NCBI RefSeq assembly: GCF_900188445.1
Contig: NZ_FZOR01000036.1
Coordinates: forward strand, 1-64,000
DNA from: Actinomadura meyerae
GTDB taxonomy: Bacteria; Actinomycetota; Actinomycetes; Streptosporangiales; Streptosporangiaceae
Direction of reading: 5' to 3'
DNA length: 64,000 nucleotides
The notes under the pieces: generated by a model
Database searches by the model: none
What the model was told of the DNA's origin: nothing
Seen by the model: the letters and a program-made list of their open reading frames with translations, nothing else
Made by a program: the position numbers and the translations under genes
Part shown: positions 1 to 64,000 of the stretch, one piece after another
Position numbering within the stretch: position 1 is the stretch's first letter
Layout of the letters: each line of letters opens with the position of its first letter

Positions 1-74
1 CCCGCAACTGGCCCTGGGCCGACGCCTGGCGGCAGTTGTTCACCACCCTCCACGCCCCACCCGACAGCCGCTGA
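1..74 (+). CDS. C-terminal end of an unidentified protein (partial)
   Basis: An open frame enters from the left edge (codons from base 3) and ends at TGA 72-74. The last 23 residues are rich in Trp and Arg, including WPWADAWRQLF. The composition looks coding, and transposase tails can look like this, but I cannot name the family from so short a piece. The gene body lies outside the window. Confidence 0.35.
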   Translation, partial: RNWPWADAWRQLFTTLHAPPDSR

Positions 75-771
75 CCTGCCGTTATCCACCGCCCGAGCGG
101 GCCCGACCGGAACCGAACACGTGGAAAAGCTGGGCAGACCAGCCGATCACCCCTGCCCGCGGGCGGCCGACAACTCAACCGTCCTCCCGAAAAGACCGAG
201 AGATCGACCTCGATACACCATCGGTGGATCGAGGCTAAGAGGCGCCCTCCGGGCGGTTCCTCGAGCATCCGCGCATGCCTGCACCGTCCAAGTCGCACCG
301 TCGGCGCCGGCCCGGCATCGTGTACGGCGGCGCCCCACCCGTGCGCCCACTACTTGGCGGCCTCATCCCTGAGCCGACCCCCGAACCCGGTCGGCACCAC
401 ACCAGACCAAGCCACGGCAAGCCCCGCCTGCGCCCCGGCCTGAAGCGCCGTTGCGGCCCCGAGCCATCGCCGTCCTACGGCAGTACGAGCGCACCCGAGA
501 AGAAGGGGCCACGATCTAGCTCCGCGGTGCGAAGTCGGGTGCCGATTCACGTGAGCAGGACGACGTGCGCAGGCTGATCCTCATGATGATGGTACGTGCC
601 GATGCTGGCCCATTCAGAGGGAGACGGCGGCCGGGGGCGTGCGGCAATGGGTGGGCTAAATCAACCTTCGGCGGGCAGGATGATGGCGGAAACTCGCGAC
701 AGATTTTCTGATATCGGCTGTTGGGTGGGATGCGCTTCCACTGAAGTTTCTCCACCCACAGGACGGAATCG
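75..771. other. Gene-poor region with no supported gene
   Basis: About 700 bases without a convincing gene. The open frames here are short, overlap each other on both strands, are arginine- and proline-rich and lack family motifs. The only clear structure is the hairpin at 208-234. The last part, roughly 680-771, has lower GC and probably held the promoter of the broken exporter downstream. With the truncated gene on the left and the pseudogene on the right, this looks like a decaying segment. Confidence 0.5.
208..234. terminator. Compact hairpin, possible terminator
   Basis: CCTCGAT (208-214) pairs with ATCGAGG (228-234). The loop holds a further CACC/GGTG pairing, giving a nearly continuous stem. 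No T tract follows. It lies about 135 bases after the stop of the partial left-edge gene, so it could terminate that gene. Confidence 0.35.
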
Positions 772-1700
772 ATGTCCATGGCAGGCACCGCCACGTCGCC
801 GCGCTCGTCGACGGCAGGCTGGGCGGCGGTGCTTTCGGTGACGATGGGGATCTTCTCGATCGTCACCACCGAGATCCTCCCGATCGGACTGCTGACCTCC
901 ATCGGCCCCGGCTTCACTGTGTCAGACGGAACGGCCGGGTTGATGATGACCATGCCCGGATGCTTGGCGGCGGTCGCGGCTCCGACGGTCACCATCGCCA
1001 CGGCGCGGATCGACCGCCGGCCGAATGCTGTGCGCCTGCATGGTGCTGCTGGCGTCGGCGAACTTCCTCGCGGCCGCCGCGCCGGGCTACTGGGCGATGC
1101 TCGTGTCGCGCGTCCTGGTCGGAGTCGTCATCGGCGGCTTCTGGTCGGTCGGCGCGGGTCTGGCCGACCGGCTGGTGCCCGCGGGCTCGACGCGCCAGGC
1201 CACCGCGGTGATCTCCTCGGCCGTCCCGCTGGGGTCGGTGCTCGGTGTGCCGCTGGGGACGCCGGTCGGCGATCTGGCCGGGTGGCGGGCCAGTTTCGCG
1301 GTGATGGGCGTGCTGTCAACGGCGGTGCTCGCCGCCCTCGCCGTGCTGGTTCGCGCTGCTGACGACCTTTCTCGTCGTCCTGGCGCATTTCGCCGCCTAC
1401 ACGTACGTGACGCCCTCTCTGGAGCGGGTCACGCATGTGCCGTCGGAGCTCACGGTGTTCCTGCTGATCTACGGGCTCGCCGGAATACTCGGCAATTCCC
1501 TCGGGGGCGCGGCGGTCGCTCGTTATCCCTTCGCCGCCTTCGGTGTCGCCGGGGGGCTCATCGCGATCGCCACGCTGGCCTTTCCTCTTCTCGGCCGATG
1601 GGAGGCCGACGCCATCGCGCTGCTGATCGTGTGGGGCGTCGGCTACGGCGCAGTTCCGGTCTGCTCGCAGATGTCGTTCATCAAGTCCGCCCCGCGGGCC
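772..1700 (+). pseudogene. Broken MFS drug exporter (AraJ/DHA1-type)
   Basis: Three consecutive reading frames together spell one MFS exporter. Residues from ATG 772 give the first transmembrane segment with TTEILPIG, typical of this family. A one-base shift near 1020-1024 moves the reading to the next frame (LCACMVLLASANF through the GFWSVGAGLADR region). A second shift near 1350 moves it to the third frame (LTTFLVVLAHFAAYTYV, normally the seventh segment), apparently with loss of the central loop. Homology stops at FIKSAPRA near 1700, so roughly the last third is missing. Two frameshifts, an internal deletion and a missing 3' end make it a pseudogene rather than a sequencing slip. Confidence 0.75.
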
Positions 1701-1774
1701 ATGCCGGTTGAAGGCCGCGCGGAGAATCATTCGCCTGAACTGGGCTGGGCGAAGGCGGCCGATCGCGTGCCGGG

Positions 1775-2461
1775 TCAGGGCCAGGCGGGTGGGGGTGGGC
1801 CGAAGGCGCGGCGGCTGGCTCGGACGGTCAGGGATGCCATGGCGGCGTTGGCGCCGCCGCCGATCACGGCGCCGATGCCGAACGGGGCCACCCGGCCGAG
1901 GACGATGATCCCCTGCTTGGTCCCGAATTTGGTGATGAAGTTCTTCCCCAGGATCTTGTTGATCTGGCGCAGTGTCTCGACCGGTACCTTGGCGACGACC
2001 TGACGGCCCCAGTGCTGGCCCGTGCGCTCGGCGACCTTGGAGATGGTGGCGGAGCCGCCTCCGCCGAGCATGATGCCCATCACGATCGTCCGGCGCCGCT
2101 CGAGCTCGTCGATGGAGACTCCGTGGATCTCGGCGACCGAGAGCGCGAAGAGGGTGCTCAGCTCCAAGGTCGAGAACGTCTCGCCCGCCGACAGCGCCAG
2201 CGCGACTCCCGTGCCGACTCCGGGCGCGGCCGCGGTTCCGCCGACCGCGGCGCCCGCACCGGTCACAGCGCTGACGTACATCTTCTCCAGCGTGCGGATC
2301 ACCTGTTCCGGTGTCGCCTCCGGATCGCGCTGGCGGGCCCGCGCGATGTTCCTGCGCACCAGGGGGCTCTGGATGTCGATCGCCTTGTCCAGGAGCTCGA
2401 GGACTCGCTGCCCGCGTCCGGCCGCTTCCGGAACCAGTTCGCCGGGGGCATCTGTCGTCAT
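1775..2461 (-). CDS. EcsC family protein
   Basis: A 228-residue protein resembling the EcsC family, whose molecular role is poorly defined; EcsC proteins are often membrane-associated. Visible features are an Ala/Gly-rich central hydrophobic stretch (GAAVGGTAAAPGVGTG) and a second hydrophobic segment near the C-terminus (GRVAPFGIGAVIGGGAN). A longer frame reaches 2569, but ATG 2461 has GAGGAG about 8 bases upstream and begins the recognisable sequence MTTDAPGE. It converges with the broken MFS gene, whose missing 3' end may have been lost in a rearrangement between the two. Confidence 0.7.
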   Translation of the reverse strand: MTTDAPGELVPEAAGRGQRVLELLDKAIDIQSPLVRRNIARARQRDPEATPEQVIRTLEKMYVSAVTGAGAAVGGTAAAPGVGTGVALALSAGETFSTLELSTLFALSVAEIHGVSIDELERRRTIVMGIMLGGGGSATISKVAERTGQHWGRQVVAKVPVETLRQINKILGKNFITKFGTKQGIIVLGRVAPFGIGAVIGGGANAAMASLTVRASRRAFGPPPPAWP

Positions 2462-2593
2462 GCCTTGAACTCCTCGGGTCCGCCATGTCCTGACCGCCCC
2501 ACTCAAGCAGGCGAGCGAATCTTGCGGTGTGGAAATCCGGACGGAGAAAGGCCGAAGTCGGCCAGTCATTTCTGACCGGGAATCGTCAGCTCT

Positions 2594-3103
2594 CTACGAG
2601 GCGGGGTTCTGCTGGCCGTAGATGAGGGCGGGGGAGTTCTTGTAGTCGGTTTCGCGGAGGAGGCGGTGGCCGATGCGTTCGGCCACCGAGATGGAGCGCT
2701 TGTTCCCCGGACGGATGACCGAGATGACCTCGTCGGCCCTCAGGTCGGTGAAGCAGTAGGCGATGGCGGCGCGGGCCGCTTCGGTGGCGTAGCCCTTGCC
2801 CCAGTGCGGGCGGGCCAGGCACCAGCCCACGCCCAGACCCGGGAAACCGTGCGGCTGCCAGGGGCCTGCGCGTCCTATGAATCGGCCCGTGGCGCGTTCG
2901 ATCACGGCCCAGTGGGAGTAGCCGCGGATTTCTCGGTGCCCTATGAACAGGGCCAGGCTGCGCCAGGCGTCGGCGGGTGTGCGGCCGATCGGGTCGGCCA
3001 GGCCGTCCGCCACTTCGGGGTCGGCCATCATCGCGGCGTAGTCGTCGAAGTCGTCTCCGGTGAGGGGGCGGAGGGTCAGGCGTTCCGTTTCCAGGACGGT
3101 CAT
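2594..3103 (-). CDS. GNAT acetyltransferase, RimJ/RimL type
   Basis: A 169-residue GNAT enzyme that should transfer acetyl from acetyl-CoA to an amine. It opens with LETERLTLRPLTGDD, the usual start of the RimJ/RimL subgroup. The acetyl-CoA binding region reads RPHWGKGYATEAARAAI, matching the Q/RxxGxG/A pyrophosphate loop. The ATG lies two bases after the stop of the upstream SDR gene (TGATCATG), so the two are translationally coupled. The substrate cannot be told from sequence. Confidence 0.8.
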   Translation of the reverse strand: MTVLETERLTLRPLTGDDFDDYAAMMADPEVADGLADPIGRTPADAWRSLALFIGHREIRGYSHWAVIERATGRFIGRAGPWQPHGFPGLGVGWCLARPHWGKGYATEAARAAIAYCFTDLRADEVISVIRPGNKRSISVAERIGHRLLRETDYKNSPALIYGQQNPAS

Positions 3104-3105
3104 GA

Positions 3106-3987
3106 TCACAGTGTGCGCGGGCTCTGGAGGGTGAGGCCCGAGAGTTGCTCGCAGAGGCGCTGGACGGCCTCGGCGGTCTGTTCGTCGCGGGCTCCGGGCG
3201 GCCAGGGCACGCGCTGGAGTCTCGCGTTGACGTAGATGTCGGTGACGCCGTCCAGGGTGGGGCTCGCGGCCAGGTGGACGCTTGAGCGTGCCGCCTTTGC
3301 CAAGTCGTTCAGCAGGCGAGGGCCGAAGAAACGGATGAGCGGGGCCACGGGCCGGTAGGCGTAGGGGAATGCGCTGATCGCCGTGGCCTTGTTGCCCGGC
3401 GTGTAGGCGTGGCCGGGGTAGGCGACATTGACGGTGATGTCGTCGGGGGCTAGGTAGTCGGCCATCCTGCGGCTTACGGCCATCAGTGCTGTCTTTGCGT
3501 GGTTGTACTGGGAGAACGTCCAGCCCAGGTACTTCTTCTCGCCCTGGAGATTGGCGACGTCCAGGGGCTTGCCCGGGAACCCGCCGGTCAGGTTGACGAC
3601 GCGCGCCCCTTGCGTGGCGCGCAACTGCGGCAGGAGTCGGCACGTCAACGCGTAGGGCGCCAGGACGTTGAGGGCGAAGGTCCTTTCCACGCCATCTTCG
3701 GTGAGGGCGCGGGACGGGCTCATGCCGCCGGCGTTGTTCACCAGGACGTGCAGGTGGCTGTGCCGGTCCGCGATCTCGTCGGCCAGGCGGCGCACGCCGT
3801 TCAAGGTGGTGAGGTCGCCGGTGCAGGCGGTCGCTCCGATCTCGGCGGCGGCCGCCTCGGCCCGTCCGGCGTCGCGCCCGATGAGGATGACGCGGGCGCC
3901 GAGGCGTGCGAGTTCCCGCGCGGTCTCCTTGCCGATCCCGCCCGTACTGCCGGTCACCAGGGCGGTCTTACCGCTCATCGGTTGCAT
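3106..3987 (-). CDS. Short-chain dehydrogenase/reductase (SDR)
   Basis: NAD(P)-dependent oxidoreductase of the classical-like SDR family. The Rossmann motif TGSTGGIG is near the N-terminus, NNAG follows the central strand, and [10 protein letters not shown] carries a YxxxK-like catalytic element in which Asn-His replaces the usual residues between Tyr and Lys. It resembles the retinol-dehydrogenase/WWOX-like group. ATG 3987 is preferred because AGGAGG lies four bases upstream; ATG 3978 is the alternative. It is divergent from a TetR gene with a palindrome between, and is the first gene of an operon with the GNAT gene. Confidence 0.8.
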
Positions 3988-4005
3988 GACGCCTCCTGTC
4001 ATGTG

Positions 4006-4020
4006 TGGCACTTAGTGCCA
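4006..4020. promoter_or_regulatory. TetR-type operator between SDR and TetR genes
   Basis: TGGCACT (4006-4012) and AGTGCCA (4014-4020) form a perfect 7-bp inverted repeat around one T. It lies 19 bases before the SDR start and 35 bases before the TetR start. This is the usual position for an operator that lets the TetR protein control both divergent transcripts. A further half-site, GGTGCCA, lies a little downstream. Confidence 0.6.
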
Positions 4021-4055
4021 TACACGCTAACAGGTGCCAGAAGTATCCTCCATGC

Positions 4056-4655
4056 GTGAGCGGTGGAGAGCGGGCGGGGCTGCGGGAGCGGACGCGGCGG
4101 GCGGTTCGGGCGGAGCTGTCCGCGCTGGCGGTCGAGCTGTTCCTGGAGCGCGGCTACGAAAGAACGACGGTTGAGGACATCGCGACGGCGGCGGGGATGT
4201 CGCGGCGCAGCTTCTTCCGCTACTTCCCGTCCAAGGAGGACGTGGTCTTCGGCGAGGCCGGTGACGTCGCCGAACGGGTCGCCGACGCGATCCGCGATCG
4301 TCCCGGCGAGGAGGCGCCATGGGCGTGCCTGCGTGCGGTGCTGCGCGAATGGCAGGACGCGATCCACACGGTCGACCTGCGGACGCTCCGGCTGATCGAG
4401 GAGGCGCCCGCACTCCGGGCGCGGCTGCACGCCGAGCGTGACCGGATGCGCGAGCTGGTCAGCGCCGCGTTGCGGGAGCATCCCGGCGGAGTCGACGCCT
4501 TCACCGCCGACCTCCTCACCGGAGCGGCGGCCGCCGCCCTGGACGCCGCCGACCGGGAGTGGCTCCGCAGCGGCGGCACGGCCGACCGCGCCGCCCTGCT
4601 CGACCGCGCGTTCGGTGTGCTCAGCCTGCCGGGTGAGGGGCGTCCAGGTCCTTGA
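4056..4655 (+). CDS. TetR family transcriptional regulator
   Basis: A 199-residue one-component repressor. The N-terminal helix-turn-helix reads TVEDIATAAGMSRRSFFRYFPSKE, diagnostic of TetR. The C-terminal ligand-binding half is not assignable. I chose GTG 4056: a -10-like TATCCT at 4044-4049 ends six bases before it, implying a leaderless message, while upstream in-frame codons would start before any promoter. It probably represses the divergent SDR-GNAT operon through the palindrome at 4006-4020. Its 3' end overlaps the convergent GNAT gene by 35 bases. Confidence 0.8.
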   Translation: MSGGERAGLRERTRRAVRAELSALAVELFLERGYERTTVEDIATAAGMSRRSFFRYFPSKEDVVFGEAGDVAERVADAIRDRPGEEAPWACLRAVLREWQDAIHTVDLRTLRLIEEAPALRARLHAERDRMRELVSAALREHPGGVDAFTADLLTGAAAAALDAADREWLRSGGTADRAALLDRAFGVLSLPGEGRPGP

Positions 4656-5118
4656 CGTAGCGGTGGACGGGGACGTTGACGGTGCCGGACGCGGTCGGGG
4701 CTTGGTAGGTCATGAGGCCGGTGTCGCGCCAGCCGTGGAACTCGTAGAAGCGGCGGGCGCGCGTGTTGCCGGGGACCACCGCGAGCCACGTCTGTGTATG
4801 CCTGCCCTGGAAGCGGTCTTCCGCGGCTTGTAGCAGCGCGCCGCCCACGCCCCGGCCTCGGGCCGACTCGTCGACGGCGAGCTGGATGACCTCGCCGTCA
4901 TCGTCGCCGAGGATGATCAGGCCGAGGATCCCGTCGGTGGGATCGGCCGCGACGAGCGTGGAGCCCGCGTACTTCTCGATGTGGGACGCGAAGTGGTCGG
5001 GGCCGCGCGCGTCCATCAGCGCTGCGGGGACGTGGCCGGTGTGGCCGTCGAGCCACGCCGCTCGCCACAGCGGTGCGAGCACCGGCAGGTCGGCGGGTTC
5101 GGCCGGTCGGACGATCAT
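4621..5118 (-). CDS. GNAT family acetyltransferase
   Basis: A 165-residue GNAT enzyme. The acetyl-CoA loop is RGRGVGGALLQAAE, and the motif B region NTRARRFYEFHGWR is typical of the family. The ATG overlaps the stop of the upstream MerR gene by four bases (ATGA), so its translation depends on ribosomes finishing MerR in the correct frame. That matters because the MerR tail contains a 14-bp tandem array. The substrate is unknown. Confidence 0.8.
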   Translation of the reverse strand: MIVRPAEPADLPVLAPLWRAAWLDGHTGHVPAALMDARGPDHFASHIEKYAGSTLVAADPTDGILGLIILGDDDGEVIQLAVDESARGRGVGGALLQAAEDRFQGRHTQTWLAVVPGNTRARRFYEFHGWRDTGLMTYQAPTASGTVNVPVHRYVKDLDAPHPAG

Positions 5119-5639
5119 CGGGTCACCTTTCTCGGGCGGTGCGGCTCGGACGGTGCGGCTCGGACGGTGCGGCTCGGACGGTGCGGCTCGGACGGTGCGG
5201 CTCGGACGGTGCGGCTCGGACGGTGCGGCTCGGGCGGTGCCGGGTGTGCGGCGCCGGGGTCGGTGTCGCGAGGTGGGACGCCTATCTCGGCGGCCAGGCG
5301 GTTGCGGAGGGCGAGCAGGCGGGTGATCTCGGTGTCGAGGGCGGCGAGGCGGCGTCGGGCGGTGCCGCCGGTGCTCTGCGCGCAGGCGGGGCCGTCGTAG
5401 GGCGGGAGTTCGTCGCCGTCCAGGAGGTGGAGCCGGTCGGCGCAGCCGCGGACATCCTCGATGGTGAGACCCAGGGACAGCAGCCGGCGGATGGTCCGGA
5501 CGCGGGCGACGTCGGCCGGGTCGTACCGGCGCTGCCCGCTGGACGTGCGCGCCGGCGGCGGCAGCAGGCCGCGCTGCTCGTAGAAGCGCAGCGCCCGCGG
5601 GGTCGTCCCGGCCGCCGCGGCGGCGTCGCCGATCCGCAT
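5115..5639 (-). CDS. MerR family transcriptional regulator with repeat-bearing tail
   Basis: A 174-residue MerR-type activator. The winged-helix DNA-binding region covers residues 1-70 (RIGDAAAAAGTTPRALRFYEQRGLL, here split: RIGDAAAAAGTTPRALRFY then EQRGLLPPPART, with a QRRYDPADV wing). A coiled-coil dimerisation helix follows. The last ~40 residues are an Arg/Pro/Ser tail built from a 14-residue repeat (PSRTVRAAPSEPHR) encoded by a 14-bp array at 5137-5234. The gene starts 14 bases after the upstream oxidoreductase stop and overlaps the GNAT start. Regulators of this layout usually control the adjacent oxidoreductase. Confidence 0.8.
   Translation of the reverse strand: MRIGDAAAAAGTTPRALRFYEQRGLLPPPARTSSGQRRYDPADVARVRTIRRLLSLGLTIEDVRGCADRLHLLDGDELPPYDGPACAQSTGGTARRRLAALDTEITRLLALRNRLAAEIGVPPRDTDPGAAHPAPPEPHRPSRTVRAAPSEPHRPSRTVRAAPSEPHRPRKVTR
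5137..5234. repeat. 14-bp tandem array inside the MerR coding sequence
   Basis: Six exact copies of CGGTGCGGCTCGGA run head to tail from 5137 to 5220, and a seventh with one final change ends at 5234. Because 14 is not a multiple of three, gain or loss of one unit would shift the MerR reading frame before its stop and its overlap with the GNAT start. Three units encode one 14-residue peptide repeat. Confidence 0.95.
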
Positions 5640-5653
5640 GGGTCCCCCTCCGG

Positions 5654-6661
5654 CTACGGTTCCACGATGACGGCGCCCAGGTGCTGTCCGGCGATCAGAT
5701 CGTGCAACGCCCGCGGGGCGTTGTCGATGCCCGTGACGCGTGCGTGCGGGAAGGTGACGTCGCCCGAGCGCAGCCAGTCGCCGAAGTGCTTCGCCCACGG
5801 GACGTCGGCGTCGAGTCCGGCGAAACCGCGCATCTCGACGCTCTTGGCGATCAGCTGGAACGTGTCGATCTCGACAGGGGCGGTGGTGCCGGTCAGGTTC
5901 GGTGCGAGCTGCCCGGCCAGGGTGCCCACCAGGACGAAGCGCGCGCCCGGCCGGGCGGCGGCGATCGCGGCCCGCAACTGCTCTCCGCCGACGTTGTCCA
6001 CCAGGACGTCGATGCCCTCCGGTGCTGCGTCCGCCAGTTGTGCCGAGATGGGGCGTTCGCCGCGGACCAGGGCCGCGTCGTAGCCCAGTTCGCGCAGCAT
6101 GCGGTCGGCCTTGTCCCGGGAGCCGGTGCTGCCGATCACGCGGCCCGCGCCGAGGCGCCGGGCGAACTGACCGGTCAGCGAACCGACCCCGCCGGAGCCG
6201 CCGGACACGAACACCGTGTCGCCGGGGCGGAGCCGCGCGTCCCTTGTCAGTGACGCGTACGCGACGCCCGCCTGGCCGAGGTGGGCGGCCGGGTCGGGGA
6301 GCGTGTCGTCCAGCGGCGTGCACTCGGCGGCCGGCATGACGGCGTGCTCGCGCCAGCCGAGCCAGTGCCGCACCAGGTCGCCGGGGTGCAGGCCGGAGCC
6401 GGGCGGCGCCGCGACGACCTCGCCGACCGCCGCGCCGAACAGCGCGTCGCCCGGACGCAGTGGCGGGAAGGGGGTGCCCTCCACGCCGCCGCCGATCAGG
6501 GTGCGCAGCGAGGGAAAGACCTGGAAGAAGCGGTTGCGGACGAGCACCTCGCCTTCGCCGGGCGCCGGGACGGGCTCCCGGACGACGGCGAAGTGCTCCG
6601 GCCCCGGCAGCCCGTCCGGCACGGCGGCGAGACGGACGATCCGGGACTTGTAGGACGGCAT
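5654..6661 (-). CDS. NADP-dependent MDR oxidoreductase (zinc-independent, CurA/PTGR-like)
   Basis: A 335-residue medium-chain dehydrogenase/reductase of the zinc-lacking leukotriene B4 dehydrogenase/CurA group, which reduces alkenal or enone double bonds with NADPH. The N-terminal substrate domain includes PGEGEVLVRNRFF. The cofactor domain has VSGGSGGVGSLTGQFAR, a variant of the AxxGxxG nucleotide loop. No zinc-binding Cys/His cluster is seen. It leads an operon with the MerR and GNAT genes. Confidence 0.8.
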   Translation of the reverse strand: MPSYKSRIVRLAAVPDGLPGPEHFAVVREPVPAPGEGEVLVRNRFFQVFPSLRTLIGGGVEGTPFPPLRPGDALFGAAVGEVVAAPPGSGLHPGDLVRHWLGWREHAVMPAAECTPLDDTLPDPAAHLGQAGVAYASLTRDARLRPGDTVFVSGGSGGVGSLTGQFARRLGAGRVIGSTGSRDKADRMLRELGYDAALVRGERPISAQLADAAPEGIDVLVDNVGGEQLRAAIAAARPGARFVLVGTLAGQLAPNLTGTTAPVEIDTFQLIAKSVEMRGFAGLDADVPWAKHFGDWLRSGDVTFPHARVTGIDNAPRALHDLIAGQHLGAVIVEP

Positions 6662-6717
6662 CGGACACTCCTCAAGGGTGAGGTTCCGGGCGCGGCACCC
6701 GGAAGCGCGCCGTGACG

Positions 6718-8136
6718 CTATTCGCTGACCCGCACGTCAGGGTCAAGCCCCGCGGGACGCTCGGGCGGGGTCGCCGGGCGCTTGGGCGGGGTCAGGGCGG
6801 CGGCCGCCAGGGCGGCGACGGCGGCGGCGATCGCGGCCAGGACGAAGCCGTCGGTGAAGCCGTCGAGGGTGTCGCCGGTGAGGCTCGCGGCGGCGACGCT
6901 GGAGATCACCGCGGCGCCGATGGACGCGCCGAACTCGTGGAACGTGCTGACGATGCCGGACGCGATGCCGGATTCGTGCGGTGCCACCTGCCCCAGCGTG
7001 GTCGCCGACGCGACGACGAACATCGCGCCCGTGCCGGCGCCCGCCACCGCCGTGCCGATCACGACCGACACCGGGTTCAGGGACAGGACGGGCAGCGCCA
7101 TGCCCAGCGCGGCGGTGAGCAGGCCGATCACGGCCGGGCGGCGGGCGCCGGCGGTGGCGATCGTCCGGCCGGTGACGTTGGCGCCGGCCATCGTCGCGAC
7201 GGCCACCGGCAGGAACAGCAGGCCGGTGCGCAGGGCGCCGTAGTCCTCCGCGTGCTGGAAGTAGAACGTGCCGAGGAAGAACACCGCGATCATCAGGGCG
7301 GTCGCCATCAGGATCAGGAAGGTGCCGGTCGCGACCGGCCGCCTGACGAGGAGCGCGAGGTCCATCATCGGCGAGCGCGCGGTCCGCTGCCGGACGACGA
7401 ACGCCAGGTAGCCGAGCGCGGCGAGCAGGACCAGCACGCCGGTCGCGGCGGTGAGCCAGCCGCCGTCGCCGGCGCGGATGAGCGCGTAGATCAGCGAGCC
7501 GGACGAGGCCGTGACCAGGACCGCGCCGAGCACGTCCAGCCGGGGCCGGGGCGCGGTGACCGGCTGGGACGGCAGCATGCGCGCCAGCGCCGCGATGATC
7601 ACCACGCCGATGGGGACGTTGACGAAGAAGACCCACGCCCAGCCGGGGCCCGCGGTCAGCGCCCCGCCGAGCAGGACGCCCAGCGCGGCGCCGCCACCGC
7701 CGAGCGCCGACCAGATGCCGAGCGCCCGGTTCCGCTCGTCGCCGTCGAACAGGCCGACCACCAGGGAGAGCGCGGAGGGGGAGAGCAGCGCGGCGCCGAG
7801 CCCCTGCGCGACGCGTCCGCCGATCAGGACCTCGGCCGATCCGGCTAGGCCGGTGGTGAGGGACGCGGCGGTGAAGACCAGGAGCCCGACGAGGACGACG
7901 CGCTTGGCGCCGATGAGGTCGGCGGTCCGGCCGCCGAGGAGCATCAGCCCGCCGAACGTGAGCGTGTAGGCGCTGACCGTCCAGGTCACGGCCTGGCGGC
8001 TCAGGCCCAGGTCGGCCTCCATGTGCGGCAGCGCGATGGCCACGACGGTGACGTCCAGGATCAGCATGAGCTGGGCCACACCCAGAAACCCCAGGATGCG
8101 CCAGCGCAGCGGGTGCGCCGATGTCTGCTCTTGCAC
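6718..8136 (-). CDS. MFS drug exporter, DHA2 (EmrB/QacA) family, 14 TM
   Basis: A 472-residue proton-driven exporter. The motif LDVTVVAIALPHM in the first transmembrane segment and TLTFGGLMLLGGRTADLIG (motif A) are diagnostic of the DHA2 family; about 14 hydrophobic segments follow. GTG 8136 is preferred because AAGGAGG sits five bases upstream, even though the frame is open to 8835. It is divergent from a TetR gene, with matching palindromes between them, so it is probably a drug-inducible efflux pump. The substrate is not predictable. Confidence 0.85.
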   Translation of the reverse strand: MQEQTSAHPLRWRILGFLGVAQLMLILDVTVVAIALPHMEADLGLSRQAVTWTVSAYTLTFGGLMLLGGRTADLIGAKRVVLVGLLVFTAASLTTGLAGSAEVLIGGRVAQGLGAALLSPSALSLVVGLFDGDERNRALGIWSALGGGGAALGVLLGGALTAGPGWAWVFFVNVPIGVVIIAALARMLPSQPVTAPRPRLDVLGAVLVTASSGSLIYALIRAGDGGWLTAATGVLVLLAALGYLAFVVRQRTARSPMMDLALLVRRPVATGTFLILMATALMIAVFFLGTFYFQHAEDYGALRTGLLFLPVAVATMAGANVTGRTIATAGARRPAVIGLLTAALGMALPVLSLNPVSVVIGTAVAGAGTGAMFVVASATTLGQVAPHESGIASGIVSTFHEFGASIGAAVISSVAAASLTGDTLDGFTDGFVLAAIAAAVAALAAAALTPPKRPATPPERPAGLDPDVRVSE

Positions 8137-8151
8137 CGTGTCCTCCTTAAG

Positions 8152-8203
8152 TCGTACACCTTCATACGATTTCTTGGAGAGTAACACGTACTGCGGTGTA
8201 CGA
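8152..8203. promoter_or_regulatory. Paired TetR-type operators between exporter and TetR
   Basis: TCGTACACC (8152-8160) and GGTGTACGA (8195-8203) are an exact 9-bp inverted repeat. Each half is also part of a local palindrome: TCGTA/TACGA at 8152-8169 and CGTAC/GTACG at 8187-8202. The right one overlaps the promoter region of the TetR gene and the left one lies just upstream of the exporter ribosome site, consistent with repression of both genes. Confidence 0.6.
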
Positions 8204-8217
8204 GTTAGGATGCGGGC

Positions 8218-8796
8218 ATGCCCACCGCCTCCTCCGGCCGCCGCCGGCGCGCGGACGCCGAGCGCAGCATCGCCCGCATCGTGTCCGCGGCCCGCAAGTG
8301 CCTGAGCGCCGACCCGAACGCGAGCATCGACGACATCGCCGCGGCCGCCGGCGTCGGCCGGATGACGCTCTACGGCCACTTCCGCAACCGGCGCGAACTG
8401 GTCGAGGCCGCCCTCACCGACGCGCTCCGCGCCGGTGAGGAGGTGCTGTCGGACGTCGATCTCGACGGGCCCGCGCGGGACGTGCTGGGCCGCCTGCTCG
8501 AATCGAGCTGGGCGCTCGTGGCCGAGTCGACCGCGCTGCTGGCGGCGGCCCAGGGCGTCCTCCCCGCCGGACGCATCCGGGAGATGCACGCCGGGCCCGC
8601 GAAGCGCGTCGAGGGGCTGGTCCGCCGAGGCCAGGACGAGGGCGCCTTCCGCACCGACATGCCGCTCGAATGGCTGGTCAACGTCGTGCAGTACGTCCTG
8701 CACGGGGCCGCGGAGGAGACCCGCGCCGGCCGGTTGCGGCCCGAGGAGACCGGCCGGGTCGTGATCGCGACCGTCCAGTCCATCCTGGCCGCGTAG
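8218..8796 (+). CDS. TetR family regulator of the adjacent exporter
   Basis: A 192-residue TetR repressor. The helix-turn-helix reads SIDDIAAAAGVGRMTLYGHF. The C-terminal half resembles the TetR_C domains found beside drug pumps but has no specific signature. TAGGAT at 8206-8211 ends six bases before the ATG, so the transcript is probably leaderless. The divergent exporter and the operator pair between them make it the likely local repressor. Confidence 0.8.
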   Translation: MPTASSGRRRRADAERSIARIVSAARKCLSADPNASIDDIAAAAGVGRMTLYGHFRNRRELVEAALTDALRAGEEVLSDVDLDGPARDVLGRLLESSWALVAESTALLAAAQGVLPAGRIREMHAGPAKRVEGLVRRGQDEGAFRTDMPLEWLVNVVQYVLHGAAEETRAGRLRPEETGRVVIATVQSILAA

Positions 8797-8873
8797 CGGC
8801 GACCGGCGGCGGGCGGGACGCCGGGCGAGTGTCATGGGGCGCGGCCGGACGGTCCGGCGGGCAGGATGGCGGG

Positions 8874-9281
8874 GTGAACGAACTCGAAGAAGGCACCCGG
8901 CTGACCCTGGACTTCGACAAGCTCGCCGGCGTCGCGGCGACCGGGGCGCGCGTCGTGCCCGTCGTCCTGCAGGACGCGTCGAGCGGCGACGTCCTGTTCA
9001 TCGGCTACGCGAACGACCAGGCGCTCAAGGCCACGCTGGACGAGCGGATCGCCGTGCTGTGGTCGACGTCCCGCAACGAGCTGTGGCGCAAGGGCGCGAC
9101 CTCCGGGGACGTCCTGGAACTGGTCGACGTCCGCGTCAACTGCGAGCAGAACTCCCTGCTGTACCTGGTCAACCGGACGACGGGCGGGGCCTGCCACACC
9201 AAGGACGCGTCCGGCGAGGCCCGGCCGACCTGCTACTACCGTTCGGTCACCGACACCGAGACCCTCCGCCACCTCAGCTAG
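8874..9281 (+). CDS. HisI-like phosphoribosyl-AMP cyclohydrolase homologue with altered metal motif
   Basis: A 135-residue PRA-CH domain. The core WSTSRNELWRKGATSG matches HisI well, and the three Zn-ligand cysteines are kept (NCEQN, ACHT and TCYYR regions). In true HisI the Mg-site motif is D-C-D-x-D; here it reads NCEQN, so all three aspartates are replaced (Asn, Glu, Asn). No other his gene is nearby. Start: GTG 8874, six bases after the -10-like CAGGAT. It could be a cyclohydrolase acting on another nucleotide, or a degenerate paralogue; I do not assign it to histidine biosynthesis. Confidence 0.7.
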   Translation: MNELEEGTRLTLDFDKLAGVAATGARVVPVVLQDASSGDVLFIGYANDQALKATLDERIAVLWSTSRNELWRKGATSGDVLELVDVRVNCEQNSLLYLVNRTTGGACHTKDASGEARPTCYYRSVTDTETLRHLS

Positions 9282-11142
9282 CGGCGGGGAACTCCTCCGT
9301 CAGCCACGTGGACAGGGCGGTGCGGGTGGCGTCGAGCTGCGCTTCGGTGGGCCGGGTGCCGGTCGCGGTATTGACCACCAGAGCGAAGTGGGCGGCGCCG
9401 TCCTGCGCGGTGATCCGCAGTTTCCGGGCCGTCGCGGACCCGGTTTCGGTGACGGCCGCGACCGGGCCCGACGCCGGGACGCCGTTGAGCACCGCCAGGT
9501 CGCTGACAACGGCCGTGCCGGACGGCGCGAAGGAGTTCGGCAGGTGCAGTTCGGTGGGCGCGCCGGCGCCCGACGAGCGCCACACGAGAATGCCGTACTG
9601 GCGGCCCTGGAGAAGGGCGGAAAGGGACGGCATCGAGGACGGGACGGTCAGCCACGCCTTCTCCTGGCCCGCGCCGCCGTAGCCGGAGCGCGCCAGGTCC
9701 TCGAAGGCGAACGCCAGGGTGTCGCCATTGACGGCCGACGGGTAGAGCCGGTCGAGGACGCGCCGGTCCAGCCGGAGCGCGACGTTTCCCGCGCCGTCGG
9801 TGGCGACCACGGAGTGGTCCTCGTCGTTCCAGCCGTCGCCTTCGGTCTGCACCTTGTCGGGATTGCCGTTCATCAGCTCGTGGTGCCGACCGCTGTAGAT
9901 GTCCCAGTGCCATTGCATGGACGACAGCACCTGCCCGCCGGACGCGGGGGCGCTCCACCAGTTCCTGCCGGGAACGCCGTAGTCCATCGCCTGGTACATG
10001 GCGCGGACCATCCACGGGGTGCGGCCGTCCGACATCCTGTTGCCGAATTCCGAGACCAGCGGCGCGGTGCCGAGGTCGGCGGCGCGCCGCCGGATCTCGT
10101 TCATCGCGGCGTCGTAGGTGCCGTCGGACGCGGCGGTCGGGTCGAGCGTCATGCGCGCCCCGTCGTAGTAGTGGCTGTTGAACACCGCCCGGGTGCCGAG
10201 CCGCCCGACGGTCGTCATCCCGCCCTGCTCGAAGAAGCCGGTGTTCCAGAAGACGAGCGGCTCGGCGAAGACCGGTTTGCCCGCCCATCCGGCCTCGTCC
10301 ATGGCGGTGCGGACGCGTTCGTAGAACGGCATCAGGACGTTCTTCTCCCAATCCGTGCCGTTCTTGCCGTCGAGCCCGCCGTCGAAGGGCTCGTTGAACG
10401 CGTCGAGGCCGAGGATGTCGTCGAACGCCGCCCGGGGGAGCTTCTGCTTGAGGTAGGCCATGGTCGCCTTGGCCTGGGCGATGTAGGCGTCCTGGACACC
10501 GATCTGACCGGCCGGAGTGGTGAGCACGCGGTTGCGCCAGAAGTCGTAGGCGGCCTTGCGCACGGCGGTGTTCGTCTGCATGTTCTGGCCCCACAGGAGG
10601 CAGATCCCGCACGACTCCTTCGGGTAGCCGCCCGCGTCGATCACCCATTTCGGCGCGCCGTCCCCGGTGTACCAGCTCCCGGGATTGAACAGGTGCGACG
10701 AGTAGAGGTCCTGGTGGTAGTCCAGCAGGACGCGGATGCCCCGGTCGGTGAACGCCCTGATCTGCGCGATCGCCCGGTCGAGATAGGCGTGGTCGATCCG
10801 GTCGGGGGCCGGTTGGACGCCCTCCCAGCTGATCAGGAAGCGCACCGCGTTTGCGCCGGTCAGGTCGCGCATCGCCTGCGCCGACTTCGCGGCGTCGGCG
10901 GTGCTGCGGAACGGCAGGAGGCCGTTCTCGTAGAGCTTCGTGCTGCCCGAGACGTTGAAGCCGCGCAGCGTGACCTCGCGGCCCGCGGCGTCCCGCAGCA
11001 CCCAGTTCCGCTGCTGCGGGGAGACGACGACGTCCGCGTGCGCCGGAGCCGCGCCGACGGTCACCGCGCCCGCGGTGGCGATCACCGCCGCGGCCAGCGC
11101 GGTGCGGAGGGGACGGGCGGACGAAACGCGCATCGCTGCCAT
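9274..11142 (-). CDS. Secreted GH5 glycoside hydrolase (endoglycoceramidase-like)
   Basis: A 622-residue exported enzyme. A signal peptide of about 36 residues ends in APAHA. The TIM-barrel carries the GH5 acid/base in LDAFNEPF and the nucleophile in LVSEFGN; RFLISWEGVQP and LDYHQDLYS fit endoglycoceramidase-type GH5 enzymes. A C-terminal beta-rich domain of about 150 residues follows. The expected activity is hydrolysis of a beta-glycosidic bond outside the cell, possibly on a glycolipid. Its 3' end overlaps the hisI-like gene by eight bases. A TetR gene is divergent. Confidence 0.8.
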   Translation of the reverse strand: MAAMRVSSARPLRTALAAAVIATAGAVTVGAAPAHADVVVSPQQRNWVLRDAAGREVTLRGFNVSGSTKLYENGLLPFRSTADAAKSAQAMRDLTGANAVRFLISWEGVQPAPDRIDHAYLDRAIAQIRAFTDRGIRVLLDYHQDLYSSHLFNPGSWYTGDGAPKWVIDAGGYPKESCGICLLWGQNMQTNTAVRKAAYDFWRNRVLTTPAGQIGVQDAYIAQAKATMAYLKQKLPRAAFDDILGLDAFNEPFDGGLDGKNGTDWEKNVLMPFYERVRTAMDEAGWAGKPVFAEPLVFWNTGFFEQGGMTTVGRLGTRAVFNSHYYDGARMTLDPTAASDGTYDAAMNEIRRRAADLGTAPLVSEFGNRMSDGRTPWMVRAMYQAMDYGVPGRNWWSAPASGGQVLSSMQWHWDIYSGRHHELMNGNPDKVQTEGDGWNDEDHSVVATDGAGNVALRLDRRVLDRLYPSAVNGDTLAFAFEDLARSGYGGAGQEKAWLTVPSSMPSLSALLQGRQYGILVWRSSGAGAPTELHLPNSFAPSGTAVVSDLAVLNGVPASGPVAAVTETGSATARKLRITAQDGAAHFALVVNTATGTRPTEAQLDATRTALSTWLTEEFPAAS

Positions 11143-11179
11143 GGCGGGGCCTTTCCCGGGGGCTGTTGATCAGCAGTGT

Positions 11180-11215
11180 GCAAGAACCCTCTTGCATGCG
11201 CAAGAACTATCTTGC
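11180..11215. promoter_or_regulatory. Two identical TetR-type palindromes
   Basis: GCAAGA-N4-TCTTGC occurs at 11180-11195 and again at 11200-11215, centres 20 bp apart (two helical turns, same face). The second copy overlaps the -10-like TATCTT (11208-11213) of the TetR gene, so binding would block its promoter and probably that of the divergent glycosidase. Confidence 0.7.
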
Positions 11216-11219
11216 AGGC

Positions 11220-11864
11220 GTGCCCTCCACCACGCGCGACCGCGTCCTCGACGCCGCCCTGGAGCTGATCCAGCGGCACGGGTTCGGCGGCACCGCGGTC
11301 ACCGACATCGAGGAGCTCGCGGGGCTCTCCCCCGGCAGCGGCAGCTTCTACCGGCACTTCCGCTCGAAGGAGGAGGTGTTCCGCGCCGTCCTGGAACGCG
11401 AGCTGGACCGGGCCCGGCGGTACCGGGAGGAGTTCGAGCGCGGCCCCGTGGACGACGATCCGCGCGCCGCGCTGGCCCGCCGGCTCGTCCAGCAGCTCGA
11501 TTACCTGGCCCGGGTCCGGCCGCTGATCAATCTGCTGGCACGGGAGCACGGCCGGTTCCCCGAGGTGACGCGCCGGATCCGCAGCGTCCTGGTCGACCAG
11601 GGCATCGCCGAGGAGGCCGGGCACCTGGCCCGCGACCTGCCGGACGGGGACGGCCGCGACGACCCGCACGCCCTGCTCGCGGTCGTGGTGTCCGCGCTGA
11701 CCGGGTACGAGCTGTCCCGCGGCTTCTTCGGCCGCCCGCCGGCGGACGTCGCCCCCGAGAGGTTCGCCGCCGCCCTCGCCGCGCTCGTCACCGGCCCCCC
11801 GGACCGCGACCCCCCGAAACGCGACACGCCGGAACGCGACACACCGGACTCCCGCACGCGCTAG
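11220..11864 (+). CDS. TetR family regulator, divergent from GH5 gene
   Basis: A 214-residue TetR protein. The helix-turn-helix reads TDIEELAGLSPGSGSFYRHF. The frame is open to an ATG at 11166 and another at 11196, but those would place both operators inside the gene. GTG 11220 follows TATCTT (11208-11213) by six bases and begins the conserved domain directly, so it is preferred. The tail is a repetitive Arg/Asp/Pro stretch (RDPPKRDTPERDTPDSRTR). It probably represses itself and the glycosidase. Confidence 0.75.
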   Translation: MPSTTRDRVLDAALELIQRHGFGGTAVTDIEELAGLSPGSGSFYRHFRSKEEVFRAVLERELDRARRYREEFERGPVDDDPRAALARRLVQQLDYLARVRPLINLLAREHGRFPEVTRRIRSVLVDQGIAEEAGHLARDLPDGDGRDDPHALLAVVVSALTGYELSRGFFGRPPADVAPERFAAALAALVTGPPDRDPPKRDTPERDTPDSRTR

Positions 11865-11983
11865 CGTGCCGGGACCGGATGCGGTCACGGGCTGGAGCCG
11901 CCACCGATCGGCTGCGACGTTTGATCCGGATGTGCCCCGCGCTCCGCCGGGGCGGACCGCGCTGACGAGTCGGGGGTCCGGAA

Positions 11984-12013
11984 CATGCGGCGACTGGGAT
12001 CATGCGGCGACTG
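11984..12013. repeat. 13-bp duplication around a start codon
   Basis: CATGCGGCGACTG occurs at 11984-11996 and at 12001-12013. Both copies contain an ATG. The downstream ATG begins the binding protein; the upstream one opens a nine-codon frame that ends at TGA inside the gene start. It may be a trivial duplication or a short upstream frame that affects translation. Confidence 0.8.
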
Positions 12014-12817
12014 ATCGCGGCCGGGACGGCGGCGGCCGCGTCGGCGTGCGCCGCGCTCGGCGGGTGCGGCGGCGCCGAGACGGCGTCCATCGTCGCCAAG
12101 GACACGCTGGTGGCGGGCGTCCGGCCGGACCTGCCCGGCATCGGGTTCAGGCGCCCCGACGGGGAGTTCGAGGGCCTGGACGTCGACGTGTCCCGCTACC
12201 TCGCCCGGCGCCTGGGCAAGCGGGTCCGGTTCGAGCCGGCGCTGGCGCGCGACCGCGAGCGCCTGCTCCGCGAGGGCGGCGTCGACATGGTCCTGACGTT
12301 CTGGCTGGAGCCCGAGTGGCAGCAGCGCCTCGCGTTCGCCGGGCCGTACCTGCTGTCGTACCAGGACATCCTCGTCCGGGACGGGGAGAAGACCGTGCGG
12401 GGCGTGCGGGACCTCGCGGGGCGCAGGATCTGCGCGGTCACCGGGTCGGGTGCCGCCGAGGCCGTGACCGTGGAGCGGGAGGTGCCGGCGGTGCCGGTCG
12501 CGGCGCGCTCCTACGCCGACTGCATGGCCATGCTGCGGGACGGCCGGATCGACGCGATCACGACGAACGACACGATCCTGGCCGGGCTGAAGACCCGGCA
12601 GGGCGCCGGGTTCCGGCTGCTGAACTCCCGGTTCGGCGAGCGGCGCACGGGCATCGCGATCCGCAAGGGCGACCCCGACGGGTGCGAGGCCCTCAACCGG
12701 GCCATCACCCGGATGTACCAGGACGGGACGATGGGCCGGCTCATGGGCAAGTGGTTCGGCACGTCCGGCCTGAAGCTGTCGGACCTGGAGGTCCCCCAGT
12801 TCGAAGGCTGCTTCTGA
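12002..12817 (+). CDS. Lipoprotein solute-binding protein (amino-acid type)
   Basis: A 271-residue periplasmic-binding-protein family 3 lipoprotein. The signal peptide ends in the lipobox ALGGC. The body has the usual pattern: LVAGVRPDLPGIGF, EGLDVDVSRYLARRLG, then ITTNDTILAG and a C-terminal YQDGTMGRLMGKWFG. It should bind a small solute, probably an amino acid, at the outer face of the membrane. No permease or ATPase gene adjoins it, so its partner must be elsewhere or it may act as a sensor. Confidence 0.8.
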   Translation: MRRLIAAGTAAAASACAALGGCGGAETASIVAKDTLVAGVRPDLPGIGFRRPDGEFEGLDVDVSRYLARRLGKRVRFEPALARDRERLLREGGVDMVLTFWLEPEWQQRLAFAGPYLLSYQDILVRDGEKTVRGVRDLAGRRICAVTGSGAAEAVTVEREVPAVPVAARSYADCMAMLRDGRIDAITTNDTILAGLKTRQGAGFRLLNSRFGERRTGIAIRKGDPDGCEALNRAITRMYQDGTMGRLMGKWFGTSGLKLSDLEVPQFEGCF

Positions 12818-12818
12818 G

Positions 12819-12867
12819 CGACTGACCGCCTGACCGACTGCCGACTGGCCGACGGGGCGGTCAGTCG
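12819..12867. terminator. Inverted repeat after the binding-protein gene
   Basis: CGACTGACCGC (12819-12829) pairs perfectly with GCGGTCAGTCG (12857-12867). It begins two bases after the TGA of the binding-protein gene and lies between convergent genes, so it probably acts as a terminator, perhaps in both directions. Confidence 0.5.
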
Positions 12868-12895
12868 GAATCGTCGCGGTCAGTCGGAATCGTCG
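12857..12895. repeat. 19-bp tandem duplication spanning a stop codon
   Basis: The unit GCGGTCAGTCGGAATCGTC occurs twice in tandem with a 19-bp period. The right copy contains the TGA (complement of 12880-12882) of the minus-strand gene; the left copy repeats that stop and the last codons downstream. Confidence 0.9.
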
Positions 12896-13623
12896 TCGTC
12901 GTCCTCGTCGGGGGCTTCGACCACCGAAGTGCCCTTGTCGCCGCCCTGGTCCTGGCCGTTGGCGGGGGTGCCGCCCGGCTTCTCACCGTTGCCGTTCCCG
13001 TTGCCCTGGCCGTTCCCGTTGCCGTTCCCGTTCCCGTTGTTGCTGCCGGGGCCGCGCGGCGGCGAACTGGTGCTGTTCGGATTCGGGCTCTGGGTCGAGT
13101 TGCCCGGCGAGGACGGCCTGCCGTGGTCCTGACCCCGTCCGGACGCGGAGGCCCCGGGCGTCGGCGGCGACGACGAGGCCGCTCCCGCCGACGCGCCCGA
13201 GGTCGAGGGCGACGGGCTGGGCAGCGCGGACGGCGAGTACTGCGTCCCGGGCGTGCTGTCGTGGCCGTCGCCCTCCTGCTCCTGGTGCGTCGGGGACGGC
13301 GCGGGCGCGGGCTCCATGCCGGGGAGGTTCCCGGTCGCCCACGCGACGCCGCCCGTCAGCGCCAGCAGCGTGCCGCCGACGAGCGCGATCACCTTGGCGG
13401 TCAGGAACCGGCGCAGTACCGCCAGGCGGGTGCGGCGGACCGCCGCGGGCGCGGACCGGAAGGCGGCGACGGCGGCGTCCTCGCCCGCGAGCTCCGCCGG
13501 GCGGGCCGGTGCCGCGGCCGCCGCGAGCACGGAGCGCAGGGCGGAATGCCCGTCGGCGGCACCGGCGAGCAGGCGCTCGGCGGTGCGCTGATCGAGCTGC
13601 CCGGCCTCGGTGTGGTCGCTCAT
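12880..13623 (-). CDS. Membrane-anchored Ser/Pro/Gly-rich protein, putative sigma-factor partner
   Basis: A 247-residue protein I do not recognise by family. Residues 1-70 are cytoplasmic and helical, one transmembrane segment follows (VIALVGGTLLALTGGVAWAT, about residues 75-95), and the outer part is low complexity: Ser/Pro, then Asn-Gly repeats, then an acidic DEDDDDDSD end. It overlaps the sigma-factor gene by four bases (ATGA). Short cytoplasmic head, one membrane span and coupling to a sigma gene fit an anti-sigma factor, but no zinc-binding ZAS motif is seen, so that role is inference. Confidence 0.65.
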   Translation of the reverse strand: MSDHTEAGQLDQRTAERLLAGAADGHSALRSVLAAAAAPARPAELAGEDAAVAAFRSAPAAVRRTRLAVLRRFLTAKVIALVGGTLLALTGGVAWATGNLPGMEPAPAPSPTHQEQEGDGHDSTPGTQYSPSALPSPSPSTSGASAGAASSSPPTPGASASGRGQDHGRPSSPGNSTQSPNPNSTSSPPRGPGSNNGNGNGNGNGQGNGNGNGEKPGGTPANGQDQGGDKGTSVVEAPDEDDDDDSD

Positions 13624-14249
13624 GACACCCCTTCAGCGCCGGTACCGCCGCTTTTGTCACCCCGGACCAGGGGCAGTTCGGCGCCCGTGTCCGACGGCCG
13701 TTCGGCGCCGGTGTCCGACAGCCGGTCGGCGAGGCGGCGCAGGCCGCGGTAGGCCGCAGTGCGGACGGCGCCCGAGCGCTTGCCGAGGACCCTGCCCGCC
13801 GACTTGGCGTCCAGGCCGACGACGACGCGCAGCAGCACCGCCTCGGCCTGGTCGCGGGGGAGTTCGGAGATCAGCCGGAGTGCCTCCTCGGTGGCGATGC
13901 CGTCCAGTGCGTCGAGTTCGGTGTCCCCGTCCGCGGCCATCGTGACCAGTTCCTCGGCGGGCAGGTCAGAGGCGGGGCGGCGGGACTTGCGGCGCAGGTG
14001 GTCGAGCGCGCGGTGCCGGGTGATCGTCGCGGTCCAGCCGCGGAAGCCGTCGAGATCGCCGCGGAACGAGCGCAGGTCGCGGGCGATCTGCAGCCACGCC
14101 TCCGACGTCACGTCCTCGGCGTCCGCGCCGACGATCGCGCCCGCGAACCTGATCAGGCGCGGCTGGACGTCGCGGTAGAGCATGCGGAAGGACTCCTCGT
14201 CGCCGTCCTGCGCCGCCCGGAGCGCACGACCGAGTTCCTCCTCGCCCAC
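13620..14249 (-). CDS. ECF-type RNA polymerase sigma factor
   Basis: A 209-residue sigma-70 family protein of the extracytoplasmic-function type. Region 2 reads FRMLYRDVQPRLIRFA then ADAEDVTSEAWLQIARDL, and region 4 has ELPRDQAEAVLLRVVVGLD with a helix-turn-helix near SAGRVLGKRSGAVR. GTG 14249 follows a -10-like CACAAT by six bases, so it may be leaderless. It is the first gene of a two-gene operon with the membrane protein downstream and is divergent from the polysaccharide gene pair, which it may control; that last point is inference. Confidence 0.85.
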   Translation of the reverse strand: MGEEELGRALRAAQDGDEESFRMLYRDVQPRLIRFAGAIVGADAEDVTSEAWLQIARDLRSFRGDLDGFRGWTATITRHRALDHLRRKSRRPASDLPAEELVTMAADGDTELDALDGIATEEALRLISELPRDQAEAVLLRVVVGLDAKSAGRVLGKRSGAVRTAAYRGLRRLADRLSDTGAERPSDTGAELPLVRGDKSGGTGAEGVS

Positions 14250-14366
14250 CGCGCCATTGTGCAGAAAATCTCATCGTGGTGTGACAAGTACGCGGGGGTC
14301 GGCGCTGAACGGATGACTCCCGCGCCGCCGGGACGTCCACCCCCCGCCCGCGAATGATGGACGACA

Positions 14367-14888
14367 ATGAACGGCAACAGCCCGCAGAACCGGGATGAAC
14401 TCCTAGTAACCGGCATCCCGTCGGTCGCGGACCCGCCGCCGGAGCCTCGGGCCGACCCCGGCACCGAGACGAAACCGTTAACCGCCGCGGAGCCCGTCTT
14501 CGTGGACGCGTCCGGATGGCGGACGCGCCTCGGGCGGCGGCTGGGCCTGCTCACCGGCGCGCTCCTCATCGTGTTCCTCGGCGCGCTGGGCCTCGGCATG
14601 ACGACGGGGACCGATGTGCCGCTGACGCCGTGGAGCGAGCCGTCCCCGCACCCGCGCGTGCAGGTGAGCCATCCTCCCAAGGCCAAGCCGACCCCGACCA
14701 AGAGAACCGCACCGCCCAGTACCGGGCCGACGCCCACGAGCCGGGTCGCGGCACCTGCCGCCCCTGCGACGCCCAGGGCGTCGTCCACGCCGACGACCGC
14801 TCCGGGGAGGGCCGCGTCCACGAGCAATCCGGGCAGGTCCACGGCGCAACCGCCGGCATGGGGGCGCAACAAGAAGAAGAACCCCTGA
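14367..14888 (+). CDS. Single-span membrane protein with Thr/Pro-rich outer tail
   Basis: A 173-residue protein of unknown family. The first ~55 residues are polar, one membrane span follows (LGLLTGALLIVFLGALGLG), and the remaining ~95 residues are Pro/Thr/Ala-rich with a basic end (GRNKKKNP). It ends two bases before the start of the deacetylase-glycosyltransferase fusion, so both are translated from one message. It may be an accessory subunit of that enzyme; nothing in the sequence proves this. Confidence 0.65.
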   Translation: MNGNSPQNRDELLVTGIPSVADPPPEPRADPGTETKPLTAAEPVFVDASGWRTRLGRRLGLLTGALLIVFLGALGLGMTTGTDVPLTPWSEPSPHPRVQVSHPPKAKPTPTKRTAPPSTGPTPTSRVAAPAAPATPRASSTPTTAPGRAASTSNPGRSTAQPPAWGRNKKKNP

Positions 14889-14890
14889 CC

Positions 14891-17053
14891 GTGCGACGCG
14901 GCGAACCGCGAGGCCACTGGGTCCTGCTGCTGCTCGGCGGGCTGGCCCTCTCCGTGCTCCTCCTGCTGGACGGCTTCGCGAACGGCGCCGTGGGCGAGGC
15001 GCCCAGGGACGAGCCGGCGCACCCCGCGCCGGCCCCCTCCCGGGCTCTCACCGGCGGTCCCGTACTGAACCTCGCGGACGCCACGCCGCGCAGCCGCAGC
15101 ATGCCGCCGAAGACGATCGCGCTGACGTTCGACGACGGCCCCGACCCCGTGTGGACACCGCGGATCCTGGACGTCCTGCGCCGCCACGACGCCCGCGCCA
15201 CGTTCTTCACGGTCGGTTCGCGCGTCGCCGAGAACCCGGCGCTGACCCGCCGCATTCTCCGCGAGGGCCACGAGATCGGCTCGCACACGTACACGCACGC
15301 CGATCTCGCCACCGCGCCCGCGTGGCGCGGGCGCCTGGAGTTGGACCTCACGCAGCGGGCGCTGGCGGGCGCAGCGGGCGTCCACACCCGGCTGATGCGG
15401 ATGCCGTACTCGTCCCGCCCGGACGGGCTGACCGCGCCGGAGTGGCGGGCGGCCCGGCGTGCGGGCGAGGACGGGTACATCGTCGTCCTCACCGACCGCG
15501 ACACCGAGGACTGGGCGCGGCCCGGCACCGGCGCGATCGTCCGGACGGCGCTCGCGGCGGAGCGGCGCGGCGAGGGCGCGGTGGTGATGCTGCACGACTC
15601 GGGCGGCGACCGGGCCGACACCGTCGCGGCCGTCGAGCGGATCCTCGACCGGCTCCAGCCGGAGGGATACCGCTTCACGACGGTCACCGAGGCGCTCGGC
15701 ATGCCCTCGGCGGAGGTCGCCGTCCCGGCGTACGAGAAGGCCGCCGGCTGGACGCTGGTCGTCGCCCAGCGCGCGGCGTCCGCGCTCACCGGGACGATGG
15801 GCGCCGTGTTCGCCGCCGCCGGGCTCCTCTACGTGCTGCGGCTGCTCCTGCTGCTGGTGTTCGCGCACGTCCACATGCGCCGCGTCCGCCGACCCGGCCC
15901 GCCCGCGCCGCCGGACTTCGGGGAGCCGGGGGAGCTGCCGCCCGATCCGTTCCCGCCCGTGTCGGTGGTCGTCCCCGCCTACAACGAGGAGGCGGGGATC
16001 GCGGCGACGGTCGCGTCCCTCCTCGACACCGACTATCCCGGCGGCGTCGAGGTGATCGTGGTGGACGACGGCTCCTCCGACCGCACCGCCGCGATCGTCG
16101 AGGAGCTCGGCCTGCCCGGCGTCCACCTGATCCGCAAGGCGAACGGCGGCAAGCCGAGCGCGCTCAACGCCGGGCTGTTCGTGGCCAGGGCCGACATCCT
16201 GGTGCTCGTGGACGGCGACACCGTCTTCCAGCGCGACACCCTCCGGCACCTCGTCGCGCCGTTCACGGACCAGAGGGTGGGGGCGGTCAGCGGCAACACC
16301 AAGGTCGCCAACCGGGGCGGAGTCCTCGGCCGCTGGCAGCACATCGAGTACGTCATCGGCTTCAACCTCGACCGGCGCATGTTCGACGTCCTGCAATGCA
16401 TGCCGACGGTGCCCGGCGCGATCGGTGCCTTCCGGAGGCGGGTCCTGGCCGAGGTGGGGTGCGTACCGGACGACACCCTGGCCGAGGACACCGACCTCAC
16501 CATGGCGATATGCCGCACCGGCGCGCGTGTGGTCTACGAGGAGAAGGCCATCGCCTGGACGGAGGCCCCGTCGTCCCTCCGGCAGTTGTGGAAGCAGCGC
16601 TACCGCTGGTGCTACGGGACGATGCAGGCGATGTGGAAGCACCGCCGCTCCCTCATCGAACGCGGCGGCTCGGGACGCTTCGGCCGCCGTTGCCTTCCCT
16701 ACCTGACGGTGTTCCAGGTGCTGCTTCCGCTGTTCGCACCCGCCGTGGACCTGTTCGCCCTGTTCGGCATGGTCTTCCTGGACCCGACCCTGCCCGTCCT
16801 CACCTGGACGGCGTTCGTCGCCGCGCAGGCGGCCGCCGGTGCGTACGCCCTGTGGCTGGACGGTGAGTCCATCCGCCCGCTGTGGGCGCTGCCGCTCCAG
16901 CAGTTCGTCTACCGGCAGCTCATGTACCTGGTGGTCGTCCAGTCCGTGGTCACCGCGCTGCTGGGGTCGCGCCTTGGCTGGCAGACGATCAGGCGCACCG
17001 GGACCTTCTCGGGGGGCCGGGAACAATCCTGGGGACCCGTCGGTTACACCTGA
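14891..17053 (+). CDS. Polysaccharide deacetylase / family 2 glycosyltransferase fusion
   Basis: A 720-residue membrane protein joining two enzymes. After one N-terminal span, a NodB-type deacetylase domain (about residues 70-270) shows TFDDGPDP at 79-86, SHTYTH at 131-136, RMPYSS, the DRDTEDW element and VMLHDS. One or more spans follow near residue 300. A GT2 processive transferase (about 350-600) shows VVPAYNEEAG, VVDDGSSDRT, the DxD motif in VDGDT, EDTD and QRYRW, and then several spans. PgaC/IcaA-like synthases make beta-linked N-acetylglucosamine polymers and PgaB/IcaB deacetylate them; the fusion suggests one chain does both. GTG 14891 follows the upstream stop by two bases. Confidence 0.85.
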   Translation: MRRGEPRGHWVLLLLGGLALSVLLLLDGFANGAVGEAPRDEPAHPAPAPSRALTGGPVLNLADATPRSRSMPPKTIALTFDDGPDPVWTPRILDVLRRHDARATFFTVGSRVAENPALTRRILREGHEIGSHTYTHADLATAPAWRGRLELDLTQRALAGAAGVHTRLMRMPYSSRPDGLTAPEWRAARRAGEDGYIVVLTDRDTEDWARPGTGAIVRTALAAERRGEGAVVMLHDSGGDRADTVAAVERILDRLQPEGYRFTTVTEALGMPSAEVAVPAYEKAAGWTLVVAQRAASALTGTMGAVFAAAGLLYVLRLLLLLVFAHVHMRRVRRPGPPAPPDFGEPGELPPDPFPPVSVVVPAYNEEAGIAATVASLLDTDYPGGVEVIVVDDGSSDRTAAIVEELGLPGVHLIRKANGGKPSALNAGLFVARADILVLVDGDTVFQRDTLRHLVAPFTDQRVGAVSGNTKVANRGGVLGRWQHIEYVIGFNLDRRMFDVLQCMPTVPGAIGAFRRRVLAEVGCVPDDTLAEDTDLTMAICRTGARVVYEEKAIAWTEAPSSLRQLWKQRYRWCYGTMQAMWKHRRSLIERGGSGRFGRRCLPYLTVFQVLLPLFAPAVDLFALFGMVFLDPTLPVLTWTAFVAAQAAAGAYALWLDGESIRPLWALPLQQFVYRQLMYLVVVQSVVTALLGSRLGWQTIRRTGTFSGGREQSWGPVGYT

Positions 17054-17164
17054 TGGCCGATGTGCCTGGTGTCCCCGGGCCTCACCTATTGCCTTCACGG
17101 AATACCGTTCGGCTGGAGCCGTGTTGTGCCTTTCGCCGAGAGGCGACCCGTACATCGGCCGCAC

Positions 17165-17205
17165 GACCAGGACCCCGCCGGGTTTCGATCCGGCGGGGTC
17201 TGGTC
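17165..17205. terminator. Strong GC-rich hairpin terminator
   Basis: A 16-bp stem with one bulged G: the left arm runs 17165-17182 and the right arm 17190-17205, around the loop GTTTCGAT. No T tract follows, which is usual at this GC content. It ends transcription of the glycosyltransferase operon before tenA. Confidence 0.7.
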
Positions 17206-17255
17206 ATGTCCGGGCCAAATCCGGGTCAGGCGGGGGCTGGGGCAGACTGGCGGCC

Positions 17256-17864
17256 ATGAGTCTCGCCGCGCATCTGGAAGAACTCGGCCGCCCCCTGGTG
17301 GAGGAACAGCTCAAGCACCCCACCGTGGCGGGCATCGCCCAAGGGAACCTTGACGAGGCCGTATTCCGCTCCTGGCTCGAACAGGACTACCTCTACCTGC
17401 ACGACTACGTGCGCGTGTTCTCCCGTCTCGCCTGGCAGGCCCCCGACGCCCACCTGGGCGACCTCGTGGACCTCGCCTACTCGACCTTCCACGACGAGAT
17501 GGAGCTGCACCGCTCCCTCTCGGCCGAGTTCGACGCCGACCTGGACGGCGCCGAGAAGGGCCCGGCCTGCGTCGCCTACACCTCGTTCCTGCTGGAGAGC
17601 GCCGCCGTCTACGACGAGGGCCTCGCCGCGCTGTACCCGTGCATGTGGGGCTACTCCACGCTCGGACGGCGGCTCGCCGAGAACCCGCCGTCGGAGCCGC
17701 GCTACCGCCGCTGGGTCGACACCTACGCCGACCCCGCGTTCGCGGAGCTGACCGCCCGCATCGCGCAGATGATCGACGAGTGCGGCGCCGACACCGGGAC
17801 GGCAGAGCGCTTCTTCCTGGAGGGCATGCGCCACGAGCTCGCCTTCTGGGACGTCCCGCTGTAG
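17256..17864 (+). CDS. tenA: TenA family thiaminase II / aminopyrimidine aminohydrolase
   Basis: A 202-residue TenA enzyme, which hydrolyses base-degraded thiamine (aminopyrimidines) to hydroxymethylpyrimidine for salvage. EQDYLYLHDYVRVFSRL is the family signature; the catalytic Cys is in LYPCMWGY and the C-terminal Glu in MRHELAFWD, placing it in the cysteine-bearing group. The ATG follows a -10-like CAGACT by seven bases. No TPP riboswitch precedes it, unlike the transporter gene at 26925, with which it may share the salvage pathway. Confidence 0.85.
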   Translation: MSLAAHLEELGRPLVEEQLKHPTVAGIAQGNLDEAVFRSWLEQDYLYLHDYVRVFSRLAWQAPDAHLGDLVDLAYSTFHDEMELHRSLSAEFDADLDGAEKGPACVAYTSFLLESAAVYDEGLAALYPCMWGYSTLGRRLAENPPSEPRYRRWVDTYADPAFAELTARIAQMIDECGADTGTAERFFLEGMRHELAFWDVPL

Positions 17865-17873
17865 GACCCCCGA

Positions 17874-18998
17874 CTACACCCTTTCAGCCGTCTGCGCTGT
17901 TTGCGCGGGTGTGGCGGAGTGCGCGGTGGTGAGGGCCGGGTAGTCGACGTAGCCCTCACCGCCGCCGCCGTAGACCAGCTCGGGGACGTGCCGGTTGAGC
18001 GGCGCGTCCGCGGCGAAGCGGGCCGGCAGGTCGGGGTTGGAGATGAACAGCCGCCCGAAGGAGAACAGGTCGGCGAGCCCCTCCGCCACGACCCGCTCCC
18101 CGGCCTGCCGCGTCGTCGGCTCCGGCCCGTTGAAGTTCCCGATCAGGGTGCCCGACCAGCGCGGCCGCAGGTCGGCCAGCGCCTCGTAGGCGCCCCGCTC
18201 GATCACGTGGAGGTAGGCGAGCCCGAGCGGGTCGAGGGCGTCGACCAGCGCCCGGTAGGTGCCCTGCGGGTCCTCCTCGGCGATCTCGTTCTCCGGGTTG
18301 TCCGGGGAGATGCGCAGGCCGACCCGCTCGGGGCCCACCTCGGCGGCCACGGCCTCCACCACGTCCAGGGCGAACCGCAACCGCCCCTCGCGCGAGCCGC
18401 CGAAGCGGTCGGTGCGCCGGTTGGTGTTCTCGGCCAGGAACTGCTGGATGAGGTAGCCGTTCGCGCCGTGCACCTCCACGCCGTCGAACCCGGCGCGGAT
18501 CGCGTTGCGGGCCGCCGCCGCGAAGCAGGCGACCGCCTCCTCCGCCTCGGCGGTGGTCATGGGGCGCGGCGTGACGTGCTCGACGTCGCCCGCGGACGTG
18601 AAGATCTGCTCGTTCTCGATGCGGACGGCCGAGGGTGCGACCGGCGTGGCACGGTCCGGCAGGTTGAGCGGGTGCGTCATCCGTCCCACATGCCAGAGCT
18701 GGGCGTAGATCGTCCCGCCCGCGGCGTGGACGGCCGCGGTGACCTCGCGCCACCCGGCGACCTGCGCGTCCGTGACCAGGCCGGGGATGCCGGGCCCGCC
18801 CTTGCCGAGGACGTGCGGCCACAGCCCCTCGGTGACGATGAGCCCGGCCGTCGCGCGCTGCGCGTAGTAGGTGGCGGTCAGCGGATGCGGGACGCCGGTC
18901 GCGTCGTCCGCGCGCCCGCGCGTCATGGGCGCCATCACGATCCGGTTGGGCAGCGCGAGGTGCGGGCCCTCGTAGGGGGTCAGCAGCGTGCCGGTCAT
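17874..18998 (-). CDS. Alkene reductase, Old Yellow Enzyme family (NemA-like)
   Basis: A 374-residue FMN-dependent ene-reductase. The start PYEGPHLALPNRIVMAPMTRGRA is split as PHLALPNRIVMAPMTR, the family N-terminus; AQLWHVGRM, then EVHGANGYLIQQFL with the substrate-binding His/Asn, and NRRTDRFGGS follow. It should reduce activated C=C bonds (enones, nitro compounds) with NAD(P)H. The ATG overlaps the Rid gene stop by four bases, so the two form a coupled operon behind MarR operators. Confidence 0.85.
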   Translation of the reverse strand: MTGTLLTPYEGPHLALPNRIVMAPMTRGRADDATGVPHPLTATYYAQRATAGLIVTEGLWPHVLGKGGPGIPGLVTDAQVAGWREVTAAVHAAGGTIYAQLWHVGRMTHPLNLPDRATPVAPSAVRIENEQIFTSAGDVEHVTPRPMTTAEAEEAVACFAAAARNAIRAGFDGVEVHGANGYLIQQFLAENTNRRTDRFGGSREGRLRFALDVVEAVAAEVGPERVGLRISPDNPENEIAEEDPQGTYRALVDALDPLGLAYLHVIERGAYEALADLRPRWSGTLIGNFNGPEPTTRQAGERVVAEGLADLFSFGRLFISNPDLPARFAADAPLNRHVPELVYGGGGEGYVDYPALTTAHSATPAQTAQTAERV

Positions 18999-19387
18999 CG
19001 CGCCGTCCTCTCGATCGCGACGGCCTCGACCTCGATCCGCCAGTCGGGCTGCGCCAGGGAGCTCACTTCGAGGAGCGTGTCGGCGGGGTAGGGCTCGCTG
19101 AGGAACTCCTCGCGGAGCCGGATGACGCCGTCGAGGTCGGCCGCCATGTCCCGGACGAAGATGCCGATCTTCACGACGTCGGTCAGGTCGGCCCCCGCGG
19201 CCTCCAGTACCCGCTGGACGTTCTGGAACGCCCGGCGCCCCTGCTCCATGAAGCCGCCGGGGACCGTCCGCCCCTGCTCGTCGATGCCGGCCTGCCCGGA
19301 CACGTAGATGAACCCGCCGGCCCGGATCGCCTGCGAGATCCGGTACGGCTCGTACCAGTCGGGGGTGGTGGCGACGCGTTCGATCAC
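18995..19387 (-). CDS. Rid family (RidA-like) protein
   Basis: A 130-residue RidA/YjgF-type protein; these hydrolyse reactive imine or enamine intermediates. The family core is seen in YRISQAIRAGGFIYVSGQAG and NVQRVLEAAGADLTDVVKI; the end EVEAVAI fits, but the catalytic-Arg region RIEVEAVA is close to rather than identical with RidA. GTG 19387 is chosen because GGAGGAGG lies just upstream. It is the first gene of an operon with the OYE gene, divergent from a MarR gene. Confidence 0.8.
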   Translation of the reverse strand: MIERVATTPDWYEPYRISQAIRAGGFIYVSGQAGIDEQGRTVPGGFMEQGRRAFQNVQRVLEAAGADLTDVVKIGIFVRDMAADLDGVIRLREEFLSEPYPADTLLEVSSLAQPDWRIEVEAVAIERTAR

Positions 19388-19409
19388 GGTGACCTCCTCC
19401 TTTGCTATT

Positions 19410-19442
19410 TGCATGTACATGCATGTTTTGTATGTACATGCA
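19410..19442. promoter_or_regulatory. Two MarR-type operators
   Basis: TGCATGTACATGCA at 19410-19423 is a perfect 14-bp palindrome. TGTATGTACATGCA at 19429-19442 differs by one base. Their centres are 19 bp apart, and a half-site (TTGCATGTAA) follows near 19453. This lies between the Rid-OYE operon and the MarR gene and is the evident binding region for the latter. Confidence 0.7.
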
Positions 19443-19491
19443 GATATTCGCATTGCATGTAAGCTGGTGTCAACCAGGAAGCGGGTGCGGG

Positions 19492-19929
19492 ATGAGCGTG
19501 GACGAGAAGGCCCCGGTCACGGCGGACGGGCAGCTCTGGGACGGTGTGGTGACCCTCCACGGACGCGTCGAGCACCGGCTCGCCAAGGCCCTGCAGAGCC
19601 GGCACGGCATCGGCCTGTCGGAGTTCCGGGCGCTGTGCCGCCTGTCCCGCGCCGCCGACGGCGAGCTGCGCATGCAGGAGCTGGCCGACCTCATCGGCCT
19701 CAACCAGAGCTCCGTCAGCCGCCTCGTCGCCCGGCTGGAGGCCGCCGGCCTCACGCGCCGCGACATGTGCCCCAAGGACCGCCGCGGCGTCTACACCGTC
19801 ATCACCGACGAGGGCCGCGACGTCCACCGGGACGCCGCCCCCACCTACGCGGAGACCCTCACCGCGGCCCTCGACGACGCCGCGGACGACCCGGCGCTCG
19901 CGCAGCTCCTGGCCGTCCTGCGCCCCTGA
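19492..19929 (+). CDS. MarR family transcriptional regulator
   Basis: A 145-residue MarR protein. The winged helix is clear: GLSEFRALCRLSRA, then LADLIGLNQSSVSRLVARLE and DRRGVYTVITDEG. ATG 19492 has AGGAAG upstream and starts at the beginning of the fold; an earlier in-frame ATG at 19402 would include the operators. MarR members beside ene-reductases often sense electrophiles through a Cys; here Cys lies in FRALCRLS and DMCPKDRR. It probably represses the divergent Rid-OYE operon. Confidence 0.8.
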   Translation: MSVDEKAPVTADGQLWDGVVTLHGRVEHRLAKALQSRHGIGLSEFRALCRLSRAADGELRMQELADLIGLNQSSVSRLVARLEAAGLTRRDMCPKDRRGVYTVITDEGRDVHRDAAPTYAETLTAALDDAADDPALAQLLAVLRP

Positions 19930-19943
19930 CCTCTGAAGACGCC

Positions 19944-19978
19944 GAAGCGCGCGACCCCGGGAAAGGGCCGCGCGCTTC
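19944..19978. terminator. Hairpin terminator between convergent genes
   Basis: GAAGCGCGCG (19944-19953) pairs perfectly with CGCGCGCTTC (19969-19978). It lies just after the MarR stop and before the copA 3' end. A short run of CATCGCGCTTCAG-like repeats follows. Confidence 0.65.
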
Positions 19979-20015
19979 AACATCGCGCTTCAGCATCGCG
20001 CCTCGGCTCCGCGCC

Positions 20016-22295
20016 TCAGCCGGCCGACGGCGCGGCGGTCTCGCGGGCGCCGGTCAGCGGCTTGAACCGGCGCAGGCGGAGGCTGTTGCTGACCACGAAC
20101 ACCGAGGAGAACGCCATCGCGCCGCCCGCGATCATCGGGGTGAGCAGGCCGGTCGCCGCGAGCGGCAGCGCCGCCACGTTGTAGGCGAACGCCCAGAACA
20201 GGTTCCCCTTGATCGTGCCGAGCGTGCGCCGCGACAGCCGGATCGCGTCGGCGGCGGCCCGCAGGTCGCCCCGGACGAGGGTCAGGTCGGACGCCTCGAT
20301 CGCCACGTCCGTCCCGGTGCCCATCGCGAGCCCGAGGTCGGCCTGGGCGAGCGCGGCGGCGTCGTTGACCCCGTCGCCGACCATCGCCACCGTCCGGCCC
20401 TCCGACTGGAGCCGCTTGACGACGTCCACCTTGTCCTGCGGCAGGACCTCGGCGATGACCTCCCCGATCCCGACGGCGTCCGCGACCGTGCGGGCCACGG
20501 TCTCGTTGTCGCCGGTCAGCAGGACCGGACGCAGCCCGAGCGCCGTGAGCTGCTGGATCGCCTCCCGCGAGGTCGGCTTGACCTGGTCGGCGACCGTGAT
20601 GACCGCGCGGGCCGCGCCGTCCCAGCCGACCGCGACGGCGGTGCGGCCGAGCGCCTGCGCCTCCGCCATCGCGCGCTCCAACTCGGGCGTGAGGTCCTGC
20701 GACCACTCGGCGAGCAGCCGCGGGCGTCCCGCGAGGACGCCGTGGCCGTCCACCACGCCCTGGACGCCGAGGCCCTCGACGTTGGCGAAGTCCTCGACCG
20801 CGCCCAGCTCGCCGACCCGGTCGGCGGCGCCGCGCGCGATCGCCTGCGCGATCGGGTGCTCGGACGCGTTCTCGAGCGCCCCCGCCAGCCGGAGCACGTC
20901 CTCCTCCGCGACGCCCTCGGCCGTGACGACGTCGACCAGGGCCATCTTCCCGGTGGTGACCGTGCCGGTCTTGTCCAGGACGACGGTGTCGACGGCGCGG
21001 GTGGACTCCAGCACCTCCGGGCCCTTGATCAGGATGCCGAGCTGCGCGCCGCGCCCCGTCCCGACCATGAGGGCGGTCGGGGTGGCGAGGCCGAGCGCGC
21101 ACGGGCAGGCGATGATCAGCACGGCCACCGCGGCGGTGAACGCGCCGGCCAGCGGTTCGCCGGTGCCGATCCAGAAGCCGAGCGTGCCGACGGCGAGCGC
21201 GATCACGATCGGGACGAAGATCCCGGAGATCCGGTCGGCGAGCCGCTGCACCTGCGCCTTGCCGGTCTGCGCCTCCTCCACGAGCCGCGCCATCTGCGCG
21301 AGCTGGGTGTCGCCGCCGACCCGGGTCGCGCGGACGAGCAGCCGGCCGCCCGCGTTCACCGTCGCGCCGACCACCGCGTCGCCCGGCCCGACCTCGACCG
21401 GGACGGACTCGCCGGTCAGCATGGACGCGTCCACGGCGGACGAGCCCTCCTCGACCGTCCCGTCCGTCGCGATCTTCTCGCCGGGGCGGACGACGAACAC
21501 GTCCCCGACCGCGAGGTCGGCGACCGGGATCCGCTCCTCGCGGCCGCCCCGGACGACCGAGACCTCCTTGGCGCCCAGCTCCAGCAGGGCGCGCAGCGCG
21601 GCCCCGGCGCGGCGCTTGGACCGCGTCTCGAAGTAGCGTCCGGCCAGGATGAACATGGTCACGCCGGCCGCGGCCTCGAGGTAGATGTTCATCGACCCGT
21701 CCGAGCGGGTCATCGAGAACTCGAAGCCGTGCTTGATCCCGATCTCGCCGGCGGTGCCGAAGAACAGCGCCCACAGCGACCAGCCGAACGCGGCGATCGT
21801 GCCGAGCGAGATCAGCGTGTCCATGGTCGCCGCGCCGTGCCGCAGGTTGATCGCCGCGGCCCGGTGGAACGGCCAGCCCGCGTACACCACGACGGGCGCG
21901 GCGAGCGTCAGCGACAGCCACTGCCACCCGTCGAACTGCAGCGCGGGGACCATCGCCATCGCGATGACCGGAACCGACAGCACGACCGAGGTGATCAGCC
22001 GCTGGCGCAGCGGGCGGAGGCCGTCGTCCGGCTCCGGCTCGTCCCCGCCCTCGGTGCCGCCCTCCGGCGAGGCGGGCAGCTCGGCGCTGTAGCCGGCCTT
22101 CTCGACGGTGGCGATCAGCTCGTCCGGGGACACCCCCGGCGCGAACTCGACGCTGGCCTTCTCGGTGGCGTAGTTGACCGTCGCGGTCACGCCGTCCATC
22201 TTGTTGAGCTTCTTCTCGATGCGGTTGGCGCACGACGCGCACGTCATCCCGCCGATCGCCAGCTCGATACGCGCGGACTCGGTGTCCGTGCTCAT
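20016..22295 (-). CDS. copA: Copper-translocating P1B-type ATPase
   Basis: A 759-residue copper efflux ATPase. The N-terminal metal domain has GMTCASC (Cys 19 and 22). The membrane metal site is IIACPCALG. The ATPase motifs are DKTGTVTTG (phosphorylated Asp), the SEHPIAQ nucleotide motif, LLTGDN and [11 protein letters not shown]. It exports Cu(I) from the cytoplasm. It is followed on the same strand (upstream in map order) by a secreted metal protein and a CopZ gene, all behind CsoR-type boxes at 23618-23694, so copper induction is likely. Confidence 0.9.
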
Positions 22296-22327
22296 CGCTC
22301 CTCCTCTGCCTCGATCGAGTGGGACGC

Positions 22328-23323
22328 TCAGTGCGTGTGCGGCGTCTCGTCGTGCCCCTGCCCCGGCTTGCCGGAGGGCTCATGCCCCGGCTTCCCGGAG
22401 GGCTCGCCGGACGGCTGCCCGGCGGGGACGGCGGCGTCGCCGGCGTGGACGGTGAACTCCGCCGTGCGGACCTTGCCGCCGTGCTTGAAGTCCAGGTAGA
22501 GACGGTATGCGCCGCCGCTGGGCGCCTCGGCGAAGAACGTGATGCCGGGGCCCGGCGCCGTCTTCCCGTCGCCCGGCGCACCGTCCGGGTGGACGTGGAG
22601 GTAGGCGAGGTCGCCCTGCCGCAGCGCGACCAGGTGGCCGTACGCCTCCAGGTACGACTCCAGGTCGGTGACCGGTTTGCCGTCCTTGCTCACTGTAAGG
22701 GTGAGTTCGGTGGACTTGCCGGGCGTGAGGCCGCCGGTGAGCGCGACCTCGTAGCCGTCGACCTTCGCGACGCGCACGGGCTCCGGCAGCGGCGCGGGCC
22801 GCAGGTCGCCCGGCGCGAAGACGTCCGTGCCCAGGGTGAGCTGGCGCGACGCGCCGTCCGGCTGGATGTCGGTGAAGAACCGGTACACGCCGGGCTCGGG
22901 CAGCTCGATCGGGACGCTCCACACCCCGCCCCCGACCTCGGTCGGGTGCAGGTGCTGGAAGCCGGACAGGTCGCGCTGGGCGACGATCAGGTGCAGCCGC
23001 TTGCCGTGCAGGGGCTTGAAGCCGGTGACCGGCCGGCCGTCCGGCCCGTTGATCGTGAACCGGAAGTCGGTCTTCTCGCCCGGGGCCACCGTGGTCGTGC
23101 GCGGGGCCAGCGTGTAGCCGTCCTCGGAGACCTGGAGGCCGCCCGGGGCGTGCGACGCGCCGCCGCCGTCCCCGCCGTGGTCCCCTCCGTGGCCGCCGCC
23201 CTCATGGGACGCCATCTCCGCGGTGCCGCCGACGGGCCCGACCGCCTTGCCGACTCCGGCGGCACCGCCGAAGACGACGGCGAGGCCCAGGGCGTACGCG
23301 CCGACCTTGGTCGCGCTGTTCAT
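22328..23323 (-). CDS. Secreted or membrane-anchored copper-associated protein
   Basis: A 331-residue exported protein. An N-terminal hydrophobic signal-anchor ([20 protein letters not shown]) is followed by a His/Gly-rich stretch ([12 protein letters not shown]) and two beta-rich domains, and it ends in another His-rich tail (GHDETPHTH). Actinobacterial copper clusters often encode such proteins; the His runs suggest metal binding at the cell surface. ATG 23323 has GGAGTGGA upstream; the longer frame to 23380 lacks a ribosome site. Its exact role is not known. Confidence 0.75.
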
Positions 23324-23383
23324 GCCGATCCACTCCACTCGCTGTCCGTCCGGGCGCGCCCCCGGGAAGGGGGCGCGCACCGG

Positions 23384-23590
23384 TCATGCCTGCAGCTGGT
23401 ATCCGGCCTCTTCGACGGCGTCCTTGACCTGGGCGACGTCGAGGGGGGCCTCGCTGGTGACGGTGACCTTGCCGGTCGGGAGGTCGACGTCGACGGCGGT
23501 GACGCCGGCGATCTGCTCGACCTCCTCGGTGACCGAGCTCACGCAGTGGCCGCAGGTCATTCCGGTGACGGTGTAGGTGGCGGTGCTCAT
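23384..23590 (-). CDS. copZ: Heavy-metal-associated domain protein, CopZ-like copper chaperone
   Basis: A 68-residue single HMA domain: TVTGMTCGHCVSSVTEEV carries the CxxC copper site near residues 13-16, and the rest fits the beta-alpha-beta-beta-alpha-beta fold. It should hand Cu(I) to CopA. The ATG is preceded by GGAGACG. It is the first gene after the CsoR-type boxes. Confidence 0.85.
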   Translation of the reverse strand: MSTATYTVTGMTCGHCVSSVTEEVEQIAGVTAVDVDLPTGKVTVTSEAPLDVAQVKDAVEEAGYQLQA

Positions 23591-23617
23591 CGGCGTCTCC
23601 TTTGCTTTCCGGGCGCT

Positions 23618-23633
23618 TACCCCTAGGGGGTAT
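23618..23633. promoter_or_regulatory. CsoR-type copper operator 1
   Basis: TACCCCTAGGGGGTAT is a near-perfect palindrome of C4-5 and G5 runs, matching known CsoR/RicR boxes. It is 28 bp upstream of copZ, where binding of apo-CsoR would block transcription of the copper genes. No csoR gene is in the window. Confidence 0.75.
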
Positions 23634-23678
23634 CTTCCGAGCCTCATGCTGCCATAACGTTCACCCCGTGGCAACCGG

Positions 23679-23694
23679 TACCCCCTATGGGTTA
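23679..23694. promoter_or_regulatory. CsoR-type copper operator 2
   Basis: TACCCCCTATGGGTTA is a second, weaker C-run/G-run palindrome, 61 bp further upstream and 96 bp before the DNA glycosylase start. It could strengthen control of the copper operon or affect the divergent gene. Confidence 0.55.
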
Positions 23695-23789
23695 TTTCGA
23701 GATCCCGGTCACAGGCGCTCCCCAGGGTTTTCCACAGGTATCCACAGCCCTGTGGACGAACCTCCGGCCGGGTCGCCGATACTGAGGTC

Positions 23790-24653
23790 ATGCCTGAGCT
23801 ACCAGAGGTGGAGGCGCTGGCGGGGTTCCTGCGCGAGCGCGCGGTCGGCCACGCCGTCGCCCGCGTCGATGTTCTCGCCATCTCGGCGCTGAAGACCTAC
23901 GACCCGCCGGTGACGGCGCTGGGCGGGCTGACCGTCACCGGCGCGTCCCGGCACGGCAAGTTCCTCGACCTGGACGTCGACGGGCTGCACCTCGTCATCC
24001 ACCTCGCCCGCGCGGGCTGGCTGCGCTGGCGGGACGAGATCCCCGCCAAACCCGTCCGGCCGGGCGGCAAGAACCCCCTCGCCCTGCGCGTCCACCTCGA
24101 CGACGGCTCGGGCTTCGACCTCACCGAGGCGGGCACGAAGAAGGGCCTCGCGGTCTACGTCGTCCGCGACCCGTCGGACGTGCCGGGCGTCGCCACGCTC
24201 GGCCCCGACCCCCTCGACGACGCCTTCACGCCCGAGGCCCTCGCCGCGATCGTGGGCGGCAAGCGCACCCAGATCAAGGGCCTGCTGCGCGACCAGAAGG
24301 TGATCGCCGGCATCGGCAACGCCTACTCCGACGAGGTGCTGCACGCGGCGAAGATGTCCCCCTTCAAGCTCGCCGCCGCGCTGACCGGGGAGGACGTCGC
24401 CGTCCTGCACGAGGCGATCGTCACCACCCTCCGGGACGCCGTGGAGCGCTCGCGCGGCCTGGAGGCGCAGGACCTCAAGGGCGAGAAGAAGACCGGCCTG
24501 CGGGTGCACGGCAAGGCCGGCCAGAAATGCCCGGTGTGCGGTGACACGATCCGCGAGGTGTCGTTCGCCGACTCGGCGCTCCAGTACTGCCCGACCTGCC
24601 AGACCGGAGGCAAGCCGCTGGCCGACCGCCGGATGTCGCGCCTGCTGAAGTGA
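23790..24653 (+). CDS. Fpg/Nei family DNA glycosylase
   Basis: A 287-residue base-excision repair glycosylase/AP lyase. It begins MPELPEVE, the family N-terminus with the catalytic Pro2 and Glu3. The helix-two-turn-helix is in IAGIGNAYSDEVL, and the C-terminal zinc finger has CPVC and CPTC. It removes oxidised bases. The ATG follows a -10-like GATACT by six bases. It is divergent from the copper operon. Whether it is MutM- or Nei-like in substrate choice I cannot decide. Confidence 0.85.
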   Translation: MPELPEVEALAGFLRERAVGHAVARVDVLAISALKTYDPPVTALGGLTVTGASRHGKFLDLDVDGLHLVIHLARAGWLRWRDEIPAKPVRPGGKNPLALRVHLDDGSGFDLTEAGTKKGLAVYVVRDPSDVPGVATLGPDPLDDAFTPEALAAIVGGKRTQIKGLLRDQKVIAGIGNAYSDEVLHAAKMSPFKLAAALTGEDVAVLHEAIVTTLRDAVERSRGLEAQDLKGEKKTGLRVHGKAGQKCPVCGDTIREVSFADSALQYCPTCQTGGKPLADRRMSRLLK

Positions 24654-24655
24654 AA

Positions 24656-24700
24656 CCACCGGGGGGCAATCCGCCGGGGGGCAATCCGCCGGGGGAATCC
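24656..24700. repeat. 15-bp tandem repeat just after a stop codon
   Basis: The unit CCGCCGGGGGGCAAT occurs at 24656-24670 (one difference), 24671-24685 and partly at 24686-24698. It begins two bases after the glycosylase TGA. Confidence 0.8.
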
Positions 24701-24780
24701 GGCGACCCGGCCCGGACGCGGCCCCGCGCGGGCGTATCGTGTCGCGAGAACCCCGGTGATCGTCTCGTGCAGGAGCCGTC

Positions 24781-25656
24781 ATGGGATACCCCCCACCCCC
24801 ACCCGCCGGTCCAGGCGGCCCCGGCTACGGTCCACCGCATCCGGGCTATGGCCCTCCCCAGCCGGGCCACGCCCCGGCTCCGCCCGCACAGCCCGCCCAG
24901 CCCTACGCGCCGCAGCCCGGGTACGGATATCCACCGCAGCAGGGCGGCTACCCGCCCCAGCAGGCCGGGTACCCGCCCCAGCAGGCGCCTTACGCGCCAC
25001 CCCAGCAGGGCGGCTACCCGCCGCAGCAGCCGCAGGTCCCCCAGCAGCAGGGGTTCCCCGACCTGTACGGCGCGCCGATCCTCGTCTACGACCAGCCGGC
25101 GCAGTTCTTCTCGACCGAGGCGAACTACACGATCTGGAGCCCGCAGGGGCAGCCCGCGGCCTACGTCCGGGAAGAGGGCGTGAGCGGTGCGAAGAAGGCG
25201 TTCCGCGTCCTCAACCAGGCGAGCCAGACCAAGGCCGAGCGGAAGCTGACGATCTACCGCCCCGACGGGATGCCGTACTTCCTCTTCTACAAGCCCTACG
25301 GCTTCATGGGCACGCCCCAGATGCAGGTGCTCACCCCGCAGGGCGGTCTCATCGGGCACCTGCGCAAGCGGGCGCTGCGCGGCTGGGAGATCCTGACCGC
25401 GCAGGAGCGCCAGATCGGCTACTACGAGCTGCTGAGCGGGCGGATCACCGACTGGCAGCAGCAGGAGCTGGCCCGCATGCAGCGCGGCTTCGACGGCTAC
25501 GGCGAGTTCCTGTCGCAGATGTTCACCGGCGCCGACCGCTACGTCCTGCAGATGCACGTCCAGCCGCCCGAGCCGATGCGCACCCTGATCCTGGCCTGCC
25601 CCCTGGCCTTCGACACCGCCGTCTCCCAGAACCGCAGCATCGGCGGCTGGATCTAG
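24781..25656 (+). CDS. Scramblase/LURP-like protein with Pro/Gln-rich N-terminus
   Basis: A 291-residue protein. Residues 1-90 are low complexity, with a repeated GGYPPQQ/AGYPPQQ motif. The rest is a tubby-like beta-barrel of the phospholipid-scramblase/LURP-one kind: ANYTIWSPQGQPAAYVRE, YRPDGMPYFLFYK and the closing DRYVLQMHVQPPEPMRTL with AFDTAVSQNRS. In bacteria the role is unknown; lipid interaction is inferred from family only. Its stop codon begins a five-copy 15-bp repeat. Confidence 0.7.
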   Translation: MGYPPPPPAGPGGPGYGPPHPGYGPPQPGHAPAPPAQPAQPYAPQPGYGYPPQQGGYPPQQAGYPPQQAPYAPPQQGGYPPQQPQVPQQQGFPDLYGAPILVYDQPAQFFSTEANYTIWSPQGQPAAYVREEGVSGAKKAFRVLNQASQTKAERKLTIYRPDGMPYFLFYKPYGFMGTPQMQVLTPQGGLIGHLRKRALRGWEILTAQERQIGYYELLSGRITDWQQQELARMQRGFDGYGEFLSQMFTGADRYVLQMHVQPPEPMRTLILACPLAFDTAVSQNRSIGGWI

Positions 25657-25830
25657 CCGCATCGGATGGAGCCGCATCGGATGGAGCCGCATCGGATCCG
25701 GCCGCATCGGATGGAGCCGCATCGGATGGCGGCGCCGTCCAGGCCCCGCGGTGCCGCCACCCGATGCACCCTTCTGCGCGTGGATGCACCCCTCTGCGCG
25801 CGTGAACGATTCAGGGCGTGAACGAGTCAG
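25655..25830. repeat. Nested short tandem repeats starting at a stop codon
   Basis: AGCCGCATCGGATGG, with few changes, occurs five times head to tail at 25655-25729 and starts on the last two bases of the TAG. A 20-bp duplication (GATGCACCCYTCTGCGCGYG) follows from 25763, and GCGTGAACGANTCAGG is duplicated near 25797-25830. Confidence 0.9.
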
Positions 25831-25854
25831 GCCCCGGCGGGTGCCGGGGCCTGA
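25827..25854. terminator. Strong hairpin terminator between convergent genes
   Basis: TCAGGCCCCGGC (25827-25838) pairs perfectly over 12 bp with GCCGGGGCCTGA (25843-25854) around the loop GGGT. It separates the scramblase-like gene from the convergent lipoprotein gene. Confidence 0.8.
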
Positions 25855-25914
25855 CGATGGAGACTGACGATGGAGAACCGAGCCGGAACGGGGAAGGCTG
25901 GTTCGGGACCGGTC

Positions 25915-26376
25915 TCAGCGGACCTTCGGCACGTCGCCGAAGACGGGGCCCACCTCGGTCCAGCGGTGGAGCTGGCAGCCGTCGCCACGGGTGAACTTCG
26001 TGTCGATCGGCTTGTCCCGCCAGGTGCCCTTGACCGTGGCGATCTCAGGACCGCCGTAGATCTTGGTGCACATCTGGTCCTTGGGGACGGGTTTGAAGGG
26101 TTCCTTGGCCTTGGTCAGGGCCGCGCAGGCGTCGGCGGCCTTCGGATGGGTACCGCCTGGAGGATCGCAGGTCAGCGTCCAGGTCTTGGCGGGGGCCTCC
26201 GCGGAGGCCTTGACGGTGATGGTGAGCGTGTCCGCCGGGGTGCCGGAGGGCTGCACGGACGTGGTGCCCGAAGGCTCCGCGGCGGGATTTCCGTTGGCCT
26301 GTTCGTCGCCGCAGGCGGCCAGGGTCAGGAGCGTGGCCACACCGGGCGCGGCGAACAGGAGCGTCCGATACCGCAT
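25915..26376 (-). CDS. Subtilisin-inhibitor-like (SSI family) lipoprotein
   Basis: A 153-residue protein. The signal peptide ends in the lipobox LAAC, so it is a membrane-anchored lipoprotein. After a Pro/Ser/Thr linker, an SSI fold is seen: LTCDPPGGTHPKAADAC, then QMCTKIYGGP and a final Cys region (GDGCQLHRW), giving the family's two disulphides. In Streptomyces SSI the reactive bond follows Met in CPMVYDP; the matching CTKIYGGP gives P1 Lys and P1' Ile, which predicts inhibition of trypsin-like proteases. SSI proteins are normally secreted and free, so the lipid anchor is unusual. Confidence 0.75.
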   Translation of the reverse strand: MRYRTLLFAAPGVATLLTLAACGDEQANGNPAAEPSGTTSVQPSGTPADTLTITVKASAEAPAKTWTLTCDPPGGTHPKAADACAALTKAKEPFKPVPKDQMCTKIYGGPEIATVKGTWRDKPIDTKFTRGDGCQLHRWTEVGPVFGDVPKVR

Positions 26377-26423
26377 GCGTGATTCGACGCGGTGCCGGTT
26401 CGCGCGGTTCCATGGGGGGCGTG

Positions 26424-26759
26424 ATGAATTTCGGGGAAGAGGTGCCCGCCGTCGGCGCCGCCGACGTACCGCGGGACGGCTACCTGCTCGACGTCCGGGA
26501 GCAGGACGAGTGGGACGCCGGGCACGCGCCCGAGGCGGTCCACATCCCGATGCGCCAGCTCGGCGACCGGGCCGGCGAGGTCCCGCGCGACCGGGAGGTC
26601 TTCGTGATCTGCCGGTCCGGGGCGCGGTCGGCGCAGGTGACGGTGGCGCTGAACCAGGCGGGCTGGCTGGCCAGGAACGTCGCGGGCGGGATGCAGAGCT
26701 GGGCGGAGGCCGGGCGTCCCATGGAGGGCGCCGGGGACGGCCCGCCGTACGTGGCGTGA
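26424..26759 (+). CDS. Rhodanese-like domain protein
   Basis: A 111-residue single rhodanese domain: LLDVREQDEWDAGHAPEAVH, then the active-site loop VICRSGARSAQ with the catalytic Cys, and NVAGGMQSW. It is likely to transfer sulphane sulphur to a thiol acceptor. ATG 26424 follows GGGGGGC; ATG 26412 is possible. A short hairpin (CCCCC/GGGGG around 26773-26787) follows it, before the TPP riboswitch. Confidence 0.85.
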   Translation: MNFGEEVPAVGAADVPRDGYLLDVREQDEWDAGHAPEAVHIPMRQLGDRAGEVPRDREVFVICRSGARSAQVTVALNQAGWLARNVAGGMQSWAEAGRPMEGAGDGPPYVA

Positions 26760-26821
26760 TCCGTACCGTATGCCCCCTTCTGGGGGACGACGGGCGGTTG
26801 TACGATCAGGGCTGACCGATA

Positions 26822-26920
26822 ACCGCGGGAGCTCGGGCCAGAAGCCGGGCTGAGAGGGCGGCCACCAGGGCGCCGCCGACCGCATGAACCTGTCCGGGTA
26901 ATGCCGGCGTAGGGAGCGTG
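26822..26920 (+). ncRNA. TPP (THI-box) riboswitch
   Basis: The conserved blocks are present in order: GGGAGCTCGGGC near 26827-26838, CTGAGAGGG at 26850-26858 (the pyrimidine-binding loop), ATGAACCTG at 26884-26892, and CCGGGTAATGCCGGCGTAGGGA closing the motif (26895 on, here given by its key parts GGGTAATGCCGGCG). The ribosome site AGGGAG (26911-26916) is inside the 3' end, eight bases before the GTG of the next gene. Control is therefore probably translational: TPP binding hides the ribosome site. Confidence 0.93.
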
Positions 26921-26924
26921 TCCC

Positions 26925-28328
26925 GTGACGTCCGACGTCGAAAAGCGCCCTCACGAGGGCGGGCGGTCCGCCGACGAGGCCCCCCTCACCCTCGACGAGC
27001 CCGCCCCGAAGGTCCTCGGCTTCTGGGACCAGAGCGCGTTCTGGGCCAACCTCGGAGTCAGCCTCCTGGCCTTCTCCGGCGCCTACACCGTCCTCGCGCC
27101 GGACGCCGACGGCAGGCCGACGATCTCCATCATGGCGGGCATCGTCGCGATGGCCGTCGGGACGGCGCTCGGCGGGCTGATGCTCGGCCTCGCCGCCGTC
27201 CCCGGCGCCCGCACCGGGCAGCCCGCGATGGTGCTGCTGCGCGGCCTGTTCGGCGCCCGGCTGTCGTACGCACCGACCGTGCTGAACATCGCGCAGCTCG
27301 TCGGCTGGGGGACGTTCGAGCTGATCGTCATCGCCGACGCGGCCCGCGAGCTGTGGGACGGCGTGCCGCGCTGGGGCTACGTCGTCGCCGCCGGCGCGAT
27401 CACGACCGTGCTGACGGTCTGGCCGCTCGGCTCGGTGCGGCTGTTGCGCCGCTACGTGACCGTCGCCGTCGGGATCGCGCTGGTCTACTTCTACGTGGAG
27501 CTCGTCCGGCAGCCGCTGCCCGACCTGTCGGACGGCTCGTGGGGCGGCTTCTGGATCGGCGCGGACGCCGCGCTCGCGGTGTCGATCTCCTGGGTGCCGG
27601 TCGCCGCCGACTACACCCGGCACTCGCGGACGGAGCGGGCGGCGTTCGGCGCCGCGTCGATCGGCTACTCGGTCACGCAGATCATCGCCTACGTCCTCGG
27701 CCTGCTGGCGCTCGCGCTGGTCGCGGGCGACAGCACCCGCGTCTTCGACCCGTTCCTCGGCGCCACGCTCGGGGTGGTCTTCTTCGCGGTCTTCGTGCTG
27801 CGGGAGGCGGACCAGTCGTTCGCCGACACCTACTCCACCGCCGTGTCGATCCAGAACCTGTTCCCGCGCGCCGACCGCCGCGTGCTGAGCGTGGCGCTCG
27901 GCGCGGTCATCACCGTCCTCGCGCTCGTCCTGGACATCGGCGACTACGCGGGCTTCCTGACGCTGATCGGGTCGGTGTTCGTGCCGATGCTGGGCGTCCT
28001 CGCCGCGGACTTCTTCCTCGGCCGCCGCCGCACCCCGCGCGGCGCGGAGGGCGCGGAGGGCACGGAGGGCACGGAGGCCGCCGGGCTGGACGGGTGGGAC
28101 GTGTCGCGGCGCGCGCCGTCCCGTTGGGGGATGATCGCGGCCTGGGCGGTCGGGTTCGCGGTCTACCAGTTGATCAACCCGGGCACCGTCGCGCACTGGG
28201 CGGGCTTCTGGCGGGACGTCCAGGAGGCGCTGCACTTCACGCCGCAGAGCTGGATGAGCGCATCGCTGCTGTCGTTCCTGGTCGCGGGCGTGGCCGCGCT
28301 CCTCATCGGGAGGCTTACCAGGCGGTAG
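26925..28328 (+). CDS. NCS1 family transporter, putative hydroxymethylpyrimidine permease (CytX-like)
   Basis: A 467-residue permease of the nucleobase-cation-symport-1 family, with about 12 hydrophobic segments. GFWDQSAFWANLGVSLL matches the cytosine-permease N-terminus, and SWVPVAADYTRHSR and EADQSFADTYSTAVSIQN are conserved loop motifs. The TPP riboswitch directly upstream means it responds to thiamine pyrophosphate, which by known riboswitch-linked CytX genes suggests import of a thiamine precursor (HMP). An acidic/Gly-rich loop (GAEGAEGTEGTEAAG) lies near the C-terminus. Confidence 0.85.
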   Translation: MTSDVEKRPHEGGRSADEAPLTLDEPAPKVLGFWDQSAFWANLGVSLLAFSGAYTVLAPDADGRPTISIMAGIVAMAVGTALGGLMLGLAAVPGARTGQPAMVLLRGLFGARLSYAPTVLNIAQLVGWGTFELIVIADAARELWDGVPRWGYVVAAGAITTVLTVWPLGSVRLLRRYVTVAVGIALVYFYVELVRQPLPDLSDGSWGGFWIGADAALAVSISWVPVAADYTRHSRTERAAFGAASIGYSVTQIIAYVLGLLALALVAGDSTRVFDPFLGATLGVVFFAVFVLREADQSFADTYSTAVSIQNLFPRADRRVLSVALGAVITVLALVLDIGDYAGFLTLIGSVFVPMLGVLAADFFLGRRRTPRGAEGAEGTEGTEAAGLDGWDVSRRAPSRWGMIAAWAVGFAVYQLINPGTVAHWAGFWRDVQEALHFTPQSWMSASLLSFLVAGVAALLIGRLTRR

Positions 28329-28404
28329 CCTTGCCGGAAGGTAAGGTTCCCGTGGCAATTTTCGATGCAAGTTACCCGGCGCCGCGCCGGAGTCCGGTGG
28401 CACG

Positions 28405-30411
28405 ATGACAGACGTGTACGAGCACGTCCACGATCCCATCGCGCGGGCCGTCATCGAGAGCGCCGCCGACGCGATCGTGGCGGTGGACCAGCGGCACCGG
28501 GTCACCGTCTGGAACCCGGCGGCCGAGCGCATGTTCGGCTGGACCGCCGCGGAGATGATCGGGCGGGTCCCGCCGATCGTCCCGCACGAGCTGAAGGCCG
28601 AGCACAACGCCGTCCAGGAGCGGCTGCTCACCCGGCCCGCCGGGCCGGGCGACAGCGGGCAGATCTCGATCGCGACCCGCCGCTTCCACCGCGACGGCCG
28701 CCTCATCGACGTGCGCATCGACACGAGCCTGCTGAAGGACCCGAGCGGCACGCTGCTCGGCTGGGTCGGGGTGTACCACCCGGTCGAGGAGGACGAGCTC
28801 GTCCAGCACCACATGACCGAGCGGGCGCGGCTCGTCCGGCGGCTGAACGACATCGTCGCCGACCTGAACGCCGAGCTGGACCTGAACGTCGTCCTCGACC
28901 GGATCACCACCGCGCTGATCGAGCTGACCGGCGCCGACGCGGGCGGGTTCGTCCGGATCGAGGGCGAGCGGCTGCGGCTGGTCAGCATGTCCGGGCTGCC
29001 GGAGCACATGCGCGACCGCACCGCCGACCTGCGCACCAGCCTCGTCGGGGAGCTGCTGCGGTCCGGCAAGACCGTCAAGCTCGCGACCGGCGCGCGGCGC
29101 CTCGGCGACCTGATCTGGTCCGAGCTGCCCGGCCTGCACACGATCGCGCTCGGCCTGTCCTACCTGCAGAACCGCCCGTACGGCGCGCTGTACGCGCTCT
29201 TCTCCGGCAGCAAGGCCGGGCACACCGAGCTGGAACTGCTGGAGCTGCTCGCCGGGCACGCCGGCGTCGCGGTCGGCAACGCCGTCGCCTACGCGGAGGT
29301 CGTCCGGCAGCGGGCGCACGAGCGCGCGGTGATCGACTCCAGCGCGGACGGCATCGCCGTGCTCGACCAGGATCTCGTCGTCCGGCAGTGGAACCCGGCC
29401 GCGCACGCGCTCACCGGGATCCCGCCGGAGGAGGCGATCGGCCGCCCGCTGCCGTTCGGCATGCCCGCGCTCGGCGAGATGCTCACCTTCCGGCTGGAGT
29501 CGGGGACGTGGCTGAACGTCCTCGCCGCCGAGATCGAGGAGACCGGCGAGCTGGTCGTCGACTTCCGCGACGTGTCCGAGGCGAAGGCCCTCGAAGAGGC
29601 CAAGGACCTGTTCCTCGCCACCACCAGCCACGAGCTGCGCACCCCGATCACGGTCGTGCGGGGCTTCGCGTCCACCCTGGTCAACCGGTGGGACGAGCTG
29701 GCCGACGCCGACCGCCGCACCGCCGTCGCCACCATCGCCGAGCGCGCCCAGTCGCTCGCCCGCCTCGTCGAGCACCTGCTGCTCGGCTCGCGGGCCGGGG
29801 CCGACGAGCTGGCCGTGACGATCGAGCCGTTCGACCTGAGCCGGGTGCTGGAGGGCGTCGTCGCCGGGTTCCGGTCGCTGTCGCCGCTGCACCGCGTGGA
29901 GCTGGAGATCGCGCCCGACCTGCCGCCCTGCCGGGGGGACGCGATGGCGACCGACATCGTGCTCGGGCAGCTGCTGGAGAACGCCTTCAAGTACTCGCCG
30001 GACGGCGGGACGGTCCTCGTCCACGCCTACCCCGAGGGCTCCGACATCGTGGTGAAGGTCGTGGACGAGGGGATCGGCATCCCGGCCGGCGACCACGAGC
30101 GGGTCTTCGAGCGGTTCGTCCAGGGGGAATCCGGCGACCGCCGCCGCTTCGGCGGCATCGGCCTCGGGCTGTACATCGTGAAACGGCTGACCGAGGCCCA
30201 GGGCGGGAGAATCTCAGCCCATCCGGCTGAACGTGAGGGATATCACAGTAGAACCTCCGACATCACTATTGGTGGTGAGGTGTCGGAAATGGAACGGACC
30301 AACAACCGGCCGCACACCCTGCTCCGGGCGGCCCCCGGGCGCGGACCCGCAGGTGGCGCGCGTGCGGGCGAGGGAACGTGCATGCGGCTCGTGCTGCGCG
30401 GTGCCCGATGA
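28405..30411 (+). CDS. PAS-GAF-PAS sensor histidine kinase, unusual C-terminal tail
   Basis: A 668-residue cytoplasmic histidine kinase with no membrane span. PAS domain about residues 14-125 (AIVAVDQRHRVTVWNPAAE), GAF about 145-305, a second PAS about 305-395 (VLDQDLVVRQWNPAAHALTG). The H box is TSHELRTP near residue 409, the N box LLENAFKYSPDGG near 525, and G boxes DEGIGIPA and FGGIGLGLYIV. Homology ends at GGRISAHPA. The last ~60 residues are unlike any kinase end and come from DNA of lower GC, so the natural 3' end seems to have been lost or replaced. No response regulator adjoins it. Confidence 0.8.
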   Translation: MTDVYEHVHDPIARAVIESAADAIVAVDQRHRVTVWNPAAERMFGWTAAEMIGRVPPIVPHELKAEHNAVQERLLTRPAGPGDSGQISIATRRFHRDGRLIDVRIDTSLLKDPSGTLLGWVGVYHPVEEDELVQHHMTERARLVRRLNDIVADLNAELDLNVVLDRITTALIELTGADAGGFVRIEGERLRLVSMSGLPEHMRDRTADLRTSLVGELLRSGKTVKLATGARRLGDLIWSELPGLHTIALGLSYLQNRPYGALYALFSGSKAGHTELELLELLAGHAGVAVGNAVAYAEVVRQRAHERAVIDSSADGIAVLDQDLVVRQWNPAAHALTGIPPEEAIGRPLPFGMPALGEMLTFRLESGTWLNVLAAEIEETGELVVDFRDVSEAKALEEAKDLFLATTSHELRTPITVVRGFASTLVNRWDELADADRRTAVATIAERAQSLARLVEHLLLGSRAGADELAVTIEPFDLSRVLEGVVAGFRSLSPLHRVELEIAPDLPPCRGDAMATDIVLGQLLENAFKYSPDGGTVLVHAYPEGSDIVVKVVDEGIGIPAGDHERVFERFVQGESGDRRRFGGIGLGLYIVKRLTEAQGGRISAHPAEREGYHSRTSDITIGGEVSEMERTNNRPHTLLRAAPGRGPAGGARAGEGTCMRLVLRGAR

Positions 30412-30791
30412 CCGAGATTGGTTACTCACCGTGACGACACTCCCTCGGGTGCGGCCCGGTGAGACCGTTGTGACCTGGGCGTTCAGCGGTCTCGATGGGT
30501 GGCAACCTTGCCTCGTGCGAGAAAGTACGGTGACCGCAGAGTGTGATGGACGAAACGCGTGCGGGAGGAGTAAGTCCGCCGTTGGCTGGATAGATCCTTT
30601 GTTGGTTGCCGTTGGTGACGAGATTCCGTTCGGGGGTGATCACCGTGACCGGACGGCCAGTGACTCGTTGTGCAGGTGATGGCCTGGAGGGTCCGGGTTT
30701 CCGGTCCCGACCATCAGGGCATTCCGGTCGTACCGGAAAAGCGGCGAACGGGACTCGTCCGAGTAGTGCAACCAGGGGGAGGTGAGGGCGT
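30412..30791. other. Intergenic region with palindromes, no gene
   Basis: About 380 bases without a supported gene. Present are TTCCGGT/ACCGGAA around CGT (30722-30738), 54 bases before the next start, and the palindrome GGTGATCACC near 30634-30643. The DNA is less GC-rich than its surroundings. A frame at 30233-30679 was considered and set aside because it has no family features and no ribosome site. Confidence 0.5.
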
Positions 30792-31328
30792 CTGAGCGTC
30801 GTACTGCTGCCACACGCACCGTCCAGCGTCGCGGTCGCCCGGAGGCGCCTCAGCTCGGAGCTGGTCGACTCGGGCGTCTACGAATCCGTCGTGGACGACG
30901 CCAGCGTCATCGTCAGCGAACTCATCAGCAACGCCCTGCGCCATGCCCGCCCGCTCCCGTCCGGCGAGGTGCGGGTGTGCTGGCTGCGTCGCGGGGACGT
31001 CCTCGAACTGGAGGTCAGCGACGGCGGAGCGATGACCGAACCGCGCCGCGGGCCGGGCACGCTCTCCTCGCTCGGCGGCCGCGGCCTCGGCATCGTGGAG
31101 GCCCTGTCCGACGGCTGGGGGGTCCGCCACGAGGAGGGCGCCACCACGGTCTGGGCCGTCCTGCGCGCGCCCAGGTCGGGGGAGGATGACGACCGCTCCG
31201 CCCCCACCGGGATGCATGCCGTCGTGCCTGATCTGTCCGACTTTCCGGACCTGCTGGACGAGCCGGACGAGGATCTGTGCGACCGAACCAGGAATGGAAG
31301 TACCCCAAGCGGGGCATATCCGGCATAA
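30792..31328 (+). CDS. Anti-sigma-type HATPase (SpoIIAB/RsbW-like), apparent CTG start
   Basis: A 178-residue GHKL ATPase of the anti-sigma kinase type. N box SELISNALRHARP, G1 box VSDGGAM, and G2 box GRGLGIVEAL are present. Coding features begin well before the first ATG/GTG (GTG 30891): the stretch VVLLPHAPSSVAVARRRLS is a family N-terminus. The frame has a stop at 30783-30785 and no ATG, GTG or TTG before that stretch, but CTG 30792 has GGGGGAGG about eight bases upstream. CTG is therefore the best start. Such proteins bind or phosphorylate STAS partners or sigma factors; a STAS gene lies at 42033. Confidence 0.7.
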   Translation: MSVVLLPHAPSSVAVARRRLSSELVDSGVYESVVDDASVIVSELISNALRHARPLPSGEVRVCWLRRGDVLELEVSDGGAMTEPRRGPGTLSSLGGRGLGIVEALSDGWGVRHEEGATTVWAVLRAPRSGEDDDRSAPTGMHAVVPDLSDFPDLLDEPDEDLCDRTRNGSTPSGAYPA

Positions 31329-31377
31329 GAGGGCCCCGCCTGGAAGGAACCCCGCCCGACCTTGTATGGTCCTCCCA

Positions 31378-31423
31378 AGCTCGGGCGCTGTCGTGCCCCC
31401 GTCGACACCGCCCGAGCTGTTTT
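31378..31423. terminator. Hairpin terminator with T-rich tail
   Basis: AGCTCGGGCG (31378-31387) pairs perfectly with CGCCCGAGCT (31409-31418), followed by GTTTTCATT. It lies 50 bases after the HATPase stop and is the most classical terminator in the window. Confidence 0.75.
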
Positions 31424-31424
31424 C

Positions 31425-31600
31425 ATTGCTTCGCTCTCGGCGTCAGGCGCTGGGGCGCCTTCCTTCCACGAGCGAAGCGGCGATCGCTGCATCGCTCCGA
31501 TCTCGCCTTGCGGCTCGCTCCGCGATCAGGTTTCTCGCAGGCTCGAAACCTGCCTTCGGACGCGATCGCAACGCGCGGCTCGCTGTCAGCTGAGCTTACG
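31425..31600. other. Structured intergenic region, candidate RNA
   Basis: A run of inverted repeats in DNA of lower GC than its neighbours. GCTTCGCTC (31428-31436) pairs with GAGCGAAGC (31470-31478) and encloses AGGCGC/GCGCCT (31445-31450 and 31555-style loop at 31455-31460). GATCGC (31482-31487) pairs with GCGATC (31522-31527). AGGTTTC (31528-31534) pairs with GAAACCT (31545-31551). There is no good reading frame. It could be a small RNA, a decayed element or multiple terminators. Confidence 0.4.
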
Positions 31601-31742
31601 GACGATCCTCTGACGGTGACCTGTGGCTGAGGACCTGGTGCTGGTGTCCTTGCTTGTCCGCTGGGCGGTGCGGGGTCCGCGATGAGTCGTTATTCGGGTT
31701 CGGGCGCATGAGCGGGGCTCTGGGGGCTCGGCCGCGACGCAC

Positions 31743-31772
31743 TGTCAGATGTCGTCTTGTCAGATGTCGTCG
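31743..31772. repeat. 15-bp tandem duplication spanning the arcA stop
   Basis: TGTCAGATGTCGTCT (31743-31757) is repeated at 31758-31772 with one difference at the last base. The right copy contains the arcA stop (complement of 31760-31762) and the final Asp-Asp-Ile codons. Confidence 0.9.
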
Positions 31773-32962
31773 CGGAGGACGGGGCAGGACATGCAGCGGG
31801 GGCCGCCGCGGCCGGTGCCCAGTTCGCTGCCGCTGATGCGGATCACTTCGATGCCCGACGCCTCCAGCTGGGCGTTCGTCTCGATGTTGCGCTCGTAGGC
31901 GACGCAGAGGCGGGGGGCCACCGCGAGGGTGTTGTTGCCGTCGTCCCACTGCTCGCGCTCGGCGGTGACCGGGTCCAGGCCGGTGTCGATCACCTTGAGG
32001 CGGTCGAGGCCCATCGCCTCGGCGGCGGCCTCCAGGAAGGGGCGCGGCTCCGAGACGCGCAGGTCGCCGCCGGCCAGGGTGACCGTGTGGGCCGTGAGCG
32101 AGTGCGCCACCGGCGGATACATGACGACGGTGTCGACATCCACCATCGTGCAGACGGTGTCCAGGTGCATGGTGGCGCGCTCCTGGGCGATCGGGACGGC
32201 CAGGACGGTGTGCGCCAGGTCCGCGGCGAAGACCTGGCGGGCCAAGCGCTCGACGCCGGCGGGGGTCGTCCGCTCGCCGGTGCCGACCGCGATCACGCCC
32301 GGAGCCAGCAGGAGGACGTCCCCGCCCTCGACGTGCTCCAGCGACGGCGAGTACACCGGCTCCACCCCGGAGAAGCGGGGGTGGTGCGCGTAGACGAGGC
32401 CCGTCAGGGCGGACTCGCGGCGGCGCGCCTCCATGGCCAGGCTCGTCACCGCGACGCGGTCGCCGATCCAGGTGCTGTTGTCGCGGGTGAACAGCAGGCC
32501 GGGCAGCGGGTCGATGATGAAGTCGAGCCGGTCCATGAGCCGGTACACCAGGCCGTGCCCCGACTTCAGCTCCTCGTGCGCGAGGCCGCCGATCAGCGTC
32601 TGGGTGAGGTTCTCCGGGGTGAGGTCGCGCAGGTAGTCCTCGACGACGCGGCGGAGCTGGTCGCCGAGGCGCAGGTCGCCGACCACGTCGGCGATCGCCT
32701 GGTCGCGCGCCGGCTCGTACTCCAGCGCGTCCTGGAGCAGCTCGGTCAGGTAGAGGACCTCGACGCCGCGGGAGCGCAGGGCGTCCGCGAACGCGTCGTG
32801 CTCCTCCTGGGCGCGGCCCGCCCACGGGATCGCGTCGAACAGCAGCTTGTCGCTGTTGCGCGGGGTGAGCCGTCTCAGTTCCGCGCCGGGGCGGTGCAGC
32901 AGGACGGTCCGCAGCCGTCCGACCTCGCTGGTGACCCGGTGCTCTGTCTTCGCTGCCGTCAC
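31760..32962 (-). CDS. arcA: Arginine deiminase
   Basis: A 400-residue enzyme that hydrolyses arginine to citrulline and ammonia. Motifs: [13 protein letters not shown] at the start, [21 protein letters not shown] (catalytic His/Asp region) and GGPRCMSCP with the nucleophilic Cys near the end. The frame is open far upstream; GTG 32962 is preferred because TAGACT ends seven bases before it (leaderless), with ATG 32980 the alternative. No arcB or arcC neighbour is present, so it does not sit in a classic arginine-fermentation operon. A divergent MFS gene starts about 35 bases away. Confidence 0.88.
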
Positions 32963-32996
32963 TCTTCGCAGTCTAAGCATGTGCCAGCATTCGATC

Positions 32997-34214
32997 GTGA
33001 TCGGACGGAGCGCGGCGCTGCCGCTACACCTCACCTCGGCGACGCTGCTGCGGGTGTCGGCCGAGGGCGTCGCGACGGCGCTGGTGCTGACCGTCGAGGC
33101 GCGGACGGGCGACGCGGCCACCGCCGGATACCTGCAGACCGCGATGACGCTGCCGTACGTGCTGAGCGGCCCGATCATCGGGAGCGCGCTGGACCGGGTG
33201 GCGCGCCCCCGGTCGGTCGCGGTCGTCCTCGCCGCCTGCTACGCCGTCGCGACGGGGCTGCTGCTGGCCACGGCGGGAAGCTCGCCGCTCGTGCTGGCGC
33301 TCGCCGTCGCCGCCGTGATCGGCTGCACCGAGCCGATCGTCGTCGCGCTGACGAGCCTGCTGCCGAGGTTCGTCCCGGAAGGACGCCTGTCGCGCGCCTA
33401 TGGGCTGGAGGCGTCCAGCTACAACCTCGCGGGCATCGCGGGGCCCGGCCTCGCCGCGGCGCTCGCCTCGCTGGCGGGCGGCCAGTACGCGGGCACCGTC
33501 GTGGTCGCCGTGGGCGTCCTGGGCCTGCTGACCCTGCCGCTCCTGCCGTTCCCGGGGCCGGAAGCCGGTCCGCCGGCGAAGCGGCCGGGCGGGCTCTCGG
33601 TGATCACGGGCGGGCTCGTCGTGCTGGTCGAGGGCCGGGTCCTGCGGGCGCTGACGGCGGCCACGACCCTGGCCTGGACGGGCTTCGGAGGCGTCGCGGT
33701 GACGGCGGTACTGCTCGCCGAGCACATCGGGGCCCCGCCGAGCGCGGGCGGGCGGCTCCTCGTGGCGCTGGCGGTCGGGTCGCTGATCGGCTCGCTGGCG
33801 TCCAGCCGGTGGCTGACGCCGAAGCACGCGGAACCGGTCATGATCGGCGGGCTGGTCGCGTTCGGGGCGGCCCTCGCGGCCCTCGCCGTCGCGCCCTCGC
33901 TGCCGTGGGCGACGGCGGCGTTCGTCGCGGCGGGGATCGCCGAGGGGCCGGTGTTCGCCGCCACGCTGATGCTCCGCCAGCGCGAGGCGCCGCCCGACCG
34001 GCTCGGCCAGGTCAACACCACGGCCGGCAGCCTGAAGATCGGCGCGTCCGCGCTCGGCGCCGCGCTGACCGCCGTCGCCGCGGACGCGGCCGGGCCCGTC
34101 GGCCTGGTGCTCGGGATCGCCGGATTCCAGTTCCTCGGCGCGGCCGTCGGGCTGGTCCTGCTGTACGTCCCCCGGCGCGAAAAATCGGTCGACGTGGACG
34201 TTGTTCGTCCTTAA
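32997..34214 (+). CDS. MFS transporter, divergent from arcA
   Basis: A 405-residue major facilitator with about 12 hydrophobic segments. The pattern [25 protein letters not shown] is split as [16 protein letters not shown], a motif-A-like loop after the second segment. It resembles the H+ antiporter/multidrug group without a specific match. GTG 32997 follows a -10-like CAGCAT by six bases; ATG 32979 is the alternative and would overlap the ATG of arcA. Whether it moves arginine or citrulline is not shown. Confidence 0.75.
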
Positions 34215-34233
34215 TGTCCGGAGGGTAGAGCCC

Positions 34234-34290
34234 GCAGCCGGCGCCTGGACGCTCGCGGTCACCATCCCGCTGACGCGCGGCGCCGGCTGC
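34234..34290. terminator. Perfect 12-bp inverted repeat after the MFS gene
   Basis: GCAGCCGGCGCC (34234-34245) and GGCGCCGGCTGC (34279-34290) are exact complements with a 33-base loop. It lies 20 bases after the MFS stop. Confidence 0.65.
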
Positions 34291-34348
34291 CTCCTTCCCC
34301 GCGGAAAATGCATCGACTTCCCTTCGCGGGCTCCGTAGTGTGCGGGGC

Positions 34349-34456
34349 ATGTTCTTCCCGGCCGGCACCCTCACGCTCGCAGGCATCGACCTGCCGGGCG
34401 CGCTGCCGGCCGCCCTCTTCGCGGCAGCGGCCGCCGCGGACGGCGTCCGACGCTGA
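34349..34456 (+). CDS. Possible 35-codon open frame ahead of the EF-Tu paralogue
   Basis: ATG 34349 to TGA 34454 would give a 35-residue peptide, hydrophobic and Ala-rich (LFAAAAAADGVRR end). GCGGGG lies close upstream but is a poor ribosome site. Its stop overlaps the base of the hairpin at 34455-34498, a layout seen in translation-linked leaders. No family is recognised and it may be noncoding. Confidence 0.2.
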   Translation: MFFPAGTLTLAGIDLPGALPAALFAAAAAADGVRR

Positions 34457-34498
34457 CCCCTCTCCGTCCCGCCTCCGGAGAACCAGCGGAGGGGGGTC
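34455..34498 (+). promoter_or_regulatory. Leader hairpin before the EF-Tu paralogue
   Basis: CCTCCG (34472-34477) pairs with CGGAGG (34487-34492), extended at the base by GACCCC (34455-34460) with GGGGTC (34493-34498). It sits 66 bases before the EF-Tu start. It could be a terminator for upstream transcription or an attenuator of the gene. Confidence 0.4.
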
Positions 34499-34563
34499 GA
34501 CCGAGTGACCGCGGCCTGAGCGCCGCGCGGGTTCTCACGTTCGGATCATCGTGAGGACGGATC

Positions 34564-35748
34564 ATGGCGAAGAAGCTCTACGAGCGCGACAAGCCCCACC
34601 TGAACATCGGGACGATGGGGCACGTCGACCACGGCAAGACGACGCTGACCGCGGCGATCACGAAGGTGCTCGCCGAGCGCGGGCTCGCGTCGGCGGTGCC
34701 GTTCGACCGCATCGACCGGGCCCCGGAGGAGCGCGACCGCGGCATCACCATCAACGTCGCGCACGTCCAGTACGCGACCGCGACCAGGCACTACGCCCAC
34801 GTCGACATGCCCGGCCACGCCGACTACGTGAAGAACATGATCTCCGGTGCCGCCCAGGTGGACGGGGCCGTGCTCGTGGTCTCCGCGCAGGACGGCGCCA
34901 TGCCGCAGACGCGGGAGCACATCGTGCTCGCGCGGCAGGTCGGCGTCGAGCACATCGTGGTGGCGCTGAACAAGGCCGACATGGTGGACGACACCGAGCT
35001 GCTCGACCTCGTCGAGCTGGAGGTCCGGGAGCTGCTGTCCGAGTACGGGTTCCCCGGCGAGGAGATACCGATCGTCCGGGTGTCCGGGCTGCGGGCGCTG
35101 GAGGGCGACCCGTACTGGACGGCCCGCATCGGCGACCTGCTCGACGCGATCGACGCGTACGTGCCCGTCCCGCGCAGGGTGCTGGACGCGCCGTTCCTCA
35201 TGCCGGTCGAGAGCGTGCTCACGATCACCGGGCGCGGCACCGTCGTGACCGGGGTCGTGGCGCAGGGCTCGGTCCGGCTCGGGGACGCGGTGGAGGTCGT
35301 CGGGCTCGGCGAGTCGTTCGGCACCGTCGCGACGGGGCTGGAGACGTTCGGGCAGACGATGGACCGCGCGGAGGCGGGCGACAACACGGCCATGCTGCTG
35401 CGCGGGGTCAAGCGCGACCAGGTGCGGCGGGGCCAGGTGGTCAGCGCGCCGGGCGCGATCCGGCCGCACCTGCGGTTCCGGGCGCGGGTCCGGGTGCTGA
35501 CCGCCGCCGAGGGCGGCCGGTCCCGGCCGTTCTTCCACGGGTACCGGCCGCAGTTCCACTTCCGCACGACGGACGTGGTCGGCGGCATCGACCTCGGCGG
35601 CGAGGGCGGCATGGCGCTGCCCGGCGACACCGTCGACATGGCCGTCGAGCTGGGCAAGCCGGTCGCGATGACCGCCGGGCTCGGCTTCGCGGTGCGCGAG
35701 GGCGGCCGGACGGTCGGCGCCGGCACGGTGACCGAGCTGCTCGACTAG
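34564..35748 (+). CDS. Divergent EF-Tu paralogue (EF-Tu3-like)
   Basis: A 394-residue full-length translation elongation factor Tu. All GTPase motifs are kept: GHVDHGKT (19-26), RGITI (59-63), DMPGH (81-85) and NKAD (136-139). It differs from housekeeping EF-Tu at normally fixed sites: Met82 where Cys is usual in DCPGH, VSGLRAL for the VSALKAL G5 region, and MTAGLGF for MDDGLRF in domain III. It stands alone, without fusA, rpsG or rpsJ nearby. Streptomyces carry a comparable third tuf gene linked to elfamycin resistance or stringent conditions. The ribosome site GAGGACGG precedes ATG 34564. Confidence 0.85.
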
Positions 35749-35770
35749 CGGGGGCTGCTCGACTAGCGGG
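35736..35770. repeat. 18-bp tandem duplication spanning the EF-Tu paralogue stop
   Basis: GCTGCTCGACTAGCGGGG occurs at 35736-35753 and again from 35754 (17 of 18 bases). Each copy contains the codons for Leu-Leu-Asp and a TAG in the same frame. Confidence 0.9.
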
Positions 35771-35793
35771 ACGGCCGCGCGACCAGCGGGGCG

Positions 35794-35823
35794 GGGGCCC
35801 GGCGGAGGAATCCGCCGGGTCCC
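35794..35823. terminator. Hairpin terminator after the EF-Tu paralogue
   Basis: CCCGGCGGA pairs with TCCGCCGGG around GGAA, extended after one mismatch by GGG/CCC, then CTTAG. It lies about 50 bases after the stop. Confidence 0.65.
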
Positions 35824-35952
35824 TTAGCCTGTGGAACGCCCGGAATCGCCGCATCCTGGATGACCGCGTGGTCGGGAAACGCTGGCGGATGCGATCTTGA
35901 TGTGGTGAGATTTCGGCATTACCCCCGCAGATAGCCCCATTCTGGAGAACGT

Positions 35953-36831
35953 GTGCGATCCCCCCGCGCCCTGATCCCCCTGCTCTCGGTCGGCGCGGCC
36001 GCCGCGGTCGTCACCGCGGCCGCCGCCGGCGCGAGCATCGACGGCCTGCCGGGGGGTGGCGGACCCGCCCACGCCGACGCCCCGGCCCCCCGCCCGGCGG
36101 CGGTGACGATCAACGCGGTCACCTGGAACGTCTGCGGCGGCCCCGGCTGCCCGTCCGCGGCGGCGCCCGCCGCGCTCGCCAAGCAGATCGTCCAGCGGAC
36201 GAAGGCCACCGAGGTCGGCGGGCGCAAGGTCAGGACGAACGCCGTCCTCCTCCAGGAGGTCTGCGAGGGGCAGATCCGCACCGTCAAGAAGTCCGCGTCC
36301 ACCTGGACGTGGGCGTTCGCCGCCTCGCCCGGCGCCGCCGCCTGCGCGCAGGGCCAGGGCCGGGTCGGCGTCGCCATCGGCACCGACAGCCCGTTGACCG
36401 AGACCCGCCAGGCCAAGCTCCCGGCACCGGCGGGCCAGACGCGGATCGCCCTGTGCGGCGAGGTCGAGTCGTGGGCGACGCGGGTGTGCGTCACGCAGTT
36501 CAACCCGTCCGAGGGCGGCGACTGGCGGCAGAAGCAGGCGCGCGCGCTCGCCGTGCTCGGCGGCACCGACCGCGTCCTGCTCGGCGGCGACTTCGCCGAC
36601 AGCCCGGACAGCCCGGCGCTCGACCCCCTCTACGACGCCTACGCCGAGTGCGACCAGTCCGGGTCGTCCCGCACCGGCGCGATGACCCGCCAGAACTGGC
36701 AGGGCAGCGCCGTGCAGAAGACGGACTACCTGTTCCTCCCGAAGTCGGCCGGGGTCTCGTGCAGCGTCCCCGCCGCCCGCATCCGGACGTCCGACCACCG
36801 TCCGATGTCCGCCGAAGTCCGCTTCAAGTGA
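35953..36831 (+). CDS. Exported endonuclease/exonuclease/phosphatase-family protein
   Basis: A 292-residue protein. A signal peptide or anchor covers residues 1-30 (LIPLLSVGAAAAVVTAAAAG). The EEP fold shows NAVTWNVCGG at the first strand, LLQEV (metal-binding Glu), LLGGDFADSP (for GDFN) and a closing SDHRPM with the catalytic His. Cysteines are unusually frequent, as in an extracellular protein. It may be a secreted nuclease or phosphodiesterase; the substrate is not clear. GTG 35953 follows GGAGAAC. Confidence 0.8.
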   Translation: MRSPRALIPLLSVGAAAAVVTAAAAGASIDGLPGGGGPAHADAPAPRPAAVTINAVTWNVCGGPGCPSAAAPAALAKQIVQRTKATEVGGRKVRTNAVLLQEVCEGQIRTVKKSASTWTWAFAASPGAAACAQGQGRVGVAIGTDSPLTETRQAKLPAPAGQTRIALCGEVESWATRVCVTQFNPSEGGDWRQKQARALAVLGGTDRVLLGGDFADSPDSPALDPLYDAYAECDQSGSSRTGAMTRQNWQGSAVQKTDYLFLPKSAGVSCSVPAARIRTSDHRPMSAEVRFK

Positions 36832-36888
36832 CCACCGGGCCCCGGCCCACCGCACCGCGATGGCCCGAGGCCCGGCCTCCTCAGTCGG

Positions 36889-38445
36889 CTAATGCACTGA
36901 CCTGTCCTTGCCCTCCCAATAAGGGGCGCGGAGTTCGCGCTTGAGGATCTTGCCGGTGGGGTTGCGGGGGATCTCGTCGCGGCGCTCGACCGAGCTCGGG
37001 CACTTGAAGTGGGCGAGGCGCTCGCGGCAGTACTCGATGATGTCCTTCTCGGGGACGTCCGAGGACAGCACGACCAGCGCCTTCGGGGTCTCGCCCCACC
37101 GCTCGTCCGGGACGCCGATGACCGCGCAGTCGGACACGGCGGGGTGGCCCATCAGGACGTTCTCCACCTCCGCCGGGTAGATGTTCTCCCCACCGGAGAT
37201 GATCATGTCCTTGACGCGGTCGTGGATGTAGAGGTAGCCGTCCTCGTCCAGGTAGCCCGCGTCGCCGGTGCGGAACCAGTTGTCGTCGGACAGGGCGCTC
37301 GCCGTCGCCTCCGGCATCCCCCAGTAGCCCTTCATGTTCTGCGGGGTCTTGCACAGGATCTCGCCGACCTGCCCGGCGGGCACCTCCTCCTGCGTCGCCG
37401 GGTCGACGATCCTCAGGACGGTGTTGTCGTTGGCGAGCCCGGCGCTGCGCAGCCGGTGGGTGTTCGGGCCGTCCGGGTCGTGGTCGGCGGCGGGCAGCAT
37501 CGTGATCGCGCCGGTGACCTCCGTCAGCCCGTACACCTGCATGAACTTGGTGTTCGGCAACATCCGCATGGCGCCGCGCAGGACGTCCTCGCTGATCGGG
37601 GACGCGCCGTACAGCATGAGCCGCAGGCTGGACAGGTCGCACGCGGCGACCTCCGGGATCAGCTGCATGAACTGGAGCAGCACCGGGACGAGGAAGATGT
37701 GCGTCACCCGGTGCCGCTCGATCGCCTGCGCGATCCGGGTGGGGTCGGGCTCGCGCGCGATGACGCCGGTGATCGCGTTGTAGATCGCGGAGACGGTGAG
37801 GACGTTGCCCGCGACGTGGTACATCGGCATCGCGACCATCAGGACGGACGACTCGTCGATGTCCCAGACGTCGGTCGTCACGCTCAGCGCGGCGAGGAAG
37901 TTGTCGTGCGTGAGCATGACGCCCTTGGGCAGCCCCGTCGTGCCGGACGAGTAGAGCTGGACGAACACGTCCGACGTCTCGGGCTCGTGGTCGGGCGGGG
38001 TGTCGGGCGCCGCGTCCACCCAGGCGGCGTAGTCCAGGTGGGAGTGGTCGGCGCCGTTCACGACCACCGTGTGGGTGGTGTGTTCGAGCTTGCCGGCGAT
38101 CGCGTCCAGGACGGGGACGAACTCCGGCCCGACGATGAAGACCTTCGCCTGCGCGTTGTTGACGATGTAGGCGACCTCGTCGGGGGCCAGCCGGTAGTTC
38201 ACGGGCACCTGGACGGCGCCGATGCGGGCCGCGCCGAACAGCTGCTCGGCGTACTCCAGCGAGTTCTTGTCCAGGATCGCGACCCGGTCGCCGCGGCCGA
38301 CGCCCGCGCCGGCGAGGGCGTTCGCGACCCGGTCGGCGCGCCGGTCGAAGTCGCGGAAGGTGATCTCGCTGTCGCCCGCGATGTACGCGAGCCGATCAGG
38401 ATGTGAACGTGCGCGTTCGCGCAGCACCTCAGTCAGACCGGGCAC
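36889..38445 (-). CDS. Fatty-acid-CoA ligase (AMP-binding, FadD-like)
   Basis: A 518-residue adenylate-forming enzyme that activates a carboxylic acid as acyl-AMP and then acyl-CoA. The AMP loop YSSGTTGLPKGV, the YGLTEVTG region, the GDAGYLDEDGYLYIHDR hinge and the C-terminal catalytic Lys in NPTGKILKR are all present. The chain length accepted is not evident. GTG 38445 has AAAGGGA seven bases upstream. It stands alone on the minus strand. Confidence 0.88.
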   Translation of the reverse strand: MPGLTEVLRERARSHPDRLAYIAGDSEITFRDFDRRADRVANALAGAGVGRGDRVAILDKNSLEYAEQLFGAARIGAVQVPVNYRLAPDEVAYIVNNAQAKVFIVGPEFVPVLDAIAGKLEHTTHTVVVNGADHSHLDYAAWVDAAPDTPPDHEPETSDVFVQLYSSGTTGLPKGVMLTHDNFLAALSVTTDVWDIDESSVLMVAMPMYHVAGNVLTVSAIYNAITGVIAREPDPTRIAQAIERHRVTHIFLVPVLLQFMQLIPEVAACDLSSLRLMLYGASPISEDVLRGAMRMLPNTKFMQVYGLTEVTGAITMLPAADHDPDGPNTHRLRSAGLANDNTVLRIVDPATQEEVPAGQVGEILCKTPQNMKGYWGMPEATASALSDDNWFRTGDAGYLDEDGYLYIHDRVKDMIISGGENIYPAEVENVLMGHPAVSDCAVIGVPDERWGETPKALVVLSSDVPEKDIIEYCRERLAHFKCPSSVERRDEIPRNPTGKILKRELRAPYWEGKDRSVH

Positions 38446-38532
38446 AGTATGTCCCTTTCGCCGATGACCGCCTGGTTATTCCGGCATCATGCGGTCACCG
38501 GCGAAGCCCCGCAAGGGGTATGAGCTGCTTGG

Positions 38533-38703
38533 TCAGCTCTTTCTGGACATCTTGGACACGGCGGTCACGGCGAGTACCACGATGACGGCGACGAATCCGA
38601 TGAAGAAGAAGAACTTGAGCATCGAGATGATGGCGCCGATGACGGTCATCGCCAGCCAGATCGCGAGCACTACACCGATGATGGTCAGGATCGTCTTACC
38701 CAT
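38533..38703 (-). CDS. Small membrane protein, 56 residues
   Basis: Two closely spaced hydrophobic segments (ILTIIGVVLAIWLAMTVIGAI and FFFFIGFVAVIVVLAVTAV, each under 22 with a short turn) and a basic end SKMSRKS. Similar small proteins are common in actinobacteria and have no known role. The ATG has GGAGAC directly upstream, which supports it as a real gene. Confidence 0.6.
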   Translation of the reverse strand: MGKTILTIIGVVLAIWLAMTVIGAIISMLKFFFFIGFVAVIVVLAVTAVSKMSRKS

Positions 38704-38819
38704 GTCTCCACCGTATGCGCCGGTTCCGCACCGGACATCACCCTTGGGGACGACCCTGGCCCCGACCCGTCCCCGACGCGCGGCGGAGCCGCACCCTGAG
38801 AACCCCTGGGGCCCGACCC

Positions 38820-39395
38820 CTACGGGCGCGGGAAGGGGCCGCCCGGCGGCGGACCCGACGGCGGGCCCGGAACAGGGGGCGCGCCAGGCCCCGGCGGGTA
38901 CGGCTGCCCGTGGCCGCCGGGCGGCGGGAAGGGCGGGCCGGACGGCCCGCGCGGCGCGAGGCTGCCCGCGACCATCACGACCCGCAGGCCGCCGAGCGCA
39001 CCCGCCGCCAGCGGGGCCAGCACGTCCCACTTCTCGAAGTGCGGCTTCAGCAGATCGGTGAGGAACCAGCCCGGCGTGCCGCCGTGCGTGGAGACGTACA
39101 GCAGGACACCGAGCCGCGTGCCGACGTACAGGGCGACGTAGGCCGCGACCACGGCGACGATCGGGGCGACCGGGCCGCGCGGGCGGGTGAGCATCAGCCC
39201 GATCGCCGTGAAGAAGCCCACGGCGAAGCACAGCACGGCGTAGTACCCCATCGAGCGCCGGACCTCCGCCAGGACGTCGGTCTCGTAGATGCCGAAGAAC
39301 ATCAGGAACGCGCCGACACCGGTCGCGACGGCGCCGCCGACGAGGATGGCGGCGATGGTCCCGATGACGGGCGTCGCGGTACGTGTCTGGGCCAT
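38820..39395 (-). CDS. Membrane protein with Pro/Gly-rich tail
   Basis: A 191-residue protein with four hydrophobic segments (for example GTIAAILVGGAVATGVGAFL and VAPIVAVVAAYVALYVG) and a cytoplasmic-looking Pro/Gly-rich tail of about 45 residues. No family is recognised. The ATG follows TTTAAT by six bases, a good leaderless pattern. It is divergent from the two-component system. Confidence 0.65.
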   Translation of the reverse strand: MAQTRTATPVIGTIAAILVGGAVATGVGAFLMFFGIYETDVLAEVRRSMGYYAVLCFAVGFFTAIGLMLTRPRGPVAPIVAVVAAYVALYVGTRLGVLLYVSTHGGTPGWFLTDLLKPHFEKWDVLAPLAAGALGGLRVVMVAGSLAPRGPSGPPFPPPGGHGQPYPPGPGAPPVPGPPSGPPPGGPFPRP

Positions 39396-39521
39396 CCGGA
39401 CATTAAACAGGCGATCATGCGCTCGCGCAGCTCGCCAGGTCGTGGCTCCGCCGCCGGTGAATCCTTACGGGGTGGTGACGAGTCCGGGTGAACGCCCCAT
39501 CCAGCGCATACGGTGTGCGGC

Positions 39522-40238
39522 GTGAACTCCATGACCCCCGCCGGACGCGTCCTCGTGGTCGACGACGACCCGACGGTGGCGGAGGTCGTCGCCCGCTACC
39601 TGGCCCGCGACGGGCACGAGGTGGCCTGCGTGGCGGACGGCCCGACGGCGCTGCGCCGGGCGCTCGACCACCCGCCGGACCTGATCGTCCTCGACCTCAT
39701 GCTGCCCGGCATGGACGGCCTGGAGGTGTGCCGCCGCCTCCGCGAGACCTCGGCCGTGCCGATCGTGATGCTGACGGCGCTCGGCGCGGAGACCGACCGG
39801 CTCATCGGGCTGGAGACCGGCGCCGACGACTACGTGACCAAGCCGTTCAGCCCCCGCGAGCTGGCCCTGCGCGTGCGGTCGGTGCTGCGCCGGGCCCGCG
39901 GCGCGCTGGTCCCCGCCGTCCCGGCCGCGCCGCTGCGCGACGGCGACCTCGTCGTGGACGTCGGCGCGCACGAGGCGGAGCTGCGCGGCGAGCGGCTCGC
40001 GCTCACCTCCCGCGAGTTCGACCTGCTGGCGTTCCTGCTCCGCCATCCGCGGCAGGCGTTCACCCGCGACCAGCTCCTGGAACGGGTCTGGGACTGGACG
40101 TTCGGCGACTCGTCCACGGTGACCGTGCACGTCCGGCGGCTGCGGGAGAAGATCGAGGACGACCCGACCACCCCGCGCCGCATCGTCACCGTGTGGGGCG
40201 TCGGCTACCGCTACGAGCCCGCGGCGGGCGCGCCGTGA
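39522..40238 (+). CDS. OmpR-family response regulator
   Basis: A 238-residue regulator. The receiver domain has VVDDDP and the phosphorylated Asp in IVLDLMLPG, with Lys in KPFSP. The C-terminal winged helix has LTSREFDLLAFLLRHP and VTVHVRRLREKIE. GTG 39522 follows TACGGT (39509-39514) by seven bases; ATG 39531 is the alternative. Its stop overlaps the kinase start (GTGA), so regulator and kinase are co-translated. Confidence 0.88.
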   Translation: MNSMTPAGRVLVVDDDPTVAEVVARYLARDGHEVACVADGPTALRRALDHPPDLIVLDLMLPGMDGLEVCRRLRETSAVPIVMLTALGAETDRLIGLETGADDYVTKPFSPRELALRVRSVLRRARGALVPAVPAAPLRDGDLVVDVGAHEAELRGERLALTSREFDLLAFLLRHPRQAFTRDQLLERVWDWTFGDSSTVTVHVRRLREKIEDDPTTPRRIVTVWGVGYRYEPAAGAP

Positions 40239-41359
40239 TCCCCTTCGAGGACCTGCTCTGGGTCGCCTGGTACTCGGTGCTCGCCGCGTGCACCGTGGCG
40301 GCAGCGGCGCTCGCCGTGCTGTACGCCCTGCGCGACCGCTCGGTCGCCACCCAGCTCGTCGTCGTGGGCGTGGCGACGGTGCTGGCGACGATCTCCGGCA
40401 TCATCGTGATCTCCTTCATGATGGTGCTGAACGACCATGACCGGTCGGTCGTCCTCGCGGTCGTGGCGGCCGCCGGCGTGGTCGCGATGGCGGTGTCGGT
40501 GCTGCTCGGGCGCCGCCTGGTGGCCGCGAACCGCACGCTCGTGGAGGCCGTCCGGGCCGACCGGTTCCGGCCCCCGGCGGCGCGCCTGCCCGCCGAGCTG
40601 GCCGAGCTGTCCCGCGAGCTGGAGGCCGCCTACGACCGGCTCGCCGCGTCCCACGAGCGCGAGCAGGCGCTGGAGGCGAGCCGCCGCGAGCTGGTCGCCT
40701 GGGTGAGCCACGACCTGCGGACCCCGCTGGCCGGGCTGCGCGCGATGGCCGAGGCCCTGGAGGACGAGGTCGTCGCCGACGCGCACACCGTCCACCGGTA
40801 CCACGGCCGCATCCGCGTCGAGGTGGAGCGGCTCGCGGAGATGGTGGACGACCTGTTCGAGCTGTCCCGGATCCACGCGGGCGCGCTGCGGCTGTCCCGC
40901 GAGCGCGTCGGCCTCGCGGACCTGGTCGCCGAGGCGGTCGCGGGCACCGAGGCGCTCGCCCGCGCGAAGGGCGTGCGGCTGCGCGGCGACGCCCGCGAGG
41001 GGCTGCCCGTCCAGGTGGACGCGGGGGAGCTGGGCCGCGCGCTGCGCAACCTCGTCGTCAACGCGATCCGGCACACCCCGAGCGACGGCGCCGTGGAGAT
41101 CATCGGCGAGGTCGCGGACGGGGAGGCGCGGGTGACGGTCGCCGACGCCTGCGGCGGCATCCCCGAGGACGACCTGCCGCGCGTGTTCGACGTCGCGTTC
41201 CGGGGCGAGGCGGCGCGCACCCCCGGCGGCGGCGCCGGTCTCGGGCTCGCCATCGCCCGCGGCATCGTGGAGGCGCACGCCGGGCACATCGGCGTCGCCA
41301 ACGACGGGCCCGGCTGCCGCTTCGAGGTCCGCCTCCCCCTGACCGCCGTCTCCCCCTGA
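40235..41359 (+). CDS. Membrane sensor histidine kinase
   Basis: A 374-residue kinase. Two or three N-terminal membrane spans fill residues 1-90 (LLWVAWYSVLAACTVAAAALAV, given as its start LLWVAWYSVLAAC, then further spans). The H box is WVSHDLRTPLAG, the N box LRNLVVNAIRHTPSDG, and the G boxes DACGGIP and GAGLGLAIARG. There is little extracellular sequence, so it may sense a membrane signal. It phosphorylates the co-translated OmpR-type regulator. Its stop codon is repeated in a 17-bp array. Confidence 0.85.
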   Translation: MIPFEDLLWVAWYSVLAACTVAAAALAVLYALRDRSVATQLVVVGVATVLATISGIIVISFMMVLNDHDRSVVLAVVAAAGVVAMAVSVLLGRRLVAANRTLVEAVRADRFRPPAARLPAELAELSRELEAAYDRLAASHEREQALEASRRELVAWVSHDLRTPLAGLRAMAEALEDEVVADAHTVHRYHGRIRVEVERLAEMVDDLFELSRIHAGALRLSRERVGLADLVAEAVAGTEALARAKGVRLRGDAREGLPVQVDAGELGRALRNLVVNAIRHTPSDGAVEIIGEVADGEARVTVADACGGIPEDDLPRVFDVAFRGEAARTPGGGAGLGLAIARGIVEAHAGHIGVANDGPGCRFEVRLPLTAVSP

Positions 41360-41390
41360 CCGGCGCCTCCCCATGACCGGCGCCTCCCCA
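41340..41390. repeat. 17-bp tandem repeat spanning the kinase stop
   Basis: TGACCGGCGCCTCCCCA occurs at 41357-41373 and 41374-41390. An imperfect copy lies at 41340-41356 inside the gene. The kinase stop is the TGA that begins the middle unit. Confidence 0.85.
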
Positions 41391-41445
41391 TGATCGCCGT
41401 CGGCCCATGACCGTGCGGCCCCGCCCCTGACCGCCGTCCGGCGGG

Positions 41446-41829
41446 TCAGGTCTCCAGGGTCTCGGCGATCGTCCGGAACGTGGGGCAGGGCCAGCGGGAC
41501 ATGCAGGCGCGGCACCGGCGGATGGGCCGGTCGGGGTCGCTGGTGATGCCGCCGGCCTCCTGCGGGCGGTGCAGGTCGAGGAGCCGGACGCCGAGGTCGG
41601 CGAACGCGATGACCTCCTCCCGGGCGCCGGCGAGGAAGGCGAGGTCCTCGCGGGACAGGCGCGTCCGGACGGGGACGAAGCCGTTCCGGTTCACCAGGCG
41701 GGACAGCAGCTGCGTGGAGGTCCGCCACGAGCTGGACTTCGCCGAGCGGGTCCGGATCGCCTCCAGGCGCTCGCGGAGCCGGGTCTCTCTCGGATCGGCC
41801 TTCGGTTGCACCCGCTCAGCCTCTCTCAC
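41446..41829 (-). CDS. Conserved-looking hypothetical protein with C-terminal Cys cluster
   Basis: A 127-residue protein, not recognised. The middle is polar and Arg-rich (SRLVNRNGFVPVRTRLSRED); the end has RRCRACMSRWPCPTF, three Cys that could bind metal or zinc. GTG 41829 has GGGAGG five bases upstream, which supports this start over the open frame to 41976. It is divergent from the STAS gene. Confidence 0.6.
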   Translation of the reverse strand: MREAERVQPKADPRETRLRERLEAIRTRSAKSSSWRTSTQLLSRLVNRNGFVPVRTRLSREDLAFLAGAREEVIAFADLGVRLLDLHRPQEAGGITSDPDRPIRRCRACMSRWPCPTFRTIAETLET

Positions 41830-42032
41830 TCCGGCCTCCCGTGCGGGGGGAACCGCGGAGATGATCGGCCGGCGTCGCACCCCCGGCGAACCTGGAATCA
41901 CGACATTACGGTACGTAGTAACCAAAGCGTGCGGGGCTGGCAAGGGGGCGACACGCCCAGGAAACACCCACGGCACAGGGGACTTGGCGAACTGTCTGGC
42001 CGACCGGCCGTTCCCGAGATAGTGTGCCGAAC

Positions 42033-42368
42033 GTGGAGCTAAATGTCTCGACCGCGTCTCAAGGAGGTCACGCCGTCGTCACGGCGACCGGCGAGCTGGA
42101 CCTGTACACCGCGCCCAGGCTGCAGGCGGCCCTCGCGGGGCTGCTCCGCGAGCAGGTCACCCGCATCGTGGTCGACATGAGCGGCGTCGAGTTCTGCGAC
42201 TCGACCGGCATGAACGTGCTGCTCTCGGCCATGAAGCGGCTCAAAGAGCAGGGCGGTGCGCTCGAACTCGCCGCCCCGCGCCCGGCCGTCCAGCGGATCC
42301 TGCAGGTCACCGGGCTCGACACCGTCTTCACCGTGACGAAGGCCGCGCCCGTCCCGGACGCCGGCTGA
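42033..42368 (+). CDS. STAS-domain anti-sigma factor antagonist
   Basis: A 111-residue single STAS domain like SpoIIAA/RsbV. The phosphorylation site region reads MSGVEFCDSTGMNVLL, with the usual D-S-x-G. It would bind an anti-sigma ATPase and release a sigma factor when dephosphorylated. GTG 42033 follows TAGTGT (42020-42025) by seven bases; GTG 42024 is the alternative. The HATPase at 30792 is a candidate partner, but they are 11 kb apart. Confidence 0.82.
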   Translation: MELNVSTASQGGHAVVTATGELDLYTAPRLQAALAGLLREQVTRIVVDMSGVEFCDSTGMNVLLSAMKRLKEQGGALELAAPRPAVQRILQVTGLDTVFTVTKAAPVPDAG

Positions 42369-42533
42369 CCCGTCCGGGACGTCCCGGCCGCCCGGCCGGC
42401 CTCCCGGGCGACCCACCGTCCGCCGACCGGAGGCGGCCCGCCGGGTGCGCCCCGGGGGTCGCCGTGTCGGCACGCCGGTAACGGTTCGCGGCGCCTGCCG
42501 CCGACCGCGCCCCGGCCGGACTACCATCGCGTT

Positions 42534-43265
42534 ATGCAGGACGTAGCGGTGATCATCCCGGCCAAGGACGAAGCCGACCGCATCGCGGCCACCGTCAAGG
42601 CCGCCCAGGAGCTGCCCGGCGCCGACCTCGTGGTGGTGGTCGACGACGGGTCGTCCGACGGCACCGGCCGGGTCGCGCGCGACGCCGGGGCCCGGGTCGT
42701 GCGGCACAGCCGCAACCGCGGCAAGGGCGCCGCGATGGAGACCGGCGCCGAGGCGGCGCGGCTGCTCGACGAGGGCCGCGACCAGCCCCGCCACCTGCTC
42801 TTCCTCGACGCCGACCTCGCCGAGACCGCCCGCGAGGCCGCGCCGCTCGTCGCGCCCGTCCGGGCCGGCGACGCCGACATGACGATCGCGGTGTTCACCA
42901 CGACGGTGAAGCTCGGCGGGCACGGGTTCGTGGTGCGGCTGTCCCGCGAGGGCATCCGCCGCGCCACCGGATGGGAGCCGGACGCCCCCCTCAACGGCCA
43001 GCGCTGCCTGACCCGGGCCGCGTTCGACGCGGCGCTGCCGCTCGCCCCCGGGTTCGGCGTGGAGACCGCGCTCACCATCGACCTGCTGCGGCAGGGCTTC
43101 CGGGTACACGAGGTGGAGGTGCCGCTCGCGCACCGCGCCACCGGCACCGACTGGCGCGCACAGCTGCACCGCGGCCGCCAGTTCCGGGACGTCGCGCGGG
43201 CGCTCGCGACGCGCGACCCGGCGGTGGCGCGGCGGCTGGACCGGCTGCGCGGCAGCCGCCGGTGA
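42534..43265 (+). CDS. Family 2 glycosyltransferase (DPG/DPM synthase-like)
   Basis: A 243-residue cytoplasmic GT2: VAVIIPAKDEADRIAATV, VVVDDGSSDGTG and the DxD element FLDADLAE. Family members transfer a sugar from a nucleotide sugar, often to polyprenyl phosphate. The ATG follows TACCAT by six bases. Its stop overlaps the start of the membrane transferase (GTGA), so it may supply the polyprenyl-phospho-sugar used by that enzyme. Confidence 0.82.
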   Translation: MQDVAVIIPAKDEADRIAATVKAAQELPGADLVVVVDDGSSDGTGRVARDAGARVVRHSRNRGKGAAMETGAEAARLLDEGRDQPRHLLFLDADLAETAREAAPLVAPVRAGDADMTIAVFTTTVKLGGHGFVVRLSREGIRRATGWEPDAPLNGQRCLTRAAFDAALPLAPGFGVETALTIDLLRQGFRVHEVEVPLAHRATGTDWRAQLHRGRQFRDVARALATRDPAVARRLDRLRGSRR

Positions 43266-44743
43266 CCCGACTCGGGACGGGCGGGCTGTGGGGCGTCGGG
43301 GCCGGCATCGCCTGCTTCCTCGGCACCGCCCTGCTGGGCCCGTCGGTGTTCCAGCCGGAACTGGAGGGCGGCGCGGGGCAGCCGCCGTGGGCGCTGGAGG
43401 TCCACCCGTCGCCGTACCTGGTGATCGGCCTCGTCGTCGCGGGGATCGTCGCGAGCACCGCCGGTCTCGCGCTGTGCTTCGCCGCCGTCCGCAAGGGCTG
43501 GCGCGTCCGGGCGCTGCCGCTGGCCGCGGCCGGGCTGCTCGCGGCGGTCGCGTTCATGTGCATGCCGCCGGTCGGCTCCACCGACCACCTGAACTACGCG
43601 TCCTACGGGCGGATGGCGGCGACCGGCCACGACCCGTACGCGACGAGCGCCGAGGACCTCTCCCGCGACCCGGTCGCCGGGGCGCCCGAGGAATGGCGGA
43701 CGACCCCGTCGGTGTACGGGCCCATCGCGACCGGCGAGCAGGCGCTCGCCGCGTGGATCGGCGACGGGTCCGTCCGGCTGACGGTGTTCGTCATGTCGGT
43801 GGTGAACGTGCTGGCGTTCGCCGTGACGGCGCTCATCCTCTACCGGTCGTCCAAGAGCGAGGAGCGGCGGCTCCGCACCGCGCTGCTGTGGACCTGCAAC
43901 CCGCTCGTGCTGTTCCACCTGGTCGCGGGTGCGCACAACGACGTCCTCGCGATCGCGCCGATGGTGGCGGCGCTCGCGGTGTTCGGGCCGCGGGCCGGGT
44001 GGGCGCGGTCGCTGGCCGCCGGCGCGCTCGCCGGGGCCGGCGCCGCGATCAAGCTCCCGGCCGCGCTCGTCGCCGGCGGGCCCGCCTGGGCGCTGCTCCG
44101 CTCGGCGCGGGCCGGGCACCGGTGGCGGGCGCTCGGCCGCTTCGCCGCGCTGGCCTGCGGGGCCGCCGCGGTCACCGCGGTGTCCTACCTCCTCGCCGGG
44201 CCGCACTCCCTCGACCAGGTCCGCGAGGCGAGCGACATGGTGTCGTTCGCGACGCCCTGGCACCTGCTGGACGAGTCGCTCGGAGCCGGCTCCCAGCGCG
44301 ACGTCATCAAGACGGGCGCGATGCTGCTCGGCCTGGTGCTGTTCGTCCTGCTCGTCCGCGCCCTGCCCAGGGAGGGCGTGGACGAGGACCGCCGCGTCAC
44401 CGCCGCTCTCGTCCTCGCCTGGCTGCTCGCCGCCCCCTACGCGCTGCCCTGGTACGACGGGTTCGGCTGGGCCGTCCTCGCGCTGCTCCCCTGGGCCCGG
44501 ATCGACTGGATCCTGCTCGCCCACACGGCGGCGCTCAGCCTCGCCTACCTGCCGGCCCGCGCCCCCGCCCGCATCCGGCTCCCGGACGACCTGGAGTGGC
44601 TGTTCACCGTCGTTCGGCCGACCGTGGTCCCGTGGACGCTCCTGGCGATTCTGGCCGGGCTGGTGGCGGCGTGTCTGCGTTCCGCAGATCGACCTCCAGT
44701 GACCGGAGCCCGGCCGCGAGCATCAGCGGGGTCGCCAGGCTGA
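43262..44743 (+). CDS. Polytopic GT-C mannosyltransferase-like protein (MptB-like)
   Basis: A 493-residue membrane protein with about 12-13 hydrophobic segments. STDHLNYASYGRMAATGHDPY resembles the N-terminal loop of alpha-1,6-mannosyltransferases of the MptA/MptB type (given here as DHLNYASYGRMAATGHDPY), which use polyprenyl-phospho-mannose. A lipomannan- or glycan-building role is inferred. It is co-translated with the GT2 upstream. Its last 140 bases overlap, in antisense, the 3' end of the convergent gene. Confidence 0.75.
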   Translation: MTRLGTGGLWGVGAGIACFLGTALLGPSVFQPELEGGAGQPPWALEVHPSPYLVIGLVVAGIVASTAGLALCFAAVRKGWRVRALPLAAAGLLAAVAFMCMPPVGSTDHLNYASYGRMAATGHDPYATSAEDLSRDPVAGAPEEWRTTPSVYGPIATGEQALAAWIGDGSVRLTVFVMSVVNVLAFAVTALILYRSSKSEERRLRTALLWTCNPLVLFHLVAGAHNDVLAIAPMVAALAVFGPRAGWARSLAAGALAGAGAAIKLPAALVAGGPAWALLRSARAGHRWRALGRFAALACGAAAVTAVSYLLAGPHSLDQVREASDMVSFATPWHLLDESLGAGSQRDVIKTGAMLLGLVLFVLLVRALPREGVDEDRRVTAALVLAWLLAAPYALPWYDGFGWAVLALLPWARIDWILLAHTAALSLAYLPARAPARIRLPDDLEWLFTVVRPTVVPWTLLAILAGLVAACLRSADRPPVTGARPRASAGSPG

Positions 44744-46841
44744 ACGCCACCGACAGGATCACCACGCCGGAGTCGTTCACCAGCGTCCCGATGACGCCGA
44801 CCGTCAGCGCGCAGATCAGCGCCGGGCGCATCGACCGGCTCTGCTTGTAGGCGCCCCGCAGCAGCGACACCCGCCACCGCGTCGGCCGCGCCAGCACGAA
44901 GAACAGGAACACGACGGCGGCGGCGATCGCGAGCGTGTACGGCCAGTACCCGAGGCTGTTCAGCATCGCGTTGAACTTGCGGGTGACGATGCCCCAGGCG
45001 TCCCCGTCCACGAGGTCCTGCCAGAAGCGGCCGAGGTGCGTCGGGTTGTCGCTGCGCGCGTTCAGGTAGGAGATGAACAGCACGATCGCGGCGCCGGCCG
45101 CGAAGAACGCGGCGAGCAGCGGCGCCGACACGCGCCGCCCGGTGACCATCAGCCCGAGCATCGCGAACGCCGGGACGATCGCGAGCACGCCGCCGAAGTC
45201 GCTGCCGAACGCGGGCAGGCCGTCCACCAGGACGGCGGCGGTGCCGAGCACGGCGACGATCGCGACCGCGACGAGCTTGCGGCCCTGCCGCAGCGGATGC
45301 TCGGTCAGCCACGCCGCCGTCAGGATCGCGGCGACGGCGAACAGCGAGAACGCCTGGTTGCCGAAGCCGTAGAACCGGCCGGCGACCAGCGCCGTGTACC
45401 CCATCAGGGTGTTGAGCTGGAGGTTCGACCCGGTCATCACGTCCAGCGCGAGGACGGCCGCGGTCGCCCCGGTGATGATCAGCGCGGGGGTCACCACGGA
45501 CCGCCGCCAGGGGCCGGCGAGCGCCACCCCGGTCAGCAGGCCCGCGAAGCCGAGCACGGTGCAGATCAGCACCGGGGTCGGATGGGCGGCCCGCCACCAC
45601 GGCAGCAGCCCCGCGAGGAACGACGCGCCCGGCACGGCCCCGCCCAGCAGCGCTATCACGCGGGTGCCGCCCAGTATCCGCGCCCGGGACCGGCGGTCGC
45701 CGCCGAGGCGCCGCAGCGCCACCACCGCGATCCCGTACAGGACGAGCTGCGTCGCGAACAGCACCCAGTAGAAGGACGTCTGCACGTTGCGGATCGCCTG
45801 GGCGGCGACGTCCTCGTCCTCCAGCGCGTCGACCCGGTCCCGCGTGGACGAGTCCGACGGCTGCGCCTTCCACGCCGACCCGACCGCCTGCTTGGGCTGC
45901 GGCAGTCCGAGCAGCTTCATCGCCGTCGCGGTGAGGTCGGTGAGGGTGACCAGGCCCTCCTGCCGGGTGGCGCTGGACGTCATGAAGCCCGCCTCGTAGC
46001 CGCCGCCCTTCGCGACGGCGACGCGCAGATGCGGCTTGATGCCGGTGTCCGACAGCCCCGCCAGCAGGACGGTCGTGCCCTGCGGGACGCCCTTGACGAC
46101 CTCCGCGACACGGCGGTCGGCGGTGGCGGCGGCGTCGGCGCGCTTGGCGTCCGACAGCGGGATCTGCTCGCCCTTCGGGTCGACGCCCGCGTCGAGGTAG
46201 GCGCGGAACAGGTCGTCCACGTCGACGGCGGCGAGCGGGCACCCCGCCCAGTCGGCGGCGGTGACCTTCGCGGGGGACTGGACGTACCGGTCGACCCGGC
46301 CGCCGCCGTCGCCCAGGCCGAACACCGCGCCGGGCCCGACCGCCAGCGTGCAGCCGCCCGCCCTGTGGACGGCGTCGCCGAGCAGGCCGATCTCGGCGTG
46401 GTAGTTGGTGCCCGCGTTGTCGCTCTTGATGGCCGGCCAGCCGGCGGCGATCGCGCCGCCCGCCGGCGGTGGGCCGGTGGGGGAGGGCTGCCCCGGGAGT
46501 ATCGGCGCGGACGGCAGCGCGCAGTCGCCGTGCGGCAGCCGCGACCGCTGCCCCGCCGACAGCGTCAGCCAGCCGTCCGTGGGGCAGGTGTTGACCCGCG
46601 TCGTCCGGACGCTGAGGCCCGCGGCGGACCCGCCGCCCGTGAGCTCCCACAGCGCCGGTGTGTTCTCCCGGGTGACGTCGCTCCACATGAGCCCGGGGAC
46701 GCCGACGATCACGACCCGCCCGGTGGGGGCGCCCGCGCCGGCCCGCTCCCCGGCGGACGCCGGCGACCAGCCGAGGACCCCGGTCAGCACCGTGCCGAGG
46801 GTCGCGAGGAACACGGCGATCTTGGTTCCCCGGCGCATCAT
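44604..46841 (-). CDS. Large exported-domain membrane protein, alkaline-phosphatase-like
   Basis: A 745-residue protein. A signal peptide (first ~30 residues, ending ASAGE) leads into an extracellular domain of about 330 residues with RVVIVGVPGLMWSDV, TRENTPALWEL and GLSDTGIKPHLR, features of the alkaline-phosphatase-like/phosphoglycerate-mutase fold. About ten membrane spans follow. The gene is common beside glycan genes in actinobacteria but has no settled role; transfer of a phospho-group to a cell-wall glycan is a guess. The 3' end overlaps the GT-C gene by 140 bases. Confidence 0.7.
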   Translation of the reverse strand: MMRRGTKIAVFLATLGTVLTGVLGWSPASAGERAGAGAPTGRVVIVGVPGLMWSDVTRENTPALWELTGGGSAAGLSVRTTRVNTCPTDGWLTLSAGQRSRLPHGDCALPSAPILPGQPSPTGPPPAGGAIAAGWPAIKSDNAGTNYHAEIGLLGDAVHRAGGCTLAVGPGAVFGLGDGGGRVDRYVQSPAKVTAADWAGCPLAAVDVDDLFRAYLDAGVDPKGEQIPLSDAKRADAAATADRRVAEVVKGVPQGTTVLLAGLSDTGIKPHLRVAVAKGGGYEAGFMTSSATRQEGLVTLTDLTATAMKLLGLPQPKQAVGSAWKAQPSDSSTRDRVDALEDEDVAAQAIRNVQTSFYWVLFATQLVLYGIAVVALRRLGGDRRSRARILGGTRVIALLGGAVPGASFLAGLLPWWRAAHPTPVLICTVLGFAGLLTGVALAGPWRRSVVTPALIITGATAAVLALDVMTGSNLQLNTLMGYTALVAGRFYGFGNQAFSLFAVAAILTAAWLTEHPLRQGRKLVAVAIVAVLGTAAVLVDGLPAFGSDFGGVLAIVPAFAMLGLMVTGRRVSAPLLAAFFAAGAAIVLFISYLNARSDNPTHLGRFWQDLVDGDAWGIVTRKFNAMLNSLGYWPYTLAIAAAVVFLFFVLARPTRWRVSLLRGAYKQSRSMRPALICALTVGVIGTLVNDSGVVILSVAFSLATPLMLAAGLRSLEVDLRNADTPPPARPESPGASTGPRSAERR

Positions 46842-46895
46842 GGCGACAAGGTTACAAGAGCACAACCACCGCATCGGGGCTCTATCCTGCGGGCT

Positions 46896-48200
46896 GTGGA
46901 CGGTCCAGAGGCGCATCAGGTCGGCGGCGGACGGAACTGGCGGTCGCGCCTGCCCTTCCTGCTCGCCGGTGTCGCGGTCGCCGTGATCGCGGTCTGGCCG
47001 ATCGCGTCCCGGTGGCTCACCAATCCGCCGGACCAGCGGCTCGTCGACCTGGAGGTGTACCGGGAGGGCGGCCTCGCCGTGCTGCGCGGCGCGCCGCTGT
47101 ACGAGTTCCTCACCCAGCCGCCGCAGCTGCTGCCGTTCACCTACCCGCCGTTCGCCGCCGCGCTGGCCGTGCCGTTCACCCTGCTGCCGTGGCCGGTCGC
47201 GCAGTGGACCTGGGTCGTGCTGATCTACGCCGCGCTGGCGATCGCGGTGTGGTTCGCGTTCCGCGACCTCATCCGCCGGACCGGGCGGTGGGCGCCGCTC
47301 ACCGCCGGGGTCCTGTTCGCCGCGATGGCCTGGCTCGACCCCGTCCGCGACCAGGTCCGGTTCGGGCAGGTCGGGCTGTTCCTGCTCGCGATGTGCCTCG
47401 CCGACTGCTGTGCGCGGACGCCCCGCTGGCCGCGCGGCGCGCTGGTCGGGCTGGCCGTCGCGATCAAGCTGGTGCCGGGCGTCTTCCTCGTCTACTTCCT
47501 GCTCACCGGGCGGCGCGACGCGCTGGTCAACGCGGTGCTGACCGCGGCCGCGGCGACGCTCGGCGGGTTCATGCTGCTGCCCGCCGACTCGTCCGCCTAC
47601 TGGTTCGGGGCGCTGCTGCAGGGCGGCGACCGGACGGGCGCGGTCGACGGCACCACCAACCAGGCGGTCCAGGGGATCGTCGCGCGGATCTTCGACGAGG
47701 GGCCGGTCCGGACGGCGGTGTGGCTCGCCCTCGCGCTGGCCGTCGCCTGGTTCGGGTTCCGGTGGGCCCGCCGCGCCACGCTGGCCGCCGACGCGCTGAC
47801 CGGTCCGGCCGCCTCCAGCCTGCTGCTGGCCGGGGTCGCGATCACCGGCCTGCTGTCGGTCATGCTGTCCCCGGTGGGATGGATCCACCACCTTGTCTGG
47901 ATGATCGCGGTCATTGGGGCTTTGGCCGGTGATGGACGTGACACGCGAAGATGTCTGTTCGCGGGCGCGGTGTGGCTGCTGTTCCTGTGGCCGCTCCCCT
48001 GGTGGGGACGCGCGTGGATCGGCCCGGAGCACTCCGTCATCGCGGAATTCGCAGGCCAGGTGCTGCGCGACTCGTTCGGGATCGCGGCGCTCGCCGCCAT
48101 GGCGGTGCTCGGCGGCTGGCTGGTGAATCGGCTGAAACCGGACGCTGCCCGGGAGGATCCTTCGCAACCTGAGGTCGAGGTGGGTACGCTCGCCCCGTGA
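46896..48200 (+). CDS. GT87 family (DUF2029) membrane glycosyltransferase
   Basis: A 434-residue polytopic protein. LVDLEVYREGGLAVLRGAPLY is the GT87 signature (here DLEVYREGGLAVLRGAPLY), with the catalytic Asp, and IKLVPGVFLVYFLLTGR follows; about 11 hydrophobic segments. GT87 enzymes of mycobacteria add mannose or arabinose from polyprenyl donors to outer glycans. GTG 46896 follows TATCCT (46883-46888) by seven bases. The DUF4446 gene overlaps its stop (GTGA). Confidence 0.8.
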   Translation: MDGPEAHQVGGGRNWRSRLPFLLAGVAVAVIAVWPIASRWLTNPPDQRLVDLEVYREGGLAVLRGAPLYEFLTQPPQLLPFTYPPFAAALAVPFTLLPWPVAQWTWVVLIYAALAIAVWFAFRDLIRRTGRWAPLTAGVLFAAMAWLDPVRDQVRFGQVGLFLLAMCLADCCARTPRWPRGALVGLAVAIKLVPGVFLVYFLLTGRRDALVNAVLTAAAATLGGFMLLPADSSAYWFGALLQGGDRTGAVDGTTNQAVQGIVARIFDEGPVRTAVWLALALAVAWFGFRWARRATLAADALTGPAASSLLLAGVAITGLLSVMLSPVGWIHHLVWMIAVIGALAGDGRDTRRCLFAGAVWLLFLWPLPWWGRAWIGPEHSVIAEFAGQVLRDSFGIAALAAMAVLGGWLVNRLKPDAAREDPSQPEVEVGTLAP

Positions 48201-48655
48201 TGCTAGTCGCGGTGGCCGTCGCGGGCCTGGTCGCCGGTGTTGCGGGCCTCTCCATCGCGGTGGTCGCGCACAACCGGGTCAACCAGGTCGTCGACGAGTG
48301 CGGGGAAATGCTCAGGCGCCAGCTCCAGGTCGCCAGCGGATCGGTGGACGAGCGCGCGCTGCGCGACCTCGCCATCGTGCACTACGACGCACTGAAGGAG
48401 ATGTCCGGGCACCGGTCCTTCTCCCTCGCGCTGATCAACGCGGTCGGCGACGGCGTCGTCCTCAGCTCGATCAACGGGCGCACGGAGACCCGCACGTACG
48501 CGAAGGTCGTGCAGGCCGGGCACCCGGTGGAGATGCTCTCCCCCGAGGAGAGCCACGCCCTGCGCGCCGCGCGGCTCGGCAAGGGACCGATCGTCTCGAT
48601 GGACGACCCGCTGCCCGACTTCGGCGGCGGCGAGCGCACCTCCGCGCGCGCCTGA
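48197..48655 (+). CDS. DUF4446 family membrane protein
   Basis: A 152-residue protein: one N-terminal span (AVAVAGLVAGVAGLSIAVVA), a short coiled region, and the DUF4446 core RDLAIVHYDALKEMSGHRSFSLALIN with DGVVLSSINGR (each under the limit as ALKEMSGHRSFSLALIN). Function unknown. It overlaps the GT87 stop by four bases and could also start leaderless, since TACGCT ends six bases before the GTG. In several actinobacteria this gene lies next to pheA, as here. Confidence 0.8.
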   Translation: MMLVAVAVAGLVAGVAGLSIAVVAHNRVNQVVDECGEMLRRQLQVASGSVDERALRDLAIVHYDALKEMSGHRSFSLALINAVGDGVVLSSINGRTETRTYAKVVQAGHPVEMLSPEESHALRAARLGKGPIVSMDDPLPDFGGGERTSARA

Positions 48656-48767
48656 CACGCCCGGCGCGCGGGCGGCCCCGGGCCCGTCCCCGTCCCGCCT
48701 GGACGTAGACTCGGGTACCTCGCCTCACGGCAGAGGCACTCCACCACACCATTCGCCCGGGGGACCC

Positions 48768-49709
48768 GTGACCGCAGACGACAGGCCAGCGCGCTACGCC
48801 TACCTGGGTCCGCAGGGCACGTTCACCGAGGCGGCGCTGCTCACCCTCCCCGGCGCCGCCGACGCCGAGCGCGTCCCCTACGCGACCGTCCCGGCCGCGT
48901 TGGAGGCGCTGCGCACCGGCGAGGCCGACACGGCGGTCGTCGCGCTGGAGAACTCCGTCGAGGGCTCGGTCCCGACCACGCTGGACGAGCTGGCCACCGG
49001 CGAGCCCCTGCAGATCGTCGGCGAGATCCATCTGCCGGTGTCGTTCGCGCTGCTCGTCCGGCCCGGCACGGCGCTCGACGACATCAAGACCGTCGCGTCC
49101 CACCCGATCGCGCAGCCGCAGTGCCGCCGCTGGCTGCTGGAGCACGTCCCGGACGCCGAGTGGCGCGCGGCCACGTCCAACGCCGAGGCCGCCCAGCGCG
49201 TCGCCGACGGCCACTACGACGCCGCGCTCGCCGGCTCGTTCGCGGCGGCCCGCTACGGCCTGTCGGTCCTCGCCGAGGACATCCACGACGTCGCCGACGC
49301 CGTCACCCGCTTCGTCGTCCTGCACCGCCCGTGCACGCCGCCCCCGGCGACCGGCACCGACAAGACGACCGTCGTCGCCTTCATCGGCGAGGACCACCCG
49401 GGCGCCCTGCTGGAGATCCTCACCGAGTTCTCCATGCGCGGCATCAACCTGACGCTGATCCAGTCCCGCCCGACGGGCGCGGGCCTCGGCTCGTACCTCT
49501 TCTGGATGGACTTCGAGGGCCACGTCTCCGACGCCCGCGTCGGCGAGGCCCTGATGGGCCTGCGCCGCGTCTGCGCCGACCTCCGCTTCGTCGGCTCGTA
49601 CCCCCGCGCCGACAGCGTGCGCCCCGAGATCCGGCGCGGCACCCACGACTCCGACTTCACCGAGGCCGCCGCCTGGCTCACCGCGATCCGCACCGGCCGG
49701 ACGGGCTGA
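48768..49709 (+). CDS. pheA: Prephenate dehydratase
   Basis: A 313-residue monofunctional enzyme of phenylalanine synthesis (prephenate to phenylpyruvate). AYLGPQGTFTEAAL at the start, VALENSVEGSV and the catalytic Thr in ITRF-like AVTRFVVL are present. A C-terminal ACT domain for feedback by Phe spans about 200-275 (GALLEILTEFSMRGINLTLIQSRP, of which SMRGINLTLIQSRP is the typical ESRP-like motif). GTG 48768 follows GGGGGA. No aromatic-pathway neighbours; serS is 4 kb downstream. Confidence 0.92.
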   Translation: MTADDRPARYAYLGPQGTFTEAALLTLPGAADAERVPYATVPAALEALRTGEADTAVVALENSVEGSVPTTLDELATGEPLQIVGEIHLPVSFALLVRPGTALDDIKTVASHPIAQPQCRRWLLEHVPDAEWRAATSNAEAAQRVADGHYDAALAGSFAAARYGLSVLAEDIHDVADAVTRFVVLHRPCTPPPATGTDKTTVVAFIGEDHPGALLEILTEFSMRGINLTLIQSRPTGAGLGSYLFWMDFEGHVSDARVGEALMGLRRVCADLRFVGSYPRADSVRPEIRRGTHDSDFTEAAAWLTAIRTGRTG

Positions 49710-49766
49710 AACAGATTCCGGCCCCCGCGTGTTGCAAGCGGGTGACTCCTAACGAAGGGTTGCCCC

Positions 49767-50480
49767 GTGCGCGTTGAGATCTGGTCCGATGTCGTCTGCC
49801 CCTGGTGCTACATCGGCAAGCGGCAGTTCGAGAAGGCACTCCAAGGGTTCGAGCACCGCGACCGGGTCGAGGTGGTGCACCGGTCCTTCCAGCTCGACCC
49901 GACCCTCCCGCCCGGCGAGACCGTGGACGTCGCCGAGATGCTGGCGGAGAAGTACGGCATGACGCGCGAGCGGGCCGTCGAGATGAACCGGCAGATGGAG
50001 GAGCGCGCCGCCGGGGTCGGCCTGGAGTACCACCTGGAGGGCGGCCGCGCGGGCAACACCCTGGACGCGCACCGGATCGTCCACCTCGCGGCGAAGCGGG
50101 GGAGGCAGGACGAGGTCGTCGAGGCCCTCTACAAGGCGCACTTCACCGACCGCCGCTCGGTGTTCGACCACGACTCCCTGGTGGAGATCGCCGCCGCGGC
50201 GGGCCTGGACGCGGACGAGGCCCGCGAGACGCTCGCGTCCGGCGCGTTCACCGCCGAGGTGGAGGCCGACCAGCGCGAGGCCGCCGCCCTCGGTGCGACC
50301 GGCGTGCCGTTCTTCGTCCTCGACCGCCGCTACGGCGTCTCCGGCGCCCAGCCGCCCGAGGCGTTCACCGAGGCCCTCAACCGCGCCTGGACGGACGCCA
50401 ACCCGGCCCTGACGACGATCGGCGGCGACGCGGAAGCCTGCACGGACGACACCTGCGCCGTCCCCCAGCACCAGCACTGA
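49767..50480 (+). CDS. DsbA family oxidoreductase, FrnE-like
   Basis: A 237-residue cytoplasmic thioredoxin-fold protein. VEIWSDVVCPWCYIGKRQF has the CPWC active site typical of FrnE, not the CPHC of periplasmic DsbA, and there is no signal peptide. The C-terminus carries a second Cys pair (ACTDDTCAV), as in Deinococcus FrnE. The cis-Pro is in GATGVPFFVLD. A role in disulphide isomerisation or polyketide-like chemistry is known for relatives. GTG 49767 has GAAGGG upstream. Confidence 0.85.
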   Translation: MRVEIWSDVVCPWCYIGKRQFEKALQGFEHRDRVEVVHRSFQLDPTLPPGETVDVAEMLAEKYGMTRERAVEMNRQMEERAAGVGLEYHLEGGRAGNTLDAHRIVHLAAKRGRQDEVVEALYKAHFTDRRSVFDHDSLVEIAAAAGLDADEARETLASGAFTAEVEADQREAAALGATGVPFFVLDRRYGVSGAQPPEAFTEALNRAWTDANPALTTIGGDAEACTDDTCAVPQHQH

Positions 50481-50604
50481 TCCGGCACCGGCAGCACAGC
50501 ACGGGGTCTTTGTGATCATCTCGTGGCCGGAATGTCGGGTTTCGAGGTAAACCGGCCGGATGTGAGGTGCGTCTCCTCCGTGAACGCCCGATCATGGAGG
50601 CTCC

Positions 50605-52239
50605 GTGCGCCGACTGCTCGCCCTGCTCGCGGTCCTGACCACCGTCCTCTCCCTGACCGCCGTGCCGGCGGCAGCGGTTCCCTACCCGGTCCTGCGCTCG
50701 GTCACGGTCCTCACGCCGGGGGCGACGACCCGGCTCGAGGTGTCCGCGACCTCTGAGACCGACATCTCCAAGGTGCGCGCCCTCGTCCATCCCCTGGGCG
50801 GCGACGAGTCCACCGCGGTGGACGGCTTCGAGCTCGTCGAGGGCACCGCCAAGGACGGCGTGTGGCGCACGAAGTCCGCGCTCACCGTCGGCGAGGGCCG
50901 CTGGGGGGTCGACGTCGAGCTGACGAACGACTACCGGACGCTCGTCTTCAACGACCGGGCCGTCATCGAGAACGGAGCCGACACCGTCCTCACCGAGGTG
51001 GAGATCGGACCAACCACGATCGACGTGGAGAACACGCGCGGCACGTTCAAGGGGCGGCTGCTCTCCAAGGCCGCGGACGGGAGCCTGCAGCCGGTGGCGA
51101 ACGCGACGCTGCGACTGGCGGGGCCCGACGGTCAGACCACCACCGCCGTGACCGGCGCGGACGGCCGCGCCGCCGGGACCGCCGAGTTCACCAAGGGGGG
51201 CGACGCCTTCCTGGAGTTCCGGGGCGATGCCGCGTACCGCCCCGTGAAGAGCGCGGCGACGCGCATCACCAAGCAGCGCCTCAAGACCCGCCTCAGCCTC
51301 TCCATGCCGGACCGCCTCATCGTCGGCGACAAGGTCACCGTCAGCGGCCGCCTGGAACGGCTGAGCCGGGACGGCGTCTGGGGCCCGCTGGCCGGTAAGG
51401 AGCTGGACCTCCAGTTCGACCCGGCGACCGGCGGCGACTGGCACACCATCGCCGCGCCGATCACCGACGCCGACGGGAACTACAGCGTCCATGTCACCAT
51501 CACCGCCAGCGGCGGGTGGGTCGTGGATTTCGCGAACGACCCCGTCAACCTGCCGGACGACTACTACGGCTACGAGTTGTCCTATGCGGGCACCAATGTC
51601 CGCACGGTCGCGTACCGGACGTCCATGACCGGCTTCAACCCCGGCCCCGAACCCGTCGCGCTCGACAGGATGCTGACGGGGGGCGGCACGATCCTGCGGA
51701 AGATGGCCGACGGCACATGGGCGCCGGCTCCGGCCATCGGCACCGTGGTGCTGCAGTTCTCCACCGACGGCAAGTCGTGGACGAACAAGTCCGCCCAGGT
51801 GTTCGACGGGGACGGCAGTTTCCACTTCGAGGTCCCGCCGATGCGGGACGGGTACTGGCGCGCGATCGTCCCCGCCGGGGACTACACCGAGCCCTACACG
51901 AGCTGGGTCGACTACATCGACGTCAAGTACCGGACCTCCATGACGAGCTTCAACGCCTCGCCGGAGCCGGTGAGCAAGGGGAAGACCATCACGGTCAAGG
52001 GCCTTCTCTACCGCTACCGGCCCGAGTCGAGCCGGGCGCCCGGGGCGAAGATCTCCGTGTACTTCAAGGCCGTCGGCACGTCCACGTGGAAGTGGATGGC
52101 CGACACCAAGACCGGGAGCGACGGGTGGTTCCGGAAGACGTTCACGGCGTCCAAGGACGGCACCTGGATGGCCAAGTACCCCGGAAGCACCACCTACCTT
52201 CCCTCGAACGCGCCCACCGACTACGTGGACGTGCGCTGA
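50605..52239 (+). CDS. Secreted multidomain beta-sandwich protein
   Basis: A 544-residue exported protein. The signal peptide ends in VPAAA near residue 24. The body is several immunoglobulin-like beta domains. Two share the opening YRTSMTxFNxxPEPV (near residues 335 and 440), showing internal duplication; another has TRLSLSMPDRLIVGDKVTVSGRL. No catalytic motif or lipobox is seen. Such proteins are widespread in actinobacteria and their function is unknown. GTG 50605 has GGAGG close upstream. Confidence 0.75.
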   Translation: MRRLLALLAVLTTVLSLTAVPAAAVPYPVLRSVTVLTPGATTRLEVSATSETDISKVRALVHPLGGDESTAVDGFELVEGTAKDGVWRTKSALTVGEGRWGVDVELTNDYRTLVFNDRAVIENGADTVLTEVEIGPTTIDVENTRGTFKGRLLSKAADGSLQPVANATLRLAGPDGQTTTAVTGADGRAAGTAEFTKGGDAFLEFRGDAAYRPVKSAATRITKQRLKTRLSLSMPDRLIVGDKVTVSGRLERLSRDGVWGPLAGKELDLQFDPATGGDWHTIAAPITDADGNYSVHVTITASGGWVVDFANDPVNLPDDYYGYELSYAGTNVRTVAYRTSMTGFNPGPEPVALDRMLTGGGTILRKMADGTWAPAPAIGTVVLQFSTDGKSWTNKSAQVFDGDGSFHFEVPPMRDGYWRAIVPAGDYTEPYTSWVDYIDVKYRTSMTSFNASPEPVSKGKTITVKGLLYRYRPESSRAPGAKISVYFKAVGTSTWKWMADTKTGSDGWFRKTFTASKDGTWMAKYPGSTTYLPSNAPTDYVDVR

Positions 52240-52253
52240 CATAGGCTGCCCTC

Positions 52254-53060
52254 GTGGCCATGGACTTCGATCTCTACGAGCGGGAGCTGTGGGCCGGGCG
52301 CGCCCCCGCGTACGAGCGGGGGTTCGCCCGGTTCACCCGCTACCTGGCCGGTCCGCTGCTGGACGCCGCCGGGGTGGGCGCCGGGACGCGCCTCCTCGAG
52401 GTCGGGACGGGGCCCGGGTTCGTCGCGCTGGAGGCGGTCCGGCGCGGCGCCGAGGTGTCGGCGGTCGACGCCGAGGCGAGCATGGCGGAGGCGGCCGCGC
52501 GCAACGTCCCCGGGCTGGACGTGCGGGTCGCCGTCCTGCCGGAGCTGCCGTTCGGCGACGGGGCGTTCGACGCGGTCGCCGGCAACTTCGTCATCAACCA
52601 CGTGAGCGACCCGGCGACCGCGATCGGCGAGCTGCGGCGGGTGCTGCGGCCGGGCGGGCGGCTGGCGCTGAGCTGCTGGGTGATGCCGGGCAGCGGGGCC
52701 CTCGCCATCGTCCGGGAGGCGATCGAGCGGGCCGGCGTACCGTGGCCGGACGACATCCCCGAGCCGCCGTTCCTGCGGTACGGGGAGGCGACGGCGTTCC
52801 GGCGGCTGGTCGCGGAGGCCGGTATCGCCGAGGTGGCGGTCGAGGAGGTCACCTGGGAGCACGTCGTCGACCCCGAGGAGTGGTGGGAGACGGGCGCGCT
52901 GTCCAGGGTCGGCACCAACGGCGTCATCGTCGGGCGCCAGGACGCGGAGACCGTCGCCCGCATCAAGGACGCCTACGACACGATCATCGCCGGGTACCGG
53001 GCTGACGGCGGCAAGGTCGCGCTGCCCGCGCACGCGCTGCTGGCCAGCGGCGTCCGGTAG
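52254..53060 (+). CDS. Class I SAM-dependent methyltransferase
   Basis: A 268-residue enzyme of the UbiE/Methyltransf_11 type. Motif I is LLEVGTGPGFVALEA, motif II VSAVDAEASM, and AFDAVAGNFVINHV matches motif post-I/III. The substrate is unknown. GTG 52254 follows TAGGCT by six bases; ATG 52260 is the alternative. A 13-bp repeat containing the stop codon follows. Confidence 0.82.
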   Translation: MAMDFDLYERELWAGRAPAYERGFARFTRYLAGPLLDAAGVGAGTRLLEVGTGPGFVALEAVRRGAEVSAVDAEASMAEAAARNVPGLDVRVAVLPELPFGDGAFDAVAGNFVINHVSDPATAIGELRRVLRPGGRLALSCWVMPGSGALAIVREAIERAGVPWPDDIPEPPFLRYGEATAFRRLVAEAGIAEVAVEEVTWEHVVDPEEWWETGALSRVGTNGVIVGRQDAETVARIKDAYDTIIAGYRADGGKVALPAHALLASGVR

Positions 53061-53086
53061 CCGCGTCCGGTAGCGGCGTCCGGTGG
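53050..53086. repeat. 13-bp tandem repeat spanning the methyltransferase stop
   Basis: GCGTCCGGTAGC recurs at 53050 and 53063, and GCGTCCGGTGG at 53076, with a 13-bp period. The first unit contains the TAG stop and the second a further TAG. Confidence 0.85.
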
Positions 53087-53139
53087 AAGCGCGGTTATGC
53101 GCGCGCGGACGCGGGGCCCGTACCGGTAGCCTCGGGTCT

Positions 53140-54399
53140 GTGATTGACCTGCGAGCTCTTCGAGAGGATCCGGAGCGGCTGCGCGCGTCGCAGCGCGCCC
53201 GCGGTGAGGATGACGCCGTCGTCGACCGGCTGCTCGACCTGGACGGGAGGCGCCGCTCCGCGCTGACCTCGTTCGAGCAGCTCAGGGCGGAGCAGAAGAG
53301 TTTCGGCAAGTCGGTGTCCAAGGCCAAGGGCGACGAGCGCGAGGCGCTGCTCGCCCGCGCGAAGGAGCTGGCGCAGCAGGTCAAGGAGCGCGAGGCGGAG
53401 GCCGACCGGCTCGGCGAGGAGCTCGACGCGCTGCTGAAGGGCGTCCCGAACGTCATCGAGGAGGGCGCCCCGCCCGGCGGCGAGCAGGACTTCGTCGTCC
53501 TGGAGCACGTCGGCGAGCCCACCGCGTTCGACTTCGAGCCGAAGGACCACCTGGAGCTCGGCGAGAGCCTCGGCGCCATCGACATGGAGCGCGGCGCGAA
53601 GGTGTCCGGCGCGCGGTTCTACTACCTGACGGGCGTCGGCGCGCGGCTCCAGTACGCGCTGCTGAACCTCGCCATGGAGACGGCCGTCGCGAACGGGTTC
53701 GTCCCGATGTACCCGCCGGTGCTGGTGAAGCCGGAGGCGATGGAGGGCACCGGGTTCCTCGGCGCGCACTCCGCCGAGGTGTACCGGCTCCCGGACGACG
53801 ACCTGTACCTGGTCGGGACGTCGGAGGTACCGCTCGCCGCGTACCACATGAACGAGATCATCGACGAGCTGCCGCGGCGGTACGTGGCGTGGTCGTCGTG
53901 CTTCCGCCGCGAGGCCGGCTCCTACGGCAAGGACACGCGCGGCATCATCCGCGTCCACCAGTTCGACAAGGTGGAGATGTTCTCCTACTGCGACCCGGCC
54001 GACGCGCACGCCGAGCACCTGCGGCTGCTGGAGTGGGAGAAGGAGATGCTCGCGAAGGTCGAGATCCCGTACCGGGTGATCGACGTCGCGGCGGGCGACC
54101 TCGGCTCCAGCGCGGCCCGCAAGTACGACTGCGAGGCGTGGGTGCCGACGCAGCAGACCTACCGCGAGGTCACCTCGACGTCGAACTGCACCGAGTTCCA
54201 GGCGCGCCGGCTGTCGGTGCGGCACCGCGACGCCGACGGGAAGAACCAGCCGGTCGCGACGCTGAACGGGACGCTGGCGACGACCCGGTGGATGGTCGCG
54301 ATCCTGGAGAACCACCAGCGGGCGGACGGCTCGGTGCGGGTTCCGGAGGCGCTGCGCAAGTTCCTCGGGCAGGACGTCCTGGAGCCGACCAAGCGCTGA
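53140..54399 (+). CDS. serS: Seryl-tRNA synthetase
   Basis: A 419-residue class II aminoacyl-tRNA synthetase. The N-terminal arm (residues 1-110) is a long coiled coil that grips the tRNA. Motif 2 is [17 protein letters not shown] and motif 3 is [17 protein letters not shown]. The start [14 protein letters not shown] is the usual SerRS N-terminus. GTG 53140 follows TAGCCT (53127-53132) by seven bases. No T-box or leader is seen. A tRNA-Ser gene lies 6 kb downstream. Confidence 0.95.
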
Positions 54400-54462
54400 C
54401 CCTCGGGGGTCCGGCGTCGGTGGCGTCGCCTATGGTTTGTGGCATCTGCCCTGGAAGGTGAC

Positions 54463-55266
54463 ATGAGCCAGTCTTCGCCGCGCGTGATCGCGACCGACCT
54501 CGACGGCACGATCGTGCGCTCCGACGGCACGATCTCCGCCCGGACCGTCGACGCCCTGGCCCGCGTCGAGCGGGCCGGGGCGATGCTCGTCATGGTCACC
54601 GGCCGCCCGCCGCGCTGGATGACCGACGTCGCGGCGGCCGTCGACCACCACGGCGTCGCGATCTGCGCGAACGGCGCCGTCGTCTACGACCTGCACACCG
54701 AGACCGTCCTGGAGGCGCGGGAGATCCCGCCGAAGGTGATCGAGGAGGCGGTCGGGCGGCTGCGCGGCATCGCGCCGGAACTGCAGTTCGCGGTCGAGCA
54801 CCCGGCCGGGTTCTACTTCGAGACCAGCTACCACCTCGGCCGCTGGGACGTGGAGGCGCTCGGCGGCCGGCGCGTGGACGCCGCCGAGCTGGTCACCAGG
54901 CCCGGCACCAAGCTGCTCGCCTTCCACCCGGACGCCGACCCCGACTCGCTCTCGGAGAAGGCGGTGCAGGCGGTGGGCGACATCGTCACGGTGACGCACT
55001 CGTCCGGGCGGGGGCTGCTGGAGATGAGCGCGCTCGGCGTCACCAAGGCCAGCGCGCTCGCCGCGCTGTGCACCGAGCATGGGTTCACCGCCGCTGACGT
55101 CGTCGCGTTCGGCGACATGCCCAACGACTTGCCGATGCTCACCTGGGCGGGCACGTCCTACGGCGTCGGCAACGCGCACCCGCAGGTGCTGGCCGCCGTG
55201 ACGCACAGGACGTCCCGCAACGACGACGACGGTGTGGCCGAGGTCCTGGAGCGGCTGTTCCCGTAG
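54463..55266 (+). CDS. HAD-superfamily hydrolase, Cof type
   Basis: A 267-residue phosphatase of HAD subfamily IIB. Motif I is ATDLDGTIV, motif II MVTGRP, the Lys is in GVTKASAL, and motif III/IV is VAFGDMPNDLPML. These enzymes remove phosphate from small sugars or cofactors. ATG 54463 has GGAAGG upstream. TATGGT at 54431-54436 is a plausible -10 giving a short leader. Confidence 0.85.
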   Translation: MSQSSPRVIATDLDGTIVRSDGTISARTVDALARVERAGAMLVMVTGRPPRWMTDVAAAVDHHGVAICANGAVVYDLHTETVLEAREIPPKVIEEAVGRLRGIAPELQFAVEHPAGFYFETSYHLGRWDVEALGGRRVDAAELVTRPGTKLLAFHPDADPDSLSEKAVQAVGDIVTVTHSSGRGLLEMSALGVTKASALAALCTEHGFTAADVVAFGDMPNDLPMLTWAGTSYGVGNAHPQVLAAVTHRTSRNDDDGVAEVLERLFP

Positions 55267-55271
55267 CGGAC

Positions 55272-55299
55272 GGCCGCACCCTCGCCGGAGGGTGCGGCC
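55272..55299. terminator. Strong bidirectional terminator
   Basis: GGCCGCACCCTC (55272-55283) pairs perfectly over 12 bp with GAGGGTGCGGCC (55288-55299) around GCCG. It starts six bases after the HAD stop, between convergent genes. Confidence 0.8.
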
Positions 55300-55335
55300 G
55301 GGGGCCTGCAAGCTGGGCTCTACAAGTTCGGCGGC

Positions 55336-55890
55336 CTACAGGTAGGGGCCGGACGAGCGCGGGCGGGAGGAGTGCTGCTGCTCTTCTTCGGCGCCGGGGG
55401 GCATCATGCCGGCGGGCAGTGCACGGCGCATCTGCTCAAGCTGCGCCCGCGCCGCCATCTGCTGCGCGAACAGCGTCGTCTGGATGCCGTGGAACAGGCC
55501 CTCCAGCCAGCCCACGAGCTGCGCCTGCGCGATCCGAAGCTCGCCCTCGCTCGGCACCGACTCTTCGGCGAACGGCAGCGACAGCCGCTCCAGCTCCTCG
55601 ACCAGCTCGGGGGCGAGGCCGTCCTCCAGCTCCTTGATGGACGACTTGTGGATCTCCCGCAGCCGGGCCCGGCTCGCCTCGTCCAGCGGGGCCGCCTTGA
55701 CCTCCTCCAGGAGCTGGCGGATCATCCCGCCGATCCGCATGACCTTCGCGGGCTGCTCGACCATGTCGGTGACCGACTTGCCCTCGGACTCGCCCTCGCC
55801 GGCGCTCTCCATGGCGATGCCGCCGGGGCCGACCACGAGGACCTGCGGCTCCTGATCAGACTTGTTCTTCGAAGGCTCGCTCATAAACAT
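55336..55890 (-). CDS. bpa: Bacterial proteasome activator (DUF2587, Bpa/PafE)
   Basis: A 184-residue ATP-independent activator of the 20S proteasome. The core VEQPAKVMRIGGMIRQLLEEVKAAPLDEASR (key part EQPAKVMRIGGMIRQLLEEV) and QLVGWLEGLFHGIQT match Mycobacterium Bpa closely. The protein ends in GPYL; mycobacterial Bpa ends in GQYL, the motif that docks into the proteasome ring. ATG 55890 has GAGG five bases upstream; ATG 55884 is the alternative. The GAGG overlaps the stop of the quinone oxidoreductase gene, so the two are coupled. It implies a proteasome in this organism. Confidence 0.9.
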   Translation of the reverse strand: MFMSEPSKNKSDQEPQVLVVGPGGIAMESAGEGESEGKSVTDMVEQPAKVMRIGGMIRQLLEEVKAAPLDEASRARLREIHKSSIKELEDGLAPELVEELERLSLPFAEESVPSEGELRIAQAQLVGWLEGLFHGIQTTLFAQQMAARAQLEQMRRALPAGMMPPGAEEEQQHSSRPRSSGPYL

Positions 55891-55897
55891 CACATCC

Positions 55898-56854
55898 TCA
55901 CACGGTCAACAGAATCTTGCCGACATGACCGCTCTCTTCCAGTAGCCGGTGCGCGCGCGCCGCGTCCGCCATGGGGAAAGAGCGGTCGATGACGGGACGG
56001 ACGTCCCCGGACTCCAGCAGCGGCCACACGTGCTCGCGGACCCCGGCCACGATCTCCGCCTTCTCCTCCAGGGGACGCGCCCGGAGCGTCGTCGCGTGCA
56101 CCAGCGCCCGTTTGCTCAGCAGCTTGCCGAGGTTCAGCTCTGCCTTGGTGCCGCCTTGCAGGCCGATCACCATCAGCCGTCCGCCAGTGGCGAGCGCGTC
56201 CACGTTCCGGGCCAGGTACTTGGCGCCGATCAGGTCGAGGATCACGTCGTAGGGGCCGCTTTCGACGAAGTCGTCCTCGCGGTAGTTCACGGCGACGTCC
56301 GCGCCGAGTTCGCGGCAGCGGGCCGCCTTCTCCGCGCTGCCCACGGTCGTCACCACACGCGCGCCGCGCGCCTTGGCGAGCTGGATGGCGAACGTCCCGA
56401 TGCCGCTGCCGCCGCCGTGGACGAGCAGCGTCTCGCCTTCGCGCAGCCCGCCCAGCCAGAACACGTTCGACCACACCGTGCACGCGACCTCCGGGAGTCC
56501 GGCTGCGGCCGCGAGGTCCACCCCGCGCGGTACCGGGAGCACCTGCGAGGCGGGTACCGCGACCCGTTCGGCATACCCTCCCCCGGCGAGCAGCGCGCAC
56601 ACCTCTTCACCGGTGGCGATGCCGGTCACACCCTCGCCCAGGGCGGAGACCCGGCCGGACACCTCGAGCCCGGGGTACGGGGGAGCGCCCGGCGGCGGCG
56701 GGTAGAAGCCCTGCCGCTGCATGACGTCGGCGCGGTTGACCGCGCTCGCCGCCACATCGATCAGCACTTCGCCCGGCTTCGGCTCGGGGTCCGGTACCTC
56801 CGTCCACTCCAGGACGTCGGTGCCGCCCGGCTCGCGGATCACGATCGCATGCAT
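55898..56854 (-). CDS. NAD(P)H quinone oxidoreductase (PIG3-like MDR)
   Basis: A 318-residue zinc-free medium-chain dehydrogenase. MHAIVIREPGGTDVLEWTEV and NRADVMQRQGFYPPPPGAP are typical of the TP53I3/PIG3 quinone reductases; the NADPH loop is VHGGGSGIGTFAIQLAK. It reduces quinones by one electron. The ATG follows TAGCGT by seven bases. It shares an operon with the proteasome activator. Confidence 0.88.
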   Translation of the reverse strand: MHAIVIREPGGTDVLEWTEVPDPEPKPGEVLIDVAASAVNRADVMQRQGFYPPPPGAPPYPGLEVSGRVSALGEGVTGIATGEEVCALLAGGGYAERVAVPASQVLPVPRGVDLAAAAGLPEVACTVWSNVFWLGGLREGETLLVHGGGSGIGTFAIQLAKARGARVVTTVGSAEKAARCRELGADVAVNYREDDFVESGPYDVILDLIGAKYLARNVDALATGGRLMVIGLQGGTKAELNLGKLLSKRALVHATTLRARPLEEKAEIVAGVREHVWPLLESGDVRPVIDRSFPMADAARAHRLLEESGHVGKILLTV

Positions 56855-57025
56855 ACCGATCACGCTACCGGCCGCACGGCGGCGCGCCCCCGTGCCCCGC
56901 GCCCCACCCCAAGGGCGATCTACGCGCGGGATGCGTGGTATTGGGGGATGGGTATCCTGCGTGGGGGCCATTTTGCCCACCTGCACCGTGTTGATCATCA
57001 GAGGCGTGCCCGAGGGGGATAAACG

Positions 57026-59230
57026 GTGGCGAGGAACGAGCACGACGGGCGTTCCCTGGAGGAGCGGCTGGCCTCTCTGGACGCGATGAGCGGTGACACG
57101 GCGGCCCCGCCCCCGGAGGGCGAGCAGTCGGCGCGGTCCGCCCCCGCCGAGCAGGAGAACGCGCCGCCGGAGCCGCCGGCCGCGCCCGAGCCGCCCGCCG
57201 CGCCGGGGCCACCGCCGGCCGCGCCGGAGCAGCAGGGTGCCGTGCCGGAACCGCCGGCCGCGCCGGAACCGCAGGGGCCCGCGCCCGAGCAGCCGGGGCC
57301 GCCGCCGCCCGTCCCGGACAACCCCAACCCCTGGCTCGCGGCGCCGCCCGCCTTCCAGGGCGCCGCCCCCGAGAACACCGGCTTCGGCGCGGAGAACTTC
57401 GGCCCGCCGCAGCCGCCGCCCTACGACGGCGGCCCCGTCCCGCAGCCGTTCGACGGGGGCATGCTGCCGCCGCCGTACTACCCGGCTCCGGCCTACGACC
57501 CGACGCAGGTCCCGCAGCCGCCCCAGCCGCCGTACGACGCGGGCGACGACTCCGCCCCGCCCCTCGAACAGCTGCCGCCGTACCCGTCCGACCAGTTCGC
57601 GCAGCAGCAGAACGCCGCCGGGCAGTACCAGCCGATCGACCCCGCCACCGGGCAGCCCTACCCGCAGGACACCGACGACGCGGGCCGCCCCTACGTGCTG
57701 ATCGACCCGGCCACCGGCCGCCCGATGTCGCCCGACGTGATCGCCCCGCAGTTCCCGCCGATGCTCGACCCCGAGGCCGTCCAGCCGTACCCGCAGGACG
57801 CCAACGGCGCCGCCCAGCAGTACCCGCCGGCCGACCCGACGACCGCGCAGCCCTATCCGCAGGCGGATCCGAACGCCGGCCAGCCCTTTCCGCAGGCCGA
57901 CCCGAATGCCGCGCAGCCGTACCCGCCGGCTGACCCGAATGCCGCGCCGCCGTACCCGCCGGCCGATCCGACCACCGCGCAGCCCTATCCGCAGGCCGAC
58001 CCGAACGCCGGCCAGCCGTACGCGCCGCCGCCCGTCCAGTACCCGCAGCCGTACCCGCAGGTCGACCCCAACACCGGCCAGCCGTACCCGCAGGTCGACC
58101 CGGCCACGGGCCAGCCCTACCCGCAGGACCCCAACGTTCAGGCGCAGCAGTACCAGCAGATCAACCCGGCCACCGGCCAGCCCTACGTGCCCATCGACCC
58201 GAACACCGGGCAGCCCTACCCGGGCTACGGCCCGCAGCAGGGGCAGATGACGCCGCCGGGGCACACCGCCCCGCCGCAGCAGGAGCCGCAGAACACCGAC
58301 AGCCTCAGCTCCGAGAACCTCCTCGGCGAGCGCCGCATCGCGCCGTCCTCCGGGTGGCGGCGCGCGGTCTACAAGGCGACCGCCGGAAGCATCCACCCCG
58401 GTGAGTCGCAGAGCGAGCTGCGCCGCAAGGACCTGATCGCGCGTGCCCGCACCCCCGTCGCCGGCGGGCACCACCGGGTGGCCGTCATGTCGCTGAAGGG
58501 CGGCGTCGGCAAGACGACGACCACCACCGGCCTGGGCTCCATGCTCGGCTCCTTCCGCGGCGACCGGGTCATCGCGGTGGACGCCAACCCCGACCGCGGC
58601 ACCCTCTCGGACAAGGTGCGCCTGGAGACCGCGGCGACCGTCCGCGACCTGCTCAACAACCGCGACAACATCCACCGGTACGCGGACGTGCGCGCGTTCA
58701 CCTCGCAGAACGAGGCGCGGCTGGAGATCCTCGCCTCCGACCGCGACCCGGCGGTCAGCGAGGCGTTCTCCGCCGAGGACTACGCCGCCGTCGCCGTCGT
58801 CCTGGAGCAGTACTACTCGGTCTGCATCACCGACTGCGGCACCGGGCTGCTGCACTCGGCGATGGCGGGCGTGCTGAGCCTTGCCGACCAGCTCGTCCTG
58901 GTCAGCTCCCCGTCGGTGGACGGCGCCCGCTCCGCGAGCGCCACCCTCGACTGGCTGGAGGCGCACGACCACGGGCACCTCGTCCGCAACGGCGTCGTCG
59001 TCCTGTCGATGGTCCGCAACCGCACCCGCAGCCAGGTCGACCTCGACAAGCTCCAGGCCCACTTCGAGAGCCGCTGCCGCGCGGTCGTCCGCATCCCCTA
59101 CGACGACCACCTGGAGGAGGGCGCCGAGGTCGAGCTGGAGCAGCTCGCCCCCGCGACCCGCGAGGCGTACCTGACCCTCGCCGCGGTCGTCGGCGACGGC
59201 TTCGCCTTCCAGCGCCCGCCCCAGTCCTGA
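57026..59230 (+). CDS. EspI-like protein: repetitive Pro/Gln region plus ParA/MinD ATPase
   Basis: A 734-residue protein. After a short polar start, residues 25-125 are Pro/Ala/Glu-rich and 125-410 are built of a ten-residue repeat of the QPYPQxDPNx kind. A MinD/ParA ATPase follows from residue 480: deviant Walker A LKGGVGKTTTTT, AVDANPDRGTLSD, and Walker B CITDCGTG. This layout matches EspI of mycobacterial ESX-1 and related proteins beside type VII systems, thought to regulate secretion. No ESX core gene (eccC, esxA) is in the window. GTG 57026 has GAGGGGG upstream. Confidence 0.78.
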   Translation: MARNEHDGRSLEERLASLDAMSGDTAAPPPEGEQSARSAPAEQENAPPEPPAAPEPPAAPGPPPAAPEQQGAVPEPPAAPEPQGPAPEQPGPPPPVPDNPNPWLAAPPAFQGAAPENTGFGAENFGPPQPPPYDGGPVPQPFDGGMLPPPYYPAPAYDPTQVPQPPQPPYDAGDDSAPPLEQLPPYPSDQFAQQQNAAGQYQPIDPATGQPYPQDTDDAGRPYVLIDPATGRPMSPDVIAPQFPPMLDPEAVQPYPQDANGAAQQYPPADPTTAQPYPQADPNAGQPFPQADPNAAQPYPPADPNAAPPYPPADPTTAQPYPQADPNAGQPYAPPPVQYPQPYPQVDPNTGQPYPQVDPATGQPYPQDPNVQAQQYQQINPATGQPYVPIDPNTGQPYPGYGPQQGQMTPPGHTAPPQQEPQNTDSLSSENLLGERRIAPSSGWRRAVYKATAGSIHPGESQSELRRKDLIARARTPVAGGHHRVAVMSLKGGVGKTTTTTGLGSMLGSFRGDRVIAVDANPDRGTLSDKVRLETAATVRDLLNNRDNIHRYADVRAFTSQNEARLEILASDRDPAVSEAFSAEDYAAVAVVLEQYYSVCITDCGTGLLHSAMAGVLSLADQLVLVSSPSVDGARSASATLDWLEAHDHGHLVRNGVVVLSMVRNRTRSQVDLDKLQAHFESRCRAVVRIPYDDHLEEGAEVELEQLAPATREAYLTLAAVVGDGFAFQRPPQS
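57635..58250. repeat. Degenerate 30-bp (ten-codon) repeat array
   Basis: About 18-20 imperfect units encoding QPYPQADPNAG, QPYPPADPNAA and similar. A longer block, PTTAQPYPQADPNAGQP, occurs twice (starting near 57836 and 57967), showing recent duplication. Units keep the reading frame. Confidence 0.85.
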
Positions 59231-59253
59231 CCGGCCGGGTAGGGTCACGTTCC

Positions 59254-59631
59254 GTGACGGACGTCGATGGCTTGTACGTGGGGAAGGCGGGGCCGGACGC
59301 GGCGGCGGACCGGGGGTGGCTGCTCGGGCATTTCAAGGAGCCCGGCGACCTGCGGCACAGCGACGAGGTCGAGATCAAGTGGGGCGTCCACCCGAAGGGG
59401 GAGCGGCGCGCCGCGTGGACGGACGGCGAGAAGCGCACCGCGCTGCTCGTCCTGATCAGCGGGCGGTTCCGGCTGGAGTTCCCCGGCCGGAACGTGGTCC
59501 TCGCCGAGCAGGGCGACTACGTGGTGTGGGGGCGCGGCGTCGACCACTCGTGGGAGGCCGAGGAGGAGTCGGTCGTCCTGACGGTGCGGTGGCCGTCCAT
59601 CCCGGGGTACCGCGTCCCCGAGGAACCATAG
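59254..59631 (+). CDS. Small cupin-fold protein
   Basis: A 125-residue protein that looks like a single cupin beta-barrel: LISGRFRLEFPGRNVVLAEQGDYVVWG and a closing VDHSWEAEEESVVLTVRW (split here to keep it short: GRNVVLAEQGDYVVWG and VDHSWEAEE). A single His is in the second motif, so metal binding is uncertain. GTG 59254 follows TAGGGT (59240-59245) by eight bases. Role unknown. Confidence 0.65.
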   Translation: MTDVDGLYVGKAGPDAAADRGWLLGHFKEPGDLRHSDEVEIKWGVHPKGERRAAWTDGEKRTALLVLISGRFRLEFPGRNVVLAEQGDYVVWGRGVDHSWEAEEESVVLTVRWPSIPGYRVPEEP

Positions 59632-59656
59632 GCGGTCGTCGCACGTCCCAACGGCC

Positions 59657-60091
59657 ATGATCGGCAGAGTGCGGACCGCTCCGGCCGCGGCGATCCTGGC
59701 GTTGTGCGTGGGCTGTTCGGGTTCTTCGTCCGGGGACGTGGTGTGCGCACCGTGCGGGCCGCCCGTCACGGTCACCGTGTCGGGTCTGGGGCAGTTGGCG
59801 GGTGACGGCTGGCGCCTCCGGGTCTGTGTCGGGGACCTGCCGTGCAAGAGCCTGCCCGTCCCCGAGCGGGCGAGCGCTTCGTGCGGGCGGGTGCCGTGCA
59901 CCTGGATGAGCCCGGACGCCCTGCAACTCACCCTCGACGGCGAGCCGCGTCGCCTGGCGGGGGTGCCCGTGCGGGTGACCACGTCCAAGAGGGGTGAGGC
60001 CGGGGCGCGGAGGGCTGCGACGATGGCGTTCACCGCTGGACGGAAGCCGTGCGGCTGCGACCGGGCGCACGCCGACGTCAGGCTCGGGTGA
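59657..60091 (+). CDS. Putative small lipoprotein, Cys-rich
   Basis: A 144-residue protein with a signal peptide ending in the lipobox LCVGC. The mature part has about eight Cys, including CAPC and CGC pairs, suggesting disulphides or metal binding outside the membrane. No family is recognised. It has no clear ribosome site; ATG 59657 is the only sensible start. Confidence 0.6.
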   Translation: MIGRVRTAPAAAILALCVGCSGSSSGDVVCAPCGPPVTVTVSGLGQLAGDGWRLRVCVGDLPCKSLPVPERASASCGRVPCTWMSPDALQLTLDGEPRRLAGVPVRVTTSKRGEAGARRAATMAFTAGRKPCGCDRAHADVRLG

Positions 60092-60163
60092 ACTCCCCAT
60101 ATGCGGTCGATGGCACGCGGCCGTGACCGCTATCGTGGTCGGTGGCCGGACGACCGGCCGCCG

Positions 60164-60252
60164 GGAGAGTTCGCATAGTGGACTAGTGCAGGCGCCTTGA
60201 AAGCGCCCAGGGCTGGGGACAGTCCTCGTGGGTTCGAATCCCACACTCTCCG
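60164..60252 (+). tRNA. tRNA-Ser (anticodon TGA)
   Basis: An 89-nt type II tRNA. The acceptor arm pairs GGAGAGT (60164-60170) with ACTCTCC (60245-60251), followed by discriminator G60252. The anticodon loop CTTGAAA gives TGA, reading UCA and related Ser codons. A long variable arm and the T arm with GGTTCGAATCC are present. CCA is not encoded. No integrase follows, so no element is inserted here. Confidence 0.95.
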
Positions 60253-60364
60253 CTTTCCGCTCGCAGCGGCGCGGGCCCCCGCCGGCGCCGGACATTCGCG
60301 GCGGGACTCGCCGAACGTTACAAAGGGACCGATCGGGCAGAAGGCATCCGTTACCCTCTTCGGC

Positions 60365-60532
60365 ATGTCGCAGACACCGAATGATCCGGCGGGCACGACG
60401 CACCAGTTCCAGAACTTCGCCAGCCAGGCGCAGCCGCAGAAGTCCGGCCCGAACGTCGGGATGATCGTCGGCATCCTCGCCGCGGTCGCGGTCGTCGTGG
60501 TGCTGATCGCCGCGATCATGATGATGCTCTAG
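60365..60532 (+). CDS. Small single-span membrane protein, 55 residues
   Basis: Polar, Gln-rich N-terminus (QFQNFASQAQPQKSG) and one C-terminal span (MIVGILAAVAVVVVLIAAI). The ATG follows TACCCT (60352-60357) by seven bases, the leaderless pattern seen elsewhere in this window, which supports it as a real gene. No family is recognised. Confidence 0.6.
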   Translation: MSQTPNDPAGTTHQFQNFASQAQPQKSGPNVGMIVGILAAVAVVVVLIAAIMMML

Positions 60533-60542
60533 CCGGCGTCCC

Positions 60543-60559
60543 GGCCGGTCTCACCGGCC
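60543..60559. terminator. Short hairpin overlapping the M15 peptidase stop
   Basis: GGCCGGT (60543-60549) pairs with ACCGGCC (60553-60559) around CTC. It lies between the small membrane gene and the convergent peptidase gene and overlaps the latter's stop codon. Confidence 0.5.
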
Positions 60560-61297
60560 CGAGCTGCTGAAGTGCTGGTAGTCGCGGGCGCCGCTCCACT
60601 CGCCGCCCCAGCCCCAGCCGATCGACGCGAACGCCTTCACCACCTTGTCCCCGGCGTGGATCATGCCGGGTGCGTCCAGCTTGCGGTTCTTGTACTTGGC
60701 GCAGTCCTTGTGGGCCGTGCGCCCGTCCGCGTAGACGTAGGGGTTCTGGCAGGGGTTGATGTCGACGGCGAGGCCGTAGGCGTGCTGCGAGAACGAGCTG
60801 GAGCCGGTCGCGGCGCGGCAGTTGAACGCCGAGGTGTTGTTGGCCTCGATCGAGTCGAAGTCGCTGCCGCCGTACTTGTCGACGGGCTCCATGCGCTCGA
60901 TCGGGTAGCGCATGGCGTACAGCTTCTTGAAGACGGAGACGAGGTCGTCCGCCGCCTTGGCGTTGACGACGAGGCGGCCGCCGGTGTGCGGCTTGTCGTC
61001 CATGCCCCAGAAGGTCATCTCGATCATCCGCAGCCCGGACGGCGCCACCGGGCAGCCCCGGCGCCAGGACGACCGCAGGTCGCCGGCGGTCACCTTCTTG
61101 ACCGCGGCCTGGAACTCCTGCTTGGTCGGGGTCGGCGACGGCGACTGCGACGGCGCCGCGGTCTCGGACGCGGTGGGCGGGGTCGCGGGCGGCGACTCAC
61201 CGGAGTCGTCGCCGCGACCACATCCGGTCGCGGCGAGCGCCACCCCGAGCAGTGCGGCGAGCGCGGTCGCGCTGGTAATCGGCCCTCTACCTGGCAT
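60551..61297 (-). CDS. M15 family peptidase lipoprotein (VanY-like)
   Basis: A 248-residue lipoprotein. The signal peptide ends in the lipobox AATGC; a Ser/Pro/Thr linker follows. The catalytic domain carries the M15 zinc motif SQHAYGLAVDINP (His and Asp) and the second His in RDYQHFS. It should cleave peptidoglycan peptides, perhaps as an L,D- or D,D-carboxypeptidase. The ATG follows TATGCT by six bases. Confidence 0.82.
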   Translation of the reverse strand: MPGRGPITSATALAALLGVALAATGCGRGDDSGESPPATPPTASETAAPSQSPSPTPTKQEFQAAVKKVTAGDLRSSWRRGCPVAPSGLRMIEMTFWGMDDKPHTGGRLVVNAKAADDLVSVFKKLYAMRYPIERMEPVDKYGGSDFDSIEANNTSAFNCRAATGSSSFSQHAYGLAVDINPCQNPYVYADGRTAHKDCAKYKNRKLDAPGMIHAGDKVVKAFASIGWGWGGEWSGARDYQHFSSSGR

Positions 61298-61462
61298 CTT
61301 TGCAGCATACGCAGGTCAGGAGCGGTACGTGCGGTACCACACGTCCGCTACGGTGCGTTTGAACGCCCGTCCGCCGGATAGGGGCCGGGACGTGACGGGC
61401 CGTGGACGCTCACCCAACCGCCGGGCAGGCCGCCCGGTGACGTCCGGTCGCAGGGAGCCGGC

Positions 61463-61882
61463 ATGACGGAAGCTCAGGAGAGCGACCTCCCCAGCCTCGA
61501 AGACGAGATCTTCGCCGTGGCGCACAACGTGGAGGTGGAGCAGGGGGCCGTGCAGCCTCGGCTGCCGGCCGACAGGGCGCAGGTCCTGGTCGAGCGCGCG
61601 CGCGTGTTCCTCGGCCGGGACGTGAAGGCGCTGGCGGCGGGCTTCGGCGTGTTCCTGTTCGTCGACCTCGTGATGATGTGGGCGCCGCTGATGATGAGCC
61701 GGCGCCCGAGCCTGCTGCCGCAGTTCGTCACGCTGCTGCTGCTCGCGTACGGGCTCGGCGGGCTGCTCGTGTGGCGGGTCGGGGGGCGGTGGCGGACGTT
61801 CGGCATCGGCATGATGCTCGCCTGGGTCTTCCTGACGCTGGTGTCCGTCGGCTTCCTGACCGGGGTGACGTTCCCGCTCTGA
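61463..61882 (+). CDS. Membrane protein of unknown function
   Basis: A 139-residue protein. The first 60 residues are polar with VEVEQGAVQPRL; four hydrophobic segments follow (for example GFGVFLFVDLVMMWAPLMM and LLLLAYGLGGLLVW). No family is recognised. ATG 61463 has GGGAG upstream. Confidence 0.65.
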   Translation: MTEAQESDLPSLEDEIFAVAHNVEVEQGAVQPRLPADRAQVLVERARVFLGRDVKALAAGFGVFLFVDLVMMWAPLMMSRRPSLLPQFVTLLLLAYGLGGLLVWRVGGRWRTFGIGMMLAWVFLTLVSVGFLTGVTFPL

Positions 61883-61900
61883 GCCGCCCGTGCGGGGTGG

Positions 61901-62359
61901 TCAGGCCGGGCCGACGCGCTTCAGGACGAGGCTGAACGCGCGCCCGACGGCCTCCAGGTCGGCGGGGTCGATGACGTCGATGAAGAACGACCGGACCGTC
62001 TCGACGTGGTCGCGGGCCGCGCGTTCGAGCGTGGCGAACCCCTCGTCGGTGAGGTGCGCGTAGACGCCGCGCTTGTCGTTGGGGCAGCTGTCCCGCTTGA
62101 CCAGGCCCTTGTTCTCCAGCCGGGAGCAGGTGTGCGACAGCCGGGAGCGGGACTGGCTGGCGTTCTCGGCGAGCTCGGCCATCCGCAGCCGGCGCTCGGG
62201 GGCCTCCGACAGCCGGACGAGGATCTCGTACTCCGACACCGACAGCCCGTGCTTGGCCTTGAGGTCGCGGTCCATGATCTCGGTGAGCCGGACGCTGCCG
62301 TCCACGTAGGCCCGCCAATCGCGCTGCTGGGCGGCGTCGAGCCAGCGAGGTTCGCTCAT
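61901..62359 (-). CDS. MarR family regulator of the pirin gene
   Basis: A 152-residue MarR protein: HGLSVSEYEILVRLSEAP, MAELAENASQSRSRLSHTCSRLE and the wing DKRGVYAHLTDEG. The ATG follows TATACT by seven bases, so it is leaderless. The divergent pirin gene and the palindromes at 62381-62465 indicate local control. Cys is in HTCSRLE and DSCPNDKR, which could serve redox sensing. Confidence 0.83.
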   Translation of the reverse strand: MSEPRWLDAAQQRDWRAYVDGSVRLTEIMDRDLKAKHGLSVSEYEILVRLSEAPERRLRMAELAENASQSRSRLSHTCSRLENKGLVKRDSCPNDKRGVYAHLTDEGFATLERAARDHVETVRSFFIDVIDPADLEAVGRAFSLVLKRVGPA

Positions 62360-62380
62360 ACCCGGAAGTATAGAACATAT

Positions 62381-62465
62381 GTTGAAGATTCAACTAGTGC
62401 GCGCTATCTTCACGGTAGCAGTCCCGCGACCGCGATCCGTACGCGGAAATAGTTGAAGAATCAAC
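62381..62465. promoter_or_regulatory. Two MarR-type operators
   Basis: GTTGAAGATTCAAC (62381-62394) and GTTGAAGAATCAAC (62452-62465) are near-identical palindromes, one beside each divergent start. The first lies just upstream of the MarR gene's -10 and the second about 60 bp before pirin. Confidence 0.7.
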
Positions 62466-62526
62466 TACGTTGCGGGGAGCAGTGCACCGCCCGGCCGGGA
62501 CGGGCACCCGAACGAGGGGAGAACCC

Positions 62527-63537
62527 ATGCCTGCCGTGATGGCCGACCCGCTGACCCTGCCCCGCCTCCCGCTGCTGCCGCAGGGGGACACCGACTGGCG
62601 GCGCGTCGCCAAGGTCGTGACCGCCCAGCGCCACCTCGAAGGGGAGGGATTCCAGGTCAGGCGCCCCTTCCCGGGCGTCGACCTGGCCCTGGCCGACCCG
62701 TTCCTGCTCCTCGACCACATGGGCGCCGTCGAGTACGGCCCGGGGGAGGCGAAGGGGACGCCGTGGCACCCGCACCGCGGGTTCGAGACGGTCACCTACA
62801 TCATCGACGGCGCGTTCCAGCACCGGGACACCACCGGCGGGGGCGGCCTCATCTCCGACGGCGCCACGCAGTGGATGACCGCCGCGTCCGGGATCCAGCA
62901 CATCGAGCAGCCGCCGCCCGAACTGGTCGACAAGGGCGGGCTGTTCCACGGCGTCCAGCTCTGGGTGAACCTGCCGCGCGCGCAGAAGTGGGTCCCGCCG
63001 CGCTACCAGGACATCGAGGCCCGGGACGTGAAGCTGCTGGCCGCCGACGACGGCTCGTCGCTCGTGCGCGTCATCGCCGGATCGCTCGCCGGTCACGACG
63101 GCCCCGGCGTCACGTACACGCCGATCAACTACCTGCACGCGACGGTCGCACCCGGCGCCCGGCTCGCGCTGCCGTGGCCGCGCGACTTCAACGCGCTGGT
63201 GTACGTCCTCTCCGGGCGCGGTACCGTCGGGGTGGAAGAGGTTGGGCTGGACGAGGGCCGGCTCGCGGTTTTCGCCGGCTCCCACCACAAGGGGACCGGG
63301 GACGGTCTGGTCGTCCGTGCGGCCGACAGCCAGCCGCTGGCCAGCGCGAACGGGTGGGAGATCCTGGTCCTCGGCGGGCTGCCGATCCGCGAGCCGGTCG
63401 CCCGGTACGGGCCGTTCGTGATGAACACCCGCGACGAGATCGTCCAGGCCTTCGAGGACTTCCAGGCCGGACGCATGGGCACCGTCCCCGCGGAGAAGGT
63501 GCCGCACCGCTCCGACGCCGACGAGTCCCTCGCCTGA
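62527..63537 (+). CDS. Pirin family protein
   Basis: A 336-residue double cupin. The metal site has HPHRGFET (two His) and IQHIEQ (His and Glu), as in quercetinase-active pirins. Known members are redox-sensing iron proteins or quercetin 2,3-dioxygenases. ATG 62527 has GGGGAGA upstream. It is divergent from the MarR gene and probably repressed by it. Confidence 0.85.
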   Translation: MPAVMADPLTLPRLPLLPQGDTDWRRVAKVVTAQRHLEGEGFQVRRPFPGVDLALADPFLLLDHMGAVEYGPGEAKGTPWHPHRGFETVTYIIDGAFQHRDTTGGGGLISDGATQWMTAASGIQHIEQPPPELVDKGGLFHGVQLWVNLPRAQKWVPPRYQDIEARDVKLLAADDGSSLVRVIAGSLAGHDGPGVTYTPINYLHATVAPGARLALPWPRDFNALVYVLSGRGTVGVEEVGLDEGRLAVFAGSHHKGTGDGLVVRAADSQPLASANGWEILVLGGLPIREPVARYGPFVMNTRDEIVQAFEDFQAGRMGTVPAEKVPHRSDADESLA

Positions 63538-63544
63538 CTCCCGC

Positions 63545-63585
63545 GGGCGGTCCTGTCCGGTACCCCGCTCCGGACAGGCCCGCCC
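63545..63585. terminator. Strong terminator after the pirin gene
   Basis: CCTGTCCGG (63552-63560) pairs perfectly with CCGGACAGG (63570-63578), extended by GGGCGG/CCGCCC after one mismatch. Confidence 0.75.
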
Positions 63586-63640
63586 CCGGGCCCACCCGGG
63601 GGAGGCCGCGCGGTGAGTGCGGGCCGATATCGCGGTTCGC

Positions 63641-63669
63641 GTGACGCGACCGGACGCATGCGATACTGT
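63641..63669 (+). promoter_or_regulatory. Promoter upstream of the SOS box
   Basis: GTGACG (63641-63646) and TACTGT (63664-63669) are separated by 17 bases, a good -35/-10 pair. The expected transcription start falls inside the SOS box that follows. Confidence 0.5.
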
Positions 63670-63672
63670 GTT

Positions 63673-63704
63673 CGAACAAGTCGAACAGCAGTTCGACTTG
63701 TTCG
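63673..63704. promoter_or_regulatory. LexA (SOS) box within a 14-bp-arm palindrome
   Basis: CGAACAAGTCGAAC (63673-63686) and GTTCGACTTGTTCG (63691-63704) are exact complements around AGCA. The centre, TCGAAC-N4-GTTCGA, is the full mycobacterial SOS-box consensus. It sits just after a -10 and 27 bp before the next start, so LexA would repress that gene until DNA damage. Confidence 0.85.
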
Positions 63705-63730
63705 GGAACGCGCTCGCCCCGGGAGGCGAC

Positions 63731-64000
63731 ATGGTGGCGACGGCCACGCGAGGGCATGAGGCCCCGGCGCGCTGCGGGCGGCGGCAGGCGACACGCCGCA
63801 GCGATTTCTACGCAAATCTACGGCCGCAGCTATACCGCCTCATAGAGTCCGACAGCGTGGACCCCGTGCGCAACCCCTATGCCCCGGGCGCCGGGCAGCG
63901 CCCTCCCGAACTGGCCGGCCGCGACCGCGAACTCAAGCAGTTCGAGGTGGTGCTCGAACGCGTCGCCCGCGGCCGCCCCGAACGCAGCATGATCGTCACC
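63731..64000 (+). CDS. AAA-type ATPase, N-terminal part (runs off the window)
   Basis: The frame is open from ATG 63731 to the edge. GGGAGG lies four bases before this ATG. From about codon 43 the protein reads VDPVRNPYAPGAG, PPELAGRDRELKQFEVVLERVARG (its core PPELAGRDREL), the usual opening of actinobacterial AAA ATPases that have ATP-binding and winged-helix parts; the Walker A lies outside the window. GTG 63857, after TAGAGT by eight bases, is a second possible start at the point where family similarity begins. The SOS box implies DNA-damage control. Confidence 0.7.
   Translation, partial: MVATATRGHEAPARCGRRQATRRSDFYANLRPQLYRLIESDSVDPVRNPYAPGAGQRPPELAGRDRELKQFEVVLERVARGRPERSMIVT

Follow-up and report, generated by a model that had tools for sequence, protein, structure and literature searches.

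A 14-bp minisatellite at the MerR-GNAT junction of Actinomadura meyerae and the probable loss of a MerR stop into the GNAT leader

In the classical contingency loci of Neisseria and Haemophilus, out-of-frame states typically end the gene early. Repeats that change copy number are also on record for high-GC actinobacteria: tandem repeats in promoters of Mycobacterium tuberculosis are reported to change copy number at 10^-2 to 10^-3 per chromosome in isogenic populations (PMC12817950), and microsatellite indels are described as fusing and splitting open reading frames between mycobacterial genomes (PMC1501019). Neighboring genes on the same strand may come to overlap by stop loss, and the treatment by Fonseca et al. 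(2013, PMC3887535) gives 3' elongation as the commoner route. The spacing at such junctions bears on translational coupling, and in E. coli, according to the account in PMC12548453, coupling is generally best at spacings of -4 to +3. That account also lists exceptions: one study saw a roughly 30-fold drop between -4 and +3, and a halving is described between +3 and +5. In one systematic study covered there no effect was seen across -4 to +25, yet the top value fell at -4. Spacing appears stricter in L. lactis and B. subtilis than in E. coli, in a section of the same source that deals with E. coli and others rather than with actinobacteria (PMC12548453). Here we describe a locus at which a tandem repeat, a 3'-extended gene and a four-base overlap coincide.

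The locus lies in the window, by which we mean the whole stretch of 64,000 nucleotides analyzed (Actinomadura meyerae, contig NZ_FZOR01000036.1, positions 1 to 64,000), and the genome of the window, G000 in our comparisons, is an 8.57-Mb draft of 120 contigs. An operon-like run on the minus strand holds, in order, a DHA2-like MFS transporter (6718..8079; profile matches and the gene order of relatives), an MDR-family oxidoreductase with ADH_N_2 and ADH_zinc_N domains (5654..6661; a conserved neighbor of MerR by Pfam and orthologue loci), a MerR-family regulator of 174 aa (5115..5639), and a GNAT acetyltransferase of 165 aa (4621..5118; Pfam Acetyltransf_1). The N-terminal helix-turn-helix of MerR is clearly present (MerR_1, PF13411, 81.8 bits against a cut-off of 21.6), and its MerR-DNA-bind match scores 25.3 bits, just under the cut-off of 25.4; all 16 of the NCBIfam MerR subfamilies listed (CueR, ZntR, SoxR and others) fall far under their curated cut-offs. 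The MerR stop overlaps the GNAT start in the sequence ATGA (5115..5118, minus strand), and a Shine-Dalgarno-like sequence of GNAT, AAAGGTGA, lies at 5123..5130 on the same strand, directly after the array described below. At its other end GNAT converges on a TetR-family gene (4056-4655, plus strand), with a 35-bp overlap of the two 3' ends at 4621-4655.

The array itself occupies 5131-5240 on the minus strand (TRF: period 14, 7.9 copies, 97% matches, score 206) and encodes MerR residues ~134-170. Its sense unit, CCGCACCGTCCGAG, contains no stop codon in any frame, as judged by three-frame translation. Unit-by-unit comparison finds six exact units of CTCGGACGGTGCGG at 5145..5228 (minus strand), flanked by a unit with one mismatch at 5131-5144 and one with two mismatches at 5229-5242, and diverged edges around identical inner units are what slippage is expected to leave. 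The array is far beyond chance expectation: when the complete 64-kb window was dinucleotide-shuffled 100 times, no TRF score exceeded 97. Its unit number may be off, given the 120-contig draft. An earlier sequence-only reading had placed a 14-bp array at 5137-5234, in the last third of the MerR gene, and had noted the ATGA overlap of MerR stop and GNAT start; the array is real, being the same repeat in another phase and slightly short of the full extent, and both its position and the overlap are borne out. Elsewhere in the window, at 57772-58222, TRF reports a long array with units of 33, 66 and 99 bp, all multiples of three.

That reading had gone on to propose that losing or gaining one unit would change the MerR tail, move its stop and break coupling with GNAT, giving on/off variation in a population. 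We therefore compared the frames by varying the unit number in silico from -6 to +6 units (13 states). With the present number of units, n, MerR ends in ATGA at a spacing of -4 to GNAT. With n+1 units it ends at a TGA held within AAAGGTGA, which leaves 4 nt to the GNAT ATG (a +4 gap), and with n-1 units MerR has no stop of its own and runs in frame into GNAT as a fusion of 334 aa. The two genes are joined in a single open frame at -4, -1, +2 and +5 units (320-362 aa). The MerR core, the GNAT ATG and the upstream AAAGGTGA are retained in all 13 states, and a search of these states for an off state by premature stop found none in which the MerR core is cut short or GNAT is lost. The repeat peptide of 14 residues is identical in every frame apart from its rotation, since 14 and 3 are coprime. 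The first part of the proposal thus holds in these predicted frames: a single non-triplet unit more or less alters the end of the tail and moves the MerR stop, and n-1, n and n+1 give three distinct MerR ends. The on/off part finds no support, since the three frames amount to a -4 overlap, a +4 gap or a fusion, with the GNAT ATG and AAAGGTGA in place throughout, and we reject frame-based on/off switching over the range of -6 to +6 units. A shift in copy number could still alter the strength of any MerR-GNAT coupling; as it stands, the array is better seen as a probable by-product of slippage than as a proven switch.

Comparison with relatives places the array outside the conserved part of MerR. 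Our genus search covered 65 Actinomadura genomes, that of the window included, and found 25 loci beyond the window's own (L002-L026) at which a close MerR orthologue adjoins the oxidoreductase, the oxidoreductase match being only partial at L019 and L024. At L026 MerR is cut by the contig end, with almost no flank after it, and this locus was left out of the length count. All 24 complete orthologues end at 121-159 aa, compared with 174 aa in the window, and the part of the protein that is conserved among them ends near residue 120. MerR in the window is thus longer than its genus orthologues and ends within the start of the next gene. From the orthologue matches and their ends we distinguish a conserved core, residues 1-120 (5280..5639, minus strand), from a lineage-specific tail, approximately residues 121-174 (5115..5279, minus strand), which appears to consist of the former gene end, the GNAT leader and the array. 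The core shows only a moderate signal of purifying selection: comparison with 12 of the 24 complete orthologues gave pN/pS values of 0.35-0.61. A broader, partly redundant set of 105 loci, made up of the 25 from the genus search and 80 kept of 177, includes total MerR lengths of up to 202 aa (L128), and the 14-bp array is absent from all 105, genus orthologues included. Two of these 105 loci carry unrelated non-triplet arrays that start at most 6 bp from the MerR stop (13-bp units at L020 and 17-bp units at L022).

The juxtaposition with GNAT is similarly restricted. No GNAT match was found in the ~1.5-kb flanks of the 25 MerR orthologue loci (L026 having almost no 3' flank), and G000 is alone in having MerR and GNAT side by side, among the matches listed. 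Conversely, the examined flanks of the 19 other GNAT homologues in the genus search contain no match to this MerR, and GGTGA lies at most 18 nt from the start in 10 of the 19. Thus a GNAT of this type needs no preceding MerR.

Two sister genomes bear on how the tail came about. In the first, G053, BLAST aligns to window positions 2604-5152 and 6764-8799 at 89% and 92%, and the stretch of the window between these two matches (5153..6763) is represented by 31 bp. Compared base by base, some of these 31 bp correspond to the far flank of the array (~5229-5272), which implies that the oxidoreductase, the MerR core and about six units are missing there. G053 accordingly lacks MerR, and its MFS and GNAT genes adjoin. 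The DNA before its GNAT gene can be aligned with the window's MerR tail to either side of the array; for the far flank, the match score was equalled in 9 of 5000 base shuffles and in none of 4700 genomic 51-mers. When the G053 leader was aligned to the window with the array cut to different lengths, the best local score, 95, was reached with two units (one unit, 56; three units, 82; four to eight units, 76). A shorter array of ~2 degenerate units thus stands at the homologous site, and because G053 is without MerR its leader shows the length of the array and not how MerR ended there. With ~2 units compared with 8 in the window, the number has changed between species, in agreement with this part of the earlier proposal.

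Both sisters also have stops where the MerR extension begins. The TGA that ends the G053 MFS frame lies in the far flank of the array and aligns, in side-by-side sequences, with codon D127 (GAC) of MerR at 5259..5261 on the minus strand. In the second sister, G013, a stretch collinear with the window over ~17 kb holds a remnant consisting of oxidoreductase residues 1-89 followed by MerR from residue 64, ending LAAELDV-TAA, and this TAA aligns with codon P122 (CCA) of MerR at 5274..5276 (minus strand). No GNAT was found at the remnant locus, the best G013 match being on another contig of an assembly that is fragmented (~800 contigs) and carries 7% contamination.

The G053 alignment made an insertion of the oxidoreductase-MerR pair in G000 seem likely at first, and this is now the less likely course, given the G013 remnant and the gene order of five other genomes. 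We favor a history in which G053 lost the pair and G013 retains it in decayed form, because the pair sits behind the same MFS gene in those five genomes (MFS-oxidoreductase-MerR in G007, G008, G024, G028 and G050). A possible alternative is that the pair was inserted into an MFS-GNAT junction and that the MerR stop was lost at that junction and not in place. G022, G047 and G049, in which MFS stands beside GNAT without the pair, would fit such an insertion, whereas the pair remnant kept in G013 and the order shared by the five genomes speak against it. Under either history, the aligned sequences identify the MerR tail as old gene end plus GNAT leader.

We also asked how arrays of this kind are distributed, in a census of 1,016,598 bases of G000, 400,000 of G008 and 460,000 of G053 (1.88 Mb), with genes taken from a crude in-house codon-score caller and arrays from TRF (units of 9-30 bp in 3 copies or more, with 85% or more matches, no more than 3% indels and a score of 70 or higher). 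Of 51 arrays, 22 were coding and 29 non-coding or mixed. Units were triplet in 21 of the 22 coding arrays, the sole non-triplet one being the MerR array that prompted the census, and in 13 of the 29 others, the remaining 16 being non-triplet. The rarity of non-triplet units in coding arrays suggests that the MerR array belongs, by unit length, to the intergenic kind. Furthermore, 35333 of 44857 intergenic 14-mers (78.8%) are free of stops when repeated, so that an array open in three frames needs no selection. The non-coding arrays cluster at gene stops, with 20 of 29 at most 15 bp away (null mean 5.2, maximum 13 in 300 runs), and show no such excess near starts (2 of 29 at most 15 bp away; null 6.3, range 1-12); examples in the window are found at 25655-25729, 41329-41413 and 53046-53084. 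Many of their units contain a stop codon, and part of the excess at stops may be made by the caller, since a stop-holding array ends the frame it meets.

The 14-bp unit is not entirely confined to the window. In G000 the unit pair (28 bp, at most 3 mismatches) occurs at this array only, and we therefore rejected a dispersed repeat family or MIRU-like mobility. Similar unit pairs occur in two of the 64 other genus genomes, G015 and G063, and in one of 280 further genomes of the order (G222), or 3 overall among the 344 genomes of the order other than G000. Those of G015 (L058, 1503-1582) and G063 (L059, 1495-1554) are 14-bp arrays with a near-identical unit, located between same-strand genes. 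Two further 14-bp arrays of G000, taken as controls, were without a match in the remaining 64 genus genomes; something may favor these sequences or places, although this comparison involves two controls only.

Taken together, we consider it probable, from these sequence comparisons, that the MerR stop was lost into a slippage-expanded GNAT leader, whose minisatellite now serves as MerR coding sequence. A minisatellite would have expanded by replication slippage in the leader, between the old MerR end and AAAGGTGA, and the MerR stop, formerly near residue 122-127, would have disappeared. No frame of the leader or of the 14-bp unit holds a stop, so the MerR frame now runs through both to the first stop met, the TGA inside ATGA, yielding a 53-residue Pro/Arg-rich tail in which the repeat peptide is the same whatever the frame. 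Further changes in copy number would cycle the junction through overlap, short gap and MerR-GNAT fusion without removing either protein, and cycling through these spacing states would perhaps alter the strength of coupling. We infer slippage as the process, as well as the order of stop loss and expansion; the stop would have gone by a point change or at a rearrangement. The array presumably grew in the window's lineage, and recent growth is suited by diverged edges with an identical center, contraction in G053 being the other possibility. The tail would be tolerated rather than selected, and selection might still act on it.

Several other explanations deserve weighing against stop loss into an expanded leader. 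One is that slippage alters MerR or GNAT expression enough to act as a population switch. The perfect inner units, the non-triplet period and the change from ~2 to 8 units between sister species would be expected of such a switch, phase-variable promoter repeats are reported from M. tuberculosis (PMC12817950), and a shift from -4 to +4 could weaken coupling, given the ~30-fold change between -4 and +3 described in one case (PMC12548453). Against this, neither gene is abolished in any frame, GNAT keeps its own Shine-Dalgarno-like sequence, none of the 24 other complete genus orthologues has such an array, and -4 to +3 is the efficient range in most of the E. coli studies covered by the same source (PMC12548453); we regard a switch of this sort as unlikely. 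It is quite unlikely, too, that copy number is selected for toggling between two separate proteins and a MerR-GNAT fusion, even though the single frame of 320-362 aa at -4, -1, +2 and +5 units and the frame-invariant linker peptide would be well suited to that purpose: the fusion follows mechanically from a leader that is open in the GNAT frame, 79% of intergenic 14-mers are stop-free when repeated, and among the matches listed no genome but G000 has the genes as neighbors. We hold in equally low regard the related notion that each slippage step turns the junction through overlap, short spacing and fusion with a frame-independent PSEPHRPSRTVRAA linker. If true, it would mean an acetyltransferase-tethered regulator in a third of copy-number classes, with neither domain ever lost.

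It also seems very improbable that the array acts at the level of DNA or RNA, by protein binding, as a terminator or in Rho loading, with its coding incidental. The clustering of non-coding arrays at gene 3' ends (20 of 29 at most 15 bp from a stop, null mean 5.2) and the C-rich, weakly structured sense strand of the array (C 0.51, G 0.29; z +2.0 and +2.4) could be read in this way. However, the 20 stop-adjacent arrays equal control 3' flanks in mean C, G and folding (622 flanks for C and G content, 100 of them sampled for folding), no terminator-like site is present in 4500-6900, and the unit sequence varies between array loci. Strong folding was seen in 2 of the 20 stop-adjacent arrays (z -5.3 and -4.7). 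A terminator, Rho or hairpin role was rejected for the MerR array, which folds worse than its shuffles, all 200 of 200 folding at least as well (z +2.4). The least credible explanation, to our minds, is that the copy number is an assembly artifact, the real number of units being lower or higher and the frame perhaps different. A 110-bp array in a 120-contig draft invites the suspicion, but 110 bp should fit within an ordinary short read, and both flanks appear to be single-copy.

If the MerR stop was indeed lost into an expanded leader, the two sister genomes let one read how a slippage-prone intergenic gap becomes protein. The locus also offers a test case for slippage of a unit that is open in three frames, in which tail, spacing and fusion vary without truncation. 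For annotation it serves as a warning against taking the final third of this MerR for a conserved domain.

Among the open-licence papers listed in our searches, we found no account of this array or of stop-anchored arrays in Actinomadura, and each part of the case is already known in kind from the sources cited here (PMC12817950, PMC1501019, PMC12548453, PMC3887535). The sequence-only reading had held that contingency loci of this kind are rarely described in high-GC actinobacteria, a statement that needs qualifying in view of the promoter repeats and open reading frame fusions reported in PMC12817950 and PMC1501019. As with those repeats, a change of copy number at the MerR junction could alter expression or fuse reading frames in a high-GC actinobacterium; the M. 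tuberculosis promoter repeats vary within a population (PMC12817950), whereas for the MerR array the difference is one between two species. As in the stop-loss overlaps of PMC3887535, the upstream gene is 3'-extended to a stop inside the downstream gene, although the MerR extension differs from those overlaps in being long and repetitive and in coming from what we take to be a slippage-expanded 14-bp array. Mycobacterial MIRUs, as described in PMC12548453, are likewise open-frame repeats whose end overlaps the following start at a spacing of -4 nt (ATGA-type). They are apparently mobile and insert at start codons, and they carry their own open reading frame (PMC12548453), whereas the MerR unit pair has a single site in G000 and its array extends an existing gene. 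Finally, with a period of 14 inside the MerR gene, the array resembles the contingency loci of Neisseria and Haemophilus as a non-triplet repeat within a reading frame, and it differs from these classical cases in that all three MerR frames are open to the end of the gene.
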